Below are positions 1-64,000 of a stretch of DNA of 64,000 nt, piece by piece; the first letter of the stretch is position 1; each line of letters opens with the position of its first letter. The DNA comes from Candidatus Palauibacter australiensis (GTDB lineage Bacteria > Gemmatimonadota > Gemmatimonadetes > Palauibacterales > Palauibacteraceae). A program made the position numbers and the translations under genes. The stretch is taken from assembly GCA_026705295.1 (NCBI GenBank), contig JAPPBA010000078.1, positions 1-64,000 on the forward strand. The letters are read 5' to 3'. The notes beneath the pieces were generated by a model. That model had not been told where the DNA came from. It saw only the letters and a list, made by a program, of their open reading frames with translations, and did not search any database.

Positions 1-2
1 GG

Positions 3-539
3 TGCGGGCGCAGCATGCATCAGCGGCATCGTGCTTGTTGTTGCGGCATTCTCCTCCCCCGGCACCGCGACGCGGCGTTCGAGATCCGCGACTACATCAC
101 GCGCGGGATCAACTCGAACCGCGACGTGTTCGAGATGAACCAGCGCAACTATGCGCGCTACCGCCGCTACGGAGCCGCCTACGATCCGGATGTGTTCCGG
201 CTCCCGATGTCCGACAGCGTGCTCATCGAGATGCCGTTGCGGGGATCGAGCGGCGAGTCGCGGTTCGGATACGACCCCCGCATCACGATCTGGTCCGGCA
301 CGACGGAAGCCCCGGACGAGACGGCGTACGGCCCGTGGATGGAGCTGGTCGCCAAGGCGGGACTATCGTGGAACGAGGCGCTGCTCGACTACCTGTACGA
401 GGGAGAGCACGAGGTGAAGCGCTCCGGCTCCTTCTTCTTCGGCGGCGTGTCGCTGCGCATGAACCGCCCGCGGCCGCCCGAAGATGACGAGCAATCGGAT
501 GACGAGGAGGCCACCACGACAGACAGCGGAGGCTCGTAG
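3..539 (+). CDS. C-terminal part of an unrecognised protein, cut by the window start
   Basis: The reading frame is open from the window edge to TAG at 537-539, so only the end of the protein is present. The part from about residue 25 looks like genuine coding sequence, rich in charged and aromatic residues (for example FEIRDYITRG and FGYDPRITIW), and it ends in an acidic, Ser/Thr-rich tail. The first 20 codons in this frame look unnatural (HRACCCG). Frame 1 over the same bases instead reads as a hydrophobic, signal-like stretch (ISGIVLVVAAF), and the two frames meet at a run of five C at 56-60. The gene may therefore carry a one-base deletion there. I recognise no family and assign no function. 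Confidence 0.5.
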   Translation, partial: CGRSMHQRHRACCCGILLPRHRDAAFEIRDYITRGINSNRDVFEMNQRNYARYRRYGAAYDPDVFRLPMSDSVLIEMPLRGSSGESRFGYDPRITIWSGTTEAPDETAYGPWMELVAKAGLSWNEALLDYLYEGEHEVKRSGSFFFGGVSLRMNRPRPPEDDEQSDDEEATTTDSGGS

Positions 540-631
540 GGGAGTACTCGTGAGGGAGGATACTTGCTCCGGCCCGGCTTCGGAATTCAGGTTGGGGCGT
601 TCTCGCACCCGTTCAACGCAGGGGAATCCCG

Positions 632-1120
632 ATGCACATATCGAACCACACGTCGAACCATCCTCCGACCTCCGCCCCGTGGCGCGCGATCCGCGGATCG
701 GTCTGGATGGCGGCCGTCGCGGTCATCCTCGGCGCCTCCAGTCTCGCAGGCCAGGAGGAGGGCGGCGAGGAGGCGGAGACCGAGGAGGCCGCCGCCGCGG
801 CCAACACGACCCAGGGTGTGTTCAGCGAGGAGCAGGCCACGCGCGGCGAAGACGTCTTCTGGAACATCTGCGCGGAATGTCACTTCGAGGAGGACTTCGG
901 GGGGCCGTTCATCCAGTCGTGGGTCGGGGCCTCCGTGAAGGACCTCGTGGATGAGATCGTGGCCACGATGCCGGAGGACAATCCGGGCGGGCTGCCCGCC
1001 GAGCAGTACGTCGATGTCGTCGCCTACATGTTCAAGATCAACGGCATGCCGACCGGCGAAGACGAACTGACCGCCGAAAACGTGGACGCCGTGGAGATCG
1101 AGGTCGACCTCGACCCCTGA
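632..1120 (+). CDS. Exported monohaem cytochrome c
   Basis: A 162-residue protein with a basic N-terminus and a hydrophobic signal segment at about residues 23-40 (VWMAAVAVILGASSLAG), then an acidic Ala/Glu linker. It has a single haem c site, CAECH (Cys80, Cys83, His84), and a Met in the C-terminal part (near KINGMPTGE) that could be the distal ligand. It should be a small periplasmic or membrane-tethered electron carrier. The start at 632 is preceded by an AGGGGAA-type ribosome site. The partner oxidoreductase is not adjacent. A PQQ enzyme with its own haem domain lies at 12.8-14.7 kb, but nothing links the two directly. Confidence 0.85.
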   Translation: MHISNHTSNHPPTSAPWRAIRGSVWMAAVAVILGASSLAGQEEGGEEAETEEAAAAANTTQGVFSEEQATRGEDVFWNICAECHFEEDFGGPFIQSWVGASVKDLVDEIVATMPEDNPGGLPAEQYVDVVAYMFKINGMPTGEDELTAENVDAVEIEVDLDP

Positions 1121-1205
1121 TTCCGTGACGGATTCTCCCTGGCCGAACCCGCGTCCGCGGACCCGGTAGCGAGCCCACGCGAGCGCGCTCTTCGCCAGCG
1201 AGCCC

Positions 1206-1217
1206 CCCAATATTGGG
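1206..1217. promoter_or_regulatory. 12-bp perfect palindrome upstream of the Cache-barrel gene
   Basis: CCCAATATTGGG is fully symmetrical and AT-rich at its centre, in otherwise very GC-rich DNA, 28 bases before the next start codon. It could be an operator or part of a promoter. I see no convincing -35/-10 pair around it, so the role is a guess. Confidence 0.3.
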
Positions 1218-1245
1218 TGCGACGCGCGCATTCCGGCGTTAGAGT

Positions 1246-3816
1246 ATGACCGTCATGCGAAACCGAACGTCTTCCGTGATGATCCTGGCGCTGCTGGGCC
1301 TGGCCGTGGTCGGGCTCCGGGCGCGTCCCGCCAACGCACAGGTGCCGAAGGTCACCGCCAGTGAGGTGGTGGACCGCGAGACCCTGAAGGGGTTCGTGAC
1401 CTGGGCGACGGCCGTCTCCGCCGCCATTACCGACATCAACGAGGGGTCCCGGCTCATCCAGGCCGTGAGGACGGAGGGCAGCGACTACAACGTGGGGAAC
1501 ATGTACCTGATCCTCATGACCCCCGATGGACAGGTGTTCATCCACGGCGAAGACCCTCACATCGATGGCACGAACGTCTCTGAGGTGGTGGACGAAAACG
1601 GGACCAAAGTCGTCCGGCAGATGCTTGACGCCGCGGCGGCCGGGGGCGGCTTCGTGGAGTGGTGCTGGGACGACCCGCAGGATCCGGGTGACTCCCGCTG
1701 CAAGGACAGCTACGCCCTTCAGTACCATTCCCAGGTGCTCGGAGCGGATCTGGTCATAGTCGGGGGGTACTACCAGAACCTTTCGAACGCCGGGCAGCCG
1801 CTCCCTCCCGTCCCGCATCCGGAGGTCACCGCCGCCGATGTGGTAGACCGCGAGACGCTGAGGCAGTTCGTGCATGGCTCTCTCGACTGGCTGCTCGAAC
1901 TCGTCGGGCAGGTCGGTTTCCAGCGCGCGACCGAGTGGAAGGCCTTGATGCGGGAGGAGGGCGGCCCGTTCAAGTCCGGCCCGATCTATCTCTTCGTCTT
2001 CACTCCCGAAGGTTATGTGATCTTCCACGGCGCGGACCCCTGGCGTGAAGGCCGTACGGCGATCGACAACACGGACTTCCGGGGGAGGCCGTTCGTAAGG
2101 GAAGTCATCGCCGTAGCCCAGGGGGGTGGAGGATTTGTCGAGTACTTCTGGGATGACCCGACGGTACAGGGGGATGAGGACACCGGAACGCCCAAGGTGA
2201 GTTACGCCGTCTCGTACAAGAGCGACCTGCCCATCTACCAAGGCGTCGAGTTCATCGTCGGCGCCGGATTCTATCGGAATTTCTCCACCGCCGAGGCGGA
2301 GATGGCGGCGGCCGACTGGCTCGAGCGGTTCGGCCGCTCGGTGGCGAGCCAGGCCATGGAGATGATCGGCGACCGCGTCTCGCACGCGGCCGGTGGACCG
2401 GACCAGGTGACGGTCGGCGGGCGCACGATCGACCTCGCGGCGCCGGGCGCGCGAGGCGGACCGTTCGGCGGCCTCAACGCCCTGGCGTCCGCGGCTTCCC
2501 CCGCGAGCCGGATGGCGCCGACGGCATTCCTCCCCTCGTCCGTGGGCGGACTCCTCGGTGAGACCTCCTTCCAGGTCTCCACCGGGCAGGATGCGGGGGG
2601 CGGCGGCGACTACTCGCTCTGGGGCGCGGGAGAATTGACGCGCTTCTCGGCCGGCGAGGGCGGTGGGTCGGGTCACGGCGAAATCGTCACCGCCGCGCTT
2701 GGCGCCGACTACAGGTTCGGATCGGTACTCGCCGGGCTCGCCGTGTCCCGCAGTCTCGGGTCGGGTGGATTCGACCTGGGACGTGCCGGAGAAGATGACG
2801 CCGGCGACGTGTCGACGAGACTGACCAGCGCCTTCCCCTACGCCCGGCTCGCACTCAGCGATCGCCTCTCCCTGTGGGGCGCACTCGGGTACGGGTTCGG
2901 CCGGCTGGACATCTCCGGGAGCGGAGAGCAGGAGCCTTCGAGCGACATCTCCATGCGCATGGTCGGACTGGGGGCGCAGGGTGAGCTTGTGCGGGCCGAC
3001 GATCCGGGAGACTTCAAGCTCGCGCTGCGGTCGGATGGCTTCGTCGCGCAGATGAACTCGGAGGAGGTCGATGGTCGGCACGAACTCACGACCGACGTGA
3101 GTCGCGTGCGCGTGATGTTCGATGCCTCGAGGGGATACACGCTCTCGTCCGGCGAGATGGTCCAGCCGAACCTGCGGGTCGGCATGAGACGCGACGGGGG
3201 CGACGTGGACACCGGCTTCGGGATGGAACTGGGAGTCGGTCTCGCGTTCCTCGACCTGGAGCGGGGCCTCACGGTCTCCGTGCACGGGCGCAAGCTCGTG
3301 GCGCACGAACAGAGCCACTACGAGGAGTGGGGGCTCGGCGGGTCGATCACGCTCAACCCGCAGGGGGCGGGACGCGGGCTGTCGCTCCGCGCGAGTCCCT
3401 CCTGGGGGTCGACGGCGAGCGGTCTGGCGCGGCTCTGGGCGCAGGGCGCGACCGGATTGACGCCGAACGCCTACGGCTACGGCCACGGCAGCCGCCGGCT
3501 TGATGCGGAGATCGGATACGGCGTCGACGCGCTGGCGGGCCGGGGCACCTTCACGCCGTACGCGAGACTGGTCCTGTCGGAGCAGCCGGGCGCGGGTCCG
3601 TCCGGCGCGGGCCAATTGGGCGCGGGCCCGTTCCAGGGTCCGCTGGCGCTGGTTCCGCTCCAGGGATCGGGGCAGAGCCTGTACGGCTACCATCTGGGCG
3701 GGCGTCTCAACGTCGGTTCGGGCCTCTGGCTGAACGTCGAGGGGGGCCGGAACGCCTACGGCGCCGCGTCGGGCCCGGCGAATAGCGTGACGCTCAACCT
3801 CGCCATGAACTGGTAG
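1246..3816 (+). CDS. Tandem Cache-like sensor domains fused to an autotransporter-type outer-membrane barrel
   Basis: An 856-residue protein with a signal peptide at residues 1-31. Two related modules follow, about 35-175 and 190-350. Each opens with VVDRETL, contains a (I/L)F(V)xTP(E/D)G segment ending in (F/I)HG, then a GGGFVE(W/Y) segment, and closes with a VGxxYxN strand. This is the look of single Cache domains. A linker WLERFGRSVASQ at about 355 resembles those that precede autotransporter barrels. From about 435 to the end there are alternating amphipathic strands, and the protein ends in Trp (NLAMNW), as outer-membrane barrels do. A Gly-Ala-Gly-Pro repeat near residue 785 (GAGPSGAGQLGAGPF) probably sits in a loop. 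A ligand-binding surface protein is likely. An alternative start is ATG 1255. Confidence 0.75.
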   Translation: MTVMRNRTSSVMILALLGLAVVGLRARPANAQVPKVTASEVVDRETLKGFVTWATAVSAAITDINEGSRLIQAVRTEGSDYNVGNMYLILMTPDGQVFIHGEDPHIDGTNVSEVVDENGTKVVRQMLDAAAAGGGFVEWCWDDPQDPGDSRCKDSYALQYHSQVLGADLVIVGGYYQNLSNAGQPLPPVPHPEVTAADVVDRETLRQFVHGSLDWLLELVGQVGFQRATEWKALMREEGGPFKSGPIYLFVFTPEGYVIFHGADPWREGRTAIDNTDFRGRPFVREVIAVAQGGGGFVEYFWDDPTVQGDEDTGTPKVSYAVSYKSDLPIYQGVEFIVGAGFYRNFSTAEAEMAAADWLERFGRSVASQAMEMIGDRVSHAAGGPDQVTVGGRTIDLAAPGARGGPFGGLNALASAASPASRMAPTAFLPSSVGGLLGETSFQVSTGQDAGGGGDYSLWGAGELTRFSAGEGGGSGHGEIVTAALGADYRFGSVLAGLAVSRSLGSGGFDLGRAGEDDAGDVSTRLTSAFPYARLALSDRLSLWGALGYGFGRLDISGSGEQEPSSDISMRMVGLGAQGELVRADDPGDFKLALRSDGFVAQMNSEEVDGRHELTTDVSRVRVMFDASRGYTLSSGEMVQPNLRVGMRRDGGDVDTGFGMELGVGLAFLDLERGLTVSVHGRKLVAHEQSHYEEWGLGGSITLNPQGAGRGLSLRASPSWGSTASGLARLWAQGATGLTPNAYGYGHGSRRLDAEIGYGVDALAGRGTFTPYARLVLSEQPGAGPSGAGQLGAGPFQGPLALVPLQGSGQSLYGYHLGGRLNVGSGLWLNVEGGRNAYGAASGPANSVTLNLAMNW

Positions 3817-3877
3817 GAGACGTGGCCAGGGCCGACCGCCCATCCCCGGGCGGCCGACCCCGCCGGTCGCCCGAGTC

Positions 3878-4408
3878 GTGAAACCACCTACGGATTCCTA
3901 CACGGCGCCGGACTCCCTCGCCGGGATCCGCGCCGGCATCGGCCGCTGCCTCGAACGAGCCGACGACGTTGACCGGCTGGCCCTCTCCGCGCCCGAAGTC
4001 TCGGCGTGGAGCGTCCAGGATCACCTGGAGCACCTGCTCTTCTCCGACCGAAACGTGCTGGACTGGGTCGTAGCGGCGCTGGCCCGACCGAACCCGGCGA
4101 CGAGGGAACAGTTCCCGCAGGAGATCGGCGTGGCGCTCCTGGCGCGCGGATCGATCCCGCGCGGTCGGGGCCCCGCGCCCGACTTCACGCTACCTACTGG
4201 TCTGGCATCTGCTGACGTCCGGGCGGGTTTCGAGGCGTTGCGTGCGCTGACGGCGGGCCTCGAGCCGCGAGGGGCGGAACTGGACGCCTGCCGGCTCACG
4301 CTCCCGCATCACGTGCTGGGCCACTTCACGCCCGCCGAGTGGCTACGCTTCCTCCACCTCCACCACCAGCATCACGAAGCCATCATCCACGACATCCTGG
4401 CCGCCTGA
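3878..4408 (+). CDS. DinB-superfamily protein
   Basis: A 176-residue protein starting at GTG 3878. The pattern is that of the DinB/YfiT four-helix fold: an N-terminal helix, then WSVQDHLEHLL with His49 and His52, and a C-terminal histidine-rich helix (LHHQHHEAIIHDI) that would complete the usual three-histidine metal site. Members include thiol-dependent transferases and many proteins of unknown role, so only the fold can be stated. It lies 61 bases after the Cache-barrel gene on the same strand and runs towards cstA on the other strand. A small metal-dependent cytoplasmic enzyme is likely. Confidence 0.7.
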   Translation: MKPPTDSYTAPDSLAGIRAGIGRCLERADDVDRLALSAPEVSAWSVQDHLEHLLFSDRNVLDWVVAALARPNPATREQFPQEIGVALLARGSIPRGRGPAPDFTLPTGLASADVRAGFEALRALTAGLEPRGAELDACRLTLPHHVLGHFTPAEWLRFLHLHHQHHEAIIHDILAA

Positions 4409-4424
4409 ACGAAGGGTCCGGCGG

Positions 4425-6197
4425 CTACGCCTGGGCTCTTCCCGCGCGGACGCGGCGGATGGCGGCGGCACCCTCGAGGAGGAGCCAGATCTCGAGGATG
4501 AAGATCGCGGCCCCGATCACGAGCAGCAACCAGTCGTTCGACCCGAAGTAGCGGTCGAGGTTGATGATCATGGCCCACGTCGTCATCAGGAGGAGGAACG
4601 ACATCGGGATCATCGTCACCCAGAAGGGGCGTCCCTTCCCCATCAGGAAGAGCGACACGATGAGGAGCGTGAGGCCGGCCAGGAGCTGGTTCGTGGTGCC
4701 GAACAGCGGCCAGATCATCATGCCGCCGGCGCCCCGGTCGACCGAGAGGGCGAGGAGCGCGCAACTGGCGACCGCGATCCCCGTCGCCACCCAGCGGTTC
4801 TGGATCGCCTTCACCTTGTACTCGACGCCGAGTTCGCTGATGATGTAGCGCTGCAGCCGGATCGCGGTATCCAGCGTCGTGGCGGCGAAGCTGATCACGA
4901 CGACCGACGCGAAGATCACGGCCACGCTCTCGGGAATCCCCAGGCCGCCCGCGAGCACGCCCACGCCGTTCACGAAAGCCGTCGTGGCGCCCGCGGTGGC
5001 CGCCTCGAAGCTCCCATAGTGCTGCTGCCAGAGCGCGAGGCCCTGCGTCGCGCCCACGTCGCGGCTGAGGTAGATGGCGAAGCCCGCCGTACACGCGATG
5101 ATCGACGTGACGGCAAGCGAGCCTTCGCCGATGGCGCCGCCGTAGCCCACGTAGCGCGCCTCCGCCTCATTCGCGAGCTGTTTCGATGAAGTACCGGACG
5201 CCACGAGGCCGTGGAAGCCGCTGATCGCGCCGCACGCGATGGTGATGAAGAGGAGCGGCAGCCAGCCCGGCGTGTCGGCGGGCAGATCCGTGTTCACCGT
5301 GGGCGCCACGACCTCCGGGTTCACCACGATCACGCCGAGGCTGATGATGCCGAGCGCGACGAAGAGCTGATGCCCGTTCACGTAGTCGCGCGGCTGCAGG
5401 AGCAGCCACACCGGCAGCACCGAGGCGACGAACGTGTACGCGAAGAGGATCGCGATCCATCCCACGCGCCGCCCATCCGCCGCCGCCGCCTCCCCCGCCG
5501 CGGCCGCATCCCCTCCCGCCGCGGCCATTTGCGCCTCGGTCGGGCTGAACCCGATGAAGTCGGGCAGCGTGAACGGCATGTCCTGCCCGAACCAGATCAG
5601 CACGTACAGCGTCGCCAGCGCCCCCAGCGACGGGACGAGGATCCCCGTCCCCGTCCGGTAGATGAGGAAGCCGACGATGAGCGCCACGACGAGCGACCCC
5701 CACACCGGGACCACGGCGCCGGGGTTGGCCATGAACAGGTTCGCGATGATGACGGCGAACACCGCATTCACCATCAGGAGCAGGAAGAAGATGATGAGGA
5801 GGAAGAGGACGCGGGCGCGCTGGCCGAGGATCGACTCGGTCAGCGTCCCGATCGAGCGGCCCTTGTGGCGGCTCGAGATCCACAGGGCGCTGAAGTCGTG
5901 CACCGCCCCCGCGAAAACCGTCCCGAGCACAACCCACAGGAAGGCCGGCAGCCAGCCCCAGATGACGGCGATCGCCGGGCCCACGATCGGCGCCGCCCCC
6001 GCCACCGACGTGAAGTGGTGCCCGAAGAGGACGTGCTTGTTCGTCGGCACGTAGTCGACGCCGTCCCGGAACTCGTGCGCCGGCGTGACGAAGTCCGGGT
6101 CGAGCTTGAAGACCTTGCCCGCGATGAAGCGCGAGTAGATGAGGACTCCCGTGAGGAAGGCCGACAGACCAATCACCAGCAGGACGATCGCGCTCAT
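4425..6197 (-). CDS. cstA: CstA-family carbon starvation transporter
   Basis: A 590-residue multi-spanning membrane protein with clear CstA signatures: an N-terminal helix (SAIVLLVIGLSAFLTG), FGHHFTSVAGAAPIVGPA, GAVHDFSALW, the SGTSSKQ region and FGTTNQLLAG. The family carries pyruvate or peptides across the inner membrane during nutrient limitation. It is shorter than E. coli CstA (about 700 residues). An Ala-rich insert near residue 235 (GGDAAAAGEAAAADG) lies in a loop. I chose ATG 6197 because GGAGGGGG precedes it, and it overlaps the stop of the ArsA-like gene by four bases (ATGA). That puts it third in an operon after a small CC protein and an ATPase. Confidence 0.93.
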   Translation of the reverse strand: MSAIVLLVIGLSAFLTGVLIYSRFIAGKVFKLDPDFVTPAHEFRDGVDYVPTNKHVLFGHHFTSVAGAAPIVGPAIAVIWGWLPAFLWVVLGTVFAGAVHDFSALWISSRHKGRSIGTLTESILGQRARVLFLLIIFFLLLMVNAVFAVIIANLFMANPGAVVPVWGSLVVALIVGFLIYRTGTGILVPSLGALATLYVLIWFGQDMPFTLPDFIGFSPTEAQMAAAGGDAAAAGEAAAADGRRVGWIAILFAYTFVASVLPVWLLLQPRDYVNGHQLFVALGIISLGVIVVNPEVVAPTVNTDLPADTPGWLPLLFITIACGAISGFHGLVASGTSSKQLANEAEARYVGYGGAIGEGSLAVTSIIACTAGFAIYLSRDVGATQGLALWQQHYGSFEAATAGATTAFVNGVGVLAGGLGIPESVAVIFASVVVISFAATTLDTAIRLQRYIISELGVEYKVKAIQNRWVATGIAVASCALLALSVDRGAGGMMIWPLFGTTNQLLAGLTLLIVSLFLMGKGRPFWVTMIPMSFLLLMTTWAMIINLDRYFGSNDWLLLVIGAAIFILEIWLLLEGAAAIRRVRAGRAQA

Positions 6198-7213
6198 CGG
6201 ACAACCCCCTCCGTAGTATCGAGTACGGTGGTATCGAGTACGGGAATCCGTCCAAGTGCGTCCACGCCCACGGGATCGGAGTCCTGGAGGTCGACGCGGA
6301 GGACGGGCCAATCTCCAAGAGACTGCGAGATCCTCGCAAGATAGGCGGCCTGGCGTTCGCGCCTGGCGGCGAGGAATGGGTCCTCCGCCGCGCCGCCTTC
6401 GCGCTCCGGGAGCACGAGGTTCACGACGACGGCTCCCACCGGGACATCGTGCTTCGCGAGGGCCTTGACCGCCTTCTCCGTCTCCCAGATCGGCAGGCGT
6501 TCGGGGATCACGACGAACACGAAGGCCGTCCGGCGGGGGTTGGTGAGGACCCGGCGCGCCGCCTCAAAGCGGTCCCGGCGTTCCTCGAGCGCCCGCAGGA
6601 GAGGGTCGTTATCGAGATCGTCCGCCTCGGGCCCCGCCACGTTCTTCCACATCCGCGAGAGGGCGCCCACCTTCCGCCGGCGCTTGATGAGCCCGCCGAT
6701 CCAGGTCGTCATCAGCTCCGGCAGGGAGAGCAGCCGCAGCGTCTGGCCGGTGGGCGCCGTGTCGAAGACGATCCGGTCGTAGGCGTCCCCTTCGGCCTCG
6801 AGGATGTGCGTGAAGCGGTCGAAGACGGCCGACTCCACGGCCCCGGGAGAGACCCGCGCGATGTCGATCTGCCGGTAGACCTCACCCAGGAGCCGCGGGG
6901 GCGCGGCCGACTCGACGCGCGACTTGACCGCCTCGATGTAGCGGTCCGCCTCCCGCTCCGGATCGACCTCCATGGCCCAGCAACCCTCGGCGACCTGCCG
7001 CGGCCGGTCCCCCAGCTTCGCCTGGAGTACGTCCCCGGTGGAGTGCGCCGGATCGGTGGACACGAGGAGGGTTCGCCGCCCCCGCGAGGCCATGTCCAGC
7101 GCGGCCACGGCGGCCATGGTCGTCTTCCCCACCCCGCCCTTGCCGCCGAAGAAGAGGACCGGCCGGTCCGGGAACGGCAGCGGGGCCCGCCGCGAATCCG
7201 CGTCGCTCAGCAA
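6194..7213 (-). CDS. ArsA-family P-loop ATPase linked to cstA
   Basis: A protein of about 339 residues with the deviant Walker A of the ArsA/GET3 class, GGKGGVGKTT (residues 23-32 from the TTG start), followed by STDPAHS (switch I) and FDTAPTGQTLRLL (switch II/Walker B). There is a single ATPase half, not the tandem ArsA. No arsenite genes are nearby. No ATG exists in the right place; TTG 7213 overlaps the last codons of the upstream CC gene by seven bases, and CTG 7216 or 7210 are alternatives. Its place between a CstA accessory-like protein and CstA suggests a role in assembling or controlling that transporter, which is inference. Confidence 0.85.
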   Translation of the reverse strand: MLSDADSRRAPLPFPDRPVLFFGGKGGVGKTTMAAVAALDMASRGRRTLLVSTDPAHSTGDVLQAKLGDRPRQVAEGCWAMEVDPEREADRYIEAVKSRVESAAPPRLLGEVYRQIDIARVSPGAVESAVFDRFTHILEAEGDAYDRIVFDTAPTGQTLRLLSLPELMTTWIGGLIKRRRKVGALSRMWKNVAGPEADDLDNDPLLRALEERRDRFEAARRVLTNPRRTAFVFVVIPERLPIWETEKAVKALAKHDVPVGAVVVNLVLPEREGGAAEDPFLAARRERQAAYLARISQSLGDWPVLRVDLQDSDPVGVDALGRIPVLDTTVLDTTEGVVR

Positions 7214-7491
7214 CAGCGGAAGCCGCCTTCTGGCCCGCGCTCCATCCCGACCCGGACGTGCCACTCGTGAAACTCCTCGATGAGCGACGGATACAGCTCG
7301 AGCATGTAGAACTGGACCGGGTTCGGCACGCCGAGGAGGTCGGAGAAGCCCATCAGCATGAACGCATCGTGCTGCCGCAGGTACTCGCGGTGGATCGTCG
7401 CGCGGTAGGGGGCGATGTACAGCCCCTCGTAAATCTCGCGCGCCGCCCGGAGCCGGCGCCGCCAGCGCGGCACGGTCGTCGTCACAGCCAT
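7207..7491 (-). CDS. Small protein ending in Cys-Cys, probable CstA accessory
   Basis: A 94-residue protein with no signal peptide or membrane helix, starting at ATG 7491 with AGGGGA upstream. It is rich in Arg and aromatic residues (IYEGLYIAPYRATIHREYLRQHD) and ends GGFRCC, so the last two residues are cysteines. E. coli YbdD and YjiX, the small partners of CstA and BtsT, also end in Arg-Cys-Cys after glycines. Related proteins are annotated in databases as 'cory-CC-star', as I recall. Position at the head of an operon with an ArsA-type ATPase and CstA supports a transporter-partner role. The body of the protein is longer than YbdD and only loosely similar. Confidence 0.75.
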   Translation of the reverse strand: MAVTTTVPRWRRRLRAAREIYEGLYIAPYRATIHREYLRQHDAFMLMGFSDLLGVPNPVQFYMLELYPSLIEEFHEWHVRVGMERGPEGGFRCC

Positions 7492-7612
7492 GTCGGCGTC
7501 CCCTGATCCAATTGCCGTTTTGCGTCGCAAAGCGGAAGAAGCGATGCCGAAATCGCACGCACGCTCCTGCGCGTCAAGGTACGGCCGCGCACCGGGGGAG
7601 CGAATCCAGGGC

Positions 7613-8809
7613 TCAGCGGCCCGCGCCGCCGGCCGGTTGGCGCGCTTCCCAGGCGCGGATGCGGGGGATGGCGGCGTCGAAGATGCGCTCGTAGTTGAGC
7701 CGCTCGACCTGGGCGCGGACCGCGGGGTCGAGCCGTTCCCACAGCGGGTCGTAGACCGTGTAGTTGGCGACGTAGCCCTCCCAGTCGGCGGGGGCCACGG
7801 CGTCGGTGCCGAACAGGAACCGCGTCGGGTGCCGGCCGATCAGGGTCGCCCACGCATCGGCGCTCGCGTCATCGCCCACGATGTACCTGGCTACCTCGTC
7901 CCAGGAGATGTCGAGCGCCACATGGTCGTAGCGCGGGTCGGACAGCCAACCGTCGAGCCACGCGACGTGCCCGTCCGAAGGTCCGACGAAGCGGCCCAGG
8001 CCGGTGTGGGCCCAGATGATCGTCGTCCCGGGGTGGCGGGCGAACACGTCCAGCACGTCCGCCGCGTGATCCGGCGGATCGCCCGGACGGACCTGGTCGA
8101 CGTCGTTGTGGAGGATGACGACGAGACCGATCTCCGCCGCCGTGGCCAGGATCCGGTCGAGGGCGGGATTTCGCAGGCTCGCCGCGTGCCCGGCGACCTT
8201 GGAGGACACGAACTCCTTGTGGATGGTGAACTCGCCGATGCCGGCGAACACGCCGGGGAAGGTGAGCAGGACGCGCTCGATGTGGTCGGAGGCGTACATG
8301 TCCGACGGGTTGAAGCCCGTGATCATGGGGTCGACGCGGCTGCGGTCCTCCTCGGGCAGCGACAGATACTCCCGCGCGATCACGGCGTCCACGAACGAGT
8401 AGTAGTACAGGTCCGCGTTCGTCCGCAGGTAGTAGTCGGGCGCGCGCTCGCCCGACAGGAAGTAGTCCCACTTCTGCTGCAGCGGGATCCCGAACATGGC
8501 CACGCGCCCCACCCGCCCGGCCGTCATGTCGAGGAACGCGCGCGCCGTCGGGCCGCGCTGGATGTAGTTCAGAAGATGGAAGTGGGAGTCGTTGAAGAGC
8601 GCCGTTCCGGACGCCGGTCCCGCGGCCGTCGCCGGGACCGGGGTACCGGTTTCGGCGGAAGGCGCCGCCGAGACAAACGGGGTTGGATCTGCGGCGGGCG
8701 GTGCGGCCGGAATCGACCCGATTGCGGGCGGGCCGCGCCCCGTCGCGCAGGCGGCGAAGAGCGCCGTCGCCACTACACCCGCCGCACGGGTCCGCCAGCG
8801 CGGTCTCAC
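7613..8809 (-). CDS. Amidohydrolase-family lipoprotein
   Basis: A 398-residue protein. GTG 8809 overlaps the stop of the gamma-glutamyltransferase gene (GTGA), making it the third gene of that operon. A lipoprotein signal ends in LFAAC with Cys21, followed by a Pro/Ala-rich linker to about residue 68. The amidohydrolase barrel begins with DSHFHLL (His76, His78). A later VILHNDVDQ strand, IIWAHTGLG and a final FLFGTDAVAP supply the other expected metal and acid residues. Related proteins include the amidohydrolase_2 group of decarboxylases and lactonases. The substrate cannot be told from sequence. It should face the periplasm, tethered to a membrane. Confidence 0.8.
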   Translation of the reverse strand: MRPRWRTRAAGVVATALFAACATGRGPPAIGSIPAAPPAADPTPFVSAAPSAETGTPVPATAAGPASGTALFNDSHFHLLNYIQRGPTARAFLDMTAGRVGRVAMFGIPLQQKWDYFLSGERAPDYYLRTNADLYYYSFVDAVIAREYLSLPEEDRSRVDPMITGFNPSDMYASDHIERVLLTFPGVFAGIGEFTIHKEFVSSKVAGHAASLRNPALDRILATAAEIGLVVILHNDVDQVRPGDPPDHAADVLDVFARHPGTTIIWAHTGLGRFVGPSDGHVAWLDGWLSDPRYDHVALDISWDEVARYIVGDDASADAWATLIGRHPTRFLFGTDAVAPADWEGYVANYTVYDPLWERLDPAVRAQVERLNYERIFDAAIPRIRAWEARQPAGGAGR

Positions 8810-10641
8810 CAAGCGACCGCGGCGCTGTTGTTGCGGTTGTGGGACGCCGCGCGCAGTGCGCCCGTGTCGGGATCGCGCTGGATCGCGACCCACAGCCCCT
8901 CGCCGCCGAAGCGGGCCTCCATGGGGAAGATCTCCTCGTACGCGTACCCCGTCCCGTCGAGGACCTCCGGGGGGAACTTCCCGCCCGGCACGCGGAACGT
9001 GAGCGCGCCGGTCGCCGGATCCGGGTTCGGCATGAAGAAGTCGGGCGTATCGATCGCCTCGTCCACCGTCATGCCGAACCGCATCACGTTCAGCAGCCCC
9101 TGGAAGGTCCGGTGGTGGAGGCCGGACCCCATCGACGCGAAGCCGAGCACGGGCCGCCCGTCGCGGAACAGGATCCCGGTCTGCGTGGGCGCCGGGAGCC
9201 GCGATCCCGGCTCGAGGCGGGCGATCTGCGTCTGCTGGAAGGACGCCGGATCGCCGATCGTGATCCCGTCCACGACGATCGCGGTCTTGCCCCACAGGAC
9301 CGCGTTGATGCTGTGCGTGATCGCGGCGATGTTGCCCTCGCCGTCGATGGCCACGACGTCGTCGGAGTGGCCGGGGCCGCGCGGCGCCCAGTTGCCGAGG
9401 GGCAGCCCGGTCTGGATGACGTTCCATAGCCGGTCGGCGTGGTCCGGCGTGACGCGCGCCGCCGGGGTGAACTCGCCGCCGATGAGCGACGCGGCCAATT
9501 CGGGCGGCAGAAAGTCGAGCAGCGAGGCGCGGGTCACGTCGAGCGCGGTCCGCAGGGCCTCCGGCGATTCCGTCCAGTGGCCCTCCTCCAGCAGCCCGGA
9601 AGCCGCCGCGAGCCGCTGCGCCTCGATCATCGCCACTCCGCCCGCGTTCGGCGGAGGGTTCGTGTGCAACTCCCAGCCGTCCCCCAGTTCCGCCACGAGC
9701 GGCTCGTCCCAGATGACCTCGTAGGCGGCGAGGTCCTCGACGGTCATCCGGCCCCCGTCCGCCTGGATCGCGGCCGCGGCCTTCTCGGCCCACGGGCCGC
9801 CGTACATGTAGCCGGTCCCCTGCTCCGCCACCGCGCGCAGCGTCGCGGCCAGCGCGGGCTGGCGCAGCACGTCCCCCTCGACGTACGGAGAGCCGTCCTT
9901 CTTCAGGAACGTCGCCTTCGTCTCCGGCAGCCGGGCGAGGTCCGCGGCCCGTCCCTCCCAGTAGCCCTCCACCTTCTTCGAGATGGGGAAGCCCCGCTCG
10001 GCGACGTGGATCGAAGGCTTGAAGATCTCCGCCCACGGGAGTCGCCCGAACCGCTCGTGCGCGGCCCCGACCCCCTTCATGAACCCGCCCACGAGCGCCG
10101 TGCGCCCGCTCACGTCGGTACCGTAAATCCCGTCGGGAGAAGAGAGATCGACCCCGCCAGGGATGTTCGCCGGATCGTCCTCCCCGAGCACCGTGTTCCA
10201 CTCGGCGTTCATCGTGTAGACGCGGTCCGTGCCCGCGTCGTAGTAGACGAGCGACATGATGCCGAAGTAGCTGATCGGCGCCCCGGCGGTGAGCGCGACC
10301 TGCATGAGCGCGGTCGTCATCGCGGCGTCGATGGCGTTCCCTCCCTGCCTCAGCGCCTCCAGTCCGGCGCGCGCCGCGAGCCCGTTGTAGGCGACGGTGA
10401 CCGCCCCGTTCTCGCCCGTGGCGACGCCGGCTTCCGTCCGGTCCACGAGTTGCGCCTCCATGAACCGCTCGTAGTCGGCGGCCCAGCGCTCCGGCGAGAG
10501 ATCCGTCTCCGCCTGGCACGCCGCCAGCGCCAGGAGGAAGGGGAGACACGCGAGCGGGCGACCACGTACGGATCGGCCCGCAGGACGGCTCGCAGCACGG
10601 CCCGCGAAACGGCTCGCGGAACGGCTCGCGACCGCGCTCAT
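8806..10641 (-). CDS. Gamma-glutamyltransferase-family lipoprotein with altered nucleophile motif
   Basis: A 611-residue Ntn-hydrolase of the gamma-glutamyltransferase family, with a lipoprotein signal ending LALAAC. Family hallmarks are NGAVTVAYNGLAARAGLEAL, GGNAIDAAM, NPPPNAGGVAM and a C-terminal GFASMGSGLHHRTFQ. The usual catalytic TTH is not present. The aligned region reads GHSDDVVAIDGEGN, so the nucleophile position would be Ser426 followed by two Asp. It may still self-process with serine, or it may be inactive or work on another gamma-linked substrate. ATG 10641 overlaps the S9 peptidase stop (ATGA). The three-gene operon suggests breakdown of peptides or glutathione-like compounds outside the cytoplasm. 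Confidence 0.85.
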   Translation of the reverse strand: MSAVASRSASRFAGRAASRPAGRSVRGRPLACLPFLLALAACQAETDLSPERWAADYERFMEAQLVDRTEAGVATGENGAVTVAYNGLAARAGLEALRQGGNAIDAAMTTALMQVALTAGAPISYFGIMSLVYYDAGTDRVYTMNAEWNTVLGEDDPANIPGGVDLSSPDGIYGTDVSGRTALVGGFMKGVGAAHERFGRLPWAEIFKPSIHVAERGFPISKKVEGYWEGRAADLARLPETKATFLKKDGSPYVEGDVLRQPALAATLRAVAEQGTGYMYGGPWAEKAAAAIQADGGRMTVEDLAAYEVIWDEPLVAELGDGWELHTNPPPNAGGVAMIEAQRLAAASGLLEEGHWTESPEALRTALDVTRASLLDFLPPELAASLIGGEFTPAARVTPDHADRLWNVIQTGLPLGNWAPRGPGHSDDVVAIDGEGNIAAITHSINAVLWGKTAIVVDGITIGDPASFQQTQIARLEPGSRLPAPTQTGILFRDGRPVLGFASMGSGLHHRTFQGLLNVMRFGMTVDEAIDTPDFFMPNPDPATGALTFRVPGGKFPPEVLDGTGYAYEEIFPMEARFGGEGLWVAIQRDPDTGALRAASHNRNNSAAVAW

Positions 10642-12767
10642 TGGTCGGAGGTCGCGGACGGACGGAGCCACTGTTCCCACCATTCGAGTTGGACCCACAT
10701 CCGGTGCACCATGCGCCACGGGGTCCATCCCCCGTGGTAGGAGTCGGGATAGCGCACGAACTTCGCGGGCACCTGCTGCTTTCGGAGCGCCACGTACATC
10801 TGCTCCGCCTCTTCGATCGGAACCCGGTGGTCCGATTCTCCGTGGACGAAGAGGGTCGGTGTCGTCACGCCCTTCGCGTGGATGATGGGAGAAGAACGCA
10901 GTAGGTGCTCAAGCCCGCGTTCCTCCCACGGCGGGCCGTAGAACTCGCTCTCCTTGGTGCGCGGGATGTCCGCCACGGCGTAGTCGCTGACCCAGTTGGA
11001 GATCGAGGCTCCGGCGATGGCGGCGGCGAAGCGGTCCGTCTGCGTGATGACCCAGTTCGTGAGGTATCCCCCGTAGGAATAGCCGGTCGCGCCCATGCGC
11101 GCGGTGTCGATCTCATAGCGTTCGATCGCATGGTCGACGCCCGCCATCACGTCGTCGTAGTCGTTGAAGCCCCAGCCGCCCCACGTCCCCCAGCGGAAGT
11201 CTTCGCCGTATCCCGTCGAGGCCCGCGGATTCGTGAACAGCACCATGTAGCCCTGCCCCGCGAGGAGCTGCTGGTCGAACGAGAAGGTGTTTCCGTAGGC
11301 GCCGTGCGGTCCGCCGTGCATCTGCAGGACCATGGGGAACCCGCCCTGCCCCGCCGCGTAGCCGCGCGCCGGCAGCATCCAACCTTCGACCTCCGTCCCG
11401 TCGGGACTTCGGAACGAGAGACGCTCCGGGCTGGACAGTTCGATCTCGGCGAGCAGGTCGCGATTCACCTCGCTCAACCGCACCTCCTCGGCCGTCGCGG
11501 CACCCACGTCCGCGACCCAGACGTCGCCCGGTTCCGTCGGCGCCGTGGCCCGGAACGCGATGCGCGAGAAATCCTCCGAGAAGGAGAAGCTCCCGAGCCG
11601 GCGGTCCCCGGTCGTCACCTGCTCGACCGCCCCCCCTCCCTCGGCGACCCGGAAGAGATGCGTGTTGCCGCGAATGCCCGCGGAGAAGTAGACGTGCCCG
11701 CCAGCGGCGCTCACGGTGGGACCGCCGGGGATCAGGTCCCAATCCGCCGTGAGGTTGCGGAGCCGCGTCCCGTCCGCCGCGTCGAACACGAAGAGGTCGT
11801 TGGGCGCCCCGCGGTCGCGGGCTTCGCGGATGATGATGTCCAGGCCCTCGTTGCCCCGGACGACGAGGCGCGCACCGTCGGCGGACCAGGCTGGGGAGGA
11901 GTAGTTGTACCCGTCGTCCGTGAGCCGTGTCACATCGCCTTCGAGGTCGACGACCCAGAGATCCGACCGCTCGTACGAGTGCTCATCGCGCTGGTGCGCG
12001 TCCGCCGTGAACGCGAGCCGCCGGCCATCGGGGCTCCAGGCAAGCCCCGAGGCGTCGAAGCCGAGTTCCGTGAGCTGCCGCGCTTCTCCCCCCTCGGCCG
12101 GCAGCAGGTACACCTCGCGGGGAGGCGTCGCGTTCGGATCGCGCGGGTCGGGGAGATAACCCCGCCGGTCGAAGCGGTAGTTCATCCAGTCGTACTCGCG
12201 TCCGTCGAAGCGCTCCACGGTGCGGCGCTCGAAGTCGGACTCCCAGACGGGCTCGGGCGGGGGCGGGGGCGGCGTCGGCCGGGTGAACGCGATCCAGCGG
12301 CCGTCCGGGCTGAAGACCGGCGAGCCTCGCAGCCCCTCGAGCCGGAACGCTTCGCCGGCCGGCCGGTCCATGCGGAGGAACCACGTGCTCCCGGCGCCCG
12401 ACCCGCCCGGATCCGGCCGGTTCGACGTGAAGACGAGGTAGCGGCCGTCCGGGCTCCAGCGGGGCGAGGAGGCGCTGAAGCTCGGGCTCGTCACCCGCGT
12501 CGCCTCCCCGGAACCGTCGGCGTCCACGAGCCGGATCTCGCTGTGGCGGCGGTTCTCCTCCTCGAGGACCGACGTGACGACGTAGGCGACGCGCGACCCA
12601 TCGGGCGAGAGGGCCGGGCTCCCCGCGTCCTTCAGCCGGTAGTAGTCCGCGAGTTCGAGCGGCCGCCCCTCCTGCGCGACGAGCGGGGTCGGCGCGACGG
12701 CGCCGTGGGCGCTAAAGGCCGCGACCGCCGCGACCGACGAGAACAGTGACGAGAAGCGAACGCGCAT
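10638..12767 (-). CDS. Secreted S9-family prolyl oligopeptidase-like peptidase
   Basis: A 709-residue protein with a signal peptide ending at about residue 28. A seven-bladed beta-propeller follows, seen as repeated SPDG(S/R) WSPDGR strands. The C-terminal alpha/beta-hydrolase domain has the full catalytic triad: Ser564 in GYSYGGYL, Asp646 in HGESDHRVP and His678 in YPDSYHGGW. This matches acylaminoacyl/dipeptidyl peptidases that cut short peptides. ATG 12767 has AGGAGG ahead of it. It is the first gene of a tight operon with gamma-glutamyltransferase and an amidohydrolase lipoprotein, and should provide peptide trimming in the periplasm. Confidence 0.92.
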   Translation of the reverse strand: MRVRFSSLFSSVAAVAAFSAHGAVAPTPLVAQEGRPLELADYYRLKDAGSPALSPDGSRVAYVVTSVLEEENRRHSEIRLVDADGSGEATRVTSPSFSASSPRWSPDGRYLVFTSNRPDPGGSGAGSTWFLRMDRPAGEAFRLEGLRGSPVFSPDGRWIAFTRPTPPPPPPEPVWESDFERRTVERFDGREYDWMNYRFDRRGYLPDPRDPNATPPREVYLLPAEGGEARQLTELGFDASGLAWSPDGRRLAFTADAHQRDEHSYERSDLWVVDLEGDVTRLTDDGYNYSSPAWSADGARLVVRGNEGLDIIIREARDRGAPNDLFVFDAADGTRLRNLTADWDLIPGGPTVSAAGGHVYFSAGIRGNTHLFRVAEGGGAVEQVTTGDRRLGSFSFSEDFSRIAFRATAPTEPGDVWVADVGAATAEEVRLSEVNRDLLAEIELSSPERLSFRSPDGTEVEGWMLPARGYAAGQGGFPMVLQMHGGPHGAYGNTFSFDQQLLAGQGYMVLFTNPRASTGYGEDFRWGTWGGWGFNDYDDVMAGVDHAIERYEIDTARMGATGYSYGGYLTNWVITQTDRFAAAIAGASISNWVSDYAVADIPRTKESEFYGPPWEERGLEHLLRSSPIIHAKGVTTPTLFVHGESDHRVPIEEAEQMYVALRKQQVPAKFVRYPDSYHGGWTPWRMVHRMWVQLEWWEQWLRPSATSDQ

Positions 12768-12792
12768 CGCGGGCCTCCTGGCGTGAACCCGG

Positions 12793-14697
12793 CTAACGAG
12801 GTAGCCGATAGGCGAGAAGAAGATTGCCGGGCATCTGGCTGAACAGGTCGTATCCCGAGTTGACGAGGACGTAGCCGCGGGCCACGACGGGTCCGGGCCC
12901 GTCGATCGCACCGCCACGGCCCGGCACGCCGTTGACGGTCTCGAACTCGCGCGCGGTGTCGACATCCCAGAGCAGCGAGCCGTCCTCCGTCGAAAAGGCG
13001 CGCATGTGGCCGTCCAGGCTCCCGGCCAGCACCGCCCCTTCGATCGCGGTGGGGGCGGCCGAGAAAAAGGGCATGCAGCCGGCCCGGCCCGCACACACGG
13101 ACGGATCGGGGGGCGTGTGCCAGAGGACTTCGCCGCCCGCGAGCTCCAGAGCGTAGACGCCGGGAGTGGGCGGATCCTCGGCGTTCATCTGCGTGGAGGC
13201 CCCCGACCGCGGGTCCGAGATGATGGCGAACGGGTTGTCGACGTTCGGCACGTAGGCCCGGCGGCCGTCGGACGTGAGACCCCAGTGGATGCCGCCGAGA
13301 GAGCTTCCCATCCCGACCCGGCGCGCCCACACGAGTTCGCCTTCGGCGTCGGGGTCCAGCGCCCACACCATGCCGGATTTCTGCCCGGCGATCAGGAGCT
13401 GGGATCCGTCCTCGGCGGTGACGACGATCGGAGCCATGCCGAAGTCGTGATCCGGTCCGGTCGGCGCGGGGCAGTTCTGGAAGCGGGGTGAGATGCAGGA
13501 CATGTTCCAGGCGTCGTCTTCCCGCCCCTGGAAGGTCCAGCGGGCCTCGCCCGTCTCCAGGTCGAGCGCGGTGATCGCGTCGCTCCCGCCCGTCGTCGGG
13601 CGCGTGTAGTTCTCACCGGTCCCGATGTAGAGGAGGCCGCGCGCGGCGTCGACCGTCGGGCTGGACCACACCGGCGCGCCGGAGGGCGCAAAGAGCCGGG
13701 TTCCGACCTCGTTCTCACCCACGTGCCGCGGTTCCTCGGCTACGGTCCGGAACTCCCACAGCGGTTCGCCCGTCTCCACCGAGAAGGCGGCGACGCCTCC
13801 GCTGGACGTGCAGCACTCGTATACCGGATCGCCGGCGCTGATGATCTCCATCGACGAGAGCGGTACGAAGACACGGCCTTCGTGAACGGCCACGCTTCCC
13901 GTGACGACGTGATCGGCGTGGGTCCCGGCGATGGCGCGCCAGTGGAGGGCCCCGGTCGTCGCGTCGATCGCGTACACATTCGTCCGGAAGTCCGCGAAGA
14001 CGGCGGACTGCCCGCCATCGGGCCCGTCGCCAACCACGATCGCGCCGCGCACGGCGGCGTCGCCCGCGAACACCCAGTGTACGCAGCCGCTCTCCAGGTC
14101 GATGGAATACACCTCGCCGTACGCCGAGCCCACGATGATCCGGTCGTCGATCACCGCCGGCTTCGAGCGCACCTGGCTCACATCGGGGAAGCCGAAGGCC
14201 CAGGCGAGTTCCAGATTCGGCAGGTCGGCGGCGGTGAGTCCCGCTCGGGCCGCATCCGCGAAGCCCGTCTCGCCCCCACCGCCGCCCCAGCCGGACCAGT
14301 GCACGACGCCCCCCTCCCGCGGCGGGCTCGAGCAGAATGAAGTGGACGGGAGGCGCGTCTCGACGAGGGTCCCGCCGGTGAGCCACTCCGCCACGGCGCG
14401 GCGCTCGTCCGGCGTGAGATCCTCGCCGTGCCGGCGCATGCGGCCGCCCTCCAGCGAGCTGAGGACCGCCCGGGGCGTCATCGCGCCGAGCGTGGTGAGG
14501 CCGGGGGCGCGCACCGTGCGCTCCCCGGAATGACACTCCGCGCACGAGGCGACGTACACGCGCATGCCGGGACTGTCATCCATCGGGGGCGGATCGAGGA
14601 GCCCCCGTGCCCGCTCCTGGGCGGCGGCCGGTTCGGCCGCGCCGGTGAGAGCACTGCCGGCGAGTACGGCGGCGAAAGCGGTGGCGACGATGCGCAT
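12793..14697 (-). CDS. Periplasmic PQQ-dependent dehydrogenase with N-terminal cytochrome c domain
   Basis: A 634-residue protein with a signal peptide (cut near AAAQ, residue 27). A haem c domain carries CAECH (Cys52, Cys55, His56) and GGRMRRHG, a possible distal Met. A PQQ propeller follows, with repeated AxDxxTGxxxW motifs such as AIDATTGALHW and ALDLETGEARW, and an adjacent Cys-Cys pair in YECCTSS. This order, cytochrome first and propeller after, and the length match polyvinyl-alcohol-dehydrogenase-type quinohaemoproteins rather than methanol dehydrogenase. It would oxidise an alcohol and pass electrons to the respiratory chain. The substrate is unknown. ATG 14697 is preceded by GGAGAAA. 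Confidence 0.85.
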   Translation of the reverse strand: MRIVATAFAAVLAGSALTGAAEPAAAQERARGLLDPPPMDDSPGMRVYVASCAECHSGERTVRAPGLTTLGAMTPRAVLSSLEGGRMRRHGEDLTPDERRAVAEWLTGGTLVETRLPSTSFCSSPPREGGVVHWSGWGGGGGETGFADAARAGLTAADLPNLELAWAFGFPDVSQVRSKPAVIDDRIIVGSAYGEVYSIDLESGCVHWVFAGDAAVRGAIVVGDGPDGGQSAVFADFRTNVYAIDATTGALHWRAIAGTHADHVVTGSVAVHEGRVFVPLSSMEIISAGDPVYECCTSSGGVAAFSVETGEPLWEFRTVAEEPRHVGENEVGTRLFAPSGAPVWSSPTVDAARGLLYIGTGENYTRPTTGGSDAITALDLETGEARWTFQGREDDAWNMSCISPRFQNCPAPTGPDHDFGMAPIVVTAEDGSQLLIAGQKSGMVWALDPDAEGELVWARRVGMGSSLGGIHWGLTSDGRRAYVPNVDNPFAIISDPRSGASTQMNAEDPPTPGVYALELAGGEVLWHTPPDPSVCAGRAGCMPFFSAAPTAIEGAVLAGSLDGHMRAFSTEDGSLLWDVDTAREFETVNGVPGRGGAIDGPGPVVARGYVLVNSGYDLFSQMPGNLLLAYRLPR

Positions 14698-14798
14698 CGA
14701 GCGTTTCTCCGGAACGAGATCGAGAGAACCCGTGGAACATAGGCCCTCACGTTCCGTTGCGGGACGGTGCGGCACCGGCAGCTTGGGGGAGTGCGGCG

Positions 14799-15950
14799 CT
14801 AGCGGCGGATGGGGAGCGCGGCCTCGATCACGCGGTGCACGATGAGATCGGCGACGGCGTCGGCCTGTCTCCTGTCGTGATCGCCGGTGCCGCGCCAGTG
14901 GGTCTGGGCCACGACGACGAGTTGACGATCCGGCACGACCCACACGAACTGGCCCCCGTAGCCCCACATCACGAACGCGGACACGCCGTCGCCGCCACCC
15001 CGGCGGTCGCTCCACGTCTGATAGCCGTACCCCGCGTCCCGCAGGACGTAGCCGAGGTCGCCCAGCGCGACGAGTTGACCGATCTGTGTCTCCACCCAGG
15101 CCCGGGAGACGATCTGCCGGGAACCGGACCGGCCGCCCTGCAGGAGGAGCTGGCCGAGCTTCGCGGCGTCGCGCGCACGGAGCGCCAGCGCAGCGCCGCC
15201 CACGATCACGCTGTCCTGCATGACCGGCCAGCGCCTGATCCCGATCCCGAGGGGGCCCAGCAGCTCCCGCTCGGCGAACTCCAGCGCGCTGCCCTCGACG
15301 ACGTTCTGCACGATCACCGTGAGCAGGTGCGACCCACCGGTGTTGTAGATGAACCGGCGGCCCGGAGCGGCGACGATGGGCAAGTCGAGGACGTACCCGA
15401 CGGGCCGGCCGGAACGGACCCACGGACCGAAGTCTTCTTCGTCGGACCACTGCATGCCGCTCGTCATCGTGAGCAGGTCGCGCACCCGGATGCCTCCGTG
15501 CTCGGACCGCAGCAACGGATGCGGCAGCCGGTCCGTCATGAGATCGTCCGGATCGACGAGCCCGCGATCCGAGGCGAGGCCGACGAGCAGCGCGGTGACC
15601 GTCTTCGTGACGGACCGCATGTCGAAGGCCGAATCCCGGTGCATGCCGCCGAAGTACGCCTCCTCCACGAGCCGCCCGTTCCGGACCGCGACGAGCGCGC
15701 GGATGTTCGGCACGGCCTCGTCCGCATCGGCGAAAGCGGCGGCGAGCAGATCTCTATCGAACCCCTGCGCTTCCGGCGTCGACATCGCCCACGCCCGCGA
15801 CAGGTCGACTGGCGCGGACACCGGGTCGGGTCCGATCCCGAGATCCCCTGGATCCGACGGGGCAACCGAGTCGCCGCACGCCACCAGCGCCGCCACGCAG
15901 AAGACGGCGGTCAGGCCGGGGGCCCGCACCTCCCGGTCTCGCCCTCGCAA
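14799..15950 (-). CDS. Class C beta-lactamase-fold serine hydrolase lipoprotein
   Basis: A protein of about 383 residues with a lipobox LVAC (Cys25 from the TTG start). The catalytic motif is SVTK (Ser113, Lys116), followed by a YNTGG motif in the place of YxN. It belongs to the beta-lactamase/esterase/D-amino-peptidase family, whose members cleave esters, amides or D-peptides. No regulator suggests antibiotic use. TTG 15950 is preceded by GGAGG. GTG 15929 is an equally good start for the lipoprotein signal but has its purine run too close. It is separated by 101 bases from the PQQ gene downstream. Confidence 0.83.
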   Translation of the reverse strand: MRGRDREVRAPGLTAVFCVAALVACGDSVAPSDPGDLGIGPDPVSAPVDLSRAWAMSTPEAQGFDRDLLAAAFADADEAVPNIRALVAVRNGRLVEEAYFGGMHRDSAFDMRSVTKTVTALLVGLASDRGLVDPDDLMTDRLPHPLLRSEHGGIRVRDLLTMTSGMQWSDEEDFGPWVRSGRPVGYVLDLPIVAAPGRRFIYNTGGSHLLTVIVQNVVEGSALEFAERELLGPLGIGIRRWPVMQDSVIVGGAALALRARDAAKLGQLLLQGGRSGSRQIVSRAWVETQIGQLVALGDLGYVLRDAGYGYQTWSDRRGGGDGVSAFVMWGYGGQFVWVVPDRQLVVVAQTHWRGTGDHDRRQADAVADLIVHRVIEAALPIRR

Positions 15951-15981
15951 GGCCCTCCGCCTGCTCGCGACGCCCGCCCGC

Positions 15982-16788
15982 CTACTCGTGACGCTCGCGC
16001 CGGAAGGGCATCGACAGCATCCCGCGCAGCGTCCCCCACTCCGAGCGATCCACGTTCTCGAGCCCGAGACGGATATCGCGCGGCTCCGACCGGAGCCGGA
16101 AGCTCCCGAAGGCCCGGTCCCAGAAGGAGAAGATGCTCGAATAGTTCGAGTCGGTCTCCGGCTGGTGGTCCGAGTGATGCACCCAGTGCATCCACGGCGT
16201 GACGATGAGCCAGCGCAGACGCCGGTCCACCCGGCCGGGCAGCCGCACGTTGCTGTGGTGGAAGAGGATGATGGGGAGGAGAATCGCCTCATAGACGAGG
16301 AGTTCGGCCACGGTCACGCCGAGGATGGGAAGCACGGCGAGCCGCGCGATCGAGGAGAGCACGATCTCCCCGGTGTGAAAGCGGAGACCCGACGTGGCGT
16401 CCAGTTCCGCATCCGAATGGTGGACCTGGTGGAAGCGCCACAGGAACCGGACCTGGTGATTCAGCCGGTGCCACAGGTACTGCCACGCATCGAAGATCAC
16501 CACCGCGAGCCCGATCCTGGCCCACGCCGGGAGTTCGAGCAGGTGAAGCAGTCCGAAACCGCGTTCCCTCGCCCCTTCCGTCACGAAGAGTGTGGCCGCG
16601 GCGAAGATGACGGCCGCCACCGCCGCGTTTCCCACGCCGAGGGCGACGTTCCGCGCTCCATGCCCCGCCCTCGCGCTCCGGCCCTCGAACATCGGGAGGA
16701 TGCCCTCGACCAGCCACAGGATGGCGAGCGCGAGAGCGGCCCCCGCCGCCTTCAGAGTACCGGGATCGTCGAACACGGAAGCGAACAT
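15982..16788 (-). CDS. Sterol desaturase / fatty acid hydroxylase-superfamily membrane protein
   Basis: A 268-residue integral membrane protein with about four helices and the eight-histidine di-iron pattern of the family: WHRLNH (HxxxH), FHQVHHSD (HxxHH) and WVHHSDHQPETDSNY. The C-terminal PETDSNYSSIFSFWDRAFGSF segment is typical of bacterial members. It probably uses oxygen to hydroxylate or desaturate a lipid in the cytoplasmic membrane. Which lipid is not readable from the sequence. It starts at ATG 16788 and lies 31 bases before the serine hydrolase on the same strand, so the two may be cotranscribed. Confidence 0.88.
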   Translation of the reverse strand: MFASVFDDPGTLKAAGAALALAILWLVEGILPMFEGRSARAGHGARNVALGVGNAAVAAVIFAAATLFVTEGARERGFGLLHLLELPAWARIGLAVVIFDAWQYLWHRLNHQVRFLWRFHQVHHSDAELDATSGLRFHTGEIVLSSIARLAVLPILGVTVAELLVYEAILLPIILFHHSNVRLPGRVDRRLRWLIVTPWMHWVHHSDHQPETDSNYSSIFSFWDRAFGSFRLRSEPRDIRLGLENVDRSEWGTLRGMLSMPFRRERHE

Positions 16789-16827
16789 AGCCCGGCGGGC
16801 CGGATTCGGGCACGGGCCGGCGACCTG

Positions 16828-17715
16828 CTACCGGTCGGGCGCGAGCCCCTTCGCGACGCTCACTTCCGCCGCCCCGAAGAAGCCGAACGCGAAGCGGGCC
16901 GGGCGGTCCAGGTTCGTGACGTTCCCCCGTACGTTGGCGGGGGGAATGGAAAAGGGGTTCGCCGACCCGAGCGCATTCTGCTCGAAGAGCGCGTAGTAGT
17001 AGTCGTAGCCCAGCCGCGAGAGCGAGATCTGGCGGATCTCCGCGTGTGCGCCGGGCGCGATGGCGATCTCATCGTTCGGCTGGAAGCCGATCACATCCTG
17101 CCCGTCGTACAGTTCGTCCCGGCTCACGAGGTTGATCGCGTTTCCGGGGTCCGGCGGGATCTCGTTCACTCCCTCCACGAGTTGTTCCCACAGGTAGTAG
17201 TTCGTGACCCCGGCCGGATCCGCGAAGTCGATCGTGGCCCGATAGCCCTCCTCGTCGATGAAGAGCGTCTCCTCTTCGTACACGAAATACAGCGAATCGA
17301 TCGGGGGCACCTCCCGCAGCAGAGCCGACGCCTCGTACACGTCACCCGCGTACTCGAGGAAGAGCGTGTACGCCTCGCCGACGCGCGCGAAGAGATGTTC
17401 CGTCCCGTACAGGCCCGGCTCGATCTCCGCGAACGAGTAGGCGCGGCCGGCCCCATCGACGACCGTGACGATGGCGCCGGTCGCGGGCGGGGTGGGCCGG
17501 CTGTCGAAGAAGCCCGCCGTCGTCGACAGCCGGATGCGCTGCCGGCCGCTCGGCGCACCCTTGATACGTTCGATCCGCCCTTCCACGACGAGCCTTGGCA
17601 CGGGGTCCGGAATGTCGACGTCCACGACCCGTTCGCAGCCCGCCGCCGCAAGGCACCCGGCCAACGCGAGCAGGCGGCCCGCCGTCACCGCGCGATTCCC
17701 GCCGCCGCCACCCAT
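16828..17715 (-). CDS. DUF4249-type lipoprotein partner of a TonB receptor
   Basis: A 295-residue protein with a short signal and lipobox AAAGC, followed by CERVVDVDIPDPVPRLVVEGRI, here as the usual opening of DUF4249 proteins (a first strand beginning VxVDI and then LVVEG). The body is beta-rich, with GYDYYYALFEQN in the second half. DUF4249 lipoproteins are typically encoded directly after a TonB-dependent receptor in Bacteroidota and relatives, where they are thought to sit at the outer membrane as a binding or plug partner. Here its ATG overlaps the receptor stop by one base (TGATG), which supports a coupled complex. The ligand is unknown. Confidence 0.8.
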   Translation of the reverse strand: MGGGGGNRAVTAGRLLALAGCLAAAGCERVVDVDIPDPVPRLVVEGRIERIKGAPSGRQRIRLSTTAGFFDSRPTPPATGAIVTVVDGAGRAYSFAEIEPGLYGTEHLFARVGEAYTLFLEYAGDVYEASALLREVPPIDSLYFVYEEETLFIDEEGYRATIDFADPAGVTNYYLWEQLVEGVNEIPPDPGNAINLVSRDELYDGQDVIGFQPNDEIAIAPGAHAEIRQISLSRLGYDYYYALFEQNALGSANPFSIPPANVRGNVTNLDRPARFAFGFFGAAEVSVAKGLAPDR

Positions 17716-20117
17716 CAGAAGTTCCACCGGTAGCTGATGCTGGGCACCAGGCCGAACACGGCCGTCTCCACCGCCTCGGTGACGGTCCGCGAGTCCCGAT
17801 TCTGGCGGAAGGCGATCGCCTGCGCGTTGAAGCGGTTGTACACGTTGAAGAGCCCGAACTGGAGTTCTCCCCGGCCCCACTTCCTGGTGGCCGACACGTC
17901 CAGACGATGATAGGCCGGAAGGCGTCTGGCGTTCCGCGGCCCGTACTCTCCCAGGATCAGCCCCGCGAACTGATACCGCGCGACGGGGTAGGTCGTCGGC
18001 AGCCCCGTGGCGAAGATGAAGTTCGCCCCCAGGCTCCAGTCCTCGCCGAGTCTGTACAGTCCCGTCAGGGCGAAGTCGTGCGTCCGGTCGTAGGGAGAGG
18101 GGTACCAATCCCCGCCGTTGACCCCGGGATCCGCCGCCGTGAGCCCGGGCGTCCGCTGATCCGACCGAGCGAGCGTATAGCTCGCCCAACCCGTGAGGCG
18201 CCCGCGGGTCTTCCTCAGGAGGAACTCCACGCCGTATCCGCGTCCCTCGCCCGGCAGGAGAAGCGTTTCGAGCCGGCGGCTGAAGTAGATGTCCGCCCCG
18301 TCCACGTAGTCGATCAGGTGGCGCGCCCGCTTGTGGTAGACCTCTCCCGAGAGCGCGTAGCGCCCCCCGGCGAGCGCGGTCACGTAGCCGAGCGCAAACT
18401 GGTCCGCGACGTGCGGCTTCACGTACGGCCCGACGGGATCCCACAGGTCGAGCGGAGTCGGGGAGTTCGTGTTCGTCACCAACCGCAGGTACTGCCGCGT
18501 GCGGGAGTAGCTCGCCTTGAGCGACGAGGCGTCGCTGAGGCTGAAGCGCAACCCGAGCCGCGGTTCGAGGCCCCCGTAGGAGACGATCTTCTCCCCGTTT
18601 CCGTACCGCGTGCTGTCCACGATGGCGCCGGGCTCGTACCGGCCCAGCGCCGGACGATACACCACGGGCGCGTCGTTCTCGTAGTCGTAGACCGTCGCCG
18701 CGCCCCGGCGGATGAAGCCGCCCGCCCGAAGCCCGTAGCGGAGCCCCAGGCGTCCGATCTCCGTTTCGTGCTCGATGTACGCCTCGGGAGCAAGGCCCTT
18801 CCGGGACTCGAACTCCGTGGCGATGACCGACGAGCCCTCGCCGGGGGCGATGTTCGCGGGCTGGATCTCGTAGCTGCGGAGCCCCAGCCCGAACTCCAGC
18901 CGGTCCGAAGGACCCACGTCCCACGACTCGTCGACCGTCACGCTGAAGTTGCGGATCCCCGCGTCGAGCGAGGCGGATCGCGCGTTGAAGCTGTTCTGTA
19001 TGTGATACTCGTAGTCGCTGTAGGTCACGGTCAGATGGGAGAAGACCGGGCCGAACACGTGGTTCCAGCGCAGCGTGCCCGTCGCGTTCCCCCACGCGGC
19101 GGAGGCCTGGGTTCCGATCCGCAGCCGGTCGCGGCCGAAGTAGCCGGAGAGCATGACCTGGCCGGTGGCGCCGTAGCGCGCGTTCGCCTTTGCGTTGAGG
19201 TCGTAGAAGTAGGCGGTGCTCTCCTGGATCGAGGGGTCGCTCGACAGGCCGAGGAAGAGGTCCGCGTAGGTGCGGCGGCCCGCGACGAGCCAGGATCCCC
19301 TTCCGTCGAAGAGGGGGCCCTGGAGGCTCAGACGGCTGGAGAGGAGGCCGATCGTCGCCGCCCCCTCGAACTCGCGCGAGTTCCCTTCGCGCTGGTGGAT
19401 CTCCAGCACGGAGGAGAGCCGCCCGCCGTAGCGGGCCGGGATCCCGCCCTTGTAGAGGGTGACATCCCCCACCGCGTCCGAGTTGAAGGTCGAGAAGAGG
19501 CCGATCGCGTGGGCCGGATTGAACACCTCGGAGTCGTCGAGGCGAATCTGGTTCTCGTCTCCCGCGCCGCCGCGCACGTTGATCGCGGTCGTCGCGTCGT
19601 TGGCCGTGCTGATGCCGGGATAGAGGGTCAGCGTGCGGACCGGATCCGCCTCGCCGAGGACAAGCGGAAGTTCGGAGAGGGATGGGACATCGAGCCGCAC
19701 GACGCTCATGTCCACGCTCGCCGGGTCGAGGTCCGGCGGTTCCCGGTCGGCGGTCACCGTGAGTTCCGACACGATGACCGGCCTGAGGGGGAGCCCGAAG
19801 TCCAGCGAGGTCGTCTCCCGGAGGTCCACGACCTCGGTCATGGTCTCGTAGCCGAGGCTGGAGACGCGGATCGAGTACCGGCCGGGAGGCAGTTCGACCG
19901 AGTAGAACCCGAACCGGTTGGTCCCGATGACGAGGCCACGCTCCTCGATGTCGAGCCGCGCGGCCCGAATCACCTCGTCGTTCTCCGCCACCCGCACGTA
20001 GCCCGAGAGGCGGACCGGCTCCGGTTCCTGGGCGTATGCCCCCCCGGCTCCCGCCGCCGCGACGGCCCACGGCGCCAGGGCCAGGATCGTCAGCGCGGCT
20101 TTGCGCTGGAAGCGAAT
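17715..20117 (-). CDS. TonB-dependent receptor with carboxypeptidase-like N-domain; apparent ATT start
   Basis: An 800-residue receptor if read from ATT 20117. That start gives a good signal peptide (RFQRK, then hydrophobic LTILALAPWAVAAA, cut near AYAQ), and GGAGG stands five bases before the ATT. No ATG, GTG or TTG is available in frame before the mature domain; the first, GTG 19997, would delete the export signal and part of the N-domain. A carboxypeptidase-like regulatory domain (LSGYVRVAEN ... SLGYETMTEVVDL) is followed by the plug (INVRGGAGDENQIRLDD ... GGIPARYGGRLSSVLEI) and a 22-strand-type barrel ending in Phe (SYRWNF). It forms a unit with DUF4249 for import of an unknown ligand. 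Confidence 0.85.
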   Translation of the reverse strand: MRFQRKAALTILALAPWAVAAAGAGGAYAQEPEPVRLSGYVRVAENDEVIRAARLDIEERGLVIGTNRFGFYSVELPPGRYSIRVSSLGYETMTEVVDLRETTSLDFGLPLRPVIVSELTVTADREPPDLDPASVDMSVVRLDVPSLSELPLVLGEADPVRTLTLYPGISTANDATTAINVRGGAGDENQIRLDDSEVFNPAHAIGLFSTFNSDAVGDVTLYKGGIPARYGGRLSSVLEIHQREGNSREFEGAATIGLLSSRLSLQGPLFDGRGSWLVAGRRTYADLFLGLSSDPSIQESTAYFYDLNAKANARYGATGQVMLSGYFGRDRLRIGTQASAAWGNATGTLRWNHVFGPVFSHLTVTYSDYEYHIQNSFNARSASLDAGIRNFSVTVDESWDVGPSDRLEFGLGLRSYEIQPANIAPGEGSSVIATEFESRKGLAPEAYIEHETEIGRLGLRYGLRAGGFIRRGAATVYDYENDAPVVYRPALGRYEPGAIVDSTRYGNGEKIVSYGGLEPRLGLRFSLSDASSLKASYSRTRQYLRLVTNTNSPTPLDLWDPVGPYVKPHVADQFALGYVTALAGGRYALSGEVYHKRARHLIDYVDGADIYFSRRLETLLLPGEGRGYGVEFLLRKTRGRLTGWASYTLARSDQRTPGLTAADPGVNGGDWYPSPYDRTHDFALTGLYRLGEDWSLGANFIFATGLPTTYPVARYQFAGLILGEYGPRNARRLPAYHRLDVSATRKWGRGELQFGLFNVYNRFNAQAIAFRQNRDSRTVTEAVETAVFGLVPSISYRWNF

Positions 20118-20175
20118 GACGGCCTCCGTCTGAAGTGGCTTCCCGAGCGGCGGCCAGCCGGGTCGTCCGCGGGGT

Positions 20176-20901
20176 TCAGCCGGGAAGCGTGAGGACCTGG
20201 CCCGGATAGATCCGGCTCCCGTTCAGGTTGTTCGCGGATCGGAGGCGGGGCACGGTCGTGTCGTGGCGACGGGCGATCTCCCAGAGCGAATCGCCCAGCC
20301 TCACCCGGTACCGCCCCCCGCCGGCGACGTACTGCGCCTGCGCACGCGTGATTCGCTCGACGTAGGCGGCGTATTGCTGCGGGAAGATCGCCAAGTGGTA
20401 GTGCGGCGGGTGGCGCTCCAGGGTCACCTCGAGCACGCCCGACCCCTCGAGCTGGAGCAGTACGCGCTCGAGCCACCCGCGGCACTTCGGGTCGGGGCGG
20501 CGCAGGTCGAGCGCCATGCCGGTGGGATGTACGGAGCGGGGAGAGGCGTTTGGGGGCTGCTTGTTCTTCGGGCGCGTCAGGCTGGTGACGACGAGCCGCT
20601 CGCCGCAGGCGCTCCGGTACTGCCGGGCGAGCCGCGAGATGAACAGCTTGACTTCGGGCCGGGCGTAGGGGAACGAGAGATCGTGGAGTACGTAGTCCCG
20701 CGAGGCGGGCACTTGCACGAGATAGCCGGCGTTGACGAAGCGCTCGATCTGCGCGGGCGTCGCGAGGTAGGTGAAGTCGTGCTCACGAGCGACACGGTTC
20801 TGGCGATCCAGGGAACTCGTGGACCCGCGGAGACTCTGCCCCGAGAGTTCGCCGGGCACGGCCACGGCCAGAAGAAACGGCAATACCGTCCAGGTTTTCA
20901 C
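20176..20901 (-). CDS. Exported M15-like peptidase with LysM domain (DUF5715-like)
   Basis: A 241-residue protein with a signal peptide (LPFLLAVAVPGELSGQ). The middle part has the metallopeptidase pattern of the VanY/M15 type: SLTRP, SVHPTGMALDLRRP (His then Asp three residues after GMA) and ERHPPHYHLAI (His near the C-terminal side). A LysM domain ends the protein (YRVRLGDSLWEIARRHDTTVPRLRSAN, given here only by position, about 196-241). It should bind and cut peptidoglycan in the periplasm. GTG 20901 has GGAGG upstream. It precedes the TonB receptor by 58 bases and may share its promoter. Confidence 0.78.
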   Translation of the reverse strand: MKTWTVLPFLLAVAVPGELSGQSLRGSTSSLDRQNRVAREHDFTYLATPAQIERFVNAGYLVQVPASRDYVLHDLSFPYARPEVKLFISRLARQYRSACGERLVVTSLTRPKNKQPPNASPRSVHPTGMALDLRRPDPKCRGWLERVLLQLEGSGVLEVTLERHPPHYHLAIFPQQYAAYVERITRAQAQYVAGGGRYRVRLGDSLWEIARRHDTTVPRLRSANNLNGSRIYPGQVLTLPG

Positions 20902-20951
20902 GATGCCTCCACCCCGCCGATCCGCCCCACCCGAACTGCACGCGAACCCGA

Positions 20952-20981
20952 AACATAAGCCGGCAGGGCTTCGACGTTCAA
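20952..20981 (-). promoter_or_regulatory. Candidate sigma-70 promoter for the LysM peptidase/TonB receptor group
   Basis: On the minus strand TTGAAC (20976-20981) and TATGTT (20952-20957) stand 18 bases apart, 50 bases upstream of the GTG start, in a locally less GC-rich patch. This is a pattern match by eye. Confidence 0.4.
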
Positions 20982-21051
20982 CTTTTGCCGTCCGGAGGCG
21001 AGCCGGGACGCCCGATCGACGGCCGGGACGCCTCCCTTTCGCCGGCGTGCG

Positions 21052-21987
21052 CTACGGCACGTTGCGGATGCCGAAGAACCGCTCCCGACGGGCGAGGGCG
21101 CGGCGGGTCGCATTGGCGTCGGCGCGGGCGAAGCGGATGGGCGTGCCGGGCCGGGCCTGCGCGAACGCGTCGAGCGCGATCGGGTCGACGGAGCCGAGCT
21201 TCGCGTAGCCACCGATCGTGGGCCGGTCCCGCATGAAGACGAGCGGCAGGCCGTCGCCCGTGACCTGAACGGTCCCGTCCACGAGCGGCGTGGAGTCGAG
21301 GACGCGCGGACCCGAACTCAGGGTGGGGCCGGCCAGTCGGCCCGCGGTTCGGTCGCTCGCCGGGTCGACGGTCCATTCCGCGTCGAACACCCGCTCCCGG
21401 TCCGCGTTCGAGAACTCGGCCCACTCGTAGCCGGCGATCAGCGGCAACGTCAGCGACGCCGTCTCCGGCGGGACGAGTTCGTGGGGCACACGTCGCACCG
21501 GACACGCGCGTTCGGGTTCGGCCCAGCGGAGGGGTTCACCCGGGCGCAGAGGCCGGCCGAGCATCCCGGGCCATCCGTCGCGCACGACGGCGGACGCGGA
21601 GCCGAACGCAGTGGGAACATCGAGTCCGCCGGGGAACGCGACGAAGGCGCGCATGCCGGTCGCGCTGTAGCCGAGCCGGAGCACTTGGCCCGGCCGTGCC
21701 CGGAGGGTGCGCCAAGCGCCCGTTTCGACGCCGTCGAGCGTGGCGGCGCAGTCGGCGCCCGTCAGCGCAACGGCCGTCTCGACGGCGAAGCGCAGGGCAA
21801 AGCCGCCCAGGGTGATCTCGAGCGCGGCCGCCGTCGGATCGTTGCCGAGCAGCCGGTTGGCCCACAGGTACGCGCGCTGGTCCATCGCGCCCCCGGGAGC
21901 CAGCCCGGCGCGGCGGCCGGTCCGCCGGCCCAGATCCTGGATCGTGCAGAACGGGCCGGGGCGGTCCACGACGCCGTGCGGGCTCAT
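21052..21987 (-). CDS. pxpC: 5-oxoprolinase subunit PxpC (biotin-dependent carboxyltransferase-like)
   Basis: A 311-residue cytoplasmic protein of the PxpC/KipA family. Signatures are CTIQDLGRRTG near the N-terminus, APGGAMDQRAYLWANRLLGN, AAALEITLGG and a C-terminal RPTIGGYAKLGSVDPIALDAFAQARPG. With PxpA and PxpB it forms the ATP-dependent 5-oxoprolinase that opens pyroglutamate to glutamate. ATG 21987 overlaps the pxpB stop by four bases. It is the last gene of a pxpA-pxpB-pxpC operon. The nearby gamma-glutamyltransferase operon may supply gamma-glutamyl products that end as 5-oxoproline. Confidence 0.92.
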   Translation of the reverse strand: MSPHGVVDRPGPFCTIQDLGRRTGRRAGLAPGGAMDQRAYLWANRLLGNDPTAAALEITLGGFALRFAVETAVALTGADCAATLDGVETGAWRTLRARPGQVLRLGYSATGMRAFVAFPGGLDVPTAFGSASAVVRDGWPGMLGRPLRPGEPLRWAEPERACPVRRVPHELVPPETASLTLPLIAGYEWAEFSNADRERVFDAEWTVDPASDRTAGRLAGPTLSSGPRVLDSTPLVDGTVQVTGDGLPLVFMRDRPTIGGYAKLGSVDPIALDAFAQARPGTPIRFARADANATRRALARRERFFGIRNVP

Positions 21988-22655
21988 CCGCCGGCGGCCT
22001 CGTACTCGTCACGGTCGATCGGGCGGAACTGGACCGAGCCGCCCGGTCGGAAGCGCGCGATCCGCTCGGCGGCATCGGCGAACAGCGCCGAGGGCACGCG
22101 GCCGATCAGGCGCCAGCCGCCCGGCCCCGCCGCCGGATAGATGCCGGTGCGCCGGTCCGCGATCCCGACGGCTCCCGCCTCGACCCGCGGGCGGGGCGTC
22201 GCGAGGCGCGGCATAGCGATCCGCGCGTCCACGTCACCCATATATGCGAACCCCGGCGCGAACCCGGTCGCGAGTACCGCATACGTCGTTCCGCTGTGGA
22301 GCCGCGCCACCTCCGCCACGCCCACGCCCGCGTTCGCCGCCACAGCCTCGAGGTCGGGGGAGAGTTCGGGATCGTAGCACACCGGCAGCGACACAGGGTC
22401 TCCCGCGTCGATCCGGGGCGCCTGCGCGAGGCATTCGTCAGCGGCCGCTGCCAGCCTGGACTCGACATCCGGCGCGTTCCAAGTGTGCGGCGAGCCCTCG
22501 ACGAGGAGCCGGTTGAAGGCCGGAATCGTCGCGCGGAGATCCGGCAAGGCGTCGCGCGCGAGGCGTTCGAGACGGAGGACGCGGGCAATGCCGTCGCGGT
22601 CGGGCGCGACCGGAAGCGTGACCAGGGCGCTCACCGGCCCCGGGAAAGTGATCAC
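21984..22655 (-). CDS. pxpB: 5-oxoprolinase subunit PxpB
   Basis: A 223-residue protein of the PxpB/KipI (allophanate hydrolase subunit 1-like) family. It shows PVCYDPELSPDLEAVA, LHSGTTYAVLATGFAPGFAYMGD and the C-terminal TGIYPAAGPGGWRLIGR that are typical of the family. It works as a complex with PxpC in ATP-dependent opening of 5-oxoproline. GTG 22655 lies seven bases after the pxpA stop, so the three genes are translationally close. The N-terminus lacks an ATG; later GTG codons would shorten a normal-length protein, so the first GTG is kept. Confidence 0.92.
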   Translation of the reverse strand: MITFPGPVSALVTLPVAPDRDGIARVLRLERLARDALPDLRATIPAFNRLLVEGSPHTWNAPDVESRLAAAADECLAQAPRIDAGDPVSLPVCYDPELSPDLEAVAANAGVGVAEVARLHSGTTYAVLATGFAPGFAYMGDVDARIAMPRLATPRPRVEAGAVGIADRRTGIYPAAGPGGWRLIGRVPSALFADAAERIARFRPGGSVQFRPIDRDEYEAAGG

Positions 22656-22662
22656 CGGCGAT

Positions 22663-23394
22663 CTACATCTTCCGCGGCAGGAGTTCGCGGATGCGGCGGA
22701 TCACCGCCGTGGCGGAGGGATTGTCGCCGTGCACGCAGAGCGTCTCGGCCGCCACGGGCAGCGGACCCTCCGGCGTCTCGACGAATCCGTCGAGGAGGTT
22801 CGCCACCTGGCCGGCCACGGCTTCCGCGTCGGAGAGGACGGCCCCGTCGATCCCACGCGCCTGAAGCCGCCCGTCCGGCGCGTAGGCGCGATCCGCGAAG
22901 GCCTCGAACGCCAGCGTCAACTCCGTGTGCTCCAGCATCGCCGCGTGCCGCTCGCGCTCCGGCGTCGCCTGCAGGACGAAAGCGAGCGACGGATCCAGCG
23001 CCGCCACGCCCTCCGCCAGCCGCGTGAGAAGCCGGTCGTCCTTCATCATGGCGAGGTACAGCGCTCCGTGGGGCTTCACGTGCCGCAGCCGGACGCCCAG
23101 CGCCGACGCGACGCCCCGCAGCGCCCCGATCTGCGCCTGCATCTCGAGCACCAGCGAGTCGACCGGCCAGTCCAGCCGCAAACGCCCGAAGTTCCGCCGG
23201 TCGGGATAGCCCGGGTGCGCCCCCGCCTGCACGCCGTGCCCGGCCGCCAGTTCGAGCGTCCGGGCCATCGTGTCGGGATCCCCGGCATGGCCGCCGCAGG
23301 CGATGTTGGCCTGGTCAATCAGCGGCATCACCGCTTCGTCGGCCCCCTTCTCCCAGGGTCCGTAGCTCTCGCCCATGTCGCAGTTGATCAGCAT
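22663..23394 (-). CDS. pxpA: 5-oxoprolinase subunit PxpA (LamB/YcsF family)
   Basis: A 243-residue LamB/YcsF-family protein beginning with the invariant INCDMGESYGPW, then IACGGHAGDP, GVQAGAHPGYPDR and LRHVKPHGALY. Length is normal for the family (about 245-255). It is the third component of bacterial 5-oxoprolinase and the first gene of the operon. Start is ATG 23394. The next gene upstream is divergent (membrane dipeptidase), so the 153 bases between them must hold two promoters. Confidence 0.94.
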   Translation of the reverse strand: MLINCDMGESYGPWEKGADEAVMPLIDQANIACGGHAGDPDTMARTLELAAGHGVQAGAHPGYPDRRNFGRLRLDWPVDSLVLEMQAQIGALRGVASALGVRLRHVKPHGALYLAMMKDDRLLTRLAEGVAALDPSLAFVLQATPERERHAAMLEHTELTLAFEAFADRAYAPDGRLQARGIDGAVLSDAEAVAGQVANLLDGFVETPEGPLPVAAETLCVHGDNPSATAVIRRIRELLPRKM

Positions 23395-23499
23395 GCGGGA
23401 AGATACCCGTGCGGGACGGGCGCCCGCACCTGCGTCCCGCCATGACGCCGCGCGGGACGCGGCATGGCTGGCGGCGCGCCGTCCGCCAAGCGAGAATCC

Positions 23500-23531
23500 A
23501 TTGTAGGCTGTTTTGCCGCTGCGTTTGTCAA
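23500..23531 (-). promoter_or_regulatory. Possible pxpA promoter (good hexamers, long spacer)
   Basis: On the minus strand TTGACA (23526-23531) and TACAAT (23500-23505) match consensus well but are 20 bases apart instead of about 17. The site lies some 105 bases before pxpA in the divergent gap. The long spacer makes it doubtful unless an activator helps. Confidence 0.3.
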
Positions 23532-23547
23532 CGGGAGTCGGTGCAAG

Positions 23548-24744
23548 ATGATGGGAATTCTCACCCGGACGCCGGCGATGGCGGTCCTGAGCGCTCTCGG
23601 TCTCGGGCTCGCGGCCCCGGATGCGCGCGCGCAGGACGAACATTTCGAGATCGCGAAGCGCGTGCTTTCGAGCGTGCCCCTGTTCGATGGACACAACGAC
23701 CTTCCCTGGGCGATCCGGAACGCGGACGCGCCGCGCAACGTCCGCGCCTACGACATCTCGCGCCCCACGCCGGGCCACACCGATCTCGCCCGCCTTCGGG
23801 CCGGCGGCGTCGGGGCCCAGTTCTGGTCCGTCTACGTCCCCTCCTCGGTCATGTGGGACGGCGGCGGCGCCCGCATGCAACTGGAGCAGATCGACATCGC
23901 ACTCCAGATCATCTCCGATCACCGCGAGGACCTGGGGCTCGCGCTCACCGCGGCGGATGTGATGGACCAGTTCCACCGCGGCAAGGTCGCCTCGATGCTC
24001 GGCATGGAGGGGGGCCACGCGATCGAGAACTCGCTCGGCGCCCTGCGAGCCTTCTACGCGCTCGGCGTCCGCTACATGACGCTCACGCACAGCGCCAACC
24101 TCCCCTGGGCCGACTCCTGCTGCGCGCTGCCCGAACTCGGAGGACTCTCCGCCTTCGGCAAGGAGGTCGTCCGCGAAATGAACTGGCTGGGCATGCTGGT
24201 CGACATCTCGCACGTGTCGCCGGGAAGCATGCACGACGCGCTCGACGTGACCGAGGCGCCGGTCATCTTCTCGCATTCCTCCGCCCGGGCGGTAACGGAC
24301 CACCCTCGCAACGTGCCGGACGACGTGTTGCGCCGGCTGCCGGAGAACGGCGGCGTGGTCATGGTCACCTTCGTCGAGTCCTTCGTGAACCAGGAGGTCG
24401 CCACCTACGTCGGCCCATCGGAAGGCCGCCCGCGCGCCACGATGGCCGATGTCGTGGCGCACATCGAGCACATCCGCGAGGTGGCGGGCATCGAACACGT
24501 CGCGATCGGGGGCGACTACGACGGCATCGACCGGGGGCCGGTCGGACTGGAGGACGTATCGACGTACCCCGCGCTGTTCGCCGAACTCTCCCGCCGCGGG
24601 TGGACCGAATCCGAACTTCGGGCCCTCGCGGCCGACAACCTGCTTCGCGTCATGCGGGCCGCCGAAGCGACGGCGCGCCGGCTCCAGGCCGAACGCGATC
24701 CCTCCATGGCCACGATCGAAGAACTGGATGGGCTGGTGCCTTGA
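23548..24744 (+). CDS. Exported membrane dipeptidase (M19 family)
   Basis: A 398-residue protein with a signal peptide (PAMAVLSALGLGLAAPDARAQ). The M19 renal-dipeptidase zinc residues are present: FDGHNDLPW (His, Asp), a central MEGGH (Glu), VDISHVS (His) and FSHSSARAVTDHPRNVPD (His), then IGGDYDGI. These enzymes split dipeptides, including some with D-residues at the second position, outside the cytoplasm. I chose ATG 23548 (ATG 23551 follows directly) because the longer reading frame adds a poor N-terminus. It heads a plus-strand run with two exported FAH proteins and a permease. Confidence 0.92.
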   Translation: MMGILTRTPAMAVLSALGLGLAAPDARAQDEHFEIAKRVLSSVPLFDGHNDLPWAIRNADAPRNVRAYDISRPTPGHTDLARLRAGGVGAQFWSVYVPSSVMWDGGGARMQLEQIDIALQIISDHREDLGLALTAADVMDQFHRGKVASMLGMEGGHAIENSLGALRAFYALGVRYMTLTHSANLPWADSCCALPELGGLSAFGKEVVREMNWLGMLVDISHVSPGSMHDALDVTEAPVIFSHSSARAVTDHPRNVPDDVLRRLPENGGVVMVTFVESFVNQEVATYVGPSEGRPRATMADVVAHIEHIREVAGIEHVAIGGDYDGIDRGPVGLEDVSTYPALFAELSRRGWTESELRALAADNLLRVMRAAEATARRLQAERDPSMATIEELDGLVP

Positions 24745-24776
24745 GACCTGCCGTCCCCAACCGAGAGGAAAGACCC

Positions 24777-25952
24777 ATGAGAACCGCACTGCGCAGACGA
24801 ACTTCGACCGGACGGGCTCTTCCGCTTGGAGTGATCGCGGTCCTCTTCTCCGCGGCCTCCGTCGCCGCCCAGGATGTCGCGGGCATCGTCCTCGTGGAAC
24901 CGTTCAAGGTGGGGACGTTCGCGATCAGGGACATCCCGCGCGTCGGTCTCGTGCTGCGTGACGCTTTCATCGTCGACATCGAACTGGCGAATGAAGTCCT
25001 CGAGCGGAACCGCGCGTATCCGAGGGTGCCGGCGCCGACGGACATGCTCGACCTCATCGGCCGCTACGAGTACGGACTCCAGCGGCGCCTGTACGAGATC
25101 GTCAACGAGACGGTGGCCTATCAGCGGCTCTCCGGCCCTACGCGAGCGGAATACGTCTACGACGTCGATGAGGTCCGGATCCTCCCGCCCATCATGTATC
25201 CGGGCAAGATCCTGAACGCGGCGAGCAACTTCTACAGCCGCGTCGCGGCGGACGCCCCCGAGGGGGAGAGAGAGGAAGCGGTTCGCCAGCGCCGTGAAGA
25301 CCGGGGCGTGCCCTACCTCTACCTCAAGCCGTCGCGCGGCGCCGTGGTCGGGACCAGCGAGCGGATCGTGATTCCGCACGGCCGGAGCCAGACCGACTGG
25401 GAGGTGGAACTGGGCGTCGTCATGGGGCGGGCGGCGAAGTACGTCGCGTCCGAGGATGCCCAGGCGACCGTATTCGGGTACACGGTGACGATCGACGTGT
25501 CCGACCGCGGCGGACGTCCCCCGGGCGGCAATCCCACGACTTCGGACTGGCTGGTCGAGAAGGGGCACGACACGTTCGCGCCAATGGGCCCATGGATCGT
25601 CCCGAAGGAGTTTTACGGCGACCCGATGGAGATGCTGCGGCAGACGCTGGACGTCGGCGGCGAGCGCATGCAGGAGGCGACAGCGGGCGACATGATCCAC
25701 TCGCTGTGGGAGTTGATCGAATACGCCTCCTCGATCGTGACGCTCTTCCCGGGCGACGTGATCAACCTCGGCACTTCCGGCGGGGTCGGCATGGGCGAGG
25801 CGCGATTCCTGCAGCCGGGGGATGTGGTCACGGCGACGATCGACGGGATCGGCACCATCGAGCTCCCCGTGGTGGAGGGGCCGGAGCCTCTCGGCGACAT
25901 GGGCGTCCGGCTGCCGCCCGTTGGCGCCTACCGGCGGGATCCCGGCTCATGA
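24777..25952 (+). CDS. Exported FAH-fold protein, first of a tandem pair
   Basis: A 391-residue fumarylacetoacetate-hydrolase-family protein with an N-terminal signal peptide (RALPLGVIAVLFSAASVAAQ). FAH-fold residues are present: MYPGKILNAASNF, an acidic metal pair in TDWEVELGVVMGR, Asp in VTIDVSDRGGR and KGHDTFAPMGPWIV. Most FAH proteins are cytoplasmic and act on beta-diketone or oxo-acid substrates. Export is unusual, and an extra 100-residue N-terminal module precedes the fold. ATG 24777 follows AGAGGAAAG. It overlaps its paralogue by four bases (ATGA). Confidence 0.85.
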   Translation: MRTALRRRTSTGRALPLGVIAVLFSAASVAAQDVAGIVLVEPFKVGTFAIRDIPRVGLVLRDAFIVDIELANEVLERNRAYPRVPAPTDMLDLIGRYEYGLQRRLYEIVNETVAYQRLSGPTRAEYVYDVDEVRILPPIMYPGKILNAASNFYSRVAADAPEGEREEAVRQRREDRGVPYLYLKPSRGAVVGTSERIVIPHGRSQTDWEVELGVVMGRAAKYVASEDAQATVFGYTVTIDVSDRGGRPPGGNPTTSDWLVEKGHDTFAPMGPWIVPKEFYGDPMEMLRQTLDVGGERMQEATAGDMIHSLWELIEYASSIVTLFPGDVINLGTSGGVGMGEARFLQPGDVVTATIDGIGTIELPVVEGPEPLGDMGVRLPPVGAYRRDPGS

Positions 25953-27094
25953 GGACGCTCCTGGCCGCCGCGGCCCTGGCGTTCTCCGCTCCGCTGTCGG
26001 CCCAGGGAGGGCCGGAGATCGAGATCGCGGAGCCCTTCAAGGTGGGGACGTTCGAGATCGGCGGCGCTCCGCGCGTCGCCCTCGTGCTGCGGGACGCGCT
26101 CATCGTCGACATCGAGGAGGCGAACCGGGACCTCGAGCGTAACCCCGCCTATCCGCCCGTCCCGCCGCCGGCCGACATGATCGACCTCATCGGCCGCTAC
26201 GAGTACGGGATCCGGCTCCGGCTGTACGAGATCGTCAACGACCTCGTGGCCCGGGGCGGGCTGTCCGGGAGCGGCAGGGCAGACTTCGTCCACGACCTCG
26301 GAGACGTGCGGGTCCTCCCGCCCATCATGTACCCCGGGAAGATCCTGAACGCGGCAGTCAATTTCTACAGCCACGTCAACGAGGCGGGCACCGACGAGGA
26401 GCGACGCGAAGCCCGCCGCCAGCGGCGCGAGAACCGCGGCGTGCCCTACCTCTTCCTCAAGCCGACGCGCGGCGCGGTGATCGGAGCCGACGACCGGATC
26501 GTGATCCCCTTCGGCCGGGACCGTACGGACTGGGAGGTGGAACTCGGCGCGGTGATCGGGCGCAGCGCCAAGTACGTGGATGCCCGCGATGCCCAGGATC
26601 ACGTGTTCGGGTACACGGTGACGATCGACGTCTCCGACCGCGGCGGGCGGCCGCCCGGCGGCAACCCCATGACGTCCGACTGGTTCGTCGGAAAGGGTCA
26701 CGACACCTTCGCGCCCATGGGTCCGTGGATCGTGCCCAAGGAGTTCTACGGCGATCCGATGGAGATTCTGCGCCAGACGCTGGATGTCGGTGAGGAGCGC
26801 ATGCAGGAGGCGACCGCGGGAGACATGATCCACACCCTGTGGGAGCTGATCGAGTACGGATCCTCGATCGCGACGCTGTTCCCCGGGGACGTAGTCAACA
26901 ACGGCACCTCGGGCGGGGTCGGCATGGGCACGGCGGTGCGCGGCGAGACTCGATTCCTGCAGCCCGGAGAGGTTGTCAGCGCCTCGATCGACGGCATCGG
27001 CACGCTGACGCTCGAGGTGGTGGCCGAGACGGAGCCTCCCGGCGGAACCGGCGCCCGGCTACCGGCCGTGAGGAGCTATCGAGGGAACCGCTAG
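25949..27094 (+). CDS. Exported FAH-fold protein, second of a tandem pair
   Basis: A 381-residue paralogue of the preceding protein, sharing long identical stretches (for example EATAGDMIH, KGHDTFAPMGPWIVPKEFYG and VTIDVSDRGGRPPGGNP) after its own signal peptide (LLAAAALAFSAPLSAQ). The metal-site pattern WEVELGAVIGR and IDVSDR is kept. Differences include a six-residue insert (GTAVRG) before ETRFLQPGE. The pair arose by tandem duplication and is retained with both active-site patterns intact, suggesting a heteromer or two substrates. It is followed after 30 bases by an amino acid permease. Confidence 0.85.
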   Translation: MRTLLAAAALAFSAPLSAQGGPEIEIAEPFKVGTFEIGGAPRVALVLRDALIVDIEEANRDLERNPAYPPVPPPADMIDLIGRYEYGIRLRLYEIVNDLVARGGLSGSGRADFVHDLGDVRVLPPIMYPGKILNAAVNFYSHVNEAGTDEERREARRQRRENRGVPYLFLKPTRGAVIGADDRIVIPFGRDRTDWEVELGAVIGRSAKYVDARDAQDHVFGYTVTIDVSDRGGRPPGGNPMTSDWFVGKGHDTFAPMGPWIVPKEFYGDPMEILRQTLDVGEERMQEATAGDMIHTLWELIEYGSSIATLFPGDVVNNGTSGGVGMGTAVRGETRFLQPGEVVSASIDGIGTLTLEVVAETEPPGGTGARLPAVRSYRGNR

Positions 27095-27124
27095 CGTCGC
27101 AGCCACTCCGGCTCGGAGGAGCGG

Positions 27125-28480
27125 ATGACGCCCAGGCCCGCGTTGGGGCTGTGGATGTGCACGGCCCTCGTCGTCGGGAGCATGGTGGGCTCGGGCGTCT
27201 TTCTGCTGCCCGCGTCGCTCTCTCCGTACGGGGGGATCAGCATCCTCGGCTGGCTGGTGAGCGCCGGCGGGGCCATGTGCCTGGCGCTCGTGATGGCCAG
27301 GCTGGGCGCGTTGATTCCGAAGGTCGGCGGCCCTTACGCCTTCGCCCGCGAGGGCTTCGGCGACTTCATCGGATTCTGGGTCGCGTGGTCCTACTGGATC
27401 TCGCTGCTCACGGCCAATGCCGCCCTCGCCGTGGCGACTGTGAGCTATGCCACCGTCTTCTGGCCCGTGCTGGGCGCTTCTCCCCTCGCCGGAGGCGTGG
27501 CCTCCCTCGTCGCGCTCTGGAGCCTGACGTTCGTGAACGCCTGGGGCGTGCGCGCGGCGGGGCACGTGCAACTCGTCACAACCGTGCTCAAACTCCTGCC
27601 GCTGGCCGCGATCGGCACGATCGGCTTCCTCTACTTCCAGCCCGAGCACTTCCGCCCGTTCAACCCCGCCGGGGGCAACCCCATCGCCGCCGTTACGGCG
27701 ACGGTGACGCTTACGCTGTGGGCCTTCATGGGACTGGAGGCCGCGACCGTCCCCGCCGCCGACGTTCGGGATCCCGCGCGCACGATCCCGCGGGCCACGA
27801 TTCTCGGCACCGTGATCGCGGCATTGATCTTCATCATCAGCACGTCCGCCGTGATGGGGATCATCGCGCCGGCGGACCTCGCCGTCTCCACCGCGCCCTT
27901 CGCGGACGCGGCCGGATCGATCTGGGGGAACGCCGGCCGGCTCGTGATCGGAGCGGGCGCCACGATCGCCTGTTTCGGCGCGCTCAACGGCTGGATCCTG
28001 CTCTCCGGCCAGCTTCCGCGGGCTGCCGCGCAGGATGGCCTCCTTCCCGCCGCCTTCGCGCGGCTCAGCCCGCGCGGCACGCCGTCCTTCGGGCTCATCT
28101 TCGCGGCGAGCGTCGCGACGATCCTAATCGCGATGAACTACACGCGCGGCCTCGTCCAGGCCTTCACCTTTCTCATCCTGCTCTCCACACTCGCGACGCT
28201 GCTCGCCTATGTGTTCGCGAGCGCGACCGCCCTGCTCTTCTCCGTGCGTGAGCGCTTCGCCGTGACGGTCGACGCGCGGGCGGCGCGGTCTCACGGCACG
28301 GCGCCCCCCGTGGGTCGGCTGATCGTGGCCCTCCTCGCCTTCGGGTTTTCCTTCTGGGCCATCGCCGGGGCGGGCCCGGAAATCGTGTTCTGGGGCTTCC
28401 TCCTGCTCGTGGCGGGCGTCCCCGTGTTTGTCGTGATGCGGGCGTTCAGTCGTCGGCGGCCGCGCGCTCGAGGACCCTGA
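27125..28480 (+). CDS. APC-family amino acid permease (AdiC/basic amino acid type)
   Basis: A 451-residue membrane protein with about 12 helices. The first helix holds the APC substrate motif GSMVGSGVFLLP, and helix 6 holds WAFMGLEAATVPA, as in AdiC/CadB-type exchangers. It should move amino acids across the inner membrane. ATG 27125 has GGAGGAG just before it. Its last 35 bases overlap the 3' end of the convergent thioredoxin-like gene. It probably belongs to the dipeptidase/FAH run and may import products made outside. Confidence 0.9.
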   Translation: MTPRPALGLWMCTALVVGSMVGSGVFLLPASLSPYGGISILGWLVSAGGAMCLALVMARLGALIPKVGGPYAFAREGFGDFIGFWVAWSYWISLLTANAALAVATVSYATVFWPVLGASPLAGGVASLVALWSLTFVNAWGVRAAGHVQLVTTVLKLLPLAAIGTIGFLYFQPEHFRPFNPAGGNPIAAVTATVTLTLWAFMGLEAATVPAADVRDPARTIPRATILGTVIAALIFIISTSAVMGIIAPADLAVSTAPFADAAGSIWGNAGRLVIGAGATIACFGALNGWILLSGQLPRAAAQDGLLPAAFARLSPRGTPSFGLIFAASVATILIAMNYTRGLVQAFTFLILLSTLATLLAYVFASATALLFSVRERFAVTVDARAARSHGTAPPVGRLIVALLAFGFSFWAIAGAGPEIVFWGFLLLVAGVPVFVVMRAFSRRRPRARGP

Positions 28481-28976
28481 GGAACTCGTCCAGCGCGGTG
28501 CGGCCCCTGTCCCGTGCGTAGTAGCGGCGCACCTCGCGATAGCGATCCGCCGGGTCGAGCTTCATCCCCTCCGTCATCACCCACTCCTGGATCGGGGTCG
28601 GCCGGGGGCCCCACCACCCACGCTCGCGGAAGGTTTCGTCGTAGACGATGAGGATCGGAATGGACCGGCTCGTCCCGTTCGTCAGATGGGCGTCCATCAG
28701 GTCCGGGTTCTCGTCCCGCAGGAGGACGCGCAATTCGATGTTCCCGGCGACCTCCGCCAGACGATCGAAGACGGGGAGGGTGTTGATCGCGTCGCCGCAC
28801 CAGTCCTCGGTGAGCGCGATGACGTTCCACCGGCCGGGGATGGCGCGCGCCCGCTGCCGGGTCTCCTCGCCCACCGCCGCGCGGCGGGCCAGCGCGTGCC
28901 AGAGTTCGCGGTTCTTTTCGACCGTCTCCAGGTACTCGGAGAACGTCGAGGCGCTATGGAATCGGTTTCGGTTCAA
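28446..28976 (-). CDS. Thioredoxin-fold protein with WCGDA motif
   Basis: A 176-residue protein from TTG 28976 (AGGG about 10 bases before it). A longer frame reaches ATG 29075 but adds low-complexity Ala/Arg sequence that looks non-coding. The fold is seen in NVIALTEDWCGDA (Cys60), LPVFDRLAE, RVLLRDENPDLMD and SIPILIVYD. Only one of the two usual redox cysteines is present (WCGDA instead of CxxC), as in a well-known family of thioredoxin-like proteins of unknown role. Its 3' end overlaps the permease gene tail to tail by 35 bases. Confidence 0.75.
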   Translation of the reverse strand: MNRNRFHSASTFSEYLETVEKNRELWHALARRAAVGEETRQRARAIPGRWNVIALTEDWCGDAINTLPVFDRLAEVAGNIELRVLLRDENPDLMDAHLTNGTSRSIPILIVYDETFRERGWWGPRPTPIQEWVMTEGMKLDPADRYREVRRYYARDRGRTALDEFLRVLERAAADD

Positions 28977-29089
28977 GCTCGGGAACCCTCGTGCTGCGGT
29001 CCGTGCGCGGGCGGCGGAGCGGACGGCACCGGCGCTGTCGGCCCCGCTGCGGCCAGCGAAGGTACAGGCGCCCACGTAGCTTCAGCCAG

Positions 29090-30001
29090 ATGAACGGGCG
29101 GGTGCAGACCGAAGCGAGGTTCGGGGTCTCCAGCATGGTGGCGCCGCTTCGGCGCGTGGCGATGCGCCGGCCGGGCCGGGCGACGCTGGAGGCGGATCCG
29201 GCGCGCTGGCACTACTCGGGGCCGATCGAGCCCGACCGGCTGCTTCGGCAGTACGACGCGATCGCCGAGTGCGTCGCCGCCTCCGGGGCGGAGATCGAGT
29301 GGATCGAGGTTACGGAGGACGACGGGCTCGCCGACGCGATGTTCCCCTTCGATCCCTCCTTCATGACGCCCGGGGGCGCCATCCTGCTGCGGCCCGGGAA
29401 GGCGTTGCGGCAGCCCGAAGTGGCGAGCCACGAGGCGCTCTACCGGCGTCTGGGCGTGCCCGTGATCGGCGCCATCGAGGCCCCGGGAGTCGCGGAAGGC
29501 GGGGATCTGATGTGGGTGGACGAACGCACGCTCGCGGCGGGGCGCGGCTTTCGCACCAACCAGGCGGGCATCGATCAGCTTCAGGCCACGCTCGCGCCGC
29601 TCGGGATCGAAGTCCGGGCGTTCGATCTCCCGATGTGGAACGGAAGCGCCGCCTGCCTGCACCTGCTCTCGCTCGTGAGTCCGCTGGACCGGGATCTTGC
29701 GCTGGTTTATCCCCGGCTCTTCCCGGTCGCGCTCCACGAGTTGATGCGCGAACGCTGCATCCGATGCCTCGAGGCGGGGGATGAGGAATTCGCGGCCTCC
29801 GGGGGGATGAATCTGAACGTTCTCGCCACGGCCCCGCGGCGCGGCATCGCGCTCGACGGATTCCCGGAGACGGTCCGGCTGATGAGGGACGCGGGCTGCG
29901 ACGTCACGTGCGTCGACGGAGACGCGCTCTGCATCCCGTGCGAGGGCGGCCCGACGTGCCTCACGCTCCCCATCCTCCGCGACCCTCCGCCCCCCCCGTA
30001 A
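29090..30001 (+). CDS. Dimethylarginine dimethylaminohydrolase / arginine deiminase-fold protein
   Basis: A 303-residue protein of the amidinotransferase superfamily. It has DAMFPFDPSFMTPGGAILLRPGK near the front (given by position, about 80-102), EGGDLMWVD, a catalytic His in AACLHLLSLV and a catalytic Cys290 in GGPTCLTLPI. These are the Cys-His-acid residues used to hydrolyse guanidino groups, as in DDAH, which yields citrulline and dimethylamine. Exact substrate (dimethylarginine, arginine or another guanidine) is open. It ends in a run of prolines. ATG 29090 is kept; ATG 29135 would also leave the fold intact. Confidence 0.82.
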   Translation: MNGRVQTEARFGVSSMVAPLRRVAMRRPGRATLEADPARWHYSGPIEPDRLLRQYDAIAECVAASGAEIEWIEVTEDDGLADAMFPFDPSFMTPGGAILLRPGKALRQPEVASHEALYRRLGVPVIGAIEAPGVAEGGDLMWVDERTLAAGRGFRTNQAGIDQLQATLAPLGIEVRAFDLPMWNGSAACLHLLSLVSPLDRDLALVYPRLFPVALHELMRERCIRCLEAGDEEFAASGGMNLNVLATAPRRGIALDGFPETVRLMRDAGCDVTCVDGDALCIPCEGGPTCLTLPILRDPPPPP

Positions 30002-30025
30002 CCCTTCCGCAACGGAAACCGTCCC

Positions 30026-30565
30026 ATGAACCGCACCCTGAAGCGCATCATCATTGGCATGATTGTCGTCATCGCGGGACTGTTCGCGGTCGTCTACGGC
30101 GTCGGGCTTTCCCTGCCCCAGGACCATGTCGCGACCGTGAGGGCCGAGTTCTCCGCTTCGCCGGAGGCGATCTTCGCGACCATCGCGGACTACCGGGCCT
30201 ACCCGGAGTGGCGTCCGTCCATCGAACGCGTCGAGGAACTCCCGGCCCGCGACGGACGCCCCGCCTGGGTGATGGTCGAGGCCACCGGCCCGCTTCCCAT
30301 GGAGTTGACGGAGAGCGAATCCCCGAGGCGGCTCGTGACGACGATCCTCTCGGAGGGCATGCCCTTCGGCGGCCGCTGGATCTACGAGATCGAACCCGCG
30401 GCGGGCGGAGCGACCGTGACGATCACGGAGGAGGGGGAGGTGTACAGTGCCGTCTTCCGCTTCGTGAGCCGCTACATCATGGGCCACCACGCCTCGGCGT
30501 CGCTCTTCCTCTCGGACTTGGGCACGCACTTCGGCGAGAACGTCACGGTGGACATCGTCCGTTAG
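30026..30565 (+). CDS. Membrane-anchored SRPBCC (START/polyketide cyclase-like) protein
   Basis: A 179-residue protein with one N-terminal membrane helix (IIIGMIVVIAGLFAVVYGVG) and an SRPBCC domain after it. The typical start of the fold is ATVRAEFSASPEAIFATIADYRAYPEWRP (about residues 36-64). The domain forms a hydrophobic cavity for lipids or other ligands; here it would face the periplasm. It lies 24 bases downstream of the DDAH-like gene, so the two may share a message. Its stop codon falls inside a 13-base tandem repeat. Confidence 0.78.
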   Translation: MNRTLKRIIIGMIVVIAGLFAVVYGVGLSLPQDHVATVRAEFSASPEAIFATIADYRAYPEWRPSIERVEELPARDGRPAWVMVEATGPLPMELTESESPRRLVTTILSEGMPFGGRWIYEIEPAAGGATVTITEEGEVYSAVFRFVSRYIMGHHASASLFLSDLGTHFGENVTVDIVR

Positions 30566-30621
30566 CCGATTCCGTTAGCCGATTCCGTCAGCCGATTCCG
30601 TCAGCCGATTCCGTCAGCCGA
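30564..30621. repeat. 13-bp tandem repeat, about 4.4 copies, between convergent genes
   Basis: The unit AGCCGATTCCGT(T/C) repeats four times plus a partial fifth copy. Copy 1 ends in T and copies 2-4 in C, so the last three are identical. The array covers the stop codon of the SRPBCC gene (TAG 30563-30565) and the stop of marC on the other strand (30614-30616). Because 13 is not a multiple of 3, a change in copy number would alter the reading past either stop, but as it stands the array is essentially non-coding. Confidence 0.9.
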
Positions 30622-31231
30622 CGAAGAACTCCCGGATGCCGGAGAGGCACATCTGGCAGCCGATGGCGAGCAGGATCAGGCCCGAGAAGCGCTCGAAGAT
30701 CCTGACCGACCGGCGGCTCAGCGCGTGCGAGAGGAAGCTGGCCGCGAGGAGCACCGCGAGCACGCCCACCGACGCGACAAACACGGCGATGAGGGTAGCG
30801 ACGGGGATCCCGATCAGCGCGCCGGCTTCATCGAGCGCCAGCGTGATCGCGGCGGTGATCGACGCCGGCCCCGCGATCAGCGGCATGACGAGCGGGACCC
30901 AGAGATGGTCCTCCGTCTCGCCCGGATCCCGGCGTACGCCCGTGATCCCGAACCCGGCGCCGCGCAGCATCTCGAGCGCGGCAAGGATGACGACGAGGCC
31001 GCCCGCCGTCCGGAACGCGGCGAAGCTCACGTCGAAGAGGCTCAGGATGCGCGCGCCGGCAACGGTGGCGACGGTGAGGACGATGAGCACGCCGACCGCG
31101 ACCTTCACCGCCGCGCGCCGCAGTTCCGCACGCGAGAACCCGTCCGTCGCCGCGAAGAAGAAGGGCAGCTCGGCGAGCGGGTTCGTGAGCGCGATGAGCG
31201 CGATGGAGCCGTAGAGAATCTGGTCGATCAC
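30614..31231 (-). CDS. MarC-family membrane protein
   Basis: A 205-residue protein with six hydrophobic segments and the MarC pattern: TNPLAELPFFFA near the N-terminus, AFRTAGGLVVILAALEML and PLIAGPASITAAI. Members are sometimes named NAAT-type transporters, but a substrate has not been firmly shown for most. It begins with GTG 31231. The stop lies inside the tandem repeat shared with the convergent gene. It stands alone between a convergent and a divergent neighbour. Confidence 0.88.
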   Translation of the reverse strand: MIDQILYGSIALIALTNPLAELPFFFAATDGFSRAELRRAAVKVAVGVLIVLTVATVAGARILSLFDVSFAAFRTAGGLVVILAALEMLRGAGFGITGVRRDPGETEDHLWVPLVMPLIAGPASITAAITLALDEAGALIGIPVATLIAVFVASVGVLAVLLAASFLSHALSRRSVRIFERFSGLILLAIGCQMCLSGIREFFVG

Positions 31232-31350
31232 GGGGACACGATATTCCCGCCCGCCCGCCGGCGCGACCTGCGCACCCGTGGCCGGAAACGCGTGCGTCCC
31301 GCATGTTGGCAGGGTTCCAGGAACCTGTCGTCCGGACTCCGGGGGAAGCC

Positions 31351-32802
31351 ATGAAACGCCTCACCTTCGCCGCCATCGCGCTCGCCCTGCTCGCACCGGC
31401 AGCCGCCGCTGCCCAGCAGGAGCGGTCCTACGATTACTTCGCTCCGCAGCGGGAGATGATCCAGCGCGGCGTCCAGGCCATCCTGCAGTGCAACGGCCTG
31501 TTCACGGGAGACCGGACGCTGGAGCAGGTGTTCGAGCAGGAACTCGCCTACCTGCGCGACCCGGTCGGGACGGCCGAGGGTGGCGACTACGTCGTCGACT
31601 GGGAGAGGAAGGCGGTCGCCATCGGCGAGCCCGGCACGACCCCGACCATGAGGGCCGCGTTCCGCGAAGGGATCGGGTGCGTGATCCTGTCGCCGGAGCA
31701 GACCTTCGATGACATCGACGACCTGCCGATCCTGACGACGGCCCGGGCGGGCGGCGACGCGGCGGGGGCGGCATGGCCGGACGGGGACCTCGTGATGAGC
31801 CGCCCGCTCCCGCGCGGCGTCGACCCGGTGGCCCTCGAGGCCGCGTCCGACTGGACGTTCGACCGCGAATCCCCGGAGCAGGTGACGCTCAGCCTCATCG
31901 TCGTCCACGACGGGGAGATCATTCACGAGCGTTACGCTCCCGGCGTCGACATGTTCACGAAGACCCGCACCTGGTCGACCGCGAAGAGCATCGCCTCGAC
32001 CCTGATCGGCATGCTCGTCGACGAGGGGAAGCTGGCGCTCGACGAGCCCCTGCCCTTCGACTGGCTGCCCGAGAAGGCGGGCTCGCCGGAGAACGATCCC
32101 CGGCGGGAGATCACCCTCCGCCAGGTACTCAACATGTCCAGCGGACTCTATCCCGTGGACAGTTGGGGCATGGAGTACGCGACGGGGTCGGGCTTCTCCT
32201 ACTGGGCCGGCGAGAGCTCGGTGCACGGCGCCCGCAACCGCTCGCTGATGCAGGAACCCGGAACGTTCTGGGACTACGAGAACTACGACACGCTGCTCGG
32301 CGTGTACGCGATGAAGCAGGTGATCGGCGACCCGCAGGCCTACCTCGAGTTCCCGCGGGAACGCCTCCTCGACAAGATCGGGATGCGGAACACACTCCTC
32401 AGCACGGACCGGTTCGGCGACTTCATCATGAGCAGCCAGATCTACACGACGGCCCGGGACCTGGCCCGCTTCGGGCTCCTCTACGCGCAGGACGGGATGT
32501 GGAAGGACGAGCGCCTGATCTCCGAGGAGTGGATCGACTTCGTGCGGACGCCGGCCCCGGCAACGTCCGAGACCGGAAACTTCTACGGCGGGCAGTTCTG
32601 GCTCGTGCCCGACAACCGCACGGACGTGCCGAAGGACGCCTACTCCACCGCCGGCAACCGCGGCCAGTTCGTCGTCATCGTGCCGTCGCACGACGTCGTC
32701 ATCGTCCGGCGCGGGCTCGACTATGGCCGGCAGGGCTTCGACCGCTGGGACATGACGCGCGAGGTCCTGAAGGCCTTCGAACCCGTCGCCACGAACCCCT
32801 GA
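31351..32802 (+). CDS. Exported beta-lactamase-fold serine hydrolase
   Basis: A 483-residue protein with a signal peptide (LTFAAIALALLAPAAAAAQ). The catalytic motif is STAK (Ser209, Lys212), with YEN (in FWDYENYDT) as the YxN motif. Before the catalytic domain there is an extra region of about 150 residues (from QQERSYDY), including a repeated GIGCVILSPEQ segment typical of 6-aminohexanoate-dimer-hydrolase-like and esterase members. It should act in the periplasm on esters, amides or peptides. ATG 31351 follows GGGGGAAG. It is not the same subfamily as the lipoprotein hydrolase at 14.8-15.9 kb. Confidence 0.87.
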   Translation: MKRLTFAAIALALLAPAAAAAQQERSYDYFAPQREMIQRGVQAILQCNGLFTGDRTLEQVFEQELAYLRDPVGTAEGGDYVVDWERKAVAIGEPGTTPTMRAAFREGIGCVILSPEQTFDDIDDLPILTTARAGGDAAGAAWPDGDLVMSRPLPRGVDPVALEAASDWTFDRESPEQVTLSLIVVHDGEIIHERYAPGVDMFTKTRTWSTAKSIASTLIGMLVDEGKLALDEPLPFDWLPEKAGSPENDPRREITLRQVLNMSSGLYPVDSWGMEYATGSGFSYWAGESSVHGARNRSLMQEPGTFWDYENYDTLLGVYAMKQVIGDPQAYLEFPRERLLDKIGMRNTLLSTDRFGDFIMSSQIYTTARDLARFGLLYAQDGMWKDERLISEEWIDFVRTPAPATSETGNFYGGQFWLVPDNRTDVPKDAYSTAGNRGQFVVIVPSHDVVIVRRGLDYGRQGFDRWDMTREVLKAFEPVATNP

Positions 32803-32836
32803 CGCCACACGGCGCGGGGGTCGGGTCCGGCGGGGG

Positions 32837-33487
32837 TCAGACCCAGCGGCCGCCGTGGAGTTGGAGGACGAAGGGGTTGGTGTCGCGCTCGAGTTCCACG
32901 GTGGTCTCAGGGCCGTGACCGGGGTAGAGGCGGGTCTCGGGCGGTAGCGTCAGCACCTGCGTCCGGATGGACTCCATGAGCACGCCGTAGTTCCCGTTCG
33001 GGAGATCCGTCCGTCCGATCGACCCGCGGAAGATCACGTCCCCCACGATCGCTACCGGGTGTGACGTGGAGACGAACATCACGTGCCCCGGCGCGTGGCC
33101 GGGCGCGAACACGACCTCGAATTCCGAGCCGCCGAAGGCGATGTTCGTGCCGGGGACGAGGTCGATGTCGGGCGGCGGCGGCTCCGCGCAGGACACGCCG
33201 AAGACGAGGGCCTGGTTCGCGACGTTGTCGTAGAGCGATCGATCCAGGGGGTGGAGGTAGATGGGCGCCCCGGTCTCGGCCTTCGCCTCCTTGAGGCCGT
33301 CGATGTGATCCACGTGGGCGTGCGTGACAAGGAGCGCCGCGATGTCCAGGTCGCGGGCGCGCGCCTCGGCCAGCGCCTCCGGCGTCGCGGCGCCGGGGTC
33401 GACCAGAAGCCCGGTGCGGCCGTCCTCGCAGACCACGAGCAGCGTGTTCTGCGCGAACGGTCCACCCGTGAACGTCAGAATCTCGAT
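32837..33487 (-). CDS. MBL-fold metallo-hydrolase (glyoxalase II-like); apparent ATC start
   Basis: A 216-residue protein if read from ATC 33487. The fold has THAHVDHIDG (HxHxDH), HAPGHVMF, VGDVIF and a final GHGPETT with the last metal ligands, as in YcbL/glyoxalase II-type thiolester hydrolases. The conserved first strand (here EILTFTGGPFAQNTLL) lies upstream of GTG 33436, the first ordinary start codon, so that start would cut the fold. No ATG, GTG or TTG occurs between the in-frame stop near 33545 and that point. GAGGGG stands six bases before ATC 33487. Confidence 0.83.
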   Translation of the reverse strand: MEILTFTGGPFAQNTLLVVCEDGRTGLLVDPGAATPEALAEARARDLDIAALLVTHAHVDHIDGLKEAKAETGAPIYLHPLDRSLYDNVANQALVFGVSCAEPPPPDIDLVPGTNIAFGGSEFEVVFAPGHAPGHVMFVSTSHPVAIVGDVIFRGSIGRTDLPNGNYGVLMESIRTQVLTLPPETRLYPGHGPETTVELERDTNPFVLQLHGGRWV

Positions 33488-33630
33488 GTTCTCCCCCTCG
33501 ATCTGGCAGCCCGTGGCAAAGCCCCGCTGCGGGTGAGGCGGAGTCTATCCGCGGCGCTGCGGGGCGGCAACGGAATTCCGGTGGACCTGCCCGATTTGCG
33601 CGTCGCGAGGCGCCCGGCGATGATGCCGCG

Positions 33631-34986
33631 ATGAACCTCGCACCCCGCCGCGCGGACCTCGCGCGCATGATGCGTCTGGCCCTCCCGATCGTGACCGTTC
33701 AGGTCGGCATCATGATGATGGGCGTGGTGGACACGCTCATGGTCGGCCGGCTGTCGGCGACCGATCTGGCCGCCGTCGGCCTGGGAAACATCTACTTCTT
33801 CCAGATCGCCGTGTTCGGGATGGGCGTGCTCATGTCCCTCGATCCCATCGTCGCGCAGGGCGTCGGTGCGGGCGACCATGAAGCCGCCGCGCGGGGGATA
33901 CAGCGGGCGCTCGTCCTCACTCTTTTTCTGACGGCGATCACGTCCCTGCTCTTCCTGCCCGCCGCACGCATCTTCGCCCTCCTGCGGCAGCCCGCCGATG
34001 TCGTGCCGGTGGCCGGGGGCTACGCGCTGGGGTCGATCCTCGGGATGCTCCCTTTCTACGCGTTCGTCGTACTCCGGCAGAGCCTGCAGGCGATGCATCG
34101 GGTGGCGCCGATCGTGTGGACGATCGCGGGCGCGAACCTCCTGAACGCCTTTCTCAACTGGGTGCTGATCTACGGGAATCTCGGGGTTCCGCAGTTGGGG
34201 GCCGTGGGCTCGGCGTGGGGGTCTAGCCTGGCGCGCTGGTGCATGGCGGTCGCGCTTCTCTGGCTGTCCTGGCCCTCCATGCGTCCCTATCTGGGCCGCT
34301 TCCGGCGCGAGGCGCTCGACCGGCTTGCGCTCGCGCGCATGGTGCGGCTCGGCACCCCGATCGGCTTTCAGCAGCAGCTCGAGTTCGGAGCGTTCGCCGT
34401 GATCGGCGTCATGATGGGCTGGCTGGGCACCGAGGCGATGGCGGGGCACCAGATCGCGCTCACTCTCGCCGCGCTCACCTTCATGGTGCCGTTCGGGATC
34501 GCGGCCGCCTCCGCCGTGCGCGTCGGCCACGCCGTTGGACAGGAAAACATGGACGGGGCGCGCCGGGCCGCCGCCGCGGGGATCCAGCTCAGCGGCGTCT
34601 TCATGCTCGCGACCGCGGGCGCCTTTCTCGCCTTCCCGCGCTTCTGGGCCGGCCTCTACTCGCATGACGTCACGGTCGTCGCGATCGCCGCGTCCCTGAT
34701 CCCGATCGCCGGCGTCTTCCAGGTCGCCGATGGCCTCCAGACCGTCGCGGCCGGCGTGCTGCGCGGCGCCGGAGACACCTTCACGCCATTCCTCGTCAAC
34801 GCCCTCGGCTTCTGGCTGCTCGGCGTGCCGGTGAGCTACTTCCTCGCCTTCCGTGCCGACTGGGGCCCGCGCGGCCTGTGGTGGGGCCTGGCCGCCGGAC
34901 TTGCCGCCGTGGCCGTCCTCCTCTTCGCCCGCCTGCGGCAAGCCCTGGGCCGCGAGGTGCGCCGCGTCGCCATCGACGCGCCCTGA
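33631..34986 (+). CDS. MATE-family multidrug efflux pump (NorM-like)
   Basis: A 451-residue membrane protein with 12 predicted helices. Family motifs appear in both halves: IVTVQVGIMMMGVVDTLMVGR at the front, given as residues about 20-40, and LGTPIGFQQQLEFGAF with MVPFGIAAASAVRVGHAVG in the second half. It should export organic cations or drugs by sodium or proton antiport. ATG 33631 lies 143 bases from the divergent MBL-fold gene, and the two may share a control region. No neighbour specifies a substrate. Confidence 0.92.
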   Translation: MNLAPRRADLARMMRLALPIVTVQVGIMMMGVVDTLMVGRLSATDLAAVGLGNIYFFQIAVFGMGVLMSLDPIVAQGVGAGDHEAAARGIQRALVLTLFLTAITSLLFLPAARIFALLRQPADVVPVAGGYALGSILGMLPFYAFVVLRQSLQAMHRVAPIVWTIAGANLLNAFLNWVLIYGNLGVPQLGAVGSAWGSSLARWCMAVALLWLSWPSMRPYLGRFRREALDRLALARMVRLGTPIGFQQQLEFGAFAVIGVMMGWLGTEAMAGHQIALTLAALTFMVPFGIAAASAVRVGHAVGQENMDGARRAAAAGIQLSGVFMLATAGAFLAFPRFWAGLYSHDVTVVAIAASLIPIAGVFQVADGLQTVAAGVLRGAGDTFTPFLVNALGFWLLGVPVSYFLAFRADWGPRGLWWGLAAGLAAVAVLLFARLRQALGREVRRVAIDAP

Positions 34987-35076
34987 CTTTCAATCGGTCA
35001 CGGACGACTCTCTACAACGTGACCATGGCGCCGTGTGTCCGATCTAATGGATGACGGACGGCAAGCGACGGGTTCC

Positions 35077-35925
35077 ATGAGTACACGACAAAGATTCCTG
35101 CGACGGTTCCAGCTTTTCCTTCTCGCGGCCCTTCCCGGCGCCCTTTGGGGCTTCGCGCCGGCGGCGCAGGGCGCGCAGGCGGCACCGGCCGGGAGCGTTC
35201 ACTACCTGCGCTCCGTGCAGTTCGACTTCGAGGTGCCCGAGCGCATGGCGGCGTTCCGCGACCGCCTCGCGGCGCTGAACACCGCCTCAATGGTGCTCCG
35301 CTTCGACGGCGCCCGATCCATCATGATGCCGGACCCCGATGAGGAAGCGGCGCCCCCCCGCGGTGGCGCCCGCGACTCGGACCGGATGGATCGCCGCGCC
35401 CTCGGGATGGCGCTGCGGTTCAGAATGGGATCGGCCTCCCGCAGCGATCAGGAGGATGTGGTGCAGGCCTATATGGACTTCGGGAGCGGCGCCATGACGG
35501 AGACCCGCGAGTTCATGGGGCGCACGTTTCTGATCTCCGGAGACCGGCCTGCGTATGCGTGGAAGCTCGGGACCGAACAGCGCGAGTTCCTCGGTTACAT
35601 GGTGCAGCAGGCGACGGCCGTCCACGACGGATCGGAGATCGAAGCCTGGTTCACGCCCCAGATCCCGGTGCAGGCGGGCCCCGGCCAGTACGGCGGGCTT
35701 CCCGGCCTCATCCTCGTGCTTTCGGTCGACGGCGGAGACCTCCTCTACTCGGCGACCGAGGTGAACCTCGACGGCCCTGGCAACGTCGCGATCGCCCCGC
35801 CGACGGACGGGGAGATGGTCACGCGCGAGGAGTACGAGGCCCTCGTGGCGGAGAAGCTCGAGGAAATCCGGGCCACGCGCGGGGCCGGCAACCGGCGCCG
35901 TCCCTTTGACGGGGGGCTCCGATGA
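35077..35925 (+). CDS. GLPGLI-family exported protein
   Basis: A 282-residue protein with a signal peptide (FQLFLLAALPGALWGFAPAAQGA) and the defining motif GQYGGLPGLIL at about residue 210. GLPGLI proteins are typically encoded next to a TonB-type outer-membrane barrel in Bacteroidota and relatives, as here, where the barrel starts inside this gene's stop (ATGA). An acidic insert near residue 85 (DPDEEAAPPRGGARDSDRMD) is unusual. I chose ATG 35077 because earlier starts (GTG 35035, ATG 35047) only extend the part before the signal peptide. Function is unknown; it may stabilise or load the barrel. Confidence 0.82.
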   Translation: MSTRQRFLRRFQLFLLAALPGALWGFAPAAQGAQAAPAGSVHYLRSVQFDFEVPERMAAFRDRLAALNTASMVLRFDGARSIMMPDPDEEAAPPRGGARDSDRMDRRALGMALRFRMGSASRSDQEDVVQAYMDFGSGAMTETREFMGRTFLISGDRPAYAWKLGTEQREFLGYMVQQATAVHDGSEIEAWFTPQIPVQAGPGQYGGLPGLILVLSVDGGDLLYSATEVNLDGPGNVAIAPPTDGEMVTREEYEALVAEKLEEIRATRGAGNRRRPFDGGLR

Positions 35926-38807
35926 GGCGGCTCGCACGGATGGGTTCGACCCCGGCGTTTCGGTCGCGGCCGGCGCGGATTCTGACGCTGCTGGCGGCGG
36001 TGCTCGCGTTCGTGGGCCTTTCTCCCTCTCCCATCGAGGCCCAAGCGGAGTACACGGTGAGCGGCGTGATCGCCGACACGGACGGCGCGGGCCTCAGCGG
36101 CGCCATGGTCGTGGCGCTGGCGAAGCCCGACTCGGTCCTCACGCGATTCACGACCTCCAACGGCGACGGCGTTTTCGCCCTCGGAGATCTCGGACCCGGC
36201 GAATACATCCTGCAGGTCACCCTGCTCGGATACGGCACGGTGCGGCAGGACCTCTCCCTCGCCGGCGAGGACGTGAACGTCGGCACCATCAACCTCGACG
36301 TGATGGCGGTGGAGGTGGATCCGCTCGTCGTCACCCTCGACCACGTCCCCTTCCTCAACCGGCGGGATACCCTCGGCTACAACGCGCTCGCCTTCCGGAC
36401 GCGGCCCAACGCCACGGTGGAGGACCTCCTCCGCCAGCTTCCGGGCATCGAGGTCGAGAACGACGGATCGATCACGGCGCAGGGCGAAGAAGTCGAGAAC
36501 GTCCTCGTCGATGGGAAGGAGTTCTTCGGGGGAGACCCCACGATGGCGACCCAGAACCTGCCCGCCGAGGCCGTGGACCGCGTGGAGGTCTACGACAAGG
36601 AATCGGACATGGCCGAGTTCACGGGCATCGCCGATGGCGAGGAAGAGCGGACGATCAACCTTGAACTCAAGGACGAGGCGCGGTCGGGCTACTTCGGCCG
36701 CACGTCGGGCGGACTCGGGGCGGACGTGGACAACGCGTCCGCGGCGCCCGGATTCGGCGAGTCGGTGGCCGCGCGGCGGCTGGCCGGCGGCGAAGCCGGG
36801 ACGGTGGCCGGCGGGATTCCGTACGCGGGCGCCCTGTCGATCAACCGCTTTTCGCCCACGACGCAGCTCGCCCTGCTCGGGAGCGCGAACAACGTGAACC
36901 AGGCCGGGTTCGGGTGGGGCGACGCCATGTCTTTCGGCGGACGGGACTTCGGCCGCGGCGGCGGGGGCGACGACGGGCTCACCGAGACGCGCATGCTGGC
37001 GTTCAACGTCAACCACGACTTCGGCGGGAACGACGACCACTGGATCCGGACGAGCTACCGCATCAGCACGCTCGACAACTTCCAGAACGAGACGCGCCAG
37101 CAGGAGCAACTCCTCGGCACGAGCGCCTCATCCCTCGTCGACCGGGCCACGCGCACGGACACCGAGAACTCGTCGCACCGCGTCAACCTGAACTCTCAGT
37201 TCACGCTCGCCGAGGGCCACGAACTGCGGCTGCGCGGGAATCTGAACACCCGCGCCTCCCTCCTCGACCGCATCGACTTCCAGGACACGCGCTCGGGCAC
37301 GGGACAGTTTCTCACGGCCGCGGCAACGAACTACGACGTGGACAGCGATGACGTGGGCGGCGATGCCCGGCTCACGTGGCGCAAGCGGCTCGACGACAGC
37401 GGGCGGAGCCTCTTCGCGGAGGCCCGGGTGAACCTCAGCGACTCGGACCGCCTGACGAACCTCGCGTCGTCGATCGAGGGCAACGTCGAGAACCCGCGGG
37501 CACGGGTCGGCGACGTACTCCAGGAACAGACGAATCTCGGCCAGACGCTGACGCACTCCGTCCGCCTCTCGATGACCCAGCCCATGCCCTGGGAGTCCAT
37601 GCTCGAGGTCTACGGGGAGCGGAGCGCGACCGCCGAGGACGAGAACCAGTCGGTGTTCGACATCGGGCCTGACGGCCGCACGCTGAACCCTCTGCTCACC
37701 TCCGGGTTCGAGCGGACGTACAGCTATCTGCGTGGGGGTTTTCGCTTCAACCGCACGAGCGAGGCCGGGCGGCTCGTGCTCGGACTGCGCCTGCAGGGCT
37801 CGAACCTGGAGGGGACGATCCTCGACCGCAGCGAGGAGATCGCCAACGGGTACACGCACGTGCTGCCCAACGCCGAGTACCGGATGCAACTCGACGATAT
37901 GCGCACGCTCCAGTTCCGGTACTCGACATCGACGCGCGAACCGCGCATGACGGATCTCCAGCCCTTCGTCGACAACCGCGATCCGCTGCGGATCCGGGTG
38001 GGGAACCCGGACCTGCAGCCCGAATACACGCACCGCCTGCGGACGGAGTACCGTTTCTTCGACATGTTCAGCTTCGTGAACCTGTTCACGTGGGCGAACG
38101 TCAGCGTCACGACGAACGACATCGCCCAGTCCCGAACGGTGACGCAGCGGGGGCTTCAGACGATCTCGCCCGTCAACCTCGGCAGCGCATGGTCGGCGAA
38201 CGGCGGCGCGAGCTTCGGGACGCCGCTGCGCTGGATGGGCGGGCAGGTGGACCTGAACTATAGCCTGGGCTACTTCAGTTCGAACGAGTTCGTGAACCAG
38301 GTCGAGAACCGGAGCCAGTCGCTGGAGCACACGTTCGGGGTCGAACTCGAGAACCGCGCCAAGGAGGACTACGACGTGCGCGGCGGCGCCAAGCTGACGC
38401 TGAGCGACGTCAGCTATTCCCTGAACGAGGAGTTGAACGAGGACTACGTCAACTCGACGCTGTACGGGAGCGCCGACTTCTACCTCGGGGCGTGGACGCT
38501 GGGTACGGAGTTCCAGTGGCGGCTCTACGACCAGGACCTGTTCGGCCCGGGGCGGAACGTCGCGCTGTGGGAGGCTTCCCTGCAGCGCCGCATCCTCAAC
38601 GACCAGGCCGAGATCCGGCTGGTGGCGTTCGACCTTCTGGGCCAGAATCAGGGGGTGACGTACACGAACTCGCCCGGCTTCATCCAGGAGCGCCGGGTCG
38701 AGTCGCTCACGCAGTACGTGATGCTGAACTTCACCTGGTATCTCGGGAACCGCTCCATGGCGAGCGGGGGTGGCAGGGGTCGCGGAGGGGACCGGTTCCG
38801 CAAGTAG
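35922..38807 (+). CDS. TonB-type outer-membrane barrel, partner of the GLPGLI protein
   Basis: A 961-residue protein with a signal peptide ending near PIEAQ. A carboxypeptidase-like regulatory domain follows (YTVSGVIADTDGAGLSGAMV). The plug region has DLLRQLPGIEVENDGSI, NVLVDGKEFFGGDP and LPAEAVDRVEVYDKESDM, and then a large barrel. The plug is of the outer_membrane_beta-barrel/OMP_b-brl_3 sort, which lacks a clear TonB box. It forms a two-gene unit with GLPGLI. The C-terminus (NRSMASGGGRGRGGDRFRK) has an unusual Gly/Arg tail after the last strand (FTWYLG). The substrate is unknown. Confidence 0.88.
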   Translation: MRRLARMGSTPAFRSRPARILTLLAAVLAFVGLSPSPIEAQAEYTVSGVIADTDGAGLSGAMVVALAKPDSVLTRFTTSNGDGVFALGDLGPGEYILQVTLLGYGTVRQDLSLAGEDVNVGTINLDVMAVEVDPLVVTLDHVPFLNRRDTLGYNALAFRTRPNATVEDLLRQLPGIEVENDGSITAQGEEVENVLVDGKEFFGGDPTMATQNLPAEAVDRVEVYDKESDMAEFTGIADGEEERTINLELKDEARSGYFGRTSGGLGADVDNASAAPGFGESVAARRLAGGEAGTVAGGIPYAGALSINRFSPTTQLALLGSANNVNQAGFGWGDAMSFGGRDFGRGGGGDDGLTETRMLAFNVNHDFGGNDDHWIRTSYRISTLDNFQNETRQQEQLLGTSASSLVDRATRTDTENSSHRVNLNSQFTLAEGHELRLRGNLNTRASLLDRIDFQDTRSGTGQFLTAAATNYDVDSDDVGGDARLTWRKRLDDSGRSLFAEARVNLSDSDRLTNLASSIEGNVENPRARVGDVLQEQTNLGQTLTHSVRLSMTQPMPWESMLEVYGERSATAEDENQSVFDIGPDGRTLNPLLTSGFERTYSYLRGGFRFNRTSEAGRLVLGLRLQGSNLEGTILDRSEEIANGYTHVLPNAEYRMQLDDMRTLQFRYSTSTREPRMTDLQPFVDNRDPLRIRVGNPDLQPEYTHRLRTEYRFFDMFSFVNLFTWANVSVTTNDIAQSRTVTQRGLQTISPVNLGSAWSANGGASFGTPLRWMGGQVDLNYSLGYFSSNEFVNQVENRSQSLEHTFGVELENRAKEDYDVRGGAKLTLSDVSYSLNEELNEDYVNSTLYGSADFYLGAWTLGTEFQWRLYDQDLFGPGRNVALWEASLQRRILNDQAEIRLVAFDLLGQNQGVTYTNSPGFIQERRVESLTQYVMLNFTWYLGNRSMASGGGRGRGGDRFRK

Positions 38808-38832
38808 GCCGCCAGCACAGCACGAGGTCGTC

Positions 38833-39918
38833 ATGACCGAACCGACAGGCGGGCGCGTCGTCTCGCTGGACGCGTTCCGGGGCCTGACGATCGCGGCGAT
38901 GATCCTCGTCAACAACCCCGGGAGTTGGGCCTACGTCTACGCGCCCCTCGCCCACGCGGAGTGGCACGGGTGGACCCCGACCGACCTCATCTTCCCCTAC
39001 TTCCTCTTCATCGTCGGGGTCGCGCTCCCCTTCTCCTTCTCGCGCCGCCTTGCCGAAGACGCGAACCGGGGTCGGCTGTTCCGGCACGTGGTGCGGCGCT
39101 CGCTCATCCTCATCGGACTCGGGCTTGCGATGCGGGCGATTCCGGACTTCGACCTGTTCGACATGCGCCTCTACGGCGTGCTGCAGCGGATCGGACTCGT
39201 CTACTGCGCGGCGGCGGCGCTCTACCTGTGGGGGTCCGCGCGCGTGCGGTGGATCGCGGTGGGGGTGCTCCTCTTCGGATACTGGGCGCTCGTCGCGGGG
39301 GACCTGACGCCGGACGGGAATCTCGGGGCCCGCATCGACCGGTTCGTCATCGGAGACCGGCTATGGCAGGGGACGTGGGATCCGGAGGGACTCCTCTCGA
39401 CGCTGCCAGCCATCGGGACGTGCCTCCTGGGGATCTTCTGCGGCGAGTGGCTGCGGTCGGACCGCTCCGGCCGCGAGATCTCGCGCGGAATGTGGATCGT
39501 CGGCGCCTGGTTCGTCGTGCTGGGATTCCTGTGGGACACGGTGTTCCCGATCAACAAGAACCTGTGGTCGAGTTCCTACGTGCTCTTCACTGCCGGGACG
39601 GCGCTCCTCCTGTTCGGCGCCATGTACTGGCTCATCGACGTGAAGCGGCTGCGCGGGTCGTGGGTGACGCCATTGGTCGTGTACGGGATGAACTCGATCG
39701 CCGTGTTCGTCGCCTCCGGCATGCTCGCCAAGACTCTCGCCCGGATTCGGGTCGGGGGCGACGGGGGCGTACCGCTGAGCGCATGGCTGTACGAGAACGC
39801 GTTCCGGTCGTGGGCGGGCGACTACGGCGGGTCGCTCGCCATGGCGCTGGCCCAAGTCACCTTCTGGCTGGGCATCATGTGGCTGCTCCACCGCCGCGGC
39901 ACCTACATCAAGATCTGA
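38833..39918 (+). CDS. HGSNAT/DUF5009-like acyltransferase-type membrane protein
   Basis: A 361-residue protein with about ten helices that opens RVVSLDAFRGLTIAAMILVNNPGSW and continues WHGWTPTDLIFPYFLFIVGVALPFS (residues about 8-70). This is the pattern of bacterial relatives of heparan-alpha-glucosaminide N-acetyltransferase. These membrane enzymes move an acetyl group from cytoplasmic acetyl-CoA to a sugar amine on the other side. ATG 38833 with GAGG ahead is preferred over the frame's earlier start at 38770, which lies inside the barrel gene. It follows that gene by 25 bases and may be cotranscribed. Confidence 0.85.
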   Translation: MTEPTGGRVVSLDAFRGLTIAAMILVNNPGSWAYVYAPLAHAEWHGWTPTDLIFPYFLFIVGVALPFSFSRRLAEDANRGRLFRHVVRRSLILIGLGLAMRAIPDFDLFDMRLYGVLQRIGLVYCAAAALYLWGSARVRWIAVGVLLFGYWALVAGDLTPDGNLGARIDRFVIGDRLWQGTWDPEGLLSTLPAIGTCLLGIFCGEWLRSDRSGREISRGMWIVGAWFVVLGFLWDTVFPINKNLWSSSYVLFTAGTALLLFGAMYWLIDVKRLRGSWVTPLVVYGMNSIAVFVASGMLAKTLARIRVGGDGGVPLSAWLYENAFRSWAGDYGGSLAMALAQVTFWLGIMWLLHRRGTYIKI

Positions 39919-39933
39919 CCTGAGCGGGAGAGC

Positions 39934-42351
39934 CTACACTCCCGCCGCCGTGAGTTCCGCGACGACGCGTTCGGGGCGCAGGGGGATGCGGCGCATGCGC
40001 ACGCCGGTCGCGTCGTGGATCGCGTTCGCGATGGCCGCCGGAACGGTGCGGTGCGAGGGCTCGCCCGCTCCGTAGTGCGGCAGGTCCGGCCGGTTCGGGT
40101 TCGGGTCGCCGTTCACGATCGCGACATCGATCCGCTCGGGCGCGTCCCGGTGCGTGATGGTCGGGTGCGTGCGCCAGTCGACGCTCGTCACCCTCTCGCC
40201 GTCGAACTGCACTTCCTCGAACAGCGTCCGGCTGATCCCGTGCAGGAGATTCCCCTGGATCGTGTTCTCCAAGCCGTCGGGATTGATCACGAGGCCGCAG
40301 TCGTGCGCGCAGACCATGCGCTTCACCCACACGCGCCCGCTCTCCCGGTCGACCTCGACCTCCGCGACCGTGGCGACGGCCGTCTGGACGCGGTACGCGT
40401 ACGAGATCCCGCGCCCGGTGAGGATGCGCCCGCCTCCCGGCGCGCGGGGCGAGGGTCGCGGATCCCAGCCGTACGCCTCTGCCGCCGCCTCCACGACGGC
40501 GATGGAGCGGGCCCGGCGGAAGGTCGCGTCGTCCTCCGTCGTCCCGCGCAGGAGGCGGAGGCGGAACTCGACCGGGTCGGCGGTCGCGGCCGCCGCCATC
40601 TCGTCGATGAACGACTCCCCGGCAAAGGTCGTCTGCGGGCCGTTCGGATCGCGCAGGTTGCCGGTGCGGAGCGGCGTCTCGAAGGCGAGCGAGAAACGGA
40701 CGGCCCGCGTCTCCTCCCGACGGTTCGGGATGTGGTACATCTCGTCCGGGCCCCGGCCGCCGCCGGGGGACGGCCGCTCGGGCCGGATCCCCATGAGCTG
40801 GGCGATGAGGACGGTGTCCGCCTGGTTGTAGCCGACGTGCGCGTAGTTCGCGATCCGGGCTCGATAGTCGAGCGCGACCACGTCGCCGGCATCATCCAGC
40901 CCCCCGCGCAGATCGATGGCGAATGCCGGGCCCTTCGTATCCCACGCCGTCTCCTCGTGCCGCATCCACTGCACCCGGACGGGGCGGCCAAGCTCCCGGG
41001 CCAGGTACGCCGCCTCGAAGCCCGCGTCGTCCGCCGCCGTGCGCCCGTAGAGTTGCGGACCCTCCATCCAGATCACCCGCACCCGCTCCGGCGGCATGCC
41101 GAGGAACTCGGCGATCCCCGTGCGGTGGCTGTAGGGCTTCATGTCGTTCGTGTAGACCGTCATCTGCCCGTCCGAGGGGTCGGCCACGGCGTGGGCGGGC
41201 CCGATCGCGGTGTGTCCCTGGAAGGGGATGTCATAGCCGGCTTCGACGACCGTCGCCGCACCCGCCAGCGCCGCGTCGGGATCCCCCTCCACGCGGGGAC
41301 GGGGAGATGTTCCGGTCCCCGCGCCGACCGGGGTCGCGCCCCGCATGTAGTCGAACAGGTCCTCGGAGGACGGGAAGGGCGCCGTTTCCGGCTTCTCCCA
41401 TTCGAGGGCGAGGCTCTCCGCCGCTTGGATCGCCTGTTCCTCCCGCTCGCAGACGACCGCGACGTAGTTGCCCTCCCGGACGAGGCGGATGAAGCCGGGG
41501 ACGTCGCGGACGGAGGATTCGTCGACGGAGACGAGCCGCGCGCCCGCGAAGGGCGGCCGCACGTTCCGCGCGTGGACCATGCCGGGGAGTTTGACGTCGA
41601 CCGCCCACTCGAGCGACCCGTCGACCTTGGCCGGGATGTCGTACCGGGGGAGGGACTGCCCGACGATCCTCAGCTCCTGGACCGGCTTCACGTCGGCGAG
41701 ACCGGTGGTTTCGTTGACGTTCCGTCCCGTGAGGGCGACATCGAAGCGCCGGCCGCCGATCAGGTCGCCGTAGGTCGCCGTGCGGGCGGGATCGGCGGCG
41801 ACGGAGATGACCCCCTCGCTGACGGTGAGTTCGTCGGCGGGGACCTCAAAGCGCTCCGAGGCCAGCTCCAGCAGGACGCGGCGCGCTTCCGCCGCGACCC
41901 GCCGCGCCGGCAGCGCGTCACGTTCGATGGCATCGGAACCGCCCGATCCGCCCTGGTCGACCGTCATGTCGGTGCGGCCCATGACGAGCGACGCCCGGTC
42001 GTAGGCGAGGTCGAGTTCGTCGCACATCATCTGCCGCATGGCGGTCCCGGTCCCCTGCCCGCCGTCCGTCTTGCCGACGTAGAAGGTCGCCGTGCCGTCC
42101 TCGTGCACGACGAGCCAGGAGTCGAGCTGGAGGAAGTCCGGATCCGGATACGGGTTCGCCTCATCGGGGTCACGGGAGCCGTTCCGGCCGAGGCCGGCCA
42201 CACCGATGCCGCCGGCGCCGCTGAAGCCGACGCTGCTGAAGCCGAGGACGAACAGCCCCGAGGTCTTCAGGAAGTCCCGGCGGGACGTGCTTCCCTCCCA
42301 AGGGGCGAGGGCCTCGTCGACCCCCGCAGGGAACTCCGGGGCGCGCCTCAC
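39934..42351 (-). CDS. Tat-exported molybdenum hydroxylase large subunit (IorB/xanthine dehydrogenase type)
   Basis: An 805-residue protein of the aldehyde oxidase/xanthine dehydrogenase large-subunit family. It has a Tat signal ([19 protein letters not shown]), [16 protein letters not shown], the repeated molybdopterin-binding region and the catalytic glutamate motif GAGEPSHRT near the C-terminus. Length and arrangement fit the IorB (isoquinoline 1-oxidoreductase) group, which hydroxylates N-heterocycles or oxidises aldehydes. GTG 42351 overlaps the stop of the 2Fe-2S subunit gene (GTGA). The small subunit has no signal and is probably exported with this one. No medium FAD subunit is present, so a cytochrome probably takes the electrons. 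Confidence 0.9.
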
Positions 42352-42872
42352 CGTCCCACCTCCCCGGCGGCCCCCGCCGGCTCATCCACGCCGTCGGCCC
42401 CGCCGTCCCCGTTCGCCATCGCCTCCGCGGCGCGCCTCACGGCGGACTGGATGCGGTAGTACGTCATGCAGCGGCAGAGGGCGCCGTTCATCCCCTGCCG
42501 GATCTCCTCGTCGCTCGGGTCCGGGTTGCGGTCGAGGAGCGCCTTGGCCGTGAGGATCTGGCCGTTCTGGCAGTACCCGCACTGCGGCACCTGCTCGTCG
42601 ATCCACGCCTGCTGCACGGGATCCAGTTCGCCGCCGGCCGACAGCCCCTCGAGCGTGACGATCTCGCCCTCGGCGCGGGACACCGGTCGCATGCACGAGC
42701 GGATCGCGCGGCCGTCCATGAGGACCGTGCACGTGCCGCACTGGCCGAGGCCGCAGCCGAAGCGGGGCCCGCGGAGGCCGAGGTCGTTCCGGAGGACGTA
42801 GAGCAGCGGGGTCGAGGGTTCCACGTCGAGCGCATGCGTCTCGCCATTCACTCTGAGCGTGACTTCGCTCAT
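42348..42872 (-). CDS. 2Fe-2S subunit of the molybdenum hydroxylase (IorA-type)
   Basis: A 174-residue ferredoxin-type small subunit. It has the plant-ferredoxin cluster [10 protein letters not shown] with a further Cys in IRSCMRPV, and the second cluster on the helical domain: QCGYCQNGQ and ALCRCMTY. Both clusters are intact. It passes electrons from the molybdenum centre in the large subunit, which is translationally coupled downstream. ATG 42872 has AAGGGAG ahead. The longer frame from 42938 only adds Glu/Val repeats. The C-terminus has a Gly/Asp-rich tail of about 20 residues. Confidence 0.93.
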
Positions 42873-42941
42873 CGAATCACTCCCTTCTTCAACTTCTCCG
42901 ACCTCGGCCACGACCTCGGCCGCGACCTCCGCGATCACGGC

Positions 42942-44477
42942 CTACGGTGCGACGCACTCGAAGCTGTCTTCGCGCCTCGGATCCCCGGTGCCGTTGTAGG
43001 CGGCGTGGGCCGGCCACGGGCACACGGGCCGCTGCATCTCGACACCGTTCTCGCCCTCGCCGAACTTGGTCGCGACGAGCCGCTCGGGGGTCTCGTCCTC
43101 CTCCACCCACGACTGGATGGCGGCGATCCAGTCGACGAAGTCGGGCCCCGGGCCGCCGGCGCAGTGCAGCACGCCGGGCAGCATGAACAGCCGCGTGTAG
43201 TCGTCCGCGTCGTCGTCTCCGGCGGCCACGCCCTCGTAGTAGGCGATCGTTCCGCTGGCGGGGATCGCCGAGTCCGACCAGCCGGTCCACAGGATCAGCT
43301 TCCCGCCCGCCGTCTTGAACGCGCCCAGATCCGTGTCCGTCGCGTTGAGGATCGAGCGGGCGCGGCGCGTGTCCTCCTCCCACGAGAAGTAGTCGCTGAA
43401 GTCGTAGGTGCTGTAGTCGAACTCCGGATCGTCGAAGATGATGTACTTGTACATCTGCGTGCCGAAGGCGTATTGGAGGTTGGGCCCGGCCGGACCCAGC
43501 TGCATCTCGCGCCCCGTGACCCAACCCCTCCATCCGCCCGGGTCGGTCTCGCCCCCGAACGGGAAGCCGGGGTAGATGTGCCGGTCCCCTGCGCGGGCGC
43601 CGCCGTAGATCACCTCCGCGGCCGCCCGCTGTTCGTCGGTCAGTCCCTCGATCGAAGCGAGGTCGATCTCGCAGGCCATGGGGTTCGTCATGAACCCGTC
43701 CTCCACGCCGTCGTTCCCGTCGCACGCCTCGAGGATCGCGGCTTCGAGGATGGCCGCGGCCTCGTCCGTGATCACCGGGGTCGCGAGGTCGTTCGGATCG
43801 GGATATAGCGCCTGCTGGGTCTGGAGGAAGAAGGCGCCGAGTCCGGGCCAGTCGTAGGCCGGAGCCCCGGACACGATGCCGTCGAAGTCGTCCGGATAGC
43901 GCTGCGACGACATCATCGCCTGGCCGCCGCCGCGCGAGCATCCGATGAAATAGGAGTACTCGATGTCACGGCCGTAGAAGAGACGGACGATCGTCTTCGC
44001 CGTCTGCGCCGTCACGTGCACCGCCCGATGGCCGAAGTTCACCTCGCGGTCGGGCCGGTTCAGCGCCCAACTCGCGTCGATGCCCGGGCCCTGGTGTCCC
44101 GTGTCCGTCCCCACCGTGGCGAACCCGCGGGTCAGGACCGAGACCGGCCCCGCGAACTGGAGCGCCTGGTTCTGGACGCTCCCCACGAACCCGCCGCCGC
44201 CGCCCATGAGGAATCGGCCGTTCCAGTCCTCGGCCAGGGGGAGGAGGAGTTCGAAGTGGATCTCCTCGTCGATCGTCCCGCGCACGCGGCAGTGCGCCGG
44301 GTCGCTCGCGCCGGCCTCGACCTCCGTCACCTCATCGAGGACGAAGCCGCTCCACGAGGTGGCGGTCAGTTCGTCGCACGTAAGGGCGGGGACGAGGTCG
44401 ACGGCGGGGGCGGGGACGAAGGCGGTCAGGGTCAGGACGGCGGCGGACGAAACCGCGAGGCGGCGCGTCGGAGTCAT
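42942..44477 (-). CDS. Exported tannase/feruloyl-esterase-family hydrolase
   Basis: A 511-residue alpha/beta hydrolase with a signal peptide (AVSSAAVLTLTAFVPAPAVD). Family features are FLMGGGGGFVGSV, GFATVGTDTGHQG, the nucleophile elbow IGCSRGGGQAMM and a late PGVLHCAGGPG with the catalytic His. Cysteines next to the Ser and the His suit the CS-D-HC disulfide that marks tannases and feruloyl esterases. The usual GCSTGG is GCSRGG here. It probably releases phenolic acids from esters in the periplasm or outside. It lies 69 bases upstream of the molybdenum hydroxylase pair on the same strand, so the three may form an aromatic-compound unit. Confidence 0.87.
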   Translation of the reverse strand: MTPTRRLAVSSAAVLTLTAFVPAPAVDLVPALTCDELTATSWSGFVLDEVTEVEAGASDPAHCRVRGTIDEEIHFELLLPLAEDWNGRFLMGGGGGFVGSVQNQALQFAGPVSVLTRGFATVGTDTGHQGPGIDASWALNRPDREVNFGHRAVHVTAQTAKTIVRLFYGRDIEYSYFIGCSRGGGQAMMSSQRYPDDFDGIVSGAPAYDWPGLGAFFLQTQQALYPDPNDLATPVITDEAAAILEAAILEACDGNDGVEDGFMTNPMACEIDLASIEGLTDEQRAAAEVIYGGARAGDRHIYPGFPFGGETDPGGWRGWVTGREMQLGPAGPNLQYAFGTQMYKYIIFDDPEFDYSTYDFSDYFSWEEDTRRARSILNATDTDLGAFKTAGGKLILWTGWSDSAIPASGTIAYYEGVAAGDDDADDYTRLFMLPGVLHCAGGPGPDFVDWIAAIQSWVEEDETPERLVATKFGEGENGVEMQRPVCPWPAHAAYNGTGDPRREDSFECVAP

Positions 44478-44510
44478 GTGTCTTCCCCGGGTCGGAGTGT
44501 CCCGCGACTG

Positions 44511-44551
44511 GCGCCTCCGGGCCCGACCCTCGGGTCAGGGCTCGGAGGCGC
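44511..44551 (-). terminator. Strong GC-rich hairpin after the M56 gene
   Basis: A 9-bp outer stem (GCGCCTCCG with CGGAGGCGC) continues inward after one mismatch and one bulge with GCCC and GACCC pairs around a tiny loop. It follows the M56 stop by about 70 bases and precedes the esterase gene. There is no T-tract on either strand, so it is a possible but not classic terminator. Confidence 0.4.
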
Positions 44552-44619
44552 GATCGAACGGAGTTACGGTGCCGTCGAGGACGCCGGGCCGCAACGGTCT
44601 CCGGGCCCGGGGTCGGGGA

Positions 44620-46122
44620 TCAGCGCGGCTTGTCGGACCAGCGCAGACGGACGCTACGGGCCTCCATGTGGGTCCGTAGCATTCGCTCCGCCTCCTCGTG
44701 CGTGATATCGCCTGCCTCGACGGCCGCGTGGAGCCGGTGGACCTCCATGGCCAACTCGGTGGTCATCTCCTCCAACCTCGGGAGTGACTCCCCGATGCGC
44801 TCCGCCGCACGCTCAAGATCCATCATCCCGCTCTCGAGGTTCAGCCAAAGATCCCTGGGGATGGCCTTCTTCGTGATTTGGCCCGACTGCAGATGCTCAT
44901 CCAGTATCGCGCGTGTGATTTCCATTTCGTGCTCGGCGCGCTCGAGCGTCCTGCGGATGCGCGCTTCGACTTCCGGATCGAGGTCGATCGCCCGGAAGAC
45001 TCCGTCTTCGTTCACGAACCCGACGCCTGCTTCCGGATCGACCGCCCACTTGCCCGAGTGGACCAGGTAGGTTCCACCTTCGTCCACGTACCCGATCTCC
45101 CCTTCCAGATTGGCGCCCGCCTCGGGGCCGGCAGTTTCCGAGCTAATGACGCCTTCCGCGCTCACGACTCCCTCGACGCGCGAGGCGCGCTCGGGGTCGA
45201 CCGGGCTTTGCGGGATCGGGGTGTCGCAGGCCAGGGCGAACAGGCCCAACCCGGCTGCGGCGGTGAGGATGGAAGCCCGGATTCGGGGCTTCCTCGTCGC
45301 GGTCTTGATCATCATGAGTCTCCTTTCGATTACCGGGTGGCCGCCGCGGATCAGGGCCGGTGCCGGATCCGGCGTCCGCCGGCACCCGGCGGCGACCGTT
45401 AAGAGAAGGCGCGCATAGCTTCGCACGGAGGCGCCGCGGGCCAGCACGCGGCGGTCGCAGTCCCCTTCCACGGCGAGCCGGAGCCTGGCGAGCGACCACC
45501 AGACGGCCGGATTCCAGGGCGAGAACGCCGCGAGCAGGAGCCCCGCCGCCAGGAGGACCGGATCGCGCGCCCGCACGTGTTCCCGTTCGTGCAGCACGAC
45601 CATCTCGAGTTCCTTCTCTCCGAGACCGAAGGACCACGACGGCAGGACGATCCGGGACCGGATCAGCCCCACGACGGCCGGCCCGAACTTCTCCGACCGC
45701 AGAACTTCCTCGCCGCAGACGTCCCGAGGCTCCCATGTCGCGCGCAGACGCCGCAGCCGGAGGCAGATCAGGGCGAAGAGGATGAGGACGACGGCTGAAC
45801 CGGCGACCCAGAGAGCTCCGAGGGAGTCCTCGATGCCGATTCCCCCGAGGAAGCGCCCGCCCTGCACGGGAAGCGAGGGAGCCGCCGTTCCGAGTTCGTA
45901 CAGGGCGCCGACGGGAAGGGCGAAGGGTCCGGGACCGCCCGCGGTTGCCGCGGCGGGAAGGAGTCGGGGAAGAAAGGGCGCGAGCGCGCCGACGCCGAGG
46001 GCGCCGATCCAGACCCACCGGGTCGGCCGCCCGAGGGCCCGCAGACCGCGATCGAGGAACCACGCGGCCCCACCCACGAGGCCCGCGACGATCAGCCCGT
46101 ACATCATCGTGGCCAGAGTCAC
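44620..46122 (-). CDS. M56-family (BlaR1-like) membrane metallopeptidase sensor with non-penicillin-binding C-domain
   Basis: A 500-residue protein with N-terminal membrane helices and the zinc motif HEREH in VVLHEREHVRARDP, followed by AVEGDCDRRVLARG, as in BlaR1/MecR1 antirepressor peptidases. The last helix is near residue 285, and then comes an extracytoplasmic region of about 215 residues. That region has two related segments (GYVDEGGTYLVHSG and GFVNEDGVFRAIDL) and a long charged helical part. It is not a penicillin-binding domain, so the signal sensed is unlikely to be a beta-lactam. GTG 46122 overlaps the BlaI-like stop (GTGA). A second, well-formed ribosome site and ATG occur inside the gene at 45315. 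Confidence 0.86.
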   Translation of the reverse strand: MTLATMMYGLIVAGLVGGAAWFLDRGLRALGRPTRWVWIGALGVGALAPFLPRLLPAAATAGGPGPFALPVGALYELGTAAPSLPVQGGRFLGGIGIEDSLGALWVAGSAVVLILFALICLRLRRLRATWEPRDVCGEEVLRSEKFGPAVVGLIRSRIVLPSWSFGLGEKELEMVVLHEREHVRARDPVLLAAGLLLAAFSPWNPAVWWSLARLRLAVEGDCDRRVLARGASVRSYARLLLTVAAGCRRTPDPAPALIRGGHPVIERRLMMIKTATRKPRIRASILTAAAGLGLFALACDTPIPQSPVDPERASRVEGVVSAEGVISSETAGPEAGANLEGEIGYVDEGGTYLVHSGKWAVDPEAGVGFVNEDGVFRAIDLDPEVEARIRRTLERAEHEMEITRAILDEHLQSGQITKKAIPRDLWLNLESGMMDLERAAERIGESLPRLEEMTTELAMEVHRLHAAVEAGDITHEEAERMLRTHMEARSVRLRWSDKPR

Positions 46123-46493
46123 AGCTCACCCTCCTCCAACTCGTCGAGGATCCGCCGCATGCGCTCCAGTTCCTCCGGCGAGACCTCCCGTCCCGAGATG
46201 AGCTGGGCGAGGACGAGTTCCGCCGATCCGCCGAAGATCTTGTCCCGGATGCGGGCCAGGGCCGTCTCCCCAGCGGTCTCGGAGGCGACGAGCGGGAAGT
46301 AGCGGTACGCGCGACCCTCCGCCTCGTGCCGGACGGCGCCCTTCTTCTCCAGGATCTGGAGGATCTTGAGAACGGTCGTGTAGCCGACCTCGTCCTCGAG
46401 TGCCTCCATGACCTCGCTCACGGAGCCGGACCCGTGGCGCCACAGGACGCTCATGATGTCCAGCTCCCGGTCGCTGAATGTCGGATCCCTCAA
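46119..46493 (-). CDS. BlaI/MecI/CopY-family repressor
   Basis: A 124-residue winged-helix repressor: FSDRELDIMSVLWRHG, VGYTTVLKILQILEKKGAVRHEAEGRAYRYFPLV (given as residues about 31-64), then a dimerisation region ending RMRRILDELEEGEL. TTG 46493 is preceded by GGAGGAGGTG, a very strong ribosome site. Upstream lie two matching inverted repeats around a near-consensus promoter. The gene is coupled to an M56 peptidase that would cleave it on signal, as in BlaI/BlaR1. The genes it controls beyond its own operon are not shown here, but the divergent aconitase X genes are candidates. Confidence 0.9.
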   Translation of the reverse strand: MRDPTFSDRELDIMSVLWRHGSGSVSEVMEALEDEVGYTTVLKILQILEKKGAVRHEAEGRAYRYFPLVASETAGETALARIRDKIFGGSAELVLAQLISGREVSPEELERMRRILDELEEGEL

Positions 46494-46542
46494 GGCTTCA
46501 CCTCCTCCTGCCAGCGCCGTGGCAGCGTCCCCGCTCAAGCAT

Positions 46543-46560
46543 GTACGAACATCTTCGTAC
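46543..46560. promoter_or_regulatory. Operator 1 of the BlaI-like repressor
   Basis: A perfect inverted repeat GTACGAA-CATC-TTCGTAC. The half-site TACGAA matches that of operator 2. It lies just downstream of the -10 box of the blaI-like promoter, at the expected transcription start. Confidence 0.75.
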
Positions 46561-46563
46561 GAA

Positions 46564-46592
46564 ACGATACGTGGTTCGGCACCCCCTGTCAA
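46564..46592 (-). promoter_or_regulatory. Promoter of the BlaI-like/M56 operon
   Basis: On the minus strand TTGACA (46587-46592) and TATCGT (46564-46569) stand 17 bases apart. The -35 overlaps operator 2 and operator 1 lies right after the -10, so bound repressor would block polymerase. Confidence 0.7.
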
Positions 46593-46606
46593 CGAAGGTC
46601 TTCGTA
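46591..46606. promoter_or_regulatory. Operator 2 of the BlaI-like repressor
   Basis: AACGAA-GGTC-TTCGTA, with the same half-site and 4-base spacer as operator 1 but one imperfect outer pair. It overlaps the -35 box of the minus-strand promoter. Confidence 0.65.
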
Positions 46607-46725
46607 CCATGCGTCGGCCCTTGTGAATTCGCACCCGGCGAACGAGGCTCCCGGAACGATCAGGGCCTCCGACGAGGACGCCTCCGACGAGGCCACAACC
46701 GACGGGATGACAACCAGCGGCGACG

Positions 46726-48042
46726 ATGGATCTGACACGGGACGAGCGAGCGGTCCTCGACGGGAGCCGGGGGGAGATCCCCCGCAAGCTCCTCCTCACC
46801 ATGGTCCGCTTCGGCGAGGCGATGGATGCGGAGCGGCTCGTGCCGGTGGAGGGACCCGGGCACCTCGTGATCCCGGAGTCCAAGCCCGGGGTGGGGGCGC
46901 GGACGGAGTTTCTCGAGTCGCTCGTCGACGCCGGGGTCCGGGCCGCGCTCCCCTTCACGGCCGACCCGGCAACGATCCTCAACGAGACGCTGTCGGATCT
47001 GACGGGCGAGCAGCGGGAGCGGCTCGCTCGCGCGTACCCGATGGAGGTGCGCTACCGGGAGGCACTCACGAAGCTGGGCCTGCGCGATGCGGGCGGTCTC
47101 ACCTGCACGCCGTGGTTCGAGGAGGTGGCGAACCGGCCCTCGTACGGCCAGATCGTCGCGTGGGCGGAGTCCTCCGCGGTGGTGTACGCGAACTCCGTCA
47201 TCGGCGCGCGCACGCACCGGAATCCCGGGATCATCGATCTCATCTCCAACGTCGTCGGCAAGACGCCGCGCGCCGGCCTGCTGACCGACGAGGGACGGCG
47301 CGCGAGCTGGCTCGTCGAGGTCGAGGCGGCGGGGCCGATCAACGGCCAGGTGCTCGGCTACCTCATCGGGCGCGAGGTCGGAGACGGAACCCCGTGGGTG
47401 ACGGGGCTCGCGGACATGCTAAAGGGCGGCGAACACCCGGCGAGCGGGAAGTTCCTGCGCGACTTCGGGACCAACGCCTCCGTGGGGGGCGGGGTCGGCC
47501 TCTTCCACCTGGAAGGCGTCACCGTGGAGGCGAAGCGGTACGGCCGGCGGCTCATCCGCGACGACGCCCGCCGGCTGACGATCGACGCGGAGCGGATCGA
47601 GTCGGTCGGGGCGTCGCTGCGGGCGGACCGCCCGGTCGAGGAGCTGCGGCCGAACAAGGTCCTGCTCGGCTGTCCGCACCTCACCTACGACCAGCTCTGC
47701 GCGTGGACCGATGCGGTGGCGAGCGGACTCGCGCGCGCCGGACGCGATCGCCTCGCGGTGGAGACGGTCTTCGTCGCGGCCCCCGACGTGGTGTCCCGCT
47801 TCCGCGCCGAACATCCGGGCTTCGCGACCCTCGCCCTCGCGGGAGGGCACGTGGGTTCCTTCTGCCTCGAGGCGTTCATGCAGGACCCGATCCTCGCGCC
47901 CGCCTGCGTCGTCACGAACTCGAACAAGCTCCGCTACTACAGCCGCAACGTGTACATGCTCGACGACGAGGCGCTCCTCCGGGTGATGGTGACGGGGGGC
48001 ACGGGAGCCGCTGCCGGGGGCTCCGACGGGGGGAACGCCTGA
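46726..48042 (+). CDS. Aconitase X catalytic (large) subunit
   Basis: A 438-residue protein of the AcnX/DUF521 family. It has KPGVGARTEFLESLVDAGVRAALPF, the early Cys in LTCTPWFEEVANRPSYGQIVAWAESSAVVYANSVIGARTHRNPG (given as residues about 124-166), CPHLTYDQL and a late TNSNKLRYYSRNVY. AcnX members dehydrate cis-3-hydroxy-L-proline in bacteria or mevalonate 5-phosphate in archaea. Bacterial context favours the hydroxyproline reaction, but this is not proven. The swivelling domain is a separate gene whose ATG overlaps this stop by one base. It is divergent from the BlaI-like operon. Confidence 0.87.
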   Translation: MDLTRDERAVLDGSRGEIPRKLLLTMVRFGEAMDAERLVPVEGPGHLVIPESKPGVGARTEFLESLVDAGVRAALPFTADPATILNETLSDLTGEQRERLARAYPMEVRYREALTKLGLRDAGGLTCTPWFEEVANRPSYGQIVAWAESSAVVYANSVIGARTHRNPGIIDLISNVVGKTPRAGLLTDEGRRASWLVEVEAAGPINGQVLGYLIGREVGDGTPWVTGLADMLKGGEHPASGKFLRDFGTNASVGGGVGLFHLEGVTVEAKRYGRRLIRDDARRLTIDAERIESVGASLRADRPVEELRPNKVLLGCPHLTYDQLCAWTDAVASGLARAGRDRLAVETVFVAAPDVVSRFRAEHPGFATLALAGGHVGSFCLEAFMQDPILAPACVVTNSNKLRYYSRNVYMLDDEALLRVMVTGGTGAAAGGSDGGNA

Positions 48043-48479
48043 TGCCCCGGCTCCGGGGCCGGGCGGTCATAGGCGGAGAGATCGCGGCGCTCGCCGCCGT
48101 GTCCCGCGTCGGGTTCAACCCCTTCGCGAGCTTCTGCGACCAGTTCGACGGCGGGATCGACACGGCCGTGTGCGGGGATCCGCAGAACCCCGAACTCTTC
48201 GGCGAACCGCTCACCGGGCGGGTCGTCCTCGCGCCCTTCTGCGTGGGCTCCACCTCCGCCGGACCCTGCTGGGAGCGCATCGCGGAACTCGGCCTCGCCC
48301 CCGCTGCACTCCTCCTGCCCGGGGACGTGGATCCGCTCACGGCCGGAGGTCTCATCCTGGCCGATGTCTGGCTCGACGCGCCGATCGTGTGCGTGGACCG
48401 GCTGGGGCCCGAACTGCTCGACCGGGTCGAGACCGGCGACGAACTGCGCGTCGGCCGCGACGGCGTGGTGGCCTGGTAG
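48042..48479 (+). CDS. Aconitase X swivelling (small) subunit
   Basis: A 145-residue protein with the swivelling-domain features of AcnX: GRAVIGGEIAALAAVSRVGFNPFASF, a phosphate-loop-like CVGSTSAGPCWERI and PIVCVDRLG. In other bacteria this domain is fused to the catalytic part; here it is a separate polypeptide, coupled by a TGATG overlap. It closes over the active site of the large subunit. The two together should form a hydro-lyase, with cis-3-hydroxyproline as the leading candidate substrate. Confidence 0.88.
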   Translation: MPRLRGRAVIGGEIAALAAVSRVGFNPFASFCDQFDGGIDTAVCGDPQNPELFGEPLTGRVVLAPFCVGSTSAGPCWERIAELGLAPAALLLPGDVDPLTAGGLILADVWLDAPIVCVDRLGPELLDRVETGDELRVGRDGVVAW

Positions 48480-48512
48480 CGGTCCGCCCTCAGGCGTCGG
48501 ACGGCAGGCGCG

Positions 48513-49409
48513 TCAGTCGTCGGAGGCCGTGAGCCAGCCCTCCCGCTCGAAGGTGGGCGAAGGGTACGTGTAGAACCCCTCCCCCGACTTCACGCCGAGT
48601 TCCCCGCGCTCGACCATCCGGTCGAGGAAGTCGGGCGGCTTGTCGGACGGGTCTCCGGAGACCTTGTAGTAAACGTTCTCGATGTCGCGCACGACATCGA
48701 GTCCGACCACGTCCATGAGTCCGCACGGCCCAATCGGCGTGCCCCAGTCGAGCATCCACGCCCGGTCGATCTCCTCCGCGCTCAGGTATCCGCCGCCGAT
48801 CAGGTGCAGCGACTCCTTCTTGATGGCCCGCCAGATCCGGTTCGTCGGATAGCCCTGGATCTCGCGGCGGGCGACGATCGGCACGAGGCCGAGCCGGCGC
48901 AGGAACCGCTTCGCCGCATCGATCGTCGCGGGGTTGGTGCCGGGGTGTCCCATGACCTCGACCTTGATATCCTCGGGCGGGCCGAAGTTCATGTTCGTGA
49001 ACCGCCCGGGACGGCCCGTCGACTCCGCCAGCCACGAACCCGGCAGCGAGGAGGTGTTCGAGGCGATGAACGCGTCCGCCGGCGCCGCCGCGCCGATCCG
49101 CCCGAGGACGACGCGTTTCAGTTCGAGGTCTTCGTGGACCGTCTCGATGACCCAGTCCGCCTCCCGCACGCAGTCCTCGAGACCCCGGCACGCCTCCACG
49201 AGCCCATGTGTCGCCCCGGGCCCGTCCCCTTCGTCCGCGGTCTCGAGCAGCGCGCGCACGGCAACCAGCGCCCCGGAGAGCGCCTCTTCCGAGATGTCGT
49301 ACAGCCGCGCGCGCACCCCCCGCGCCGCGCAGCCGTAGGCGATCCGCCGTCCCATCGTTCCCGCGCCGATGATGGCTACGGTCCTTGCGACGCTTTCCGT
49401 GCCGGACAT
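48513..49409 (-). CDS. 3-hydroxyacyl-CoA dehydrogenase-family dehydrogenase (carnitine dehydrogenase-like)
   Basis: A 298-residue cytoplasmic NAD-dependent dehydrogenase. The Rossmann motif is AIIGAGTMGRRIAYG, the catalytic region is FIASNTSSLPGSW and the substrate domain has MNFGPPEDIKVEVMGHPGT and GYPTNRIWRAIKKESLHL (by position, about 195-212). The usual HH in the FHF(F/N)P motif is replaced by NMNFGPP, so the substrate is unlikely to be a normal acyl-CoA. L-carnitine dehydrogenase is in the same family and often pairs with a beta-keto acid cleavage enzyme, which is the divergent neighbour here. Function by context only. Confidence 0.8.
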   Translation of the reverse strand: MSGTESVARTVAIIGAGTMGRRIAYGCAARGVRARLYDISEEALSGALVAVRALLETADEGDGPGATHGLVEACRGLEDCVREADWVIETVHEDLELKRVVLGRIGAAAPADAFIASNTSSLPGSWLAESTGRPGRFTNMNFGPPEDIKVEVMGHPGTNPATIDAAKRFLRRLGLVPIVARREIQGYPTNRIWRAIKKESLHLIGGGYLSAEEIDRAWMLDWGTPIGPCGLMDVVGLDVVRDIENVYYKVSGDPSDKPPDFLDRMVERGELGVKSGEGFYTYPSPTFEREGWLTASDD

Positions 49410-49509
49410 GGCATCCTCTTGTGAATCGGTGTGAGATGATCAAGGCTCCCCGAGGACCGGGAACAACCTCCCGAGACCATAACCGCCTTCACAACCTTCC
49501 GAGGAGCAG

Positions 49510-50469
49510 ATGACCAGAACCTGGAACTACGGCGACCCCTACGCCTACATGGACAGGGTCGCCGGCGGCATGCCCCCCGTCATCATCTGTCTGGCGGCGA
49601 ACGGCGGCATCCAGGGCAAGGAGTATAACGACGCCCTCCCGGAGACGTCCGAGGAACTGGCCGAATCCGTCGGCGAAGCGTACGACGCGGGCGCCTCGAT
49701 GGTGCACATCCACGCCCGCAACCCCGAGACGCTGTGGAAGGGAGCGACGACGACGGAGGTGTGGCTCGAAGCGAACCGCCGCCTGCGCGAGCGCTGTCCC
49801 GAGATCATCATCAACAACACGACCGGCGGCGACCTGTGGATGGACGATGAACAGCGCCTGTCCTGCCTCGACGCCAACCCCGAGGTCGCGTCGCTGAACC
49901 TCGCCCCGGACATGGGCAAGTTCAAACTCAAGCCGCGCGGGGAGGAGTACACGCACCCCCGTCCCGCGATCGACTTCGACGACTGCACACCGTTCTCCTA
50001 CAAGCAGATCGCGCACTTCGCCGCGGAGATGAAGGCGCGCGGCATCAAGCCCGAACTCGAGACGTACCACCCGGGCTGCGGGTGGGTGATCCGGGACCTG
50101 ATGGCGCAGGACCTGATCGAACCGCCCTACTGGGTCCAGACCGTGATGGGCTACCAGACGTCGAGCTGGCCCACCGTCGACAACGTCGTGAACATGGTCC
50201 GCGAGTTCCCGGAGGGCTCCGTCTGGCTGTGCTCGGGCATCGGGCCGCACCAGCTTCCGATGACCACGCTCGCCACCCTCATGGGAGGACATGTCCGCGT
50301 CGGCCTGGAGGACAACATCTACTACCGCCGCGGCGAGAAGGTGGCGAGCAACCGCCAGCTCGTGGAGCGCGCCGTCCGGATCGCGCACGAGCTGAACCGC
50401 GAGGTCGCCACGCCCGCGCAGGCGCGCGAAATACTCGGGCTTTCCCCGACTCCGTCGCAGTACGGCTGA
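49510..50469 (+). CDS. Beta-keto acid cleavage enzyme (BKACE/DUF849 family)
   Basis: A 319-residue TIM-barrel protein of the 3-keto-5-aminohexanoate cleavage family. Zinc-binding HxH occurs in SMVHIHARNPE, and the family also shows INNTTGGDLWM, SLNLAPDM, PELETYHPG and GGHVRVGLEDNIYYRRGEKVASN (about residues 258-280). These enzymes condense a beta-keto acid with acetyl-CoA to give acetoacetate and a new CoA ester; dehydrocarnitine is one known substrate. ATG 49510 has GAGGAG ahead. The divergent dehydrogenase could make the beta-keto acid, and the permease downstream could import its precursor. Confidence 0.88.
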   Translation: MTRTWNYGDPYAYMDRVAGGMPPVIICLAANGGIQGKEYNDALPETSEELAESVGEAYDAGASMVHIHARNPETLWKGATTTEVWLEANRRLRERCPEIIINNTTGGDLWMDDEQRLSCLDANPEVASLNLAPDMGKFKLKPRGEEYTHPRPAIDFDDCTPFSYKQIAHFAAEMKARGIKPELETYHPGCGWVIRDLMAQDLIEPPYWVQTVMGYQTSSWPTVDNVVNMVREFPEGSVWLCSGIGPHQLPMTTLATLMGGHVRVGLEDNIYYRRGEKVASNRQLVERAVRIAHELNREVATPAQAREILGLSPTPSQYG

Positions 50470-50473
50470 GCCC

Positions 50474-51952
50474 ATGACCGAGCCCACAACCAGGTCGGCG
50501 ACCCCGGACGCAGGCGGCGAACGCGAGGTCCTCGGGCGAGGGATCCGGCTCCGGTCGCTCTTCTCGCTCGCCTTCGGGACGATCATCGGCGTCGGCTGGA
50601 TCACGGTCATGGGGGCGTGGCTGAGCGGCGCCGGCGCGATCGGCGCCATCATCGCGTTCGTGCTGGGCGGCCTCGGCATTCTCGCGATCGGGCTCTGCTA
50701 CTCGGAGATGGCGGCCGCGTACCCGGTCACCGGCGGCGAGGTCGCGTACGTGTTCGAGGCGTGGGGAGCGCGCTGGAGTTTCGCCGCCGCGTGGTTCCTC
50801 GCCTTCTCCTACATCTTCACGACCTCCTTCGAGGCGATCTCCGTGGAATGGGTCGTGTCGGCGCTCGTCCCCGGGTTCGGCGGTCCGGTCATCTACACGC
50901 TGCTGGGGCAGGAGGTGCGGCTGTGGAGCCTCGCCCTCGGACTCGCCGTGATGGCCGCGATCACGTTCATCAACTACCGCGGCGGAAAGACGGCCGCCTG
51001 GTTCCAGGACCTGATGACGGCGGGACTCATCATCCTCACCCTCATTTTCGTCGTCGCGGGGGTCGTGGGCGGCAGCGTCGCGAACCTGGCGCCCATGTTC
51101 AGCGGGACGACGCCGGGGACGGCGCTGGTCGGCGTGGGCATCGTGCTCGGGACCGCCGCCTTCTGGTTCGCCGGCTTCGACACGATTCCGCAGGCGATGG
51201 AGGAGGTAGAGGAGGGCGCGAAGCTGCGGCTCCTGCCGCGCGTCATGGGCGCCTCGATCCTGTTCGCGCTCGTCTTCTACTGTCTCGTGATTCTGGCGAC
51301 GGCCATGAGCATGCCCCGCGCGGAACTGCTCGCCTCGGAGCTTCCGGCCGCGGCGGCGATCGAGGCCGCCCTGGGCTCGCCGTTCCTGGGCCGGGTCGTG
51401 CTGTTCGCCGGACTCTGCGGGCTCATCACGACGTGGAACGCGATCTTCTTCGCCTCCACGCGGATCGTCTTCGCCATGGCTCGCGCGCACATGATCCCCC
51501 ACCGCCTCGCCAGGGTGCATGACCGCTACGGCTCACCGTCCGCCGCGGTCATCTTCGTGGCCGTCATGGGGAGCGTGGGGGCGCTGTTCGGCCGCAACGC
51601 CATCCTCGTCATCGTCGGAGGCGCCGCGATCTCGGCCATGATCGTCTTCCTGGTCGTCGTGCTCGGGGTCCTGCGGCTGCGCAAGACGCGCCCCGACCAC
51701 CCGCGTCCCTACACCGTGCCCGGCGGCCGGGGCTTCCTTTATCTCAGTGCGGTCGTCGCGTTGGGGCTGCTCGGGGCTTCGATCTGGGAACCCTTCCACG
51801 GGGCGGGCGGCCGGATTCCCGCCGAGTGGATCGTCCTCGTCGTCTGGGCGGCGCTGGGGCTCGTCTTCTACCGCGCCGCCGCGCCCCTCCGCCGCGAGGT
51901 GAGCGACCGGCAACTCCGCTGGCTCATCCTCAGCGACGAGGATCCGGAATGA
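50474..51952 (+). CDS. APC-family amino acid/amine permease
   Basis: A 492-residue membrane protein with 12 or so helices. The first helix carries the APC motif FGTIIGVGWITVMGAWL, and AAAYPVTGGEVAYVFEAWG and FWFAGFDTIPQAMEEVEEGAK follow, which are typical of ethanolamine/amino-acid permeases. It lies four bases after the beta-keto acid cleavage gene and overlaps the aminotransferase start (ATGA), so it is coupled to both. It should import the substrate of that pathway, perhaps an amine or amino acid, which is inference. Confidence 0.9.
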   Translation: MTEPTTRSATPDAGGEREVLGRGIRLRSLFSLAFGTIIGVGWITVMGAWLSGAGAIGAIIAFVLGGLGILAIGLCYSEMAAAYPVTGGEVAYVFEAWGARWSFAAAWFLAFSYIFTTSFEAISVEWVVSALVPGFGGPVIYTLLGQEVRLWSLALGLAVMAAITFINYRGGKTAAWFQDLMTAGLIILTLIFVVAGVVGGSVANLAPMFSGTTPGTALVGVGIVLGTAAFWFAGFDTIPQAMEEVEEGAKLRLLPRVMGASILFALVFYCLVILATAMSMPRAELLASELPAAAAIEAALGSPFLGRVVLFAGLCGLITTWNAIFFASTRIVFAMARAHMIPHRLARVHDRYGSPSAAVIFVAVMGSVGALFGRNAILVIVGGAAISAMIVFLVVVLGVLRLRKTRPDHPRPYTVPGGRGFLYLSAVVALGLLGASIWEPFHGAGGRIPAEWIVLVVWAALGLVFYRAAAPLRREVSDRQLRWLILSDEDPE

Positions 51953-53229
51953 ACACGAGTCGCCGTAGCTTCCTCCGGCAGTCCGCAGGCGCGCTGGCGC
52001 TGGCCCCGATCGTGCCGGTGGGGCGGCTCGCCCTGCGCGCCGGGCGAGACAGCGCGCTGCCGCAAGAGGCGTGGGTGGCGCGGGCGCGCGCCGAGATCCC
52101 CGCCTCTACGGAGAGCCTGTACTTCCAGACGGGCGGGATCGGCCCGGCTCCGAACGCGGTCATCGACCACGTCCAGGAACGGCTCGCCTTCCAGAACCGG
52201 AGCCCGGCCGAGCCCCGCATCTCCGACGAGATGGCGGGGATCGAGCCCGACCTGCGGGCGCAACTGGCGCGCGTGTTCGGGGCCGGGACCGAGGAGGTCG
52301 CGCTCACGCACAGCACCTCCGAGGGGATCTCCATCGTCGCCTGGAGCCTGAACTGGGAGCCGGGAGACGAGGTCGTGATCTCCAACACGGAACACCCCGC
52401 CAACGTCGTCCCGTGGTACGTCCTCCGCGACCGGTTCGGGATCGCGATCCGCGAGATCGACCTGAGTCCCGGAACCGGGCTCATCGACGAGGTTCGCGGC
52501 CAACTCTCGGACCGTACGCGGATGGTGAGCATCAGCCATGTGTCGCGGAACAACGGACGAACGCTGCGGACGGACGAGTCCGCCGAACTGGGGGACTTGC
52601 TGCGCTCCCGCGGCGTGCGCTACCACCTCGACGGGGCGCAGGGCCCCGGCTGCGTACCGACCGACTTCCGCGCCCTCGGCTGCGATGGCTATTCGACCTG
52701 CGGCCACAAGTGGCTGCTCGCCCCCAAGGGCACGGGCGCGCTCTTCGTGCGCCGGGAGATGCTCGACGACGTGCACCTGAGCTGGGCCGGTTCGCACAGC
52801 CACGCGACGATGGACTACGAGGGTGGCTACACGCTCCTCCCCAGCGCCGCCCGCTACGAGTTCGGCACCCGCGCGCTGGCGGACTTCGCCGGCTTCGCCC
52901 GCGCGGTGGAGTGGATGGAGGGTGTCGGCCTGGGGAAGATCGAAGAGCGGATCCAATCGCTCGTCGACCACGCGATCGAAGTCGTGGACGCCACCGAGGG
53001 ACTGGGCGTGTCCTCCCCGCGGGCGCGCCCGGACCGCTCCGGCGTGTTCGTCGTTCAACTCCAAGAGGGGTGCGACGCCACGCAGCTCTACAACGATCTG
53101 CGCGAAGACGAAGGGATCCTCGCCTCCCCCGTCCGGGAGGAGCGCGACTTCCGACTATCCATCCACTTCTTCAACACCCGCGACGAGATCGACACCGCGA
53201 TCGCGGCCATCGCGGAGCGCTGCACCTGA
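51949..53229 (+). CDS. Tat-exported class V aminotransferase-fold PLP enzyme
   Basis: A 426-residue protein with a Tat signal (SRRSFLRQSAGALALAPIVPVG). The fold is that of the cysteine desulfurase/isopenicillin N epimerase group: THSTSEGISIVAW, ISNTEHPANVVPW, HLDGAQGPGCVPTDF and the PLP lysine Lys254 in CGHKWLLAPKGTG. No desulfurase cysteine loop is evident, so it is more likely an epimerase, lyase or similar. A PLP enzyme folded in the cytoplasm and exported by Tat is notable. It overlaps the permease stop by four bases. The next gene, on the other strand, is an exported racemase-like PLP protein. Confidence 0.85.
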   Translation: MNTSRRSFLRQSAGALALAPIVPVGRLALRAGRDSALPQEAWVARARAEIPASTESLYFQTGGIGPAPNAVIDHVQERLAFQNRSPAEPRISDEMAGIEPDLRAQLARVFGAGTEEVALTHSTSEGISIVAWSLNWEPGDEVVISNTEHPANVVPWYVLRDRFGIAIREIDLSPGTGLIDEVRGQLSDRTRMVSISHVSRNNGRTLRTDESAELGDLLRSRGVRYHLDGAQGPGCVPTDFRALGCDGYSTCGHKWLLAPKGTGALFVRREMLDDVHLSWAGSHSHATMDYEGGYTLLPSAARYEFGTRALADFAGFARAVEWMEGVGLGKIEERIQSLVDHAIEVVDATEGLGVSSPRARPDRSGVFVVQLQEGCDATQLYNDLREDEGILASPVREERDFRLSIHFFNTRDEIDTAIAAIAERCT

Positions 53230-53242
53230 CCGGGAGGCGTCC

Positions 53243-54511
53243 CTACACCACGCGTCTCGGGAGCCGTGGATTCATGGACTGGATGATGCCGAGGAAGCCG
53301 CGGCCCGTCCGTTCGGCGACGGTGTGGGGGAGCACGGACGGATGGTCGGGGCCGATAAGGGTGGCGACGTCGCCGACCTCGACCGTCTTCTCCGGGCCGA
53401 TGTCGAGGATGGTGTGCGCGGAGTTGACCCCGCCGGCGACGGGGTACAGGCGGCCGTTGATCAGCACGTCGCACGTCCCGTTCGCCTCGGACGGATAGCC
53501 GTCGGTACGGCCGATCGGCAGCAGCGCCACCCAGGTGGCCCGGTCGGCGGTGAAGGTGTGGCGGAAACCCGCGCCGTCGCCCGGCTTGAGGCGCTCGACC
53601 CGCACGACGCGCGCGTTCATGCGAAACACGGGCCTGAGGTCGGCCATCTCCCGGGCGCCCTCCCCGCCGGAAAGGTGGTTTCCGAACAGCGCGTTCCCGG
53701 GCCGCACCATGTCGTAGTGCGCCTCGGGCAGGTTGAACAGTTCGAAGGAGGGCGAAGCGTGGAGGGTGCCGAGGGGAAGGTTCTTCCCGCGGGCCCAGGC
53801 GAGGAGTTCCTCGAAGCGCGCAAGCTGCTCCCGGTTGAAGTCGAGATCGTGAATGAACATGGTGTAGGTGCCGTTCACGTCGACGTATTCGCTCTGCACG
53901 AGTTCCTCGATCCACCCGCGCGCGCGGGTGTACGGCATCCCCTCCCGGTTCATCCCCGTATCGATGAAGAGCTGAACGGGCACGGGACGGCCGAGTCGCC
54001 TGGACACGCTCCGCAGCCGCGCGGGCGCATCATCCAGCCACACGGACGGGAGCACGTCGTGTCTCGCCAGCTCCTCGATCTCATCCTCGGATCCCTCGGC
54101 CATGACCACGATGGGCTTGGTCACCCCCTCCTCCCGCATGGCGAGCGCCTCCTCGACGCGCACGGCGGCGATGCCGCCCACCTCGGGCATCCCGGCGAGG
54201 AGCGGCCCGACCGCACGGTCGCCCAGGCCGTACGCGTTGTTCTTTACGACGGCGAGGATGGGGCGGCCGCCCGCCAGCCGCGCGGCCTCGCGGACGTTGT
54301 GGGTCCAGGCGGCGCGGTCGAGTTCGATCCACGGGTCGAAGCGCTCGGGAGTGTAGACGCGGTCGGTCGCTGCACCGGCGGACAGCAGGCCGGCACCCGT
54401 ACCGCGCGTTCTCGCGGCGGTCGCGCAGCCGGAGGTGGCGGCAAGCCCCAGGGCGGCCCCGGTCAGGTGGAGGAACCGGCGGCGCGGGAGAGGCGATGAC
54501 GGGCGATCCAT
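53243..54511 (-). CDS. Exported alanine-racemase-like PLP lipoprotein lacking the second catalytic Tyr
   Basis: A 422-residue protein with a Tat-like RRRFLHLTG and a lipobox-type TSGC (Cys29). The alanine racemase fold is clear: PILAVVKNNAYGLG with the PLP lysine Lys90, DTGMNREGM, VRPGNALFG and PIGRTDGYP. The region that usually reads VSYGAT holds AGFRHT, so the catalytic Tyr is Phe316, and the usual CMDQ is changed to VNSA. It may therefore not racemise in the ordinary two-base way. Possible roles are a one-base epimerase, a decarboxylase-like enzyme or a binding protein. It converges on the class V aminotransferase with a 13-base gap. Confidence 0.83.
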   Translation of the reverse strand: MDRPSSPLPRRRFLHLTGAALGLAATSGCATAARTRGTGAGLLSAGAATDRVYTPERFDPWIELDRAAWTHNVREAARLAGGRPILAVVKNNAYGLGDRAVGPLLAGMPEVGGIAAVRVEEALAMREEGVTKPIVVMAEGSEDEIEELARHDVLPSVWLDDAPARLRSVSRRLGRPVPVQLFIDTGMNREGMPYTRARGWIEELVQSEYVDVNGTYTMFIHDLDFNREQLARFEELLAWARGKNLPLGTLHASPSFELFNLPEAHYDMVRPGNALFGNHLSGGEGAREMADLRPVFRMNARVVRVERLKPGDGAGFRHTFTADRATWVALLPIGRTDGYPSEANGTCDVLINGRLYPVAGGVNSAHTILDIGPEKTVEVGDVATLIGPDHPSVLPHTVAERTGRGFLGIIQSMNPRLPRRVV

Positions 54512-54561
54512 GGGGCCCTCCGGGCTCAGCAGGCGATGTGTTGAGTGAGGCGAATGTACGC

Positions 54562-54939
54562 TTAAGCCCGCAGCGTAGGCACGTCGTAAAGCGGGATGCG
54601 CGAATCGCGGGTGACGAGGATGAGCCCTTCAGCCCGGGCCTGAGCGATGAGCATCCTGTCGAACGGATCGCGGTGGTGCAGCGGCAGGGTCGCCGCTCGC
54701 TCGGCGTGATCGAACGTCAGCGGCAGGTGCGCGAACCGCTTTTCCTCCACCACGGCCGCCAGGTTGTCCGGTGCGGCAAGTCGACCCTTGGCCTTCTTGA
54801 TCGCGATCTCCCACCCGGAGACGGCGCTCACGAACACCTCGCTGTCCGGGTCCGCGATCGCCTGCCGCGCCGATTCGGCGATGTGACGAAAGTCGGACAC
54901 CCACCAGAGAAACGCGTGTGTGTCGAGCAGCAGCCGCAT
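54562..54939 (-). CDS. PIN-domain toxin (VapC type)
   Basis: A 125-residue PIN-domain nuclease with the expected acidic residues: LLLDTHAFLWW, SAVSGWEIAIKKAKGRL (Glu), HHRDPFDRMLIAQA and LVTRDSRI. It is the toxin of a pair with the Phd/YefM-like gene that ends two bases upstream. PIN toxins cleave tRNA or rRNA. The length is normal and all catalytic positions seem intact, so it should be active when freed from its antitoxin. Confidence 0.9.
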   Translation of the reverse strand: MRLLLDTHAFLWWVSDFRHIAESARQAIADPDSEVFVSAVSGWEIAIKKAKGRLAAPDNLAAVVEEKRFAHLPLTFDHAERAATLPLHHRDPFDRMLIAQARAEGLILVTRDSRIPLYDVPTLRA

Positions 54940-54941
54940 CG

Positions 54942-55193
54942 TCAGTCAGCGCCGGGGAAGATTCTGGAGTTTTCGAACGCCGCAACGATCTCGTCATCCT
55001 CGTCGTCGAAGTCCGGAGCCATCACGATCCGCCCCTCCAGACCGCCCGGCTGTCGAGGCTCGACGGATTCCTCGTACGGCGTCAACCGCACCCACGGTTG
55101 TCCCGAGTTGCAGATCACGACCTCTTCCCCCTCTCGGGCCAGCCTGGCGAGACGGGAAAGCTGTGACTTTGCTTCATGCATGTTGACCTTCAT
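54942..55193 (-). CDS. Phd/YefM-family antitoxin
   Basis: An 83-residue antitoxin with the N-terminal DNA-binding part VNMHEAKSQLSRLARLAREGEEVVICNSGQPWVRL (given as residues 3-37) and an acidic C-terminal tail (DFDDEDDEIVAAF) that should wrap the PIN toxin. It starts at ATG 55193. Two 8-base direct repeats around the -10 region upstream are likely autoregulatory sites. It is encoded divergently from the ParD-type antitoxin gene. Confidence 0.88.
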   Translation of the reverse strand: MKVNMHEAKSQLSRLARLAREGEEVVICNSGQPWVRLTPYEESVEPRQPGGLEGRIVMAPDFDDEDDEIVAAFENSRIFPGAD

Positions 55194-55229
55194 GGGATCA
55201 TGTATCCTCTCGGCGGTCGACGAGCTATG

Positions 55230-55252
55230 GCTAAGCTAAGTCTAGCTAAGCT
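55230..55252. repeat. 8-bp direct repeat flanking the antitoxin promoter -10
   Basis: GCTAAGCT occurs at 55230-55237 and 55245-55252, on each side of the minus-strand -10 box (55239-55244). This spacing of 15 bases suits repressor binding by the antitoxin. Confidence 0.55.
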
Positions 55253-55267
55253 CCGTTGAATCGACAA
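55239..55267 (-). promoter_or_regulatory. Promoter of the Phd/PIN toxin-antitoxin pair
   Basis: On the minus strand TTGTCG (55262-55267) and TAGACT (55239-55244) are 17 bases apart, 46 bases before the antitoxin ATG. Confidence 0.5.
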
Positions 55268-55313
55268 CCCACTGAACAACGCCGAATCAACAATCGTTGC
55301 ACTGCGGAACAGG

Positions 55314-55342
55314 TTGTCAATTCTTGCCAACTTCGGTACGCT
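55314..55342 (+). promoter_or_regulatory. Promoter of the ParD/ParE pair
   Basis: TTGTCA (55314-55319) and TACGCT (55337-55342) are 17 bases apart. Transcription would begin close to ATG 55350, so the message may be nearly leaderless or use ATG 55359. Confidence 0.45.
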
Positions 55343-55349
55343 CAGGAAC

Positions 55350-55589
55350 ATGAACACCATGAACATCTCGCTTCCCGCCCCGATGAAGTCGTTTGTCGAC
55401 CAGCAGGTCGCCGAGCGTGGTTACGGAAGTTGCAGCGCGTACATCCGTGAGCTGATCCGCCGAGACCAGGATCGGCAGCACCTTCGAGGGCTGCTGCTGG
55501 AGGGCGGTGAGTCCGATCCCGCCGTCACCGCCGATACGGCCTACTTCGACGCGCTACGCGCCCGGGTTCGCAGGCACGCGACGGAGTGA
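55350..55589 (+). CDS. ParD-family antitoxin
   Basis: A 79-residue protein from ATG 55350 (alternative ATG 55359). It has the ribbon-helix-helix N-terminus MNISLPAPMKSFVDQQVAERGYGSCSAYIRELIRRDQ (residues about 4-40) and a C-terminal tail with a run typical of ParD (LLEGGESDPA, then YFDALRARVRRHATE). It binds its own operator and neutralises ParE. Its stop overlaps the ParE start (GTGA), giving coupled production. Confidence 0.88.
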   Translation: MNTMNISLPAPMKSFVDQQVAERGYGSCSAYIRELIRRDQDRQHLRGLLLEGGESDPAVTADTAYFDALRARVRRHATE

Positions 55590-55906
55590 CGCCGGAATCC
55601 GTGGTCCTGAGGGCGGCGGCCCGTCGGGACGTGGATGAGGCGATCACTCACTACCTGAAGGAAGCCGGCTCGCAGGTCGTGCTCGGTTTCATTGAGGCGC
55701 TCCAGGAGGCCTTCGGGCACATCGCTGACAACCCGCGATCCGGTTCGCACCGGCACGGTCACGAGGTGAACCTGCCCGGACTGCGCTCGCGGCCGCTCAG
55801 GGGTTACCCCCACCTCGCCTTCTACATGACAGGACACAACCGGATCGACTTCTGGCGCATCCTGCACGACCGACGCGACGTCCCGGAATGGCTGCGGGAC
55901 TCCTGA
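55586..55906 (+). CDS. ParE/RelE-superfamily toxin
   Basis: A 106-residue protein of the RelE/ParE fold: LRAAARRDVDEAITHYLKEAG, HIADNPRSGSHR, LRSRPLRGYPHLAFYM and a final VILHDRRD-like segment (FWRILHDRRDVPEWL). ParE toxins poison DNA gyrase; some relatives cleave mRNA. GTG 55586 overlaps the ParD stop. The 3' end overlaps the start of the downstream symporter gene by 19 bases in another frame, an uncommon fusion of a toxin operon with a transport gene. Confidence 0.88.
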   Translation: MTPESVVLRAAARRDVDEAITHYLKEAGSQVVLGFIEALQEAFGHIADNPRSGSHRHGHEVNLPGLRSRPLRGYPHLAFYMTGHNRIDFWRILHDRRDVPEWLRDS

Positions 55907-57090
55907 GCAGGGTCCCGGCGTATGTCTGGACGTTCCTGGCACTGGCCGGGGGTCTGGCCGCCGGCGGGTTCTTCCCGGGGCCGCTCGCTCCGGTGGCCGA
56001 CGCCACGGCGACGCTTATCGCCTGGGTGGTCGCCGTCGTGCCGCTGCTTATTCTGGCGGCCCTCAGCCCGGCGATCGCCACGCTGGTGCGGCGCGGGCTC
56101 GCCGGGCGCTTCGCGGGCGCGGTCGTTCTCTGGTATGTCTTCACGTCGACCGTCGCCGGTCTCATCGCCGTCGTGACCTCCGCCACGATCTTTCGCATCC
56201 CGCTGGCCACCGGGGACCGGGGCGTGTGGACCGAAGCCGCCGCGATGCTGCGAAGCCTCGGGGAGGGCGGGGCCTCGTGGCCGCTGCTCGCGATTCTCGC
56301 CGGAGTCCTGCTCGGAGCCTTCGGCGCACGGCACGATCCGACCTACCGCGTGCTGCGACGAATCGCCGACTCGATCGAGAAGGCGGGCGGCAAGCTGGCC
56401 TACGTCATGCTTCCGCTCATTCTCGCCTTCGGCATCACCCTGGGCGTGCGCTTCGGCGCGAGCCTGGGGCTCTCCCACTATCTGACGATGGCCGCCTATA
56501 CCGGCGGGCTCGTCCTGGTCTGGTGGGCCTTCTACACGTTCGTGCTCGTGCGGAGGGTGGGACGGCGGCCCGTGGGCCCCGTGTTGAGCGGGTACTATGT
56601 GCCCACGGCGGTCTTCGCCGCAGGCACGTGTTCGTCGCTGGCGACGCTCCCGGTGAACCTCGCGAACGCGAAGAAGGTCGGCGTGCGCGACGAGGTGGCG
56701 GACTTCGTCCTCCCGTTCGGCGCCGTCGCGAACCTGGACGCGAGCGCGCTGGCCTACGTCGCGTATGGACCCTTCGTCGTCAGCTACGTGTTCGGCCTGG
56801 AATTGAGCTGGATGATGATGCTCGCCGCGTGGCCCGCCGTCGTCCTGTTCACGATCGCCGCTCCCGGGCTCCCGGCCGGGATGGGCACGGCGCTGTGGAG
56901 CGCGACGCTGTTCGCGAGCATGCTGGGGCTCGAGGGCCAGGCGCAGGGGGAGTTCATCGCGGGCTGGATCGCGCTCTCCGGAGGCATCCCGGACATGCTG
57001 CGCACGGCGACCAACACGACCGGAGACGGCTACACGGCGATCATCTTCGACGGCCGCTTCGATGAGTTCTTCGCGAGGGATCGTGGCTGA
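55888..57090 (+). CDS. Dicarboxylate/amino acid:cation symporter family protein
   Basis: A 400-residue membrane protein of the DAACS/GltP family. It has FAAGTCSSLATLPVNLANAKKVG, the Ser-rich reentrant loop where the family has SSS(T)ATLP, then LPFGAVANLDASA and a late ATNTTGDGYTAIIFD where most members have NxxGD. It should import acidic or small amino acids with sodium or protons. ATG 55888 is the only good start and lies inside parE, overlapping by 19 bases. It is followed by two M29/NicX-like genes. Confidence 0.85.
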   Translation: MAAGLLSRVPAYVWTFLALAGGLAAGGFFPGPLAPVADATATLIAWVVAVVPLLILAALSPAIATLVRRGLAGRFAGAVVLWYVFTSTVAGLIAVVTSATIFRIPLATGDRGVWTEAAAMLRSLGEGGASWPLLAILAGVLLGAFGARHDPTYRVLRRIADSIEKAGGKLAYVMLPLILAFGITLGVRFGASLGLSHYLTMAAYTGGLVLVWWAFYTFVLVRRVGRRPVGPVLSGYYVPTAVFAAGTCSSLATLPVNLANAKKVGVRDEVADFVLPFGAVANLDASALAYVAYGPFVVSYVFGLELSWMMMLAAWPAVVLFTIAAPGLPAGMGTALWSATLFASMLGLEGQAQGEFIAGWIALSGGIPDMLRTATNTTGDGYTAIIFDGRFDEFFARDRG

Positions 57091-58090
57091 CGGAAGGGTG
57101 GCTGGCGGTACGGTAGCCGAGGCGGACGTGAACCTCTCGCCCGGAGCGCGGCGGCTCGTGCACGTGAACGGACGGGTGCTGCCGGGTGAAGTCGTCGTGA
57201 TCGTGACCGATCCAACGATGGGGCGGTACGCGGAGGCCGTCGCCACGGCCGCCCGCGAGGCCGGGGCCGCCGTGACCGTTTGCATCATCCCGATGCGGGA
57301 CCAGGACGGGCAGGAGCCACCGCCGCCCGTCGCGCGCGCCATGGCCGAAGCGGCGGTGATCTTCTCTCCCGTACGCGTCTCGATCACCCACACCCGCGCG
57401 ATGCGGGCCGCCCTCGAGGCCGGGGCGCGCGTCTGCATGATGACGGCGTACACCGACGCGATCATGACCAGCCCCGCGCTGCTCGAGACTGACTTCGAGG
57501 CGCAGGCCGACGTCTGCCACCGCCTCGGCGCGGCGTTCACCGAGGGCAAGTCCGCGCGCCTCACCTCCCCTCGGGGGACGGATCTCCGCTTCGGGATCGC
57601 GGGTCGCGTCGCGAACGTGCTGACCAACGTCCCCGATCCGGGGGAACTCGCTCCCGTCCCGGACATCGAGGTCAACGTCGTGCCGGTGACGGGTTCGGCC
57701 GAGGGCACGCTCATCTTCGACGCCTCGGTCCCCTACCTCGGCATCGGCATCCTGGAGGAGCCCATCGTCTGCTCCGTGCGCGAAGGCGCCATCGTGGAGA
57801 TGTCCGGCGGCGCGCAGGCCGATTTCCTGCGCGAGCATCTGGAATCCTTCGGGGACCCGCACTGCTTCAACGTCGCCGAGTTGGGCGTCGGCCTGAACCC
57901 CAACGCCCGCCTCACCGGAGAGATGCTCGAGGACGAGGGCGTCATGGGCACGATCCACATCGGCATCGGAACGAGCCACACCCTCGGAGGCGAGATCGTG
58001 GCCCCGACGCACTACGACCTGCTTATGTGGGAACCGACCATCGCCGTCGACGGCCGCGTCGTCCAGCGAGACAAGCAGGTTCTGGTATGA
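57083..58090 (+). CDS. M29 aminopeptidase / NicX-superfamily protein, first paralogue
   Basis: A protein of about 335 residues from GTG 57083 (AGGG ahead); ATG 57062 is an alternative that would overlap the symporter gene by 29 bases. Features of the M29-like superfamily are VVVIVTDPTMGRYAEAV, ARLTSPRGTDLRFGI, a Glu in PDIEVNVVP, GLNPNARLTGEMLEDEGVMGTIHIGIG and an Asp or His in the final HYD. The superfamily includes metal-dependent aminopeptidases and the iron oxygenase NicX (2,5-dihydroxypyridine 5,6-dioxygenase). Which activity applies cannot be told here. It overlaps the next, related gene by four bases. Confidence 0.75.
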   Translation: MADGRVAGGTVAEADVNLSPGARRLVHVNGRVLPGEVVVIVTDPTMGRYAEAVATAAREAGAAVTVCIIPMRDQDGQEPPPPVARAMAEAAVIFSPVRVSITHTRAMRAALEAGARVCMMTAYTDAIMTSPALLETDFEAQADVCHRLGAAFTEGKSARLTSPRGTDLRFGIAGRVANVLTNVPDPGELAPVPDIEVNVVPVTGSAEGTLIFDASVPYLGIGILEEPIVCSVREGAIVEMSGGAQADFLREHLESFGDPHCFNVAELGVGLNPNARLTGEMLEDEGVMGTIHIGIGTSHTLGGEIVAPTHYDLLMWEPTIAVDGRVVQRDKQVLV

Positions 58091-59214
58091 GACGAGGCGC
58101 GGAGATCCTCGTGCGGACGTGCGCCGGCGTGCAGCCCGCCGAGGACGTGGTCATCGTCACGGATCCGGAGCGGATGGCGATCGCCCGGGCCGTCGCCGAC
58201 GCCGCGCTTGAGACCGGAGCTGTCGCAAGCATCGTGATCCCACCCGAGCGGTCGATCGACAACGAAGAGCCGGGACCCGCGGTGGCTGCGGCGCTCTCGG
58301 CCGCCGACGCCGCCTTCCTGCCCGTGACCCTGGCGCTGGCCCACACCCGCGCGGTGCGCGAGGCCATAGGCGCCGGAGCCCGAGTGCTCTCCATGACCGC
58401 GTTCACCGAGCGGATGATGCGCGAGGGCGGGCTCTTCACGGACTTCCGGGCGCGCAAGCCGCTGTGCGACGCCATCGCGGCGAAGCTCACCGCTGGCGAA
58501 CGCCTGCGGGTGACGAACCCTGCCGGCACCGATCTCACCATGAGCCTCGCGGGCGTGACCGGGAACAGCCACGCCTGCCTGCTGGACGGCCCCGGCTTCA
58601 CCGCCGTTCCCAACATCGAAGCCAACTGCGCCCCCGCGCAGGGCACAGCCGAAGGCGTGTTCGTCTGCGATGGGAGCATCCCCTACTACGGCGTCGGCCC
58701 GATCCGGGAACCCGTGACCTTCCGCATCTCGAAGGGCTTCGTCACCGATATCGAGGGCGGCGACCAAGCCGGATTCCTCGCGGATCTACTCGCCCGACAG
58801 GACGACCGCTGGGTCTACAACCTAGCCCAGTTCGCGTTCGGCCTGAACCCGGCCTGCACCGAATTCACCGGCGAAATGCTCAACGACGAGGGCGTGAACG
58901 GCACCGTCCACATCGGCGTCGGCACCTCCGCCAACCTCGGCGGCACCGTCTCCGCCAAGACCCACTTCGACGCCATCGCACGGGCCCCAACCGTGTGGAT
59001 CGACGACGAAGCGATACTCCGCGACGGAGAGATCCTCGACATGGTGCGCGTCCGCGAAGCACGACGAGCCTTCCGCGAATTCTACGCCACCTGCTTCTGG
59101 TCGTACCGCCCCGACCTGGAGATCGGTTTGGACGACGTGGCATGGGTGGCCGAAACCCTCAAGAGGAATGGGAATCTGAAGGCCTGGCAGGTCGCAAGCC
59201 GACTGTCCCCCTGA
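58087..59214 (+). CDS. M29 aminopeptidase / NicX-superfamily protein, second paralogue
   Basis: A 375-residue paralogue of the preceding gene. It keeps LRVTNPAGTDLTMSLAG, PNIEANCAPAQGTAEGVFVCDGS, GLNPACTEFTGEMLNDEGVNGTVHIGVG and a KTHFD segment, and adds a C-terminal extension of about 35 residues (from RREAR-like VREARRAFREF). The two proteins may form a heteromer. Placement after a DAACS-type symporter suggests a pathway in which an imported compound is hydrolysed or ring-opened. ATG 58087 overlaps the upstream stop (ATGA). Confidence 0.78.
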   Translation: MRRGAEILVRTCAGVQPAEDVVIVTDPERMAIARAVADAALETGAVASIVIPPERSIDNEEPGPAVAAALSAADAAFLPVTLALAHTRAVREAIGAGARVLSMTAFTERMMREGGLFTDFRARKPLCDAIAAKLTAGERLRVTNPAGTDLTMSLAGVTGNSHACLLDGPGFTAVPNIEANCAPAQGTAEGVFVCDGSIPYYGVGPIREPVTFRISKGFVTDIEGGDQAGFLADLLARQDDRWVYNLAQFAFGLNPACTEFTGEMLNDEGVNGTVHIGVGTSANLGGTVSAKTHFDAIARAPTVWIDDEAILRDGEILDMVRVREARRAFREFYATCFWSYRPDLEIGLDDVAWVAETLKRNGNLKAWQVASRLSP

Positions 59215-59254
59215 CGGTGGTGCTCAAGCGTTCGGAGCGGGACGTTTCGGATTA

Positions 59255-59276
59255 GGACGTTCCCGCGGGAACGTCC
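59255..59276. repeat. 22-bp perfect palindrome between convergent genes
   Basis: Left half GGACGTTCCCG and right half CGGGAACGTCC are exact complements with no spacer. It lies 40 bases after the M29/NicX-like stop and 18 bases before the end of the convergent aldo/keto reductase. It could be a two-way terminator stem (with the central bases as loop) or a protein site. There is no T-tract. Confidence 0.7.
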
Positions 59277-59294
59277 GGGACGCGGATCCGGGCT

Positions 59295-60233
59295 TCAGAA
59301 GTCCTGGACGAGCTCCCGCATGCGGCGCTTGGCCGCCTCATCCGGGAGGCGCCCGAAGGCGGCGCCGATGTTCTCCGCCATGTGATCCGGGTTTGTCGTC
59401 TCGGTGAGGGCGCACGTCACGGCGGGGTGGGCGAGGATGTACTTGAGGGAGAACTGCGCCCAGCTCGCGCAGTCGAACTCGACCGCCCAGTCGGGCAATT
59501 CGCGCCCGCTCACGCGGCCGAAGTAGCTGCCGTTCATGAACGGACGGTTGATGAGGACGGCGAGTCCGAGATCCTGCGCGAGCGGAAGGAGACGATCCTC
59601 CGCGTTGGGTTCCATCACCGAGTAGTTGACCTGGACGAAGTCGAGGGGCTGCGTCCGCATGAACGCCTCGAACGCTTCGTGCTGGGGGATGCTGGAGGTG
59701 GTGACGCCGATGTAGCGCGCCTCGCCCGAGTCCTTCCACCGGAGCACGTTGGGCCAGTGCACGTCCAGATCGCGCATGCTCTCGACCTCGAGCAGATCCA
59801 GCGTGCGGCTGCCGACGAGCCGCTGGTTCTGCCGCATCTGCTCGATGCCCGCGGCTTCCCCGTCCGTGTTGATCTTCGTGGCGACGAAGAGGCGGCCGCT
59901 GAACTCCGGCGCGGTCAGGACCGTGCCGAACTCCGCGTCGATCTCCGGCGTGCGCGGCGAGGTGTCCACGACCCGCCCGCCGTGATCGAGAAGCACGCGG
60001 ATCACGCCCGCCACGGGCTCCGTCCCTTCGGTCCGGATCTCGAGCACGGGCTTCGAGGAGCCGAAGCCGACGATGGGCAGCGTCTCCTCCGTTCCCGGGA
60101 TCGGTCGGGTGGGAAGCGTCTCCTGGACCGGGGGCTTGCTCCCGAAAAGGGCGCGCGGGGCAGCCAACACAGCGCCGGCACCCGCCAGACGAATCAGGAA
60201 ATCGCGTCGCGTCGCATCGCTCGGGGTCGTCAT
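59295..60233 (-). CDS. Tat-exported aldo/keto reductase-fold protein lacking the catalytic Tyr
   Basis: A 312-residue protein with a Tat signal (ATRRDFLIRLAGAGAVLAAP). The aldo/keto reductase barrel is seen in IVGFGSSKPV, VVDTSPRTPEIDAEFG, VATKIN (Lys), DLDVHWPN (His) and IGVTTSS. The usual Tyr of the DxxxxYG motif is not found; the segment reads DTSPRTP. The Lys and His remain. Members with such changes are frequent among exported oxidoreductases of unknown role. Export through Tat suggests it folds, perhaps with bound cofactor, before leaving the cytoplasm. It stands alone, 137 bases from the divergent ATPase. Confidence 0.82.
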   Translation of the reverse strand: MTTPSDATRRDFLIRLAGAGAVLAAPRALFGSKPPVQETLPTRPIPGTEETLPIVGFGSSKPVLEIRTEGTEPVAGVIRVLLDHGGRVVDTSPRTPEIDAEFGTVLTAPEFSGRLFVATKINTDGEAAGIEQMRQNQRLVGSRTLDLLEVESMRDLDVHWPNVLRWKDSGEARYIGVTTSSIPQHEAFEAFMRTQPLDFVQVNYSVMEPNAEDRLLPLAQDLGLAVLINRPFMNGSYFGRVSGRELPDWAVEFDCASWAQFSLKYILAHPAVTCALTETTNPDHMAENIGAAFGRLPDEAAKRRMRELVQDF

Positions 60234-60337
60234 CGGCCCTCCCTCAATCGGTCCAGCGGCAGTTTCGGCATCAATCTAACGGCAGAAATGGCAACGATGC
60301 AGCGGCAGGTTAGGACAACGGAGCTCTCACAACATGA

Positions 60338-60364
60338 CAAATCTTACATTGCGTGTTAGATTTG
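60338..60364. promoter_or_regulatory. Inverted repeat at the promoter of the AAA/DUF4143 gene
   Basis: CAAATCTTACA and TGTTAGATTTG are complementary except at one position, with a 5-base spacer. It ends seven bases before ATG 60372 in a rare AT-rich patch. It may be an operator. A possible -10 (TATGAT, 60371-60376) would give a near-leaderless message starting at ATG 60381. Confidence 0.5.
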
Positions 60365-60371
60365 CATAGTT

Positions 60372-61538
60372 ATGATTCGAATGATCCCACGCGAGAGCAA
60401 GCTGCGAGTGGAACGCCTGCTGGCGCGGGCCCCGGCTGTCGTGCTAACCGGACCGCGGCAGGTGGGCAAGACGACCGTGGCGCTCGAGATCGCGCGCGAG
60501 CGGGGCGGCGCTTACCTCGACCTGGAGCGCCCCTCGGACCGGGCCAGGCTGGCGGACGTCGACGCGTACTGCCGCCGCAACGCCGAGCGGCTGGTCGTCT
60601 TTGACGAGATTCAGCGGGTACCGGATCTCTTCGAACCGCTCCGCGGCATCATCGACCGGCGCCGGCGGGAGGGCCGCCGCACGGGTCACTTCCTCTTCCT
60701 CGGCTCGGCGTCCATCGATCTGCTCCGACAATCCGGCGAGACCCTTGCCGGGCGCGTGGCATTCTGCGAGATGCCGCCGCTGAACGTGCGGGAGGTGGGC
60801 GCGGAGCGTCTCGACGATCTCTGGTCTCGCGGCGGATTTCCCGAGAGTCTGCAGGCGGAGGGGGACACGGACAGCTTCGAGTGGCGGCTCGACTTCATAC
60901 AGACCTATCTCGAGCGCGACATCCCGGCGTTGGGGCCGCGGATCCCGAGTGAGACCCTGCGGCGTTTCTGGACGATGCTCGCCCACAACCAGGGGCAGGG
61001 GTTCAATGCCGCCGGCCTGGCCAAGTCTCTGAGTGTCAGCGGCGTGACTGTCGCGCGCTATCTCGACCTCATGGTCGACCTGTTGCTGGTGAGGCGGCTG
61101 GTCTCCTGGCGGGGGAATCTGGGCCGGCGACTCGTGAAGGCCCCCAAGACGTACCTGCGGGACAGCGGAATTTGTCACGCCCTCCTCGGAATCGGATCGC
61201 TGGACTCTCTCCTGGGGCACCCCGTGGCCGGGAGCAGTTGGGAAGGGTTGGTGATCGAGAACATCGTGAGCGCCCTGCCGGCGCATGCCTCGTTCGGCTA
61301 CTACCGGACCGTAGGCGGGGCGGAGGTCGATGTCGTCATCGAGCGCGGTGCGGGTGAGATCTGGGCGGTCGAAATCAAGCGAAGTACCGCACCCCGTGTT
61401 TCGCGCGGTTTCCACAGCGCCTGTGAGGACCTGCGGCCAGCCCGCAAGCTCGTCGTCTATCCGGGTCGCGAGAGCTTTTCGCTCGGTCGGGACATCGAAG
61501 CCGTCCCCTTGAGCAACATCCGCGATGAACTGACCTGA
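60372..61538 (+). CDS. AAA ATPase with DUF4143 domain
   Basis: A 388-residue protein. Walker A is GPRQVGKTT (residues 27-35), Walker B is LVVFDEIQRVP, and a sensor LFLGSASIDLL follows. The C-terminal DUF4143 part has FQLVI-like WEGLVIENIV, YYRTVGGAEVDVVIE and VEIKRSTAP, an arrangement of a PD-(D/E)xK nuclease-like fold (Asp, then Glu-x-Lys). Such proteins are common as lone genes in defence or mobile contexts, with unknown role. Start is ATG 60372 or ATG 60381. The upstream DNA is AT-rich with an inverted repeat, unlike the rest of the window, which could mean recent acquisition. Confidence 0.85.
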   Translation: MIRMIPRESKLRVERLLARAPAVVLTGPRQVGKTTVALEIARERGGAYLDLERPSDRARLADVDAYCRRNAERLVVFDEIQRVPDLFEPLRGIIDRRRREGRRTGHFLFLGSASIDLLRQSGETLAGRVAFCEMPPLNVREVGAERLDDLWSRGGFPESLQAEGDTDSFEWRLDFIQTYLERDIPALGPRIPSETLRRFWTMLAHNQGQGFNAAGLAKSLSVSGVTVARYLDLMVDLLLVRRLVSWRGNLGRRLVKAPKTYLRDSGICHALLGIGSLDSLLGHPVAGSSWEGLVIENIVSALPAHASFGYYRTVGGAEVDVVIERGAGEIWAVEIKRSTAPRVSRGFHSACEDLRPARKLVVYPGRESFSLGRDIEAVPLSNIRDELT

Positions 61539-61565
61539 CCCCAAGTTGGCGTGGCTTCCGCACCG

Positions 61566-62258
61566 CTATTCGGACTGGCCGTTGAGGCGTTTCCATGTCG
61601 CCTCCCACTGGACCCAGTGGCCTGTGTCGGGTGGCGTGCGCGCGGTCACATCCTCGCGGGGTTCCGCGACGACGGCAAAGTCATCGCGTGTCAGGGCGTG
61701 CAGTTCGTCGCGCGCGAAGAAGTGGACGGGCAGACCCTGCTTGGAACCGGATTCGTAGCGGACCGTGAACCCGCCCAGGTCATTTCGCTCAATGACCGTA
61801 TGGGGGCGACGTACCTGGGTCGAGGCGGCGTTCACCCGGAGGAAAAAGAGGCCACCGGGAGACAGGAGGGACGCGACTCGGGAGAAGCACCTGGCGACAT
61901 CGGCGGCAACGCCGTGCTGGAACACCTGAATCGCGATGACATAGCTGAAGCGGCATCGACTGACGAACGTCCGGAAGTCGGCGCAGATCAAGCGCGCAGA
62001 CGGCGCAGGCTCCCGGGTAGCCAACTGTCGAAGCGCTTCGGCCGACAGGTCCAGGCCGTAGAGCCGAAGTCCGGACCGCACGAGCGGAAGGTAGTTCCGA
62101 CCGTTTCCGCACCCGATGTAGAGCCCCCGGCGCTCGGCCAGCGAACTTGGCCGTATCGTGGTGAGGATTTCGTCGACGAAAGGCAGGGGAGGCTCTCCTG
62201 CGTATCTCCCCCTGCGGTACTCCGCGTCCCAGCGCGCCGAGACCAGGGATTGGCTCAT
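61566..62258 (-). CDS. Class I SAM-dependent methyltransferase
   Basis: A protein of about 230 residues with the methyltransferase motifs GLYIGCGNGRNYLPL (motif I), YGLDLSAEAL, ARLICADFRTF and VIAIQVFQHG (motif IV), and LLSPGGLFFLRVN. The methyl acceptor is unknown; it resembles TehB-like and general small-molecule methyltransferases. TTG 62265-62267 is an alternative start three codons earlier; GGAGG lies directly before ATG 62258. It follows the oxygenase gene by 31 bases on the same strand and could be cotranscribed. Confidence 0.8.
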   Translation of the reverse strand: MSQSLVSARWDAEYRRGRYAGEPPLPFVDEILTTIRPSSLAERRGLYIGCGNGRNYLPLVRSGLRLYGLDLSAEALRQLATREPAPSARLICADFRTFVSRCRFSYVIAIQVFQHGVAADVARCFSRVASLLSPGGLFFLRVNAASTQVRRPHTVIERNDLGGFTVRYESGSKQGLPVHFFARDELHALTRDDFAVVAEPREDVTARTPPDTGHWVQWEATWKRLNGQSE

Positions 62259-62289
62259 CTCCTCCAAGCGGACCTCGATCTCCAGGGCC

Positions 62290-63405
62290 TCAGGCGCGGC
62301 CGGTGCGGCGGAGGAGTCTGAGGTGGGTGCGGACGTTGTCGTGTTCGAAGTAGGCGTCCTGCAGGTGGCGCGCCCCGGACGACACCATCTCGGTGCGGCC
62401 GTGGAGCACGCGGTGTCCGGCGCACAGCAGGATCATCCCGCCCTCCAGCCGGAAGGTCACCTGGGCGGCGGGGTCGTTGACGCGGCGCGACAGTTCGTGG
62501 TAGGCGGCGTAGAACTCGCCCAGCCGGGGTTCCGACAAGGGGATGGCCTGCATCTGCGCCGTGTTGAAGCGGATCATCCTGATCTCCCCGTCGGTGTCCA
62601 GGTCGACCATGGGGTTGGCCGCGTAGCACTCGTATTCGTCGCTGAAGATGCGGAACGGAACCCGCACCGAGCACAGCGCGTCGAACTTGTCGGGGTGCTC
62701 GCGGCGTAGCGCCTCGAGCAGGCCGAAACCGTCCACGACCGTCGACGCGCCGCCCTCGCACTCGTTCACGAGCATGTGCAGCGCCTGCACGCTCGGGGGC
62801 CACGTGTAGCTGGTGAAGTCGTTGTGCACTCCGACGGCCAGAGCCGTGTGCGCGATGTTGTATCCCTTCGGATCGAGCTTGACGTTGTGGATGCGCTCGA
62901 ACAGGACCTCCCGGACCGGACCCAGCCGGGGCGCGAGTTCCTCCAGCGAATCCGGTTCCGTGAGAGCGTCGACCAGCACGCAGACCCCGGTGCGCAGAAA
63001 CTCCTCGATCACCTCCGCCGCCGCGCGGTCGTCCGCCAGGAACCGCTGGTAGTCGAACCTCCGCGGCTGGAACTCGCCGTCCCAGTACTTCAACTCGAGA
63101 CGAGGCCGGCTCAGGAGGGCGTGGATGTCGCTCGACCGGTGGCGCGTGCGGTGTCCGTCCGGCCAGGCGATGGAGATCGCCTCGTCGTCGGATCCGGCGC
63201 CGTCGATATCGACTGTCACCGGTCTCAGGTCGCTGGGGACGCGGAAGACGTGGAACCGCTTCTCCGTGGTCTGCTCCACGCAGCACTCGCCGCAGCCGCA
63301 GTTGTCCCGCAGCCAGAGGTAGGGGAGATCGGTGCGTTCGCCATCGCTCCAGACCGCGGTCAGGGCGTCGCCGCTCTGCACGAGACTGCTGATCGAGGCA
63401 CCCAT
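62290..63405 (-). CDS. Gamma-butyrobetaine hydroxylase-like Fe(II)/2-oxoglutarate dioxygenase (TmpA-like?)
   Basis: A 371-residue protein with the two-part layout of gamma-butyrobetaine hydroxylase: an N-terminal zinc domain (WLRDNCGCGECC, Cys36, Cys38, Cys41, Cys42) and a TauD-type oxygenase domain with iron ligands His194 and Asp196 (VGVHNDF) and His335 (HRVLHGR). HGR supplies the 2-oxoglutarate Arg. It may make carnitine. However, the divergent neighbour is an HD-domain protein of the PhnZ/TmpB sort, and TmpA, the partner of TmpB, is itself a gamma-butyrobetaine-hydroxylase-like enzyme. A quaternary-ammonium phosphonate is therefore an equally good substrate. ATG 63405 has GGGAGG upstream. 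Confidence 0.88.
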   Translation of the reverse strand: MGASISSLVQSGDALTAVWSDGERTDLPYLWLRDNCGCGECCVEQTTEKRFHVFRVPSDLRPVTVDIDGAGSDDEAISIAWPDGHRTRHRSSDIHALLSRPRLELKYWDGEFQPRRFDYQRFLADDRAAAEVIEEFLRTGVCVLVDALTEPDSLEELAPRLGPVREVLFERIHNVKLDPKGYNIAHTALAVGVHNDFTSYTWPPSVQALHMLVNECEGGASTVVDGFGLLEALRREHPDKFDALCSVRVPFRIFSDEYECYAANPMVDLDTDGEIRMIRFNTAQMQAIPLSEPRLGEFYAAYHELSRRVNDPAAQVTFRLEGGMILLCAGHRVLHGRTEMVSSGARHLQDAYFEHDNVRTHLRLLRRTGRA

Positions 63406-63444
63406 GGTCGATCCTCCCGGTACGTGGTCACCGGCCTCCAGTAA

Positions 63445-63474
63445 ACGCTACGGACGCCCGAGCGATCTTGACAA
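63445..63474 (-). promoter_or_regulatory. Candidate promoter of the oxygenase gene
   Basis: On the minus strand TTGTCA (63469-63474) and TAGCGT (63445-63450) are 18 bases apart, 40 bases before ATG 63405. The same bases give a TTGACA on the plus strand (63468-63473) towards the HD gene, but no good -10 follows it. Confidence 0.35.
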
Positions 63475-63544
63475 TGCCCTTCGCTTGGGCCGACGCTGCG
63501 GCGAGGAGCCCCCGACCGAACCCCTCAAGCGGAGAGTGACCGGC

Positions 63545-64000
63545 ATGCCCCATACGGCTGGGACGAGCGCCGAAGCGAGCGCGGAGCCGGGCGGCCCCGT
63601 GGTCAGCTTCACCCGCATGGAGGACGGCACCCGCGAGGACTACGAACTGCTCTCGCGCCTCGAGGACGATTTCGCTGCCGACACCGCGGACCGAGTCCTG
63701 GCGCACCTTCGCCAGCTGTCCGGTTCGGTCGGCGGCTACCAGGTCGACCGGCTGGAACATTCCCTGCAGAGCGCGACCCGCGCCCACCGCGACGGCGCGG
63801 ACGAGGAGATGGTGGTCGCCGCGCTCCTGCACGACATCGACGATCTGCTGGCTCCGCACAGCCACGGCGAGCTGGCCGCGCTCCTCCTGCGGCCCTTCGT
63901 GACCGAGCGAACTCACTGGATCGTCCGGCACCACGGCCTGTTCCAGCTCGTCTACTACGCCCACCACCTGGGCCGCGACCGCAACGCGCGCGACAGGTAC
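63545..64000 (+). CDS. HD-domain protein of the PhnZ/TmpB oxygenase type, cut by the window end
   Basis: The first 152 residues of a protein that runs off the window. An early MEDGTREDYELL segment is followed by GGYQVDRLEHSLQSATRA (His72), GADEEMVVAALLHDIDDL (His96, Asp97), PHSHGE (His107) and VRHHGLFQLVYYAHH (His129/His130). The LEHSLQ ... GADxEMVxAALLHD stretch is very close to what I know of PhnZ, a mixed-valent di-iron oxygenase that cleaves a hydroxylated phosphonate. Tyr65 stands where PhnZ has a gating Tyr. The other gene of such a pair, an Fe/2-oxoglutarate dioxygenase, is the divergent neighbour. GGAGAG precedes ATG 63545. Confidence 0.82.
   Translation, partial: MPHTAGTSAEASAEPGGPVVSFTRMEDGTREDYELLSRLEDDFAADTADRVLAHLRQLSGSVGGYQVDRLEHSLQSATRAHRDGADEEMVVAALLHDIDDLLAPHSHGELAALLLRPFVTERTHWIVRHHGLFQLVYYAHHLGRDRNARDRY

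What the first reader, a model, noticed from the sequence alone, without database searches (positions are those of the whole stretch)
1246..3816. Two Cache-like domains joined to an outer-membrane barrel
Cache domains normally sit in the periplasmic part of inner-membrane receptors. Here two of them follow a signal peptide and lead into an autotransporter-like linker and a C-terminal barrel ending in Trp. This could be a surface-exposed ligand-binding or scavenging protein rather than a classic receptor.
Basis: partly seen in the sequence, partly recalled or inferred. Interest (0 to 1): 0.6.

Follow-up and report, generated by a model that had tools for sequence, protein, structure and literature searches.

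The report
Carboxylate-sensor domains on autotransporter barrel
A bacterium related to sponge symbionts carries a gene that fuses two small-molecule-binding domains, normally found in chemotaxis receptors, to an outer-membrane barrel of the kind that displays proteins on the cell surface, so it probably holds a nutrient-binding module outside the cell instead of signalling inside it.

Summary
Window 1246-3816 (+) encodes 856 aa: signal peptide, two sCache_2 domains (Pfam 55.5 and 45 bits, cut-off 25), a long helix, a disordered linker and a C-terminal barrel ending in Trp. AlphaFold with 16 sequences models both Cache domains well. Foldseek's best matches are autotransporter beta-domains (EstA, BrkA, Hbp, NalP, EspP); Cache 4k08 also matches. 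Same-architecture relatives, and a sibling barrel in this genome, pass the Pfam Autotransporter cut-off. Cache 2 keeps all six carboxylate-pocket positions of PscD/4EXO in kind (Y248 F250 H261 Y300 W302 K317) and has the lowest dN/dS. The genome (95.5% complete) shows no chemoreceptor and no other sCache_2 domain.

Best reading: a type-Va-like autotransporter displaying a C2/C3-carboxylate-binding Cache pair. Surface display and ligand are inferred. Intact copies occur in 9 of 17 genomes of the genus (split in 3 more), one other Gemmatimonadota family and some Alphaproteobacteria. No held paper describes the combination.

Unexpected: in four related species the gene is cut exactly between Cache domains and barrel, at codons FYR, by a mobile element with a tyrosine integrase. 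Close integrase relatives insert in leucine-rich-repeat genes at PPELG (23 of 30 flanks).

The parts
1246..3816 (+). Cache-barrel gene, 856 aa
1246..1338 (+). Signal peptide, residues 1-31 (hydrophobic core, ANA-Q cleavage motif)
   Evidence: read from the sequence; A31 and Q32 invariant in 16 aligned sequences; no signal-peptide predictor was available
1342..1785 (+). Cache domain 1, residues 33-180 (sCache_2)
   Evidence: Pfam 55.5 bits; AF2 model; pocket positions Y87 I89 H100 W139 W141 K153
1813..2283 (+). Cache domain 2, residues 190-346 (sCache_2)
   Evidence: Pfam 45 bits; AF2 model; pocket positions Y248 F250 H261 Y300 W302 K317; lowest dN/dS of the protein, 0.07-0.16
2266..2280 (+). 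Attachment-site-like sequence GGATTCTATCGGAAT, empty here; the matching site (core TTCTACCGG) is occupied by an integrative element in four related species
2284..2610 (+). Long helix (residues 348-379) and disordered linker (381-454)
   Evidence: AF2; aligned in part with barrels that carry FN3, Calx-beta and cadherin-like passengers
2611..3813 (+). C-terminal outer-membrane beta-barrel, residues 456-856, ending VTLNLAMNW
   Evidence: homologous barrels over the PF03797 cut-off

Best explanation
The protein is a type-Va-like autotransporter. The signal peptide takes it across the inner membrane, the C-terminal barrel inserts in the outer membrane, and the two Cache domains are displayed as the passenger. 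Cache 2, and possibly Cache 1, binds a small carboxylate of the acetate/pyruvate/propionate class. With no transmembrane relay and no output domain it does not signal in the usual way; it most likely captures or concentrates the ligand (or a host-derived molecule carrying such a group) at the cell surface. Shown here: architecture, folds as predicted, conservation and purifying selection, pocket residues, absence of chemoreceptors. Inferred: translocation to the outside, ligand, purpose.
For: Two sCache_2 domains over cut-off. Model with Cache pair, helix and barrel; Foldseek best hits EstA 8.8e-9, BrkA 9.7e-9 (target TM 0.78), Hbp, NalP, EspP, and Cache 4k08 2.6e-5. Same-architecture relatives L066 and L016 hit PF03797 at 4.5e-7 and 2.9e-9, over cut-off; sibling barrel G000:C131 hits it at 2e-15 and is homologous to this barrel. 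The same barrel carries FN3, Calx-beta and cadherin-like/Ig passengers, typical surface modules. Pocket: the residues that hold the ligand in PscD (Y90 W92 H103 Y143 W145 K156; PMC5062169) and 4EXO (Y96 F98 H109 F148 W150 K161; PMC12415202) map to Y248 F250 H261 Y300 W302 K317; H261, W302, Y300 and K317 are invariant to Alphaproteobacteria. Cache 2 is the most constrained region. Closest NCBIfam matches are sensors MctS and CtpM. No MCP, no other sCache_2 in the genome. Omp85 assembly proteins present.
Against: The query barrel itself only touches OMP_b-brl (E 0.33) and not PF03797. The model has about 18 strands where type Va has 12, at low confidence after residue ~705, and ~75 disordered residues separate the helix from strand 1, so the usual helix-in-barrel arrangement is not seen. 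Overall pTM is 0.47. Cache 1 has Ile where the sandwiching aromatic should be, and loses FVEWCW in the alphaproteobacterial type. Neighbouring genes are not conserved outside the genus.
Confidence: 0.55

Rival explanations
1. Host adhesin: the Cache pair is displayed on the surface but binds a sponge or neighbour protein or glycan, and small-molecule binding is secondary or lost.
For: The same barrel family carries FN3, cadherin-like and Calx-beta passengers, which are adhesin-like. Many relatives come from sponge-named MAGs such as Rhopaloeides and the order is frequent in sponges (PMC10469786).
Against: The pocket of Cache 2 is intact and is among the most conserved parts, which adhesion alone would not need.
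Confidence: 0.2
2. The Cache domains stay in the periplasm and the barrel is a channel: a solute-binding domain tethered to its own outer-membrane pore, perhaps gating it.
For: The modelled barrel is larger than 12 strands and the linker is long and disordered. CstA, a pyruvate/proton symporter relative, lies two genes downstream throughout the genus, and a dicarboxylate symporter lies next door in L009.
Against: The best structural matches are autotransporter beta-domains, not porins; the helix-linker-barrel unit is shared with large repeat proteins that only make sense outside.
Confidence: 0.15
3. Contact or nutrient sensor: ligand binding at the surface is relayed inward through the barrel to an unknown inner-membrane partner.
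For: Cache domains are sensors in nearly all known cases; closest family models are MctS and CtpM.
Against: No conserved neighbouring regulator across families; no plug or signalling domain found in the protein; no MCP in the genome.
Confidence: 0.07

Closest known systems
sCache_2 sensor domains of chemoreceptors and kinases (PscD-SD, McpP, Adeh_3718 4k08, V. parahaemolyticus 4EXO, MctS, CtpM)
   Same: Sequence family over the curated cut-off, modelled fold, and all six short-carboxylate pocket positions in Cache 2
   Different: Two in tandem, no transmembrane anchor, no HAMP/MCP/kinase output; joined to an outer-membrane barrel
Type Va autotransporters, especially those with non-beta-helical passengers (EstA, 3kvn)
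   Same: Signal peptide, N-terminal folded passenger, C-terminal barrel with aromatic last residue, best Foldseek matches
   Different: Passenger is Cache; linker long and disordered; barrel about 400 residues and possibly more than 12 strands
Gemmatimonadota/Alphaproteobacteria proteins with the same barrel on FN3, Calx-beta or cadherin-like repeats
   Same: Homologous helix, linker and barrel
   Different: Passenger domains unrelated to Cache

Membership tests
sCache_2 (PF17200) | Match over curated cut-off | tested here: met
   55.5 and 45 bits against 25
sCache_2 (PF17200) | Cache fold | tested here: met
   AF2 Cache regions mostly pLDDT 83-93, Foldseek 4k08 2.6e-5, 4exo 3.2e-5
sCache_2 (PF17200) | Tyr/His/Lys carboxylate-contact residues (PMC5062169) | tested here: met
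   Y248 H261 K317 and Y87 H100 K153
Cache chemoreceptor or sensor kinase | Transmembrane anchor and cytoplasmic output domain | tested here: not met
   No output family found; barrel C-terminal half instead
Type Va autotransporter | Sec signal peptide | tested here: inconclusive
   Clear by eye and conserved A31-Q32; no predictor available
Type Va autotransporter | C-terminal outer-membrane barrel of autotransporter fold | tested here: met
   Foldseek best matches are all autotransporters; terminal Trp invariant
Type Va autotransporter | Exactly 12 strands | tested here: inconclusive
   Model shows about 18, low confidence after ~705
Type Va autotransporter | Alpha-helical linker leading into the barrel | tested here: inconclusive
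   Helix 348-379 present but ~75 disordered residues before strand 1
Type Va autotransporter | PF03797 match | tested here: inconclusive
   Not in the query; over cut-off in same-architecture relatives and in a homologous sibling barrel
Type Va autotransporter | Passenger reaches the cell surface | not testable with these tools
   Needs cells

The most novel reading that the evidence does not exclude
The gene is a hot spot for integrative elements that cut it exactly between passenger and barrel. Integration leaves a complete signal-peptide-plus-Cache protein with a new stop codon and a barrel half without signal peptide, so the element turns a surface-anchored binding protein into a free soluble one, and excision would restore it.
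Probability: 0.15. Interest if true: 0.75.

Novelty: new variant of a known kind. Interest (0 to 1): 0.5.

Why it matters
If right, Cache domains, the commonest extracytoplasmic sensors of prokaryotes, are also used as surface-displayed binding modules uncoupled from signalling, in uncultured symbiont lineages that lack chemoreceptors. It names a testable ligand class and a tractable soluble construct. The same gene also exposes a family of integrases that target surface-protein genes, which bears on how these bacteria vary their surfaces.

Tried and rejected
Single-sequence AlphaFold run gave mean pLDDT 32.8 and was discarded. The 939-aa antisense ORF 1024-3843 was rejected: the sense gene is the one conserved across species and under purifying selection. 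PHROGs gave nothing. Neighbourhood as a clue to function: cytochrome c, DinB and CstA are syntenic only within the genus, other families have other neighbours, so it is weak. Reading the split genes as separate two-gene systems was rejected: both halves end in the same core sequence, next to element ends and an integrase. The 'Gammaproteobacteria' titles of L006 and L012 were not taken at face value: the same contigs sit in Gemmatimonadota genomes.

Full report
What is there. Window 1246-3816 (+) is one open frame of 856 residues, present once in its genome. The order reads: signal peptide (1-31), Cache 1 (33-180), Cache 2 (190-346), helix (348-379), disordered linker (381-454), barrel (456-856). 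Pfam finds sCache_2 twice, each over the curated cut-off. PDB sequence relatives are chemoreceptor sensors. The two Cache domains are 36% identical, E 9e-33, which fits tandem duplication.

Structure. A single-sequence model failed. With 16 aligned sequences the Cache region reaches pLDDT mostly 83-93 and the first dozen barrel strands roughly 60-90; the last ~150 residues are weak and the overall pTM is 0.47. Foldseek against the PDB returns EstA, BrkA, Hbp, NalP, AaaA and EspP first, and the Cache sensors 4k08 and 4exo lower down. The strand count of about 18 in the model is not reliable.

Autotransporter link by sequence. The query barrel does not itself pass PF03797. Two proteins with the same Cache-barrel architecture do (L066 4.5e-7, L016 2.9e-9), and so does a homologous barrel elsewhere in this genome (2e-15; homology). 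The same barrel family ends proteins with FN3, Calx-beta and cadherin-like passengers, and part of the helix and linker aligns with them. It is therefore a module with exchangeable passengers, and surface display is the natural inference. It is not shown.

Ligand. In PscD propionate is held by Y90, H103, Y143 and K156 and sandwiched by W92 and W145 (PMC5062169); in 4EXO the positions are Y96, F98, H109, F148, W150, K161, and histidine rather than leucine at 109 goes with pyruvate rather than L-lactate (PMC12415202). By the HMMER alignments Cache 2 has Y248, F250, H261, Y300, W302, K317; Cache 1 has Y87, I89, H100, W139, W141, K153. The Cache 2 set is complete. H261, Y300, W302 and K317 are invariant in 16 sequences down to 31% identity. 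Cache 2 has the lowest dN/dS of all regions in every comparison, 0.07-0.16. The prediction is a C2/C3 carboxylate.

Context. The genome, 95.5% complete, has no MCP signalling domain and no sCache_2 other than these two; it has Omp85 proteins. CstA, related to the pyruvate/proton symporter, is a syntenic neighbour in the genus. This agrees with the ligand prediction but is weak.

Distribution. In the genus (Palauibacter by the named records) nine of 17 genomes hold the gene whole (one with an internal stop), three hold it split, five show no copy; 26 genomes of other genera in the order show none. One other Gemmatimonadota family has it in two genera, and some Alphaproteobacteria have a diverged form, with several paralogues in one genome. 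The tree separates the two types with full support; a second copy in one genome of the genus (G039) falls on the alphaproteobacterial side, which suggests transfer between phyla. The order is common in sponges (PMC10469786).

The split genes. In G033 the Cache half and the barrel half are 6.3 kb apart in otherwise conserved synteny. Between them lie a tyrosine integrase, a MobC/NikA-like protein, a relaxase and an Mrr-like nuclease. Both junctions carry TTCTACCGG, codons FYR at residues 343-345. G028, G035 and G086, the last from another family, show the same junctions with matching element ends on separate contigs. Uninterrupted relatives have one copy of the site. The window's site is empty and reads TTCTATCGG.

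Where its relatives insert. Integrases 76-95% identical to it occur in many copies in these lineages. Of 30 flanks examined, 23 contain leucine-rich-repeat coding sequence, commonly broken at PPELG, against 0 of 500 random 1-kb stretches of the window and 15 of 1000 of related loci. A GTTC-N5-GAA(C/T) core is visible in many. The searched papers did not describe this.

Known or new. Neither component is new. The pairing was in none of the papers found: a search for 'Cache domain' with 'autotransporter' gave one paper, which uses the two words for different proteins, and two surveys of autotransporters do not mention Cache. Only open-licence papers were searchable, and protein databases may already list the architecture. 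I rate it a new variant of a known kind.

Noticed in passing
L048 5298-11650 (G033); L049/L050 (G028); L051/L052 (G035); L095/L096 (G086): Integrative element with tyrosine integrase, relaxase and MobC inserted at FYR codons between the Cache domains and the barrel in four species of two families; G086, G033 and G035 share the attL end as far as it can be read.
   Followed up: yes
L110-L139; L145 6250-9088; L146 8295-11475: Related integrases, many copies per genome, insert in leucine-rich-repeat genes at PPELG codons (23 of 30 flanks against 0 of 500 and 15 of 1000 random stretches); short LRR fragments lie between divergent integrases. Could shuffle surface proteins.
   Followed up: partly
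G107:C1:2156846-2158129; G190:C2:440363-441361: The same barrel family matches inside open frames of 13,298 and 11,976 residues, possible giant surface proteins.
   Followed up: no
L066 4342-6588 (G039): Second Cache-barrel copy in a genome of this genus that groups with the alphaproteobacterial type; likely transfer between phyla.
   Followed up: partly
L006, L012: Public records titled Gammaproteobacteria whose contigs belong to Gemmatimonadota genomes in the genome search; the titles look wrong.
   Followed up: partly
window 4425-6311: CstA-family transporter (Pfam E 4e-142), nearest NCBIfam model pyruvate/proton symporter but below its cut-off; syntenic with the finding in the genus.
   Followed up: partly
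G401 (L013, L101): An alphaproteobacterial genome with four long Cache-barrel matches, further Cache-only matches and about nine other barrels of this family.
   Followed up: no
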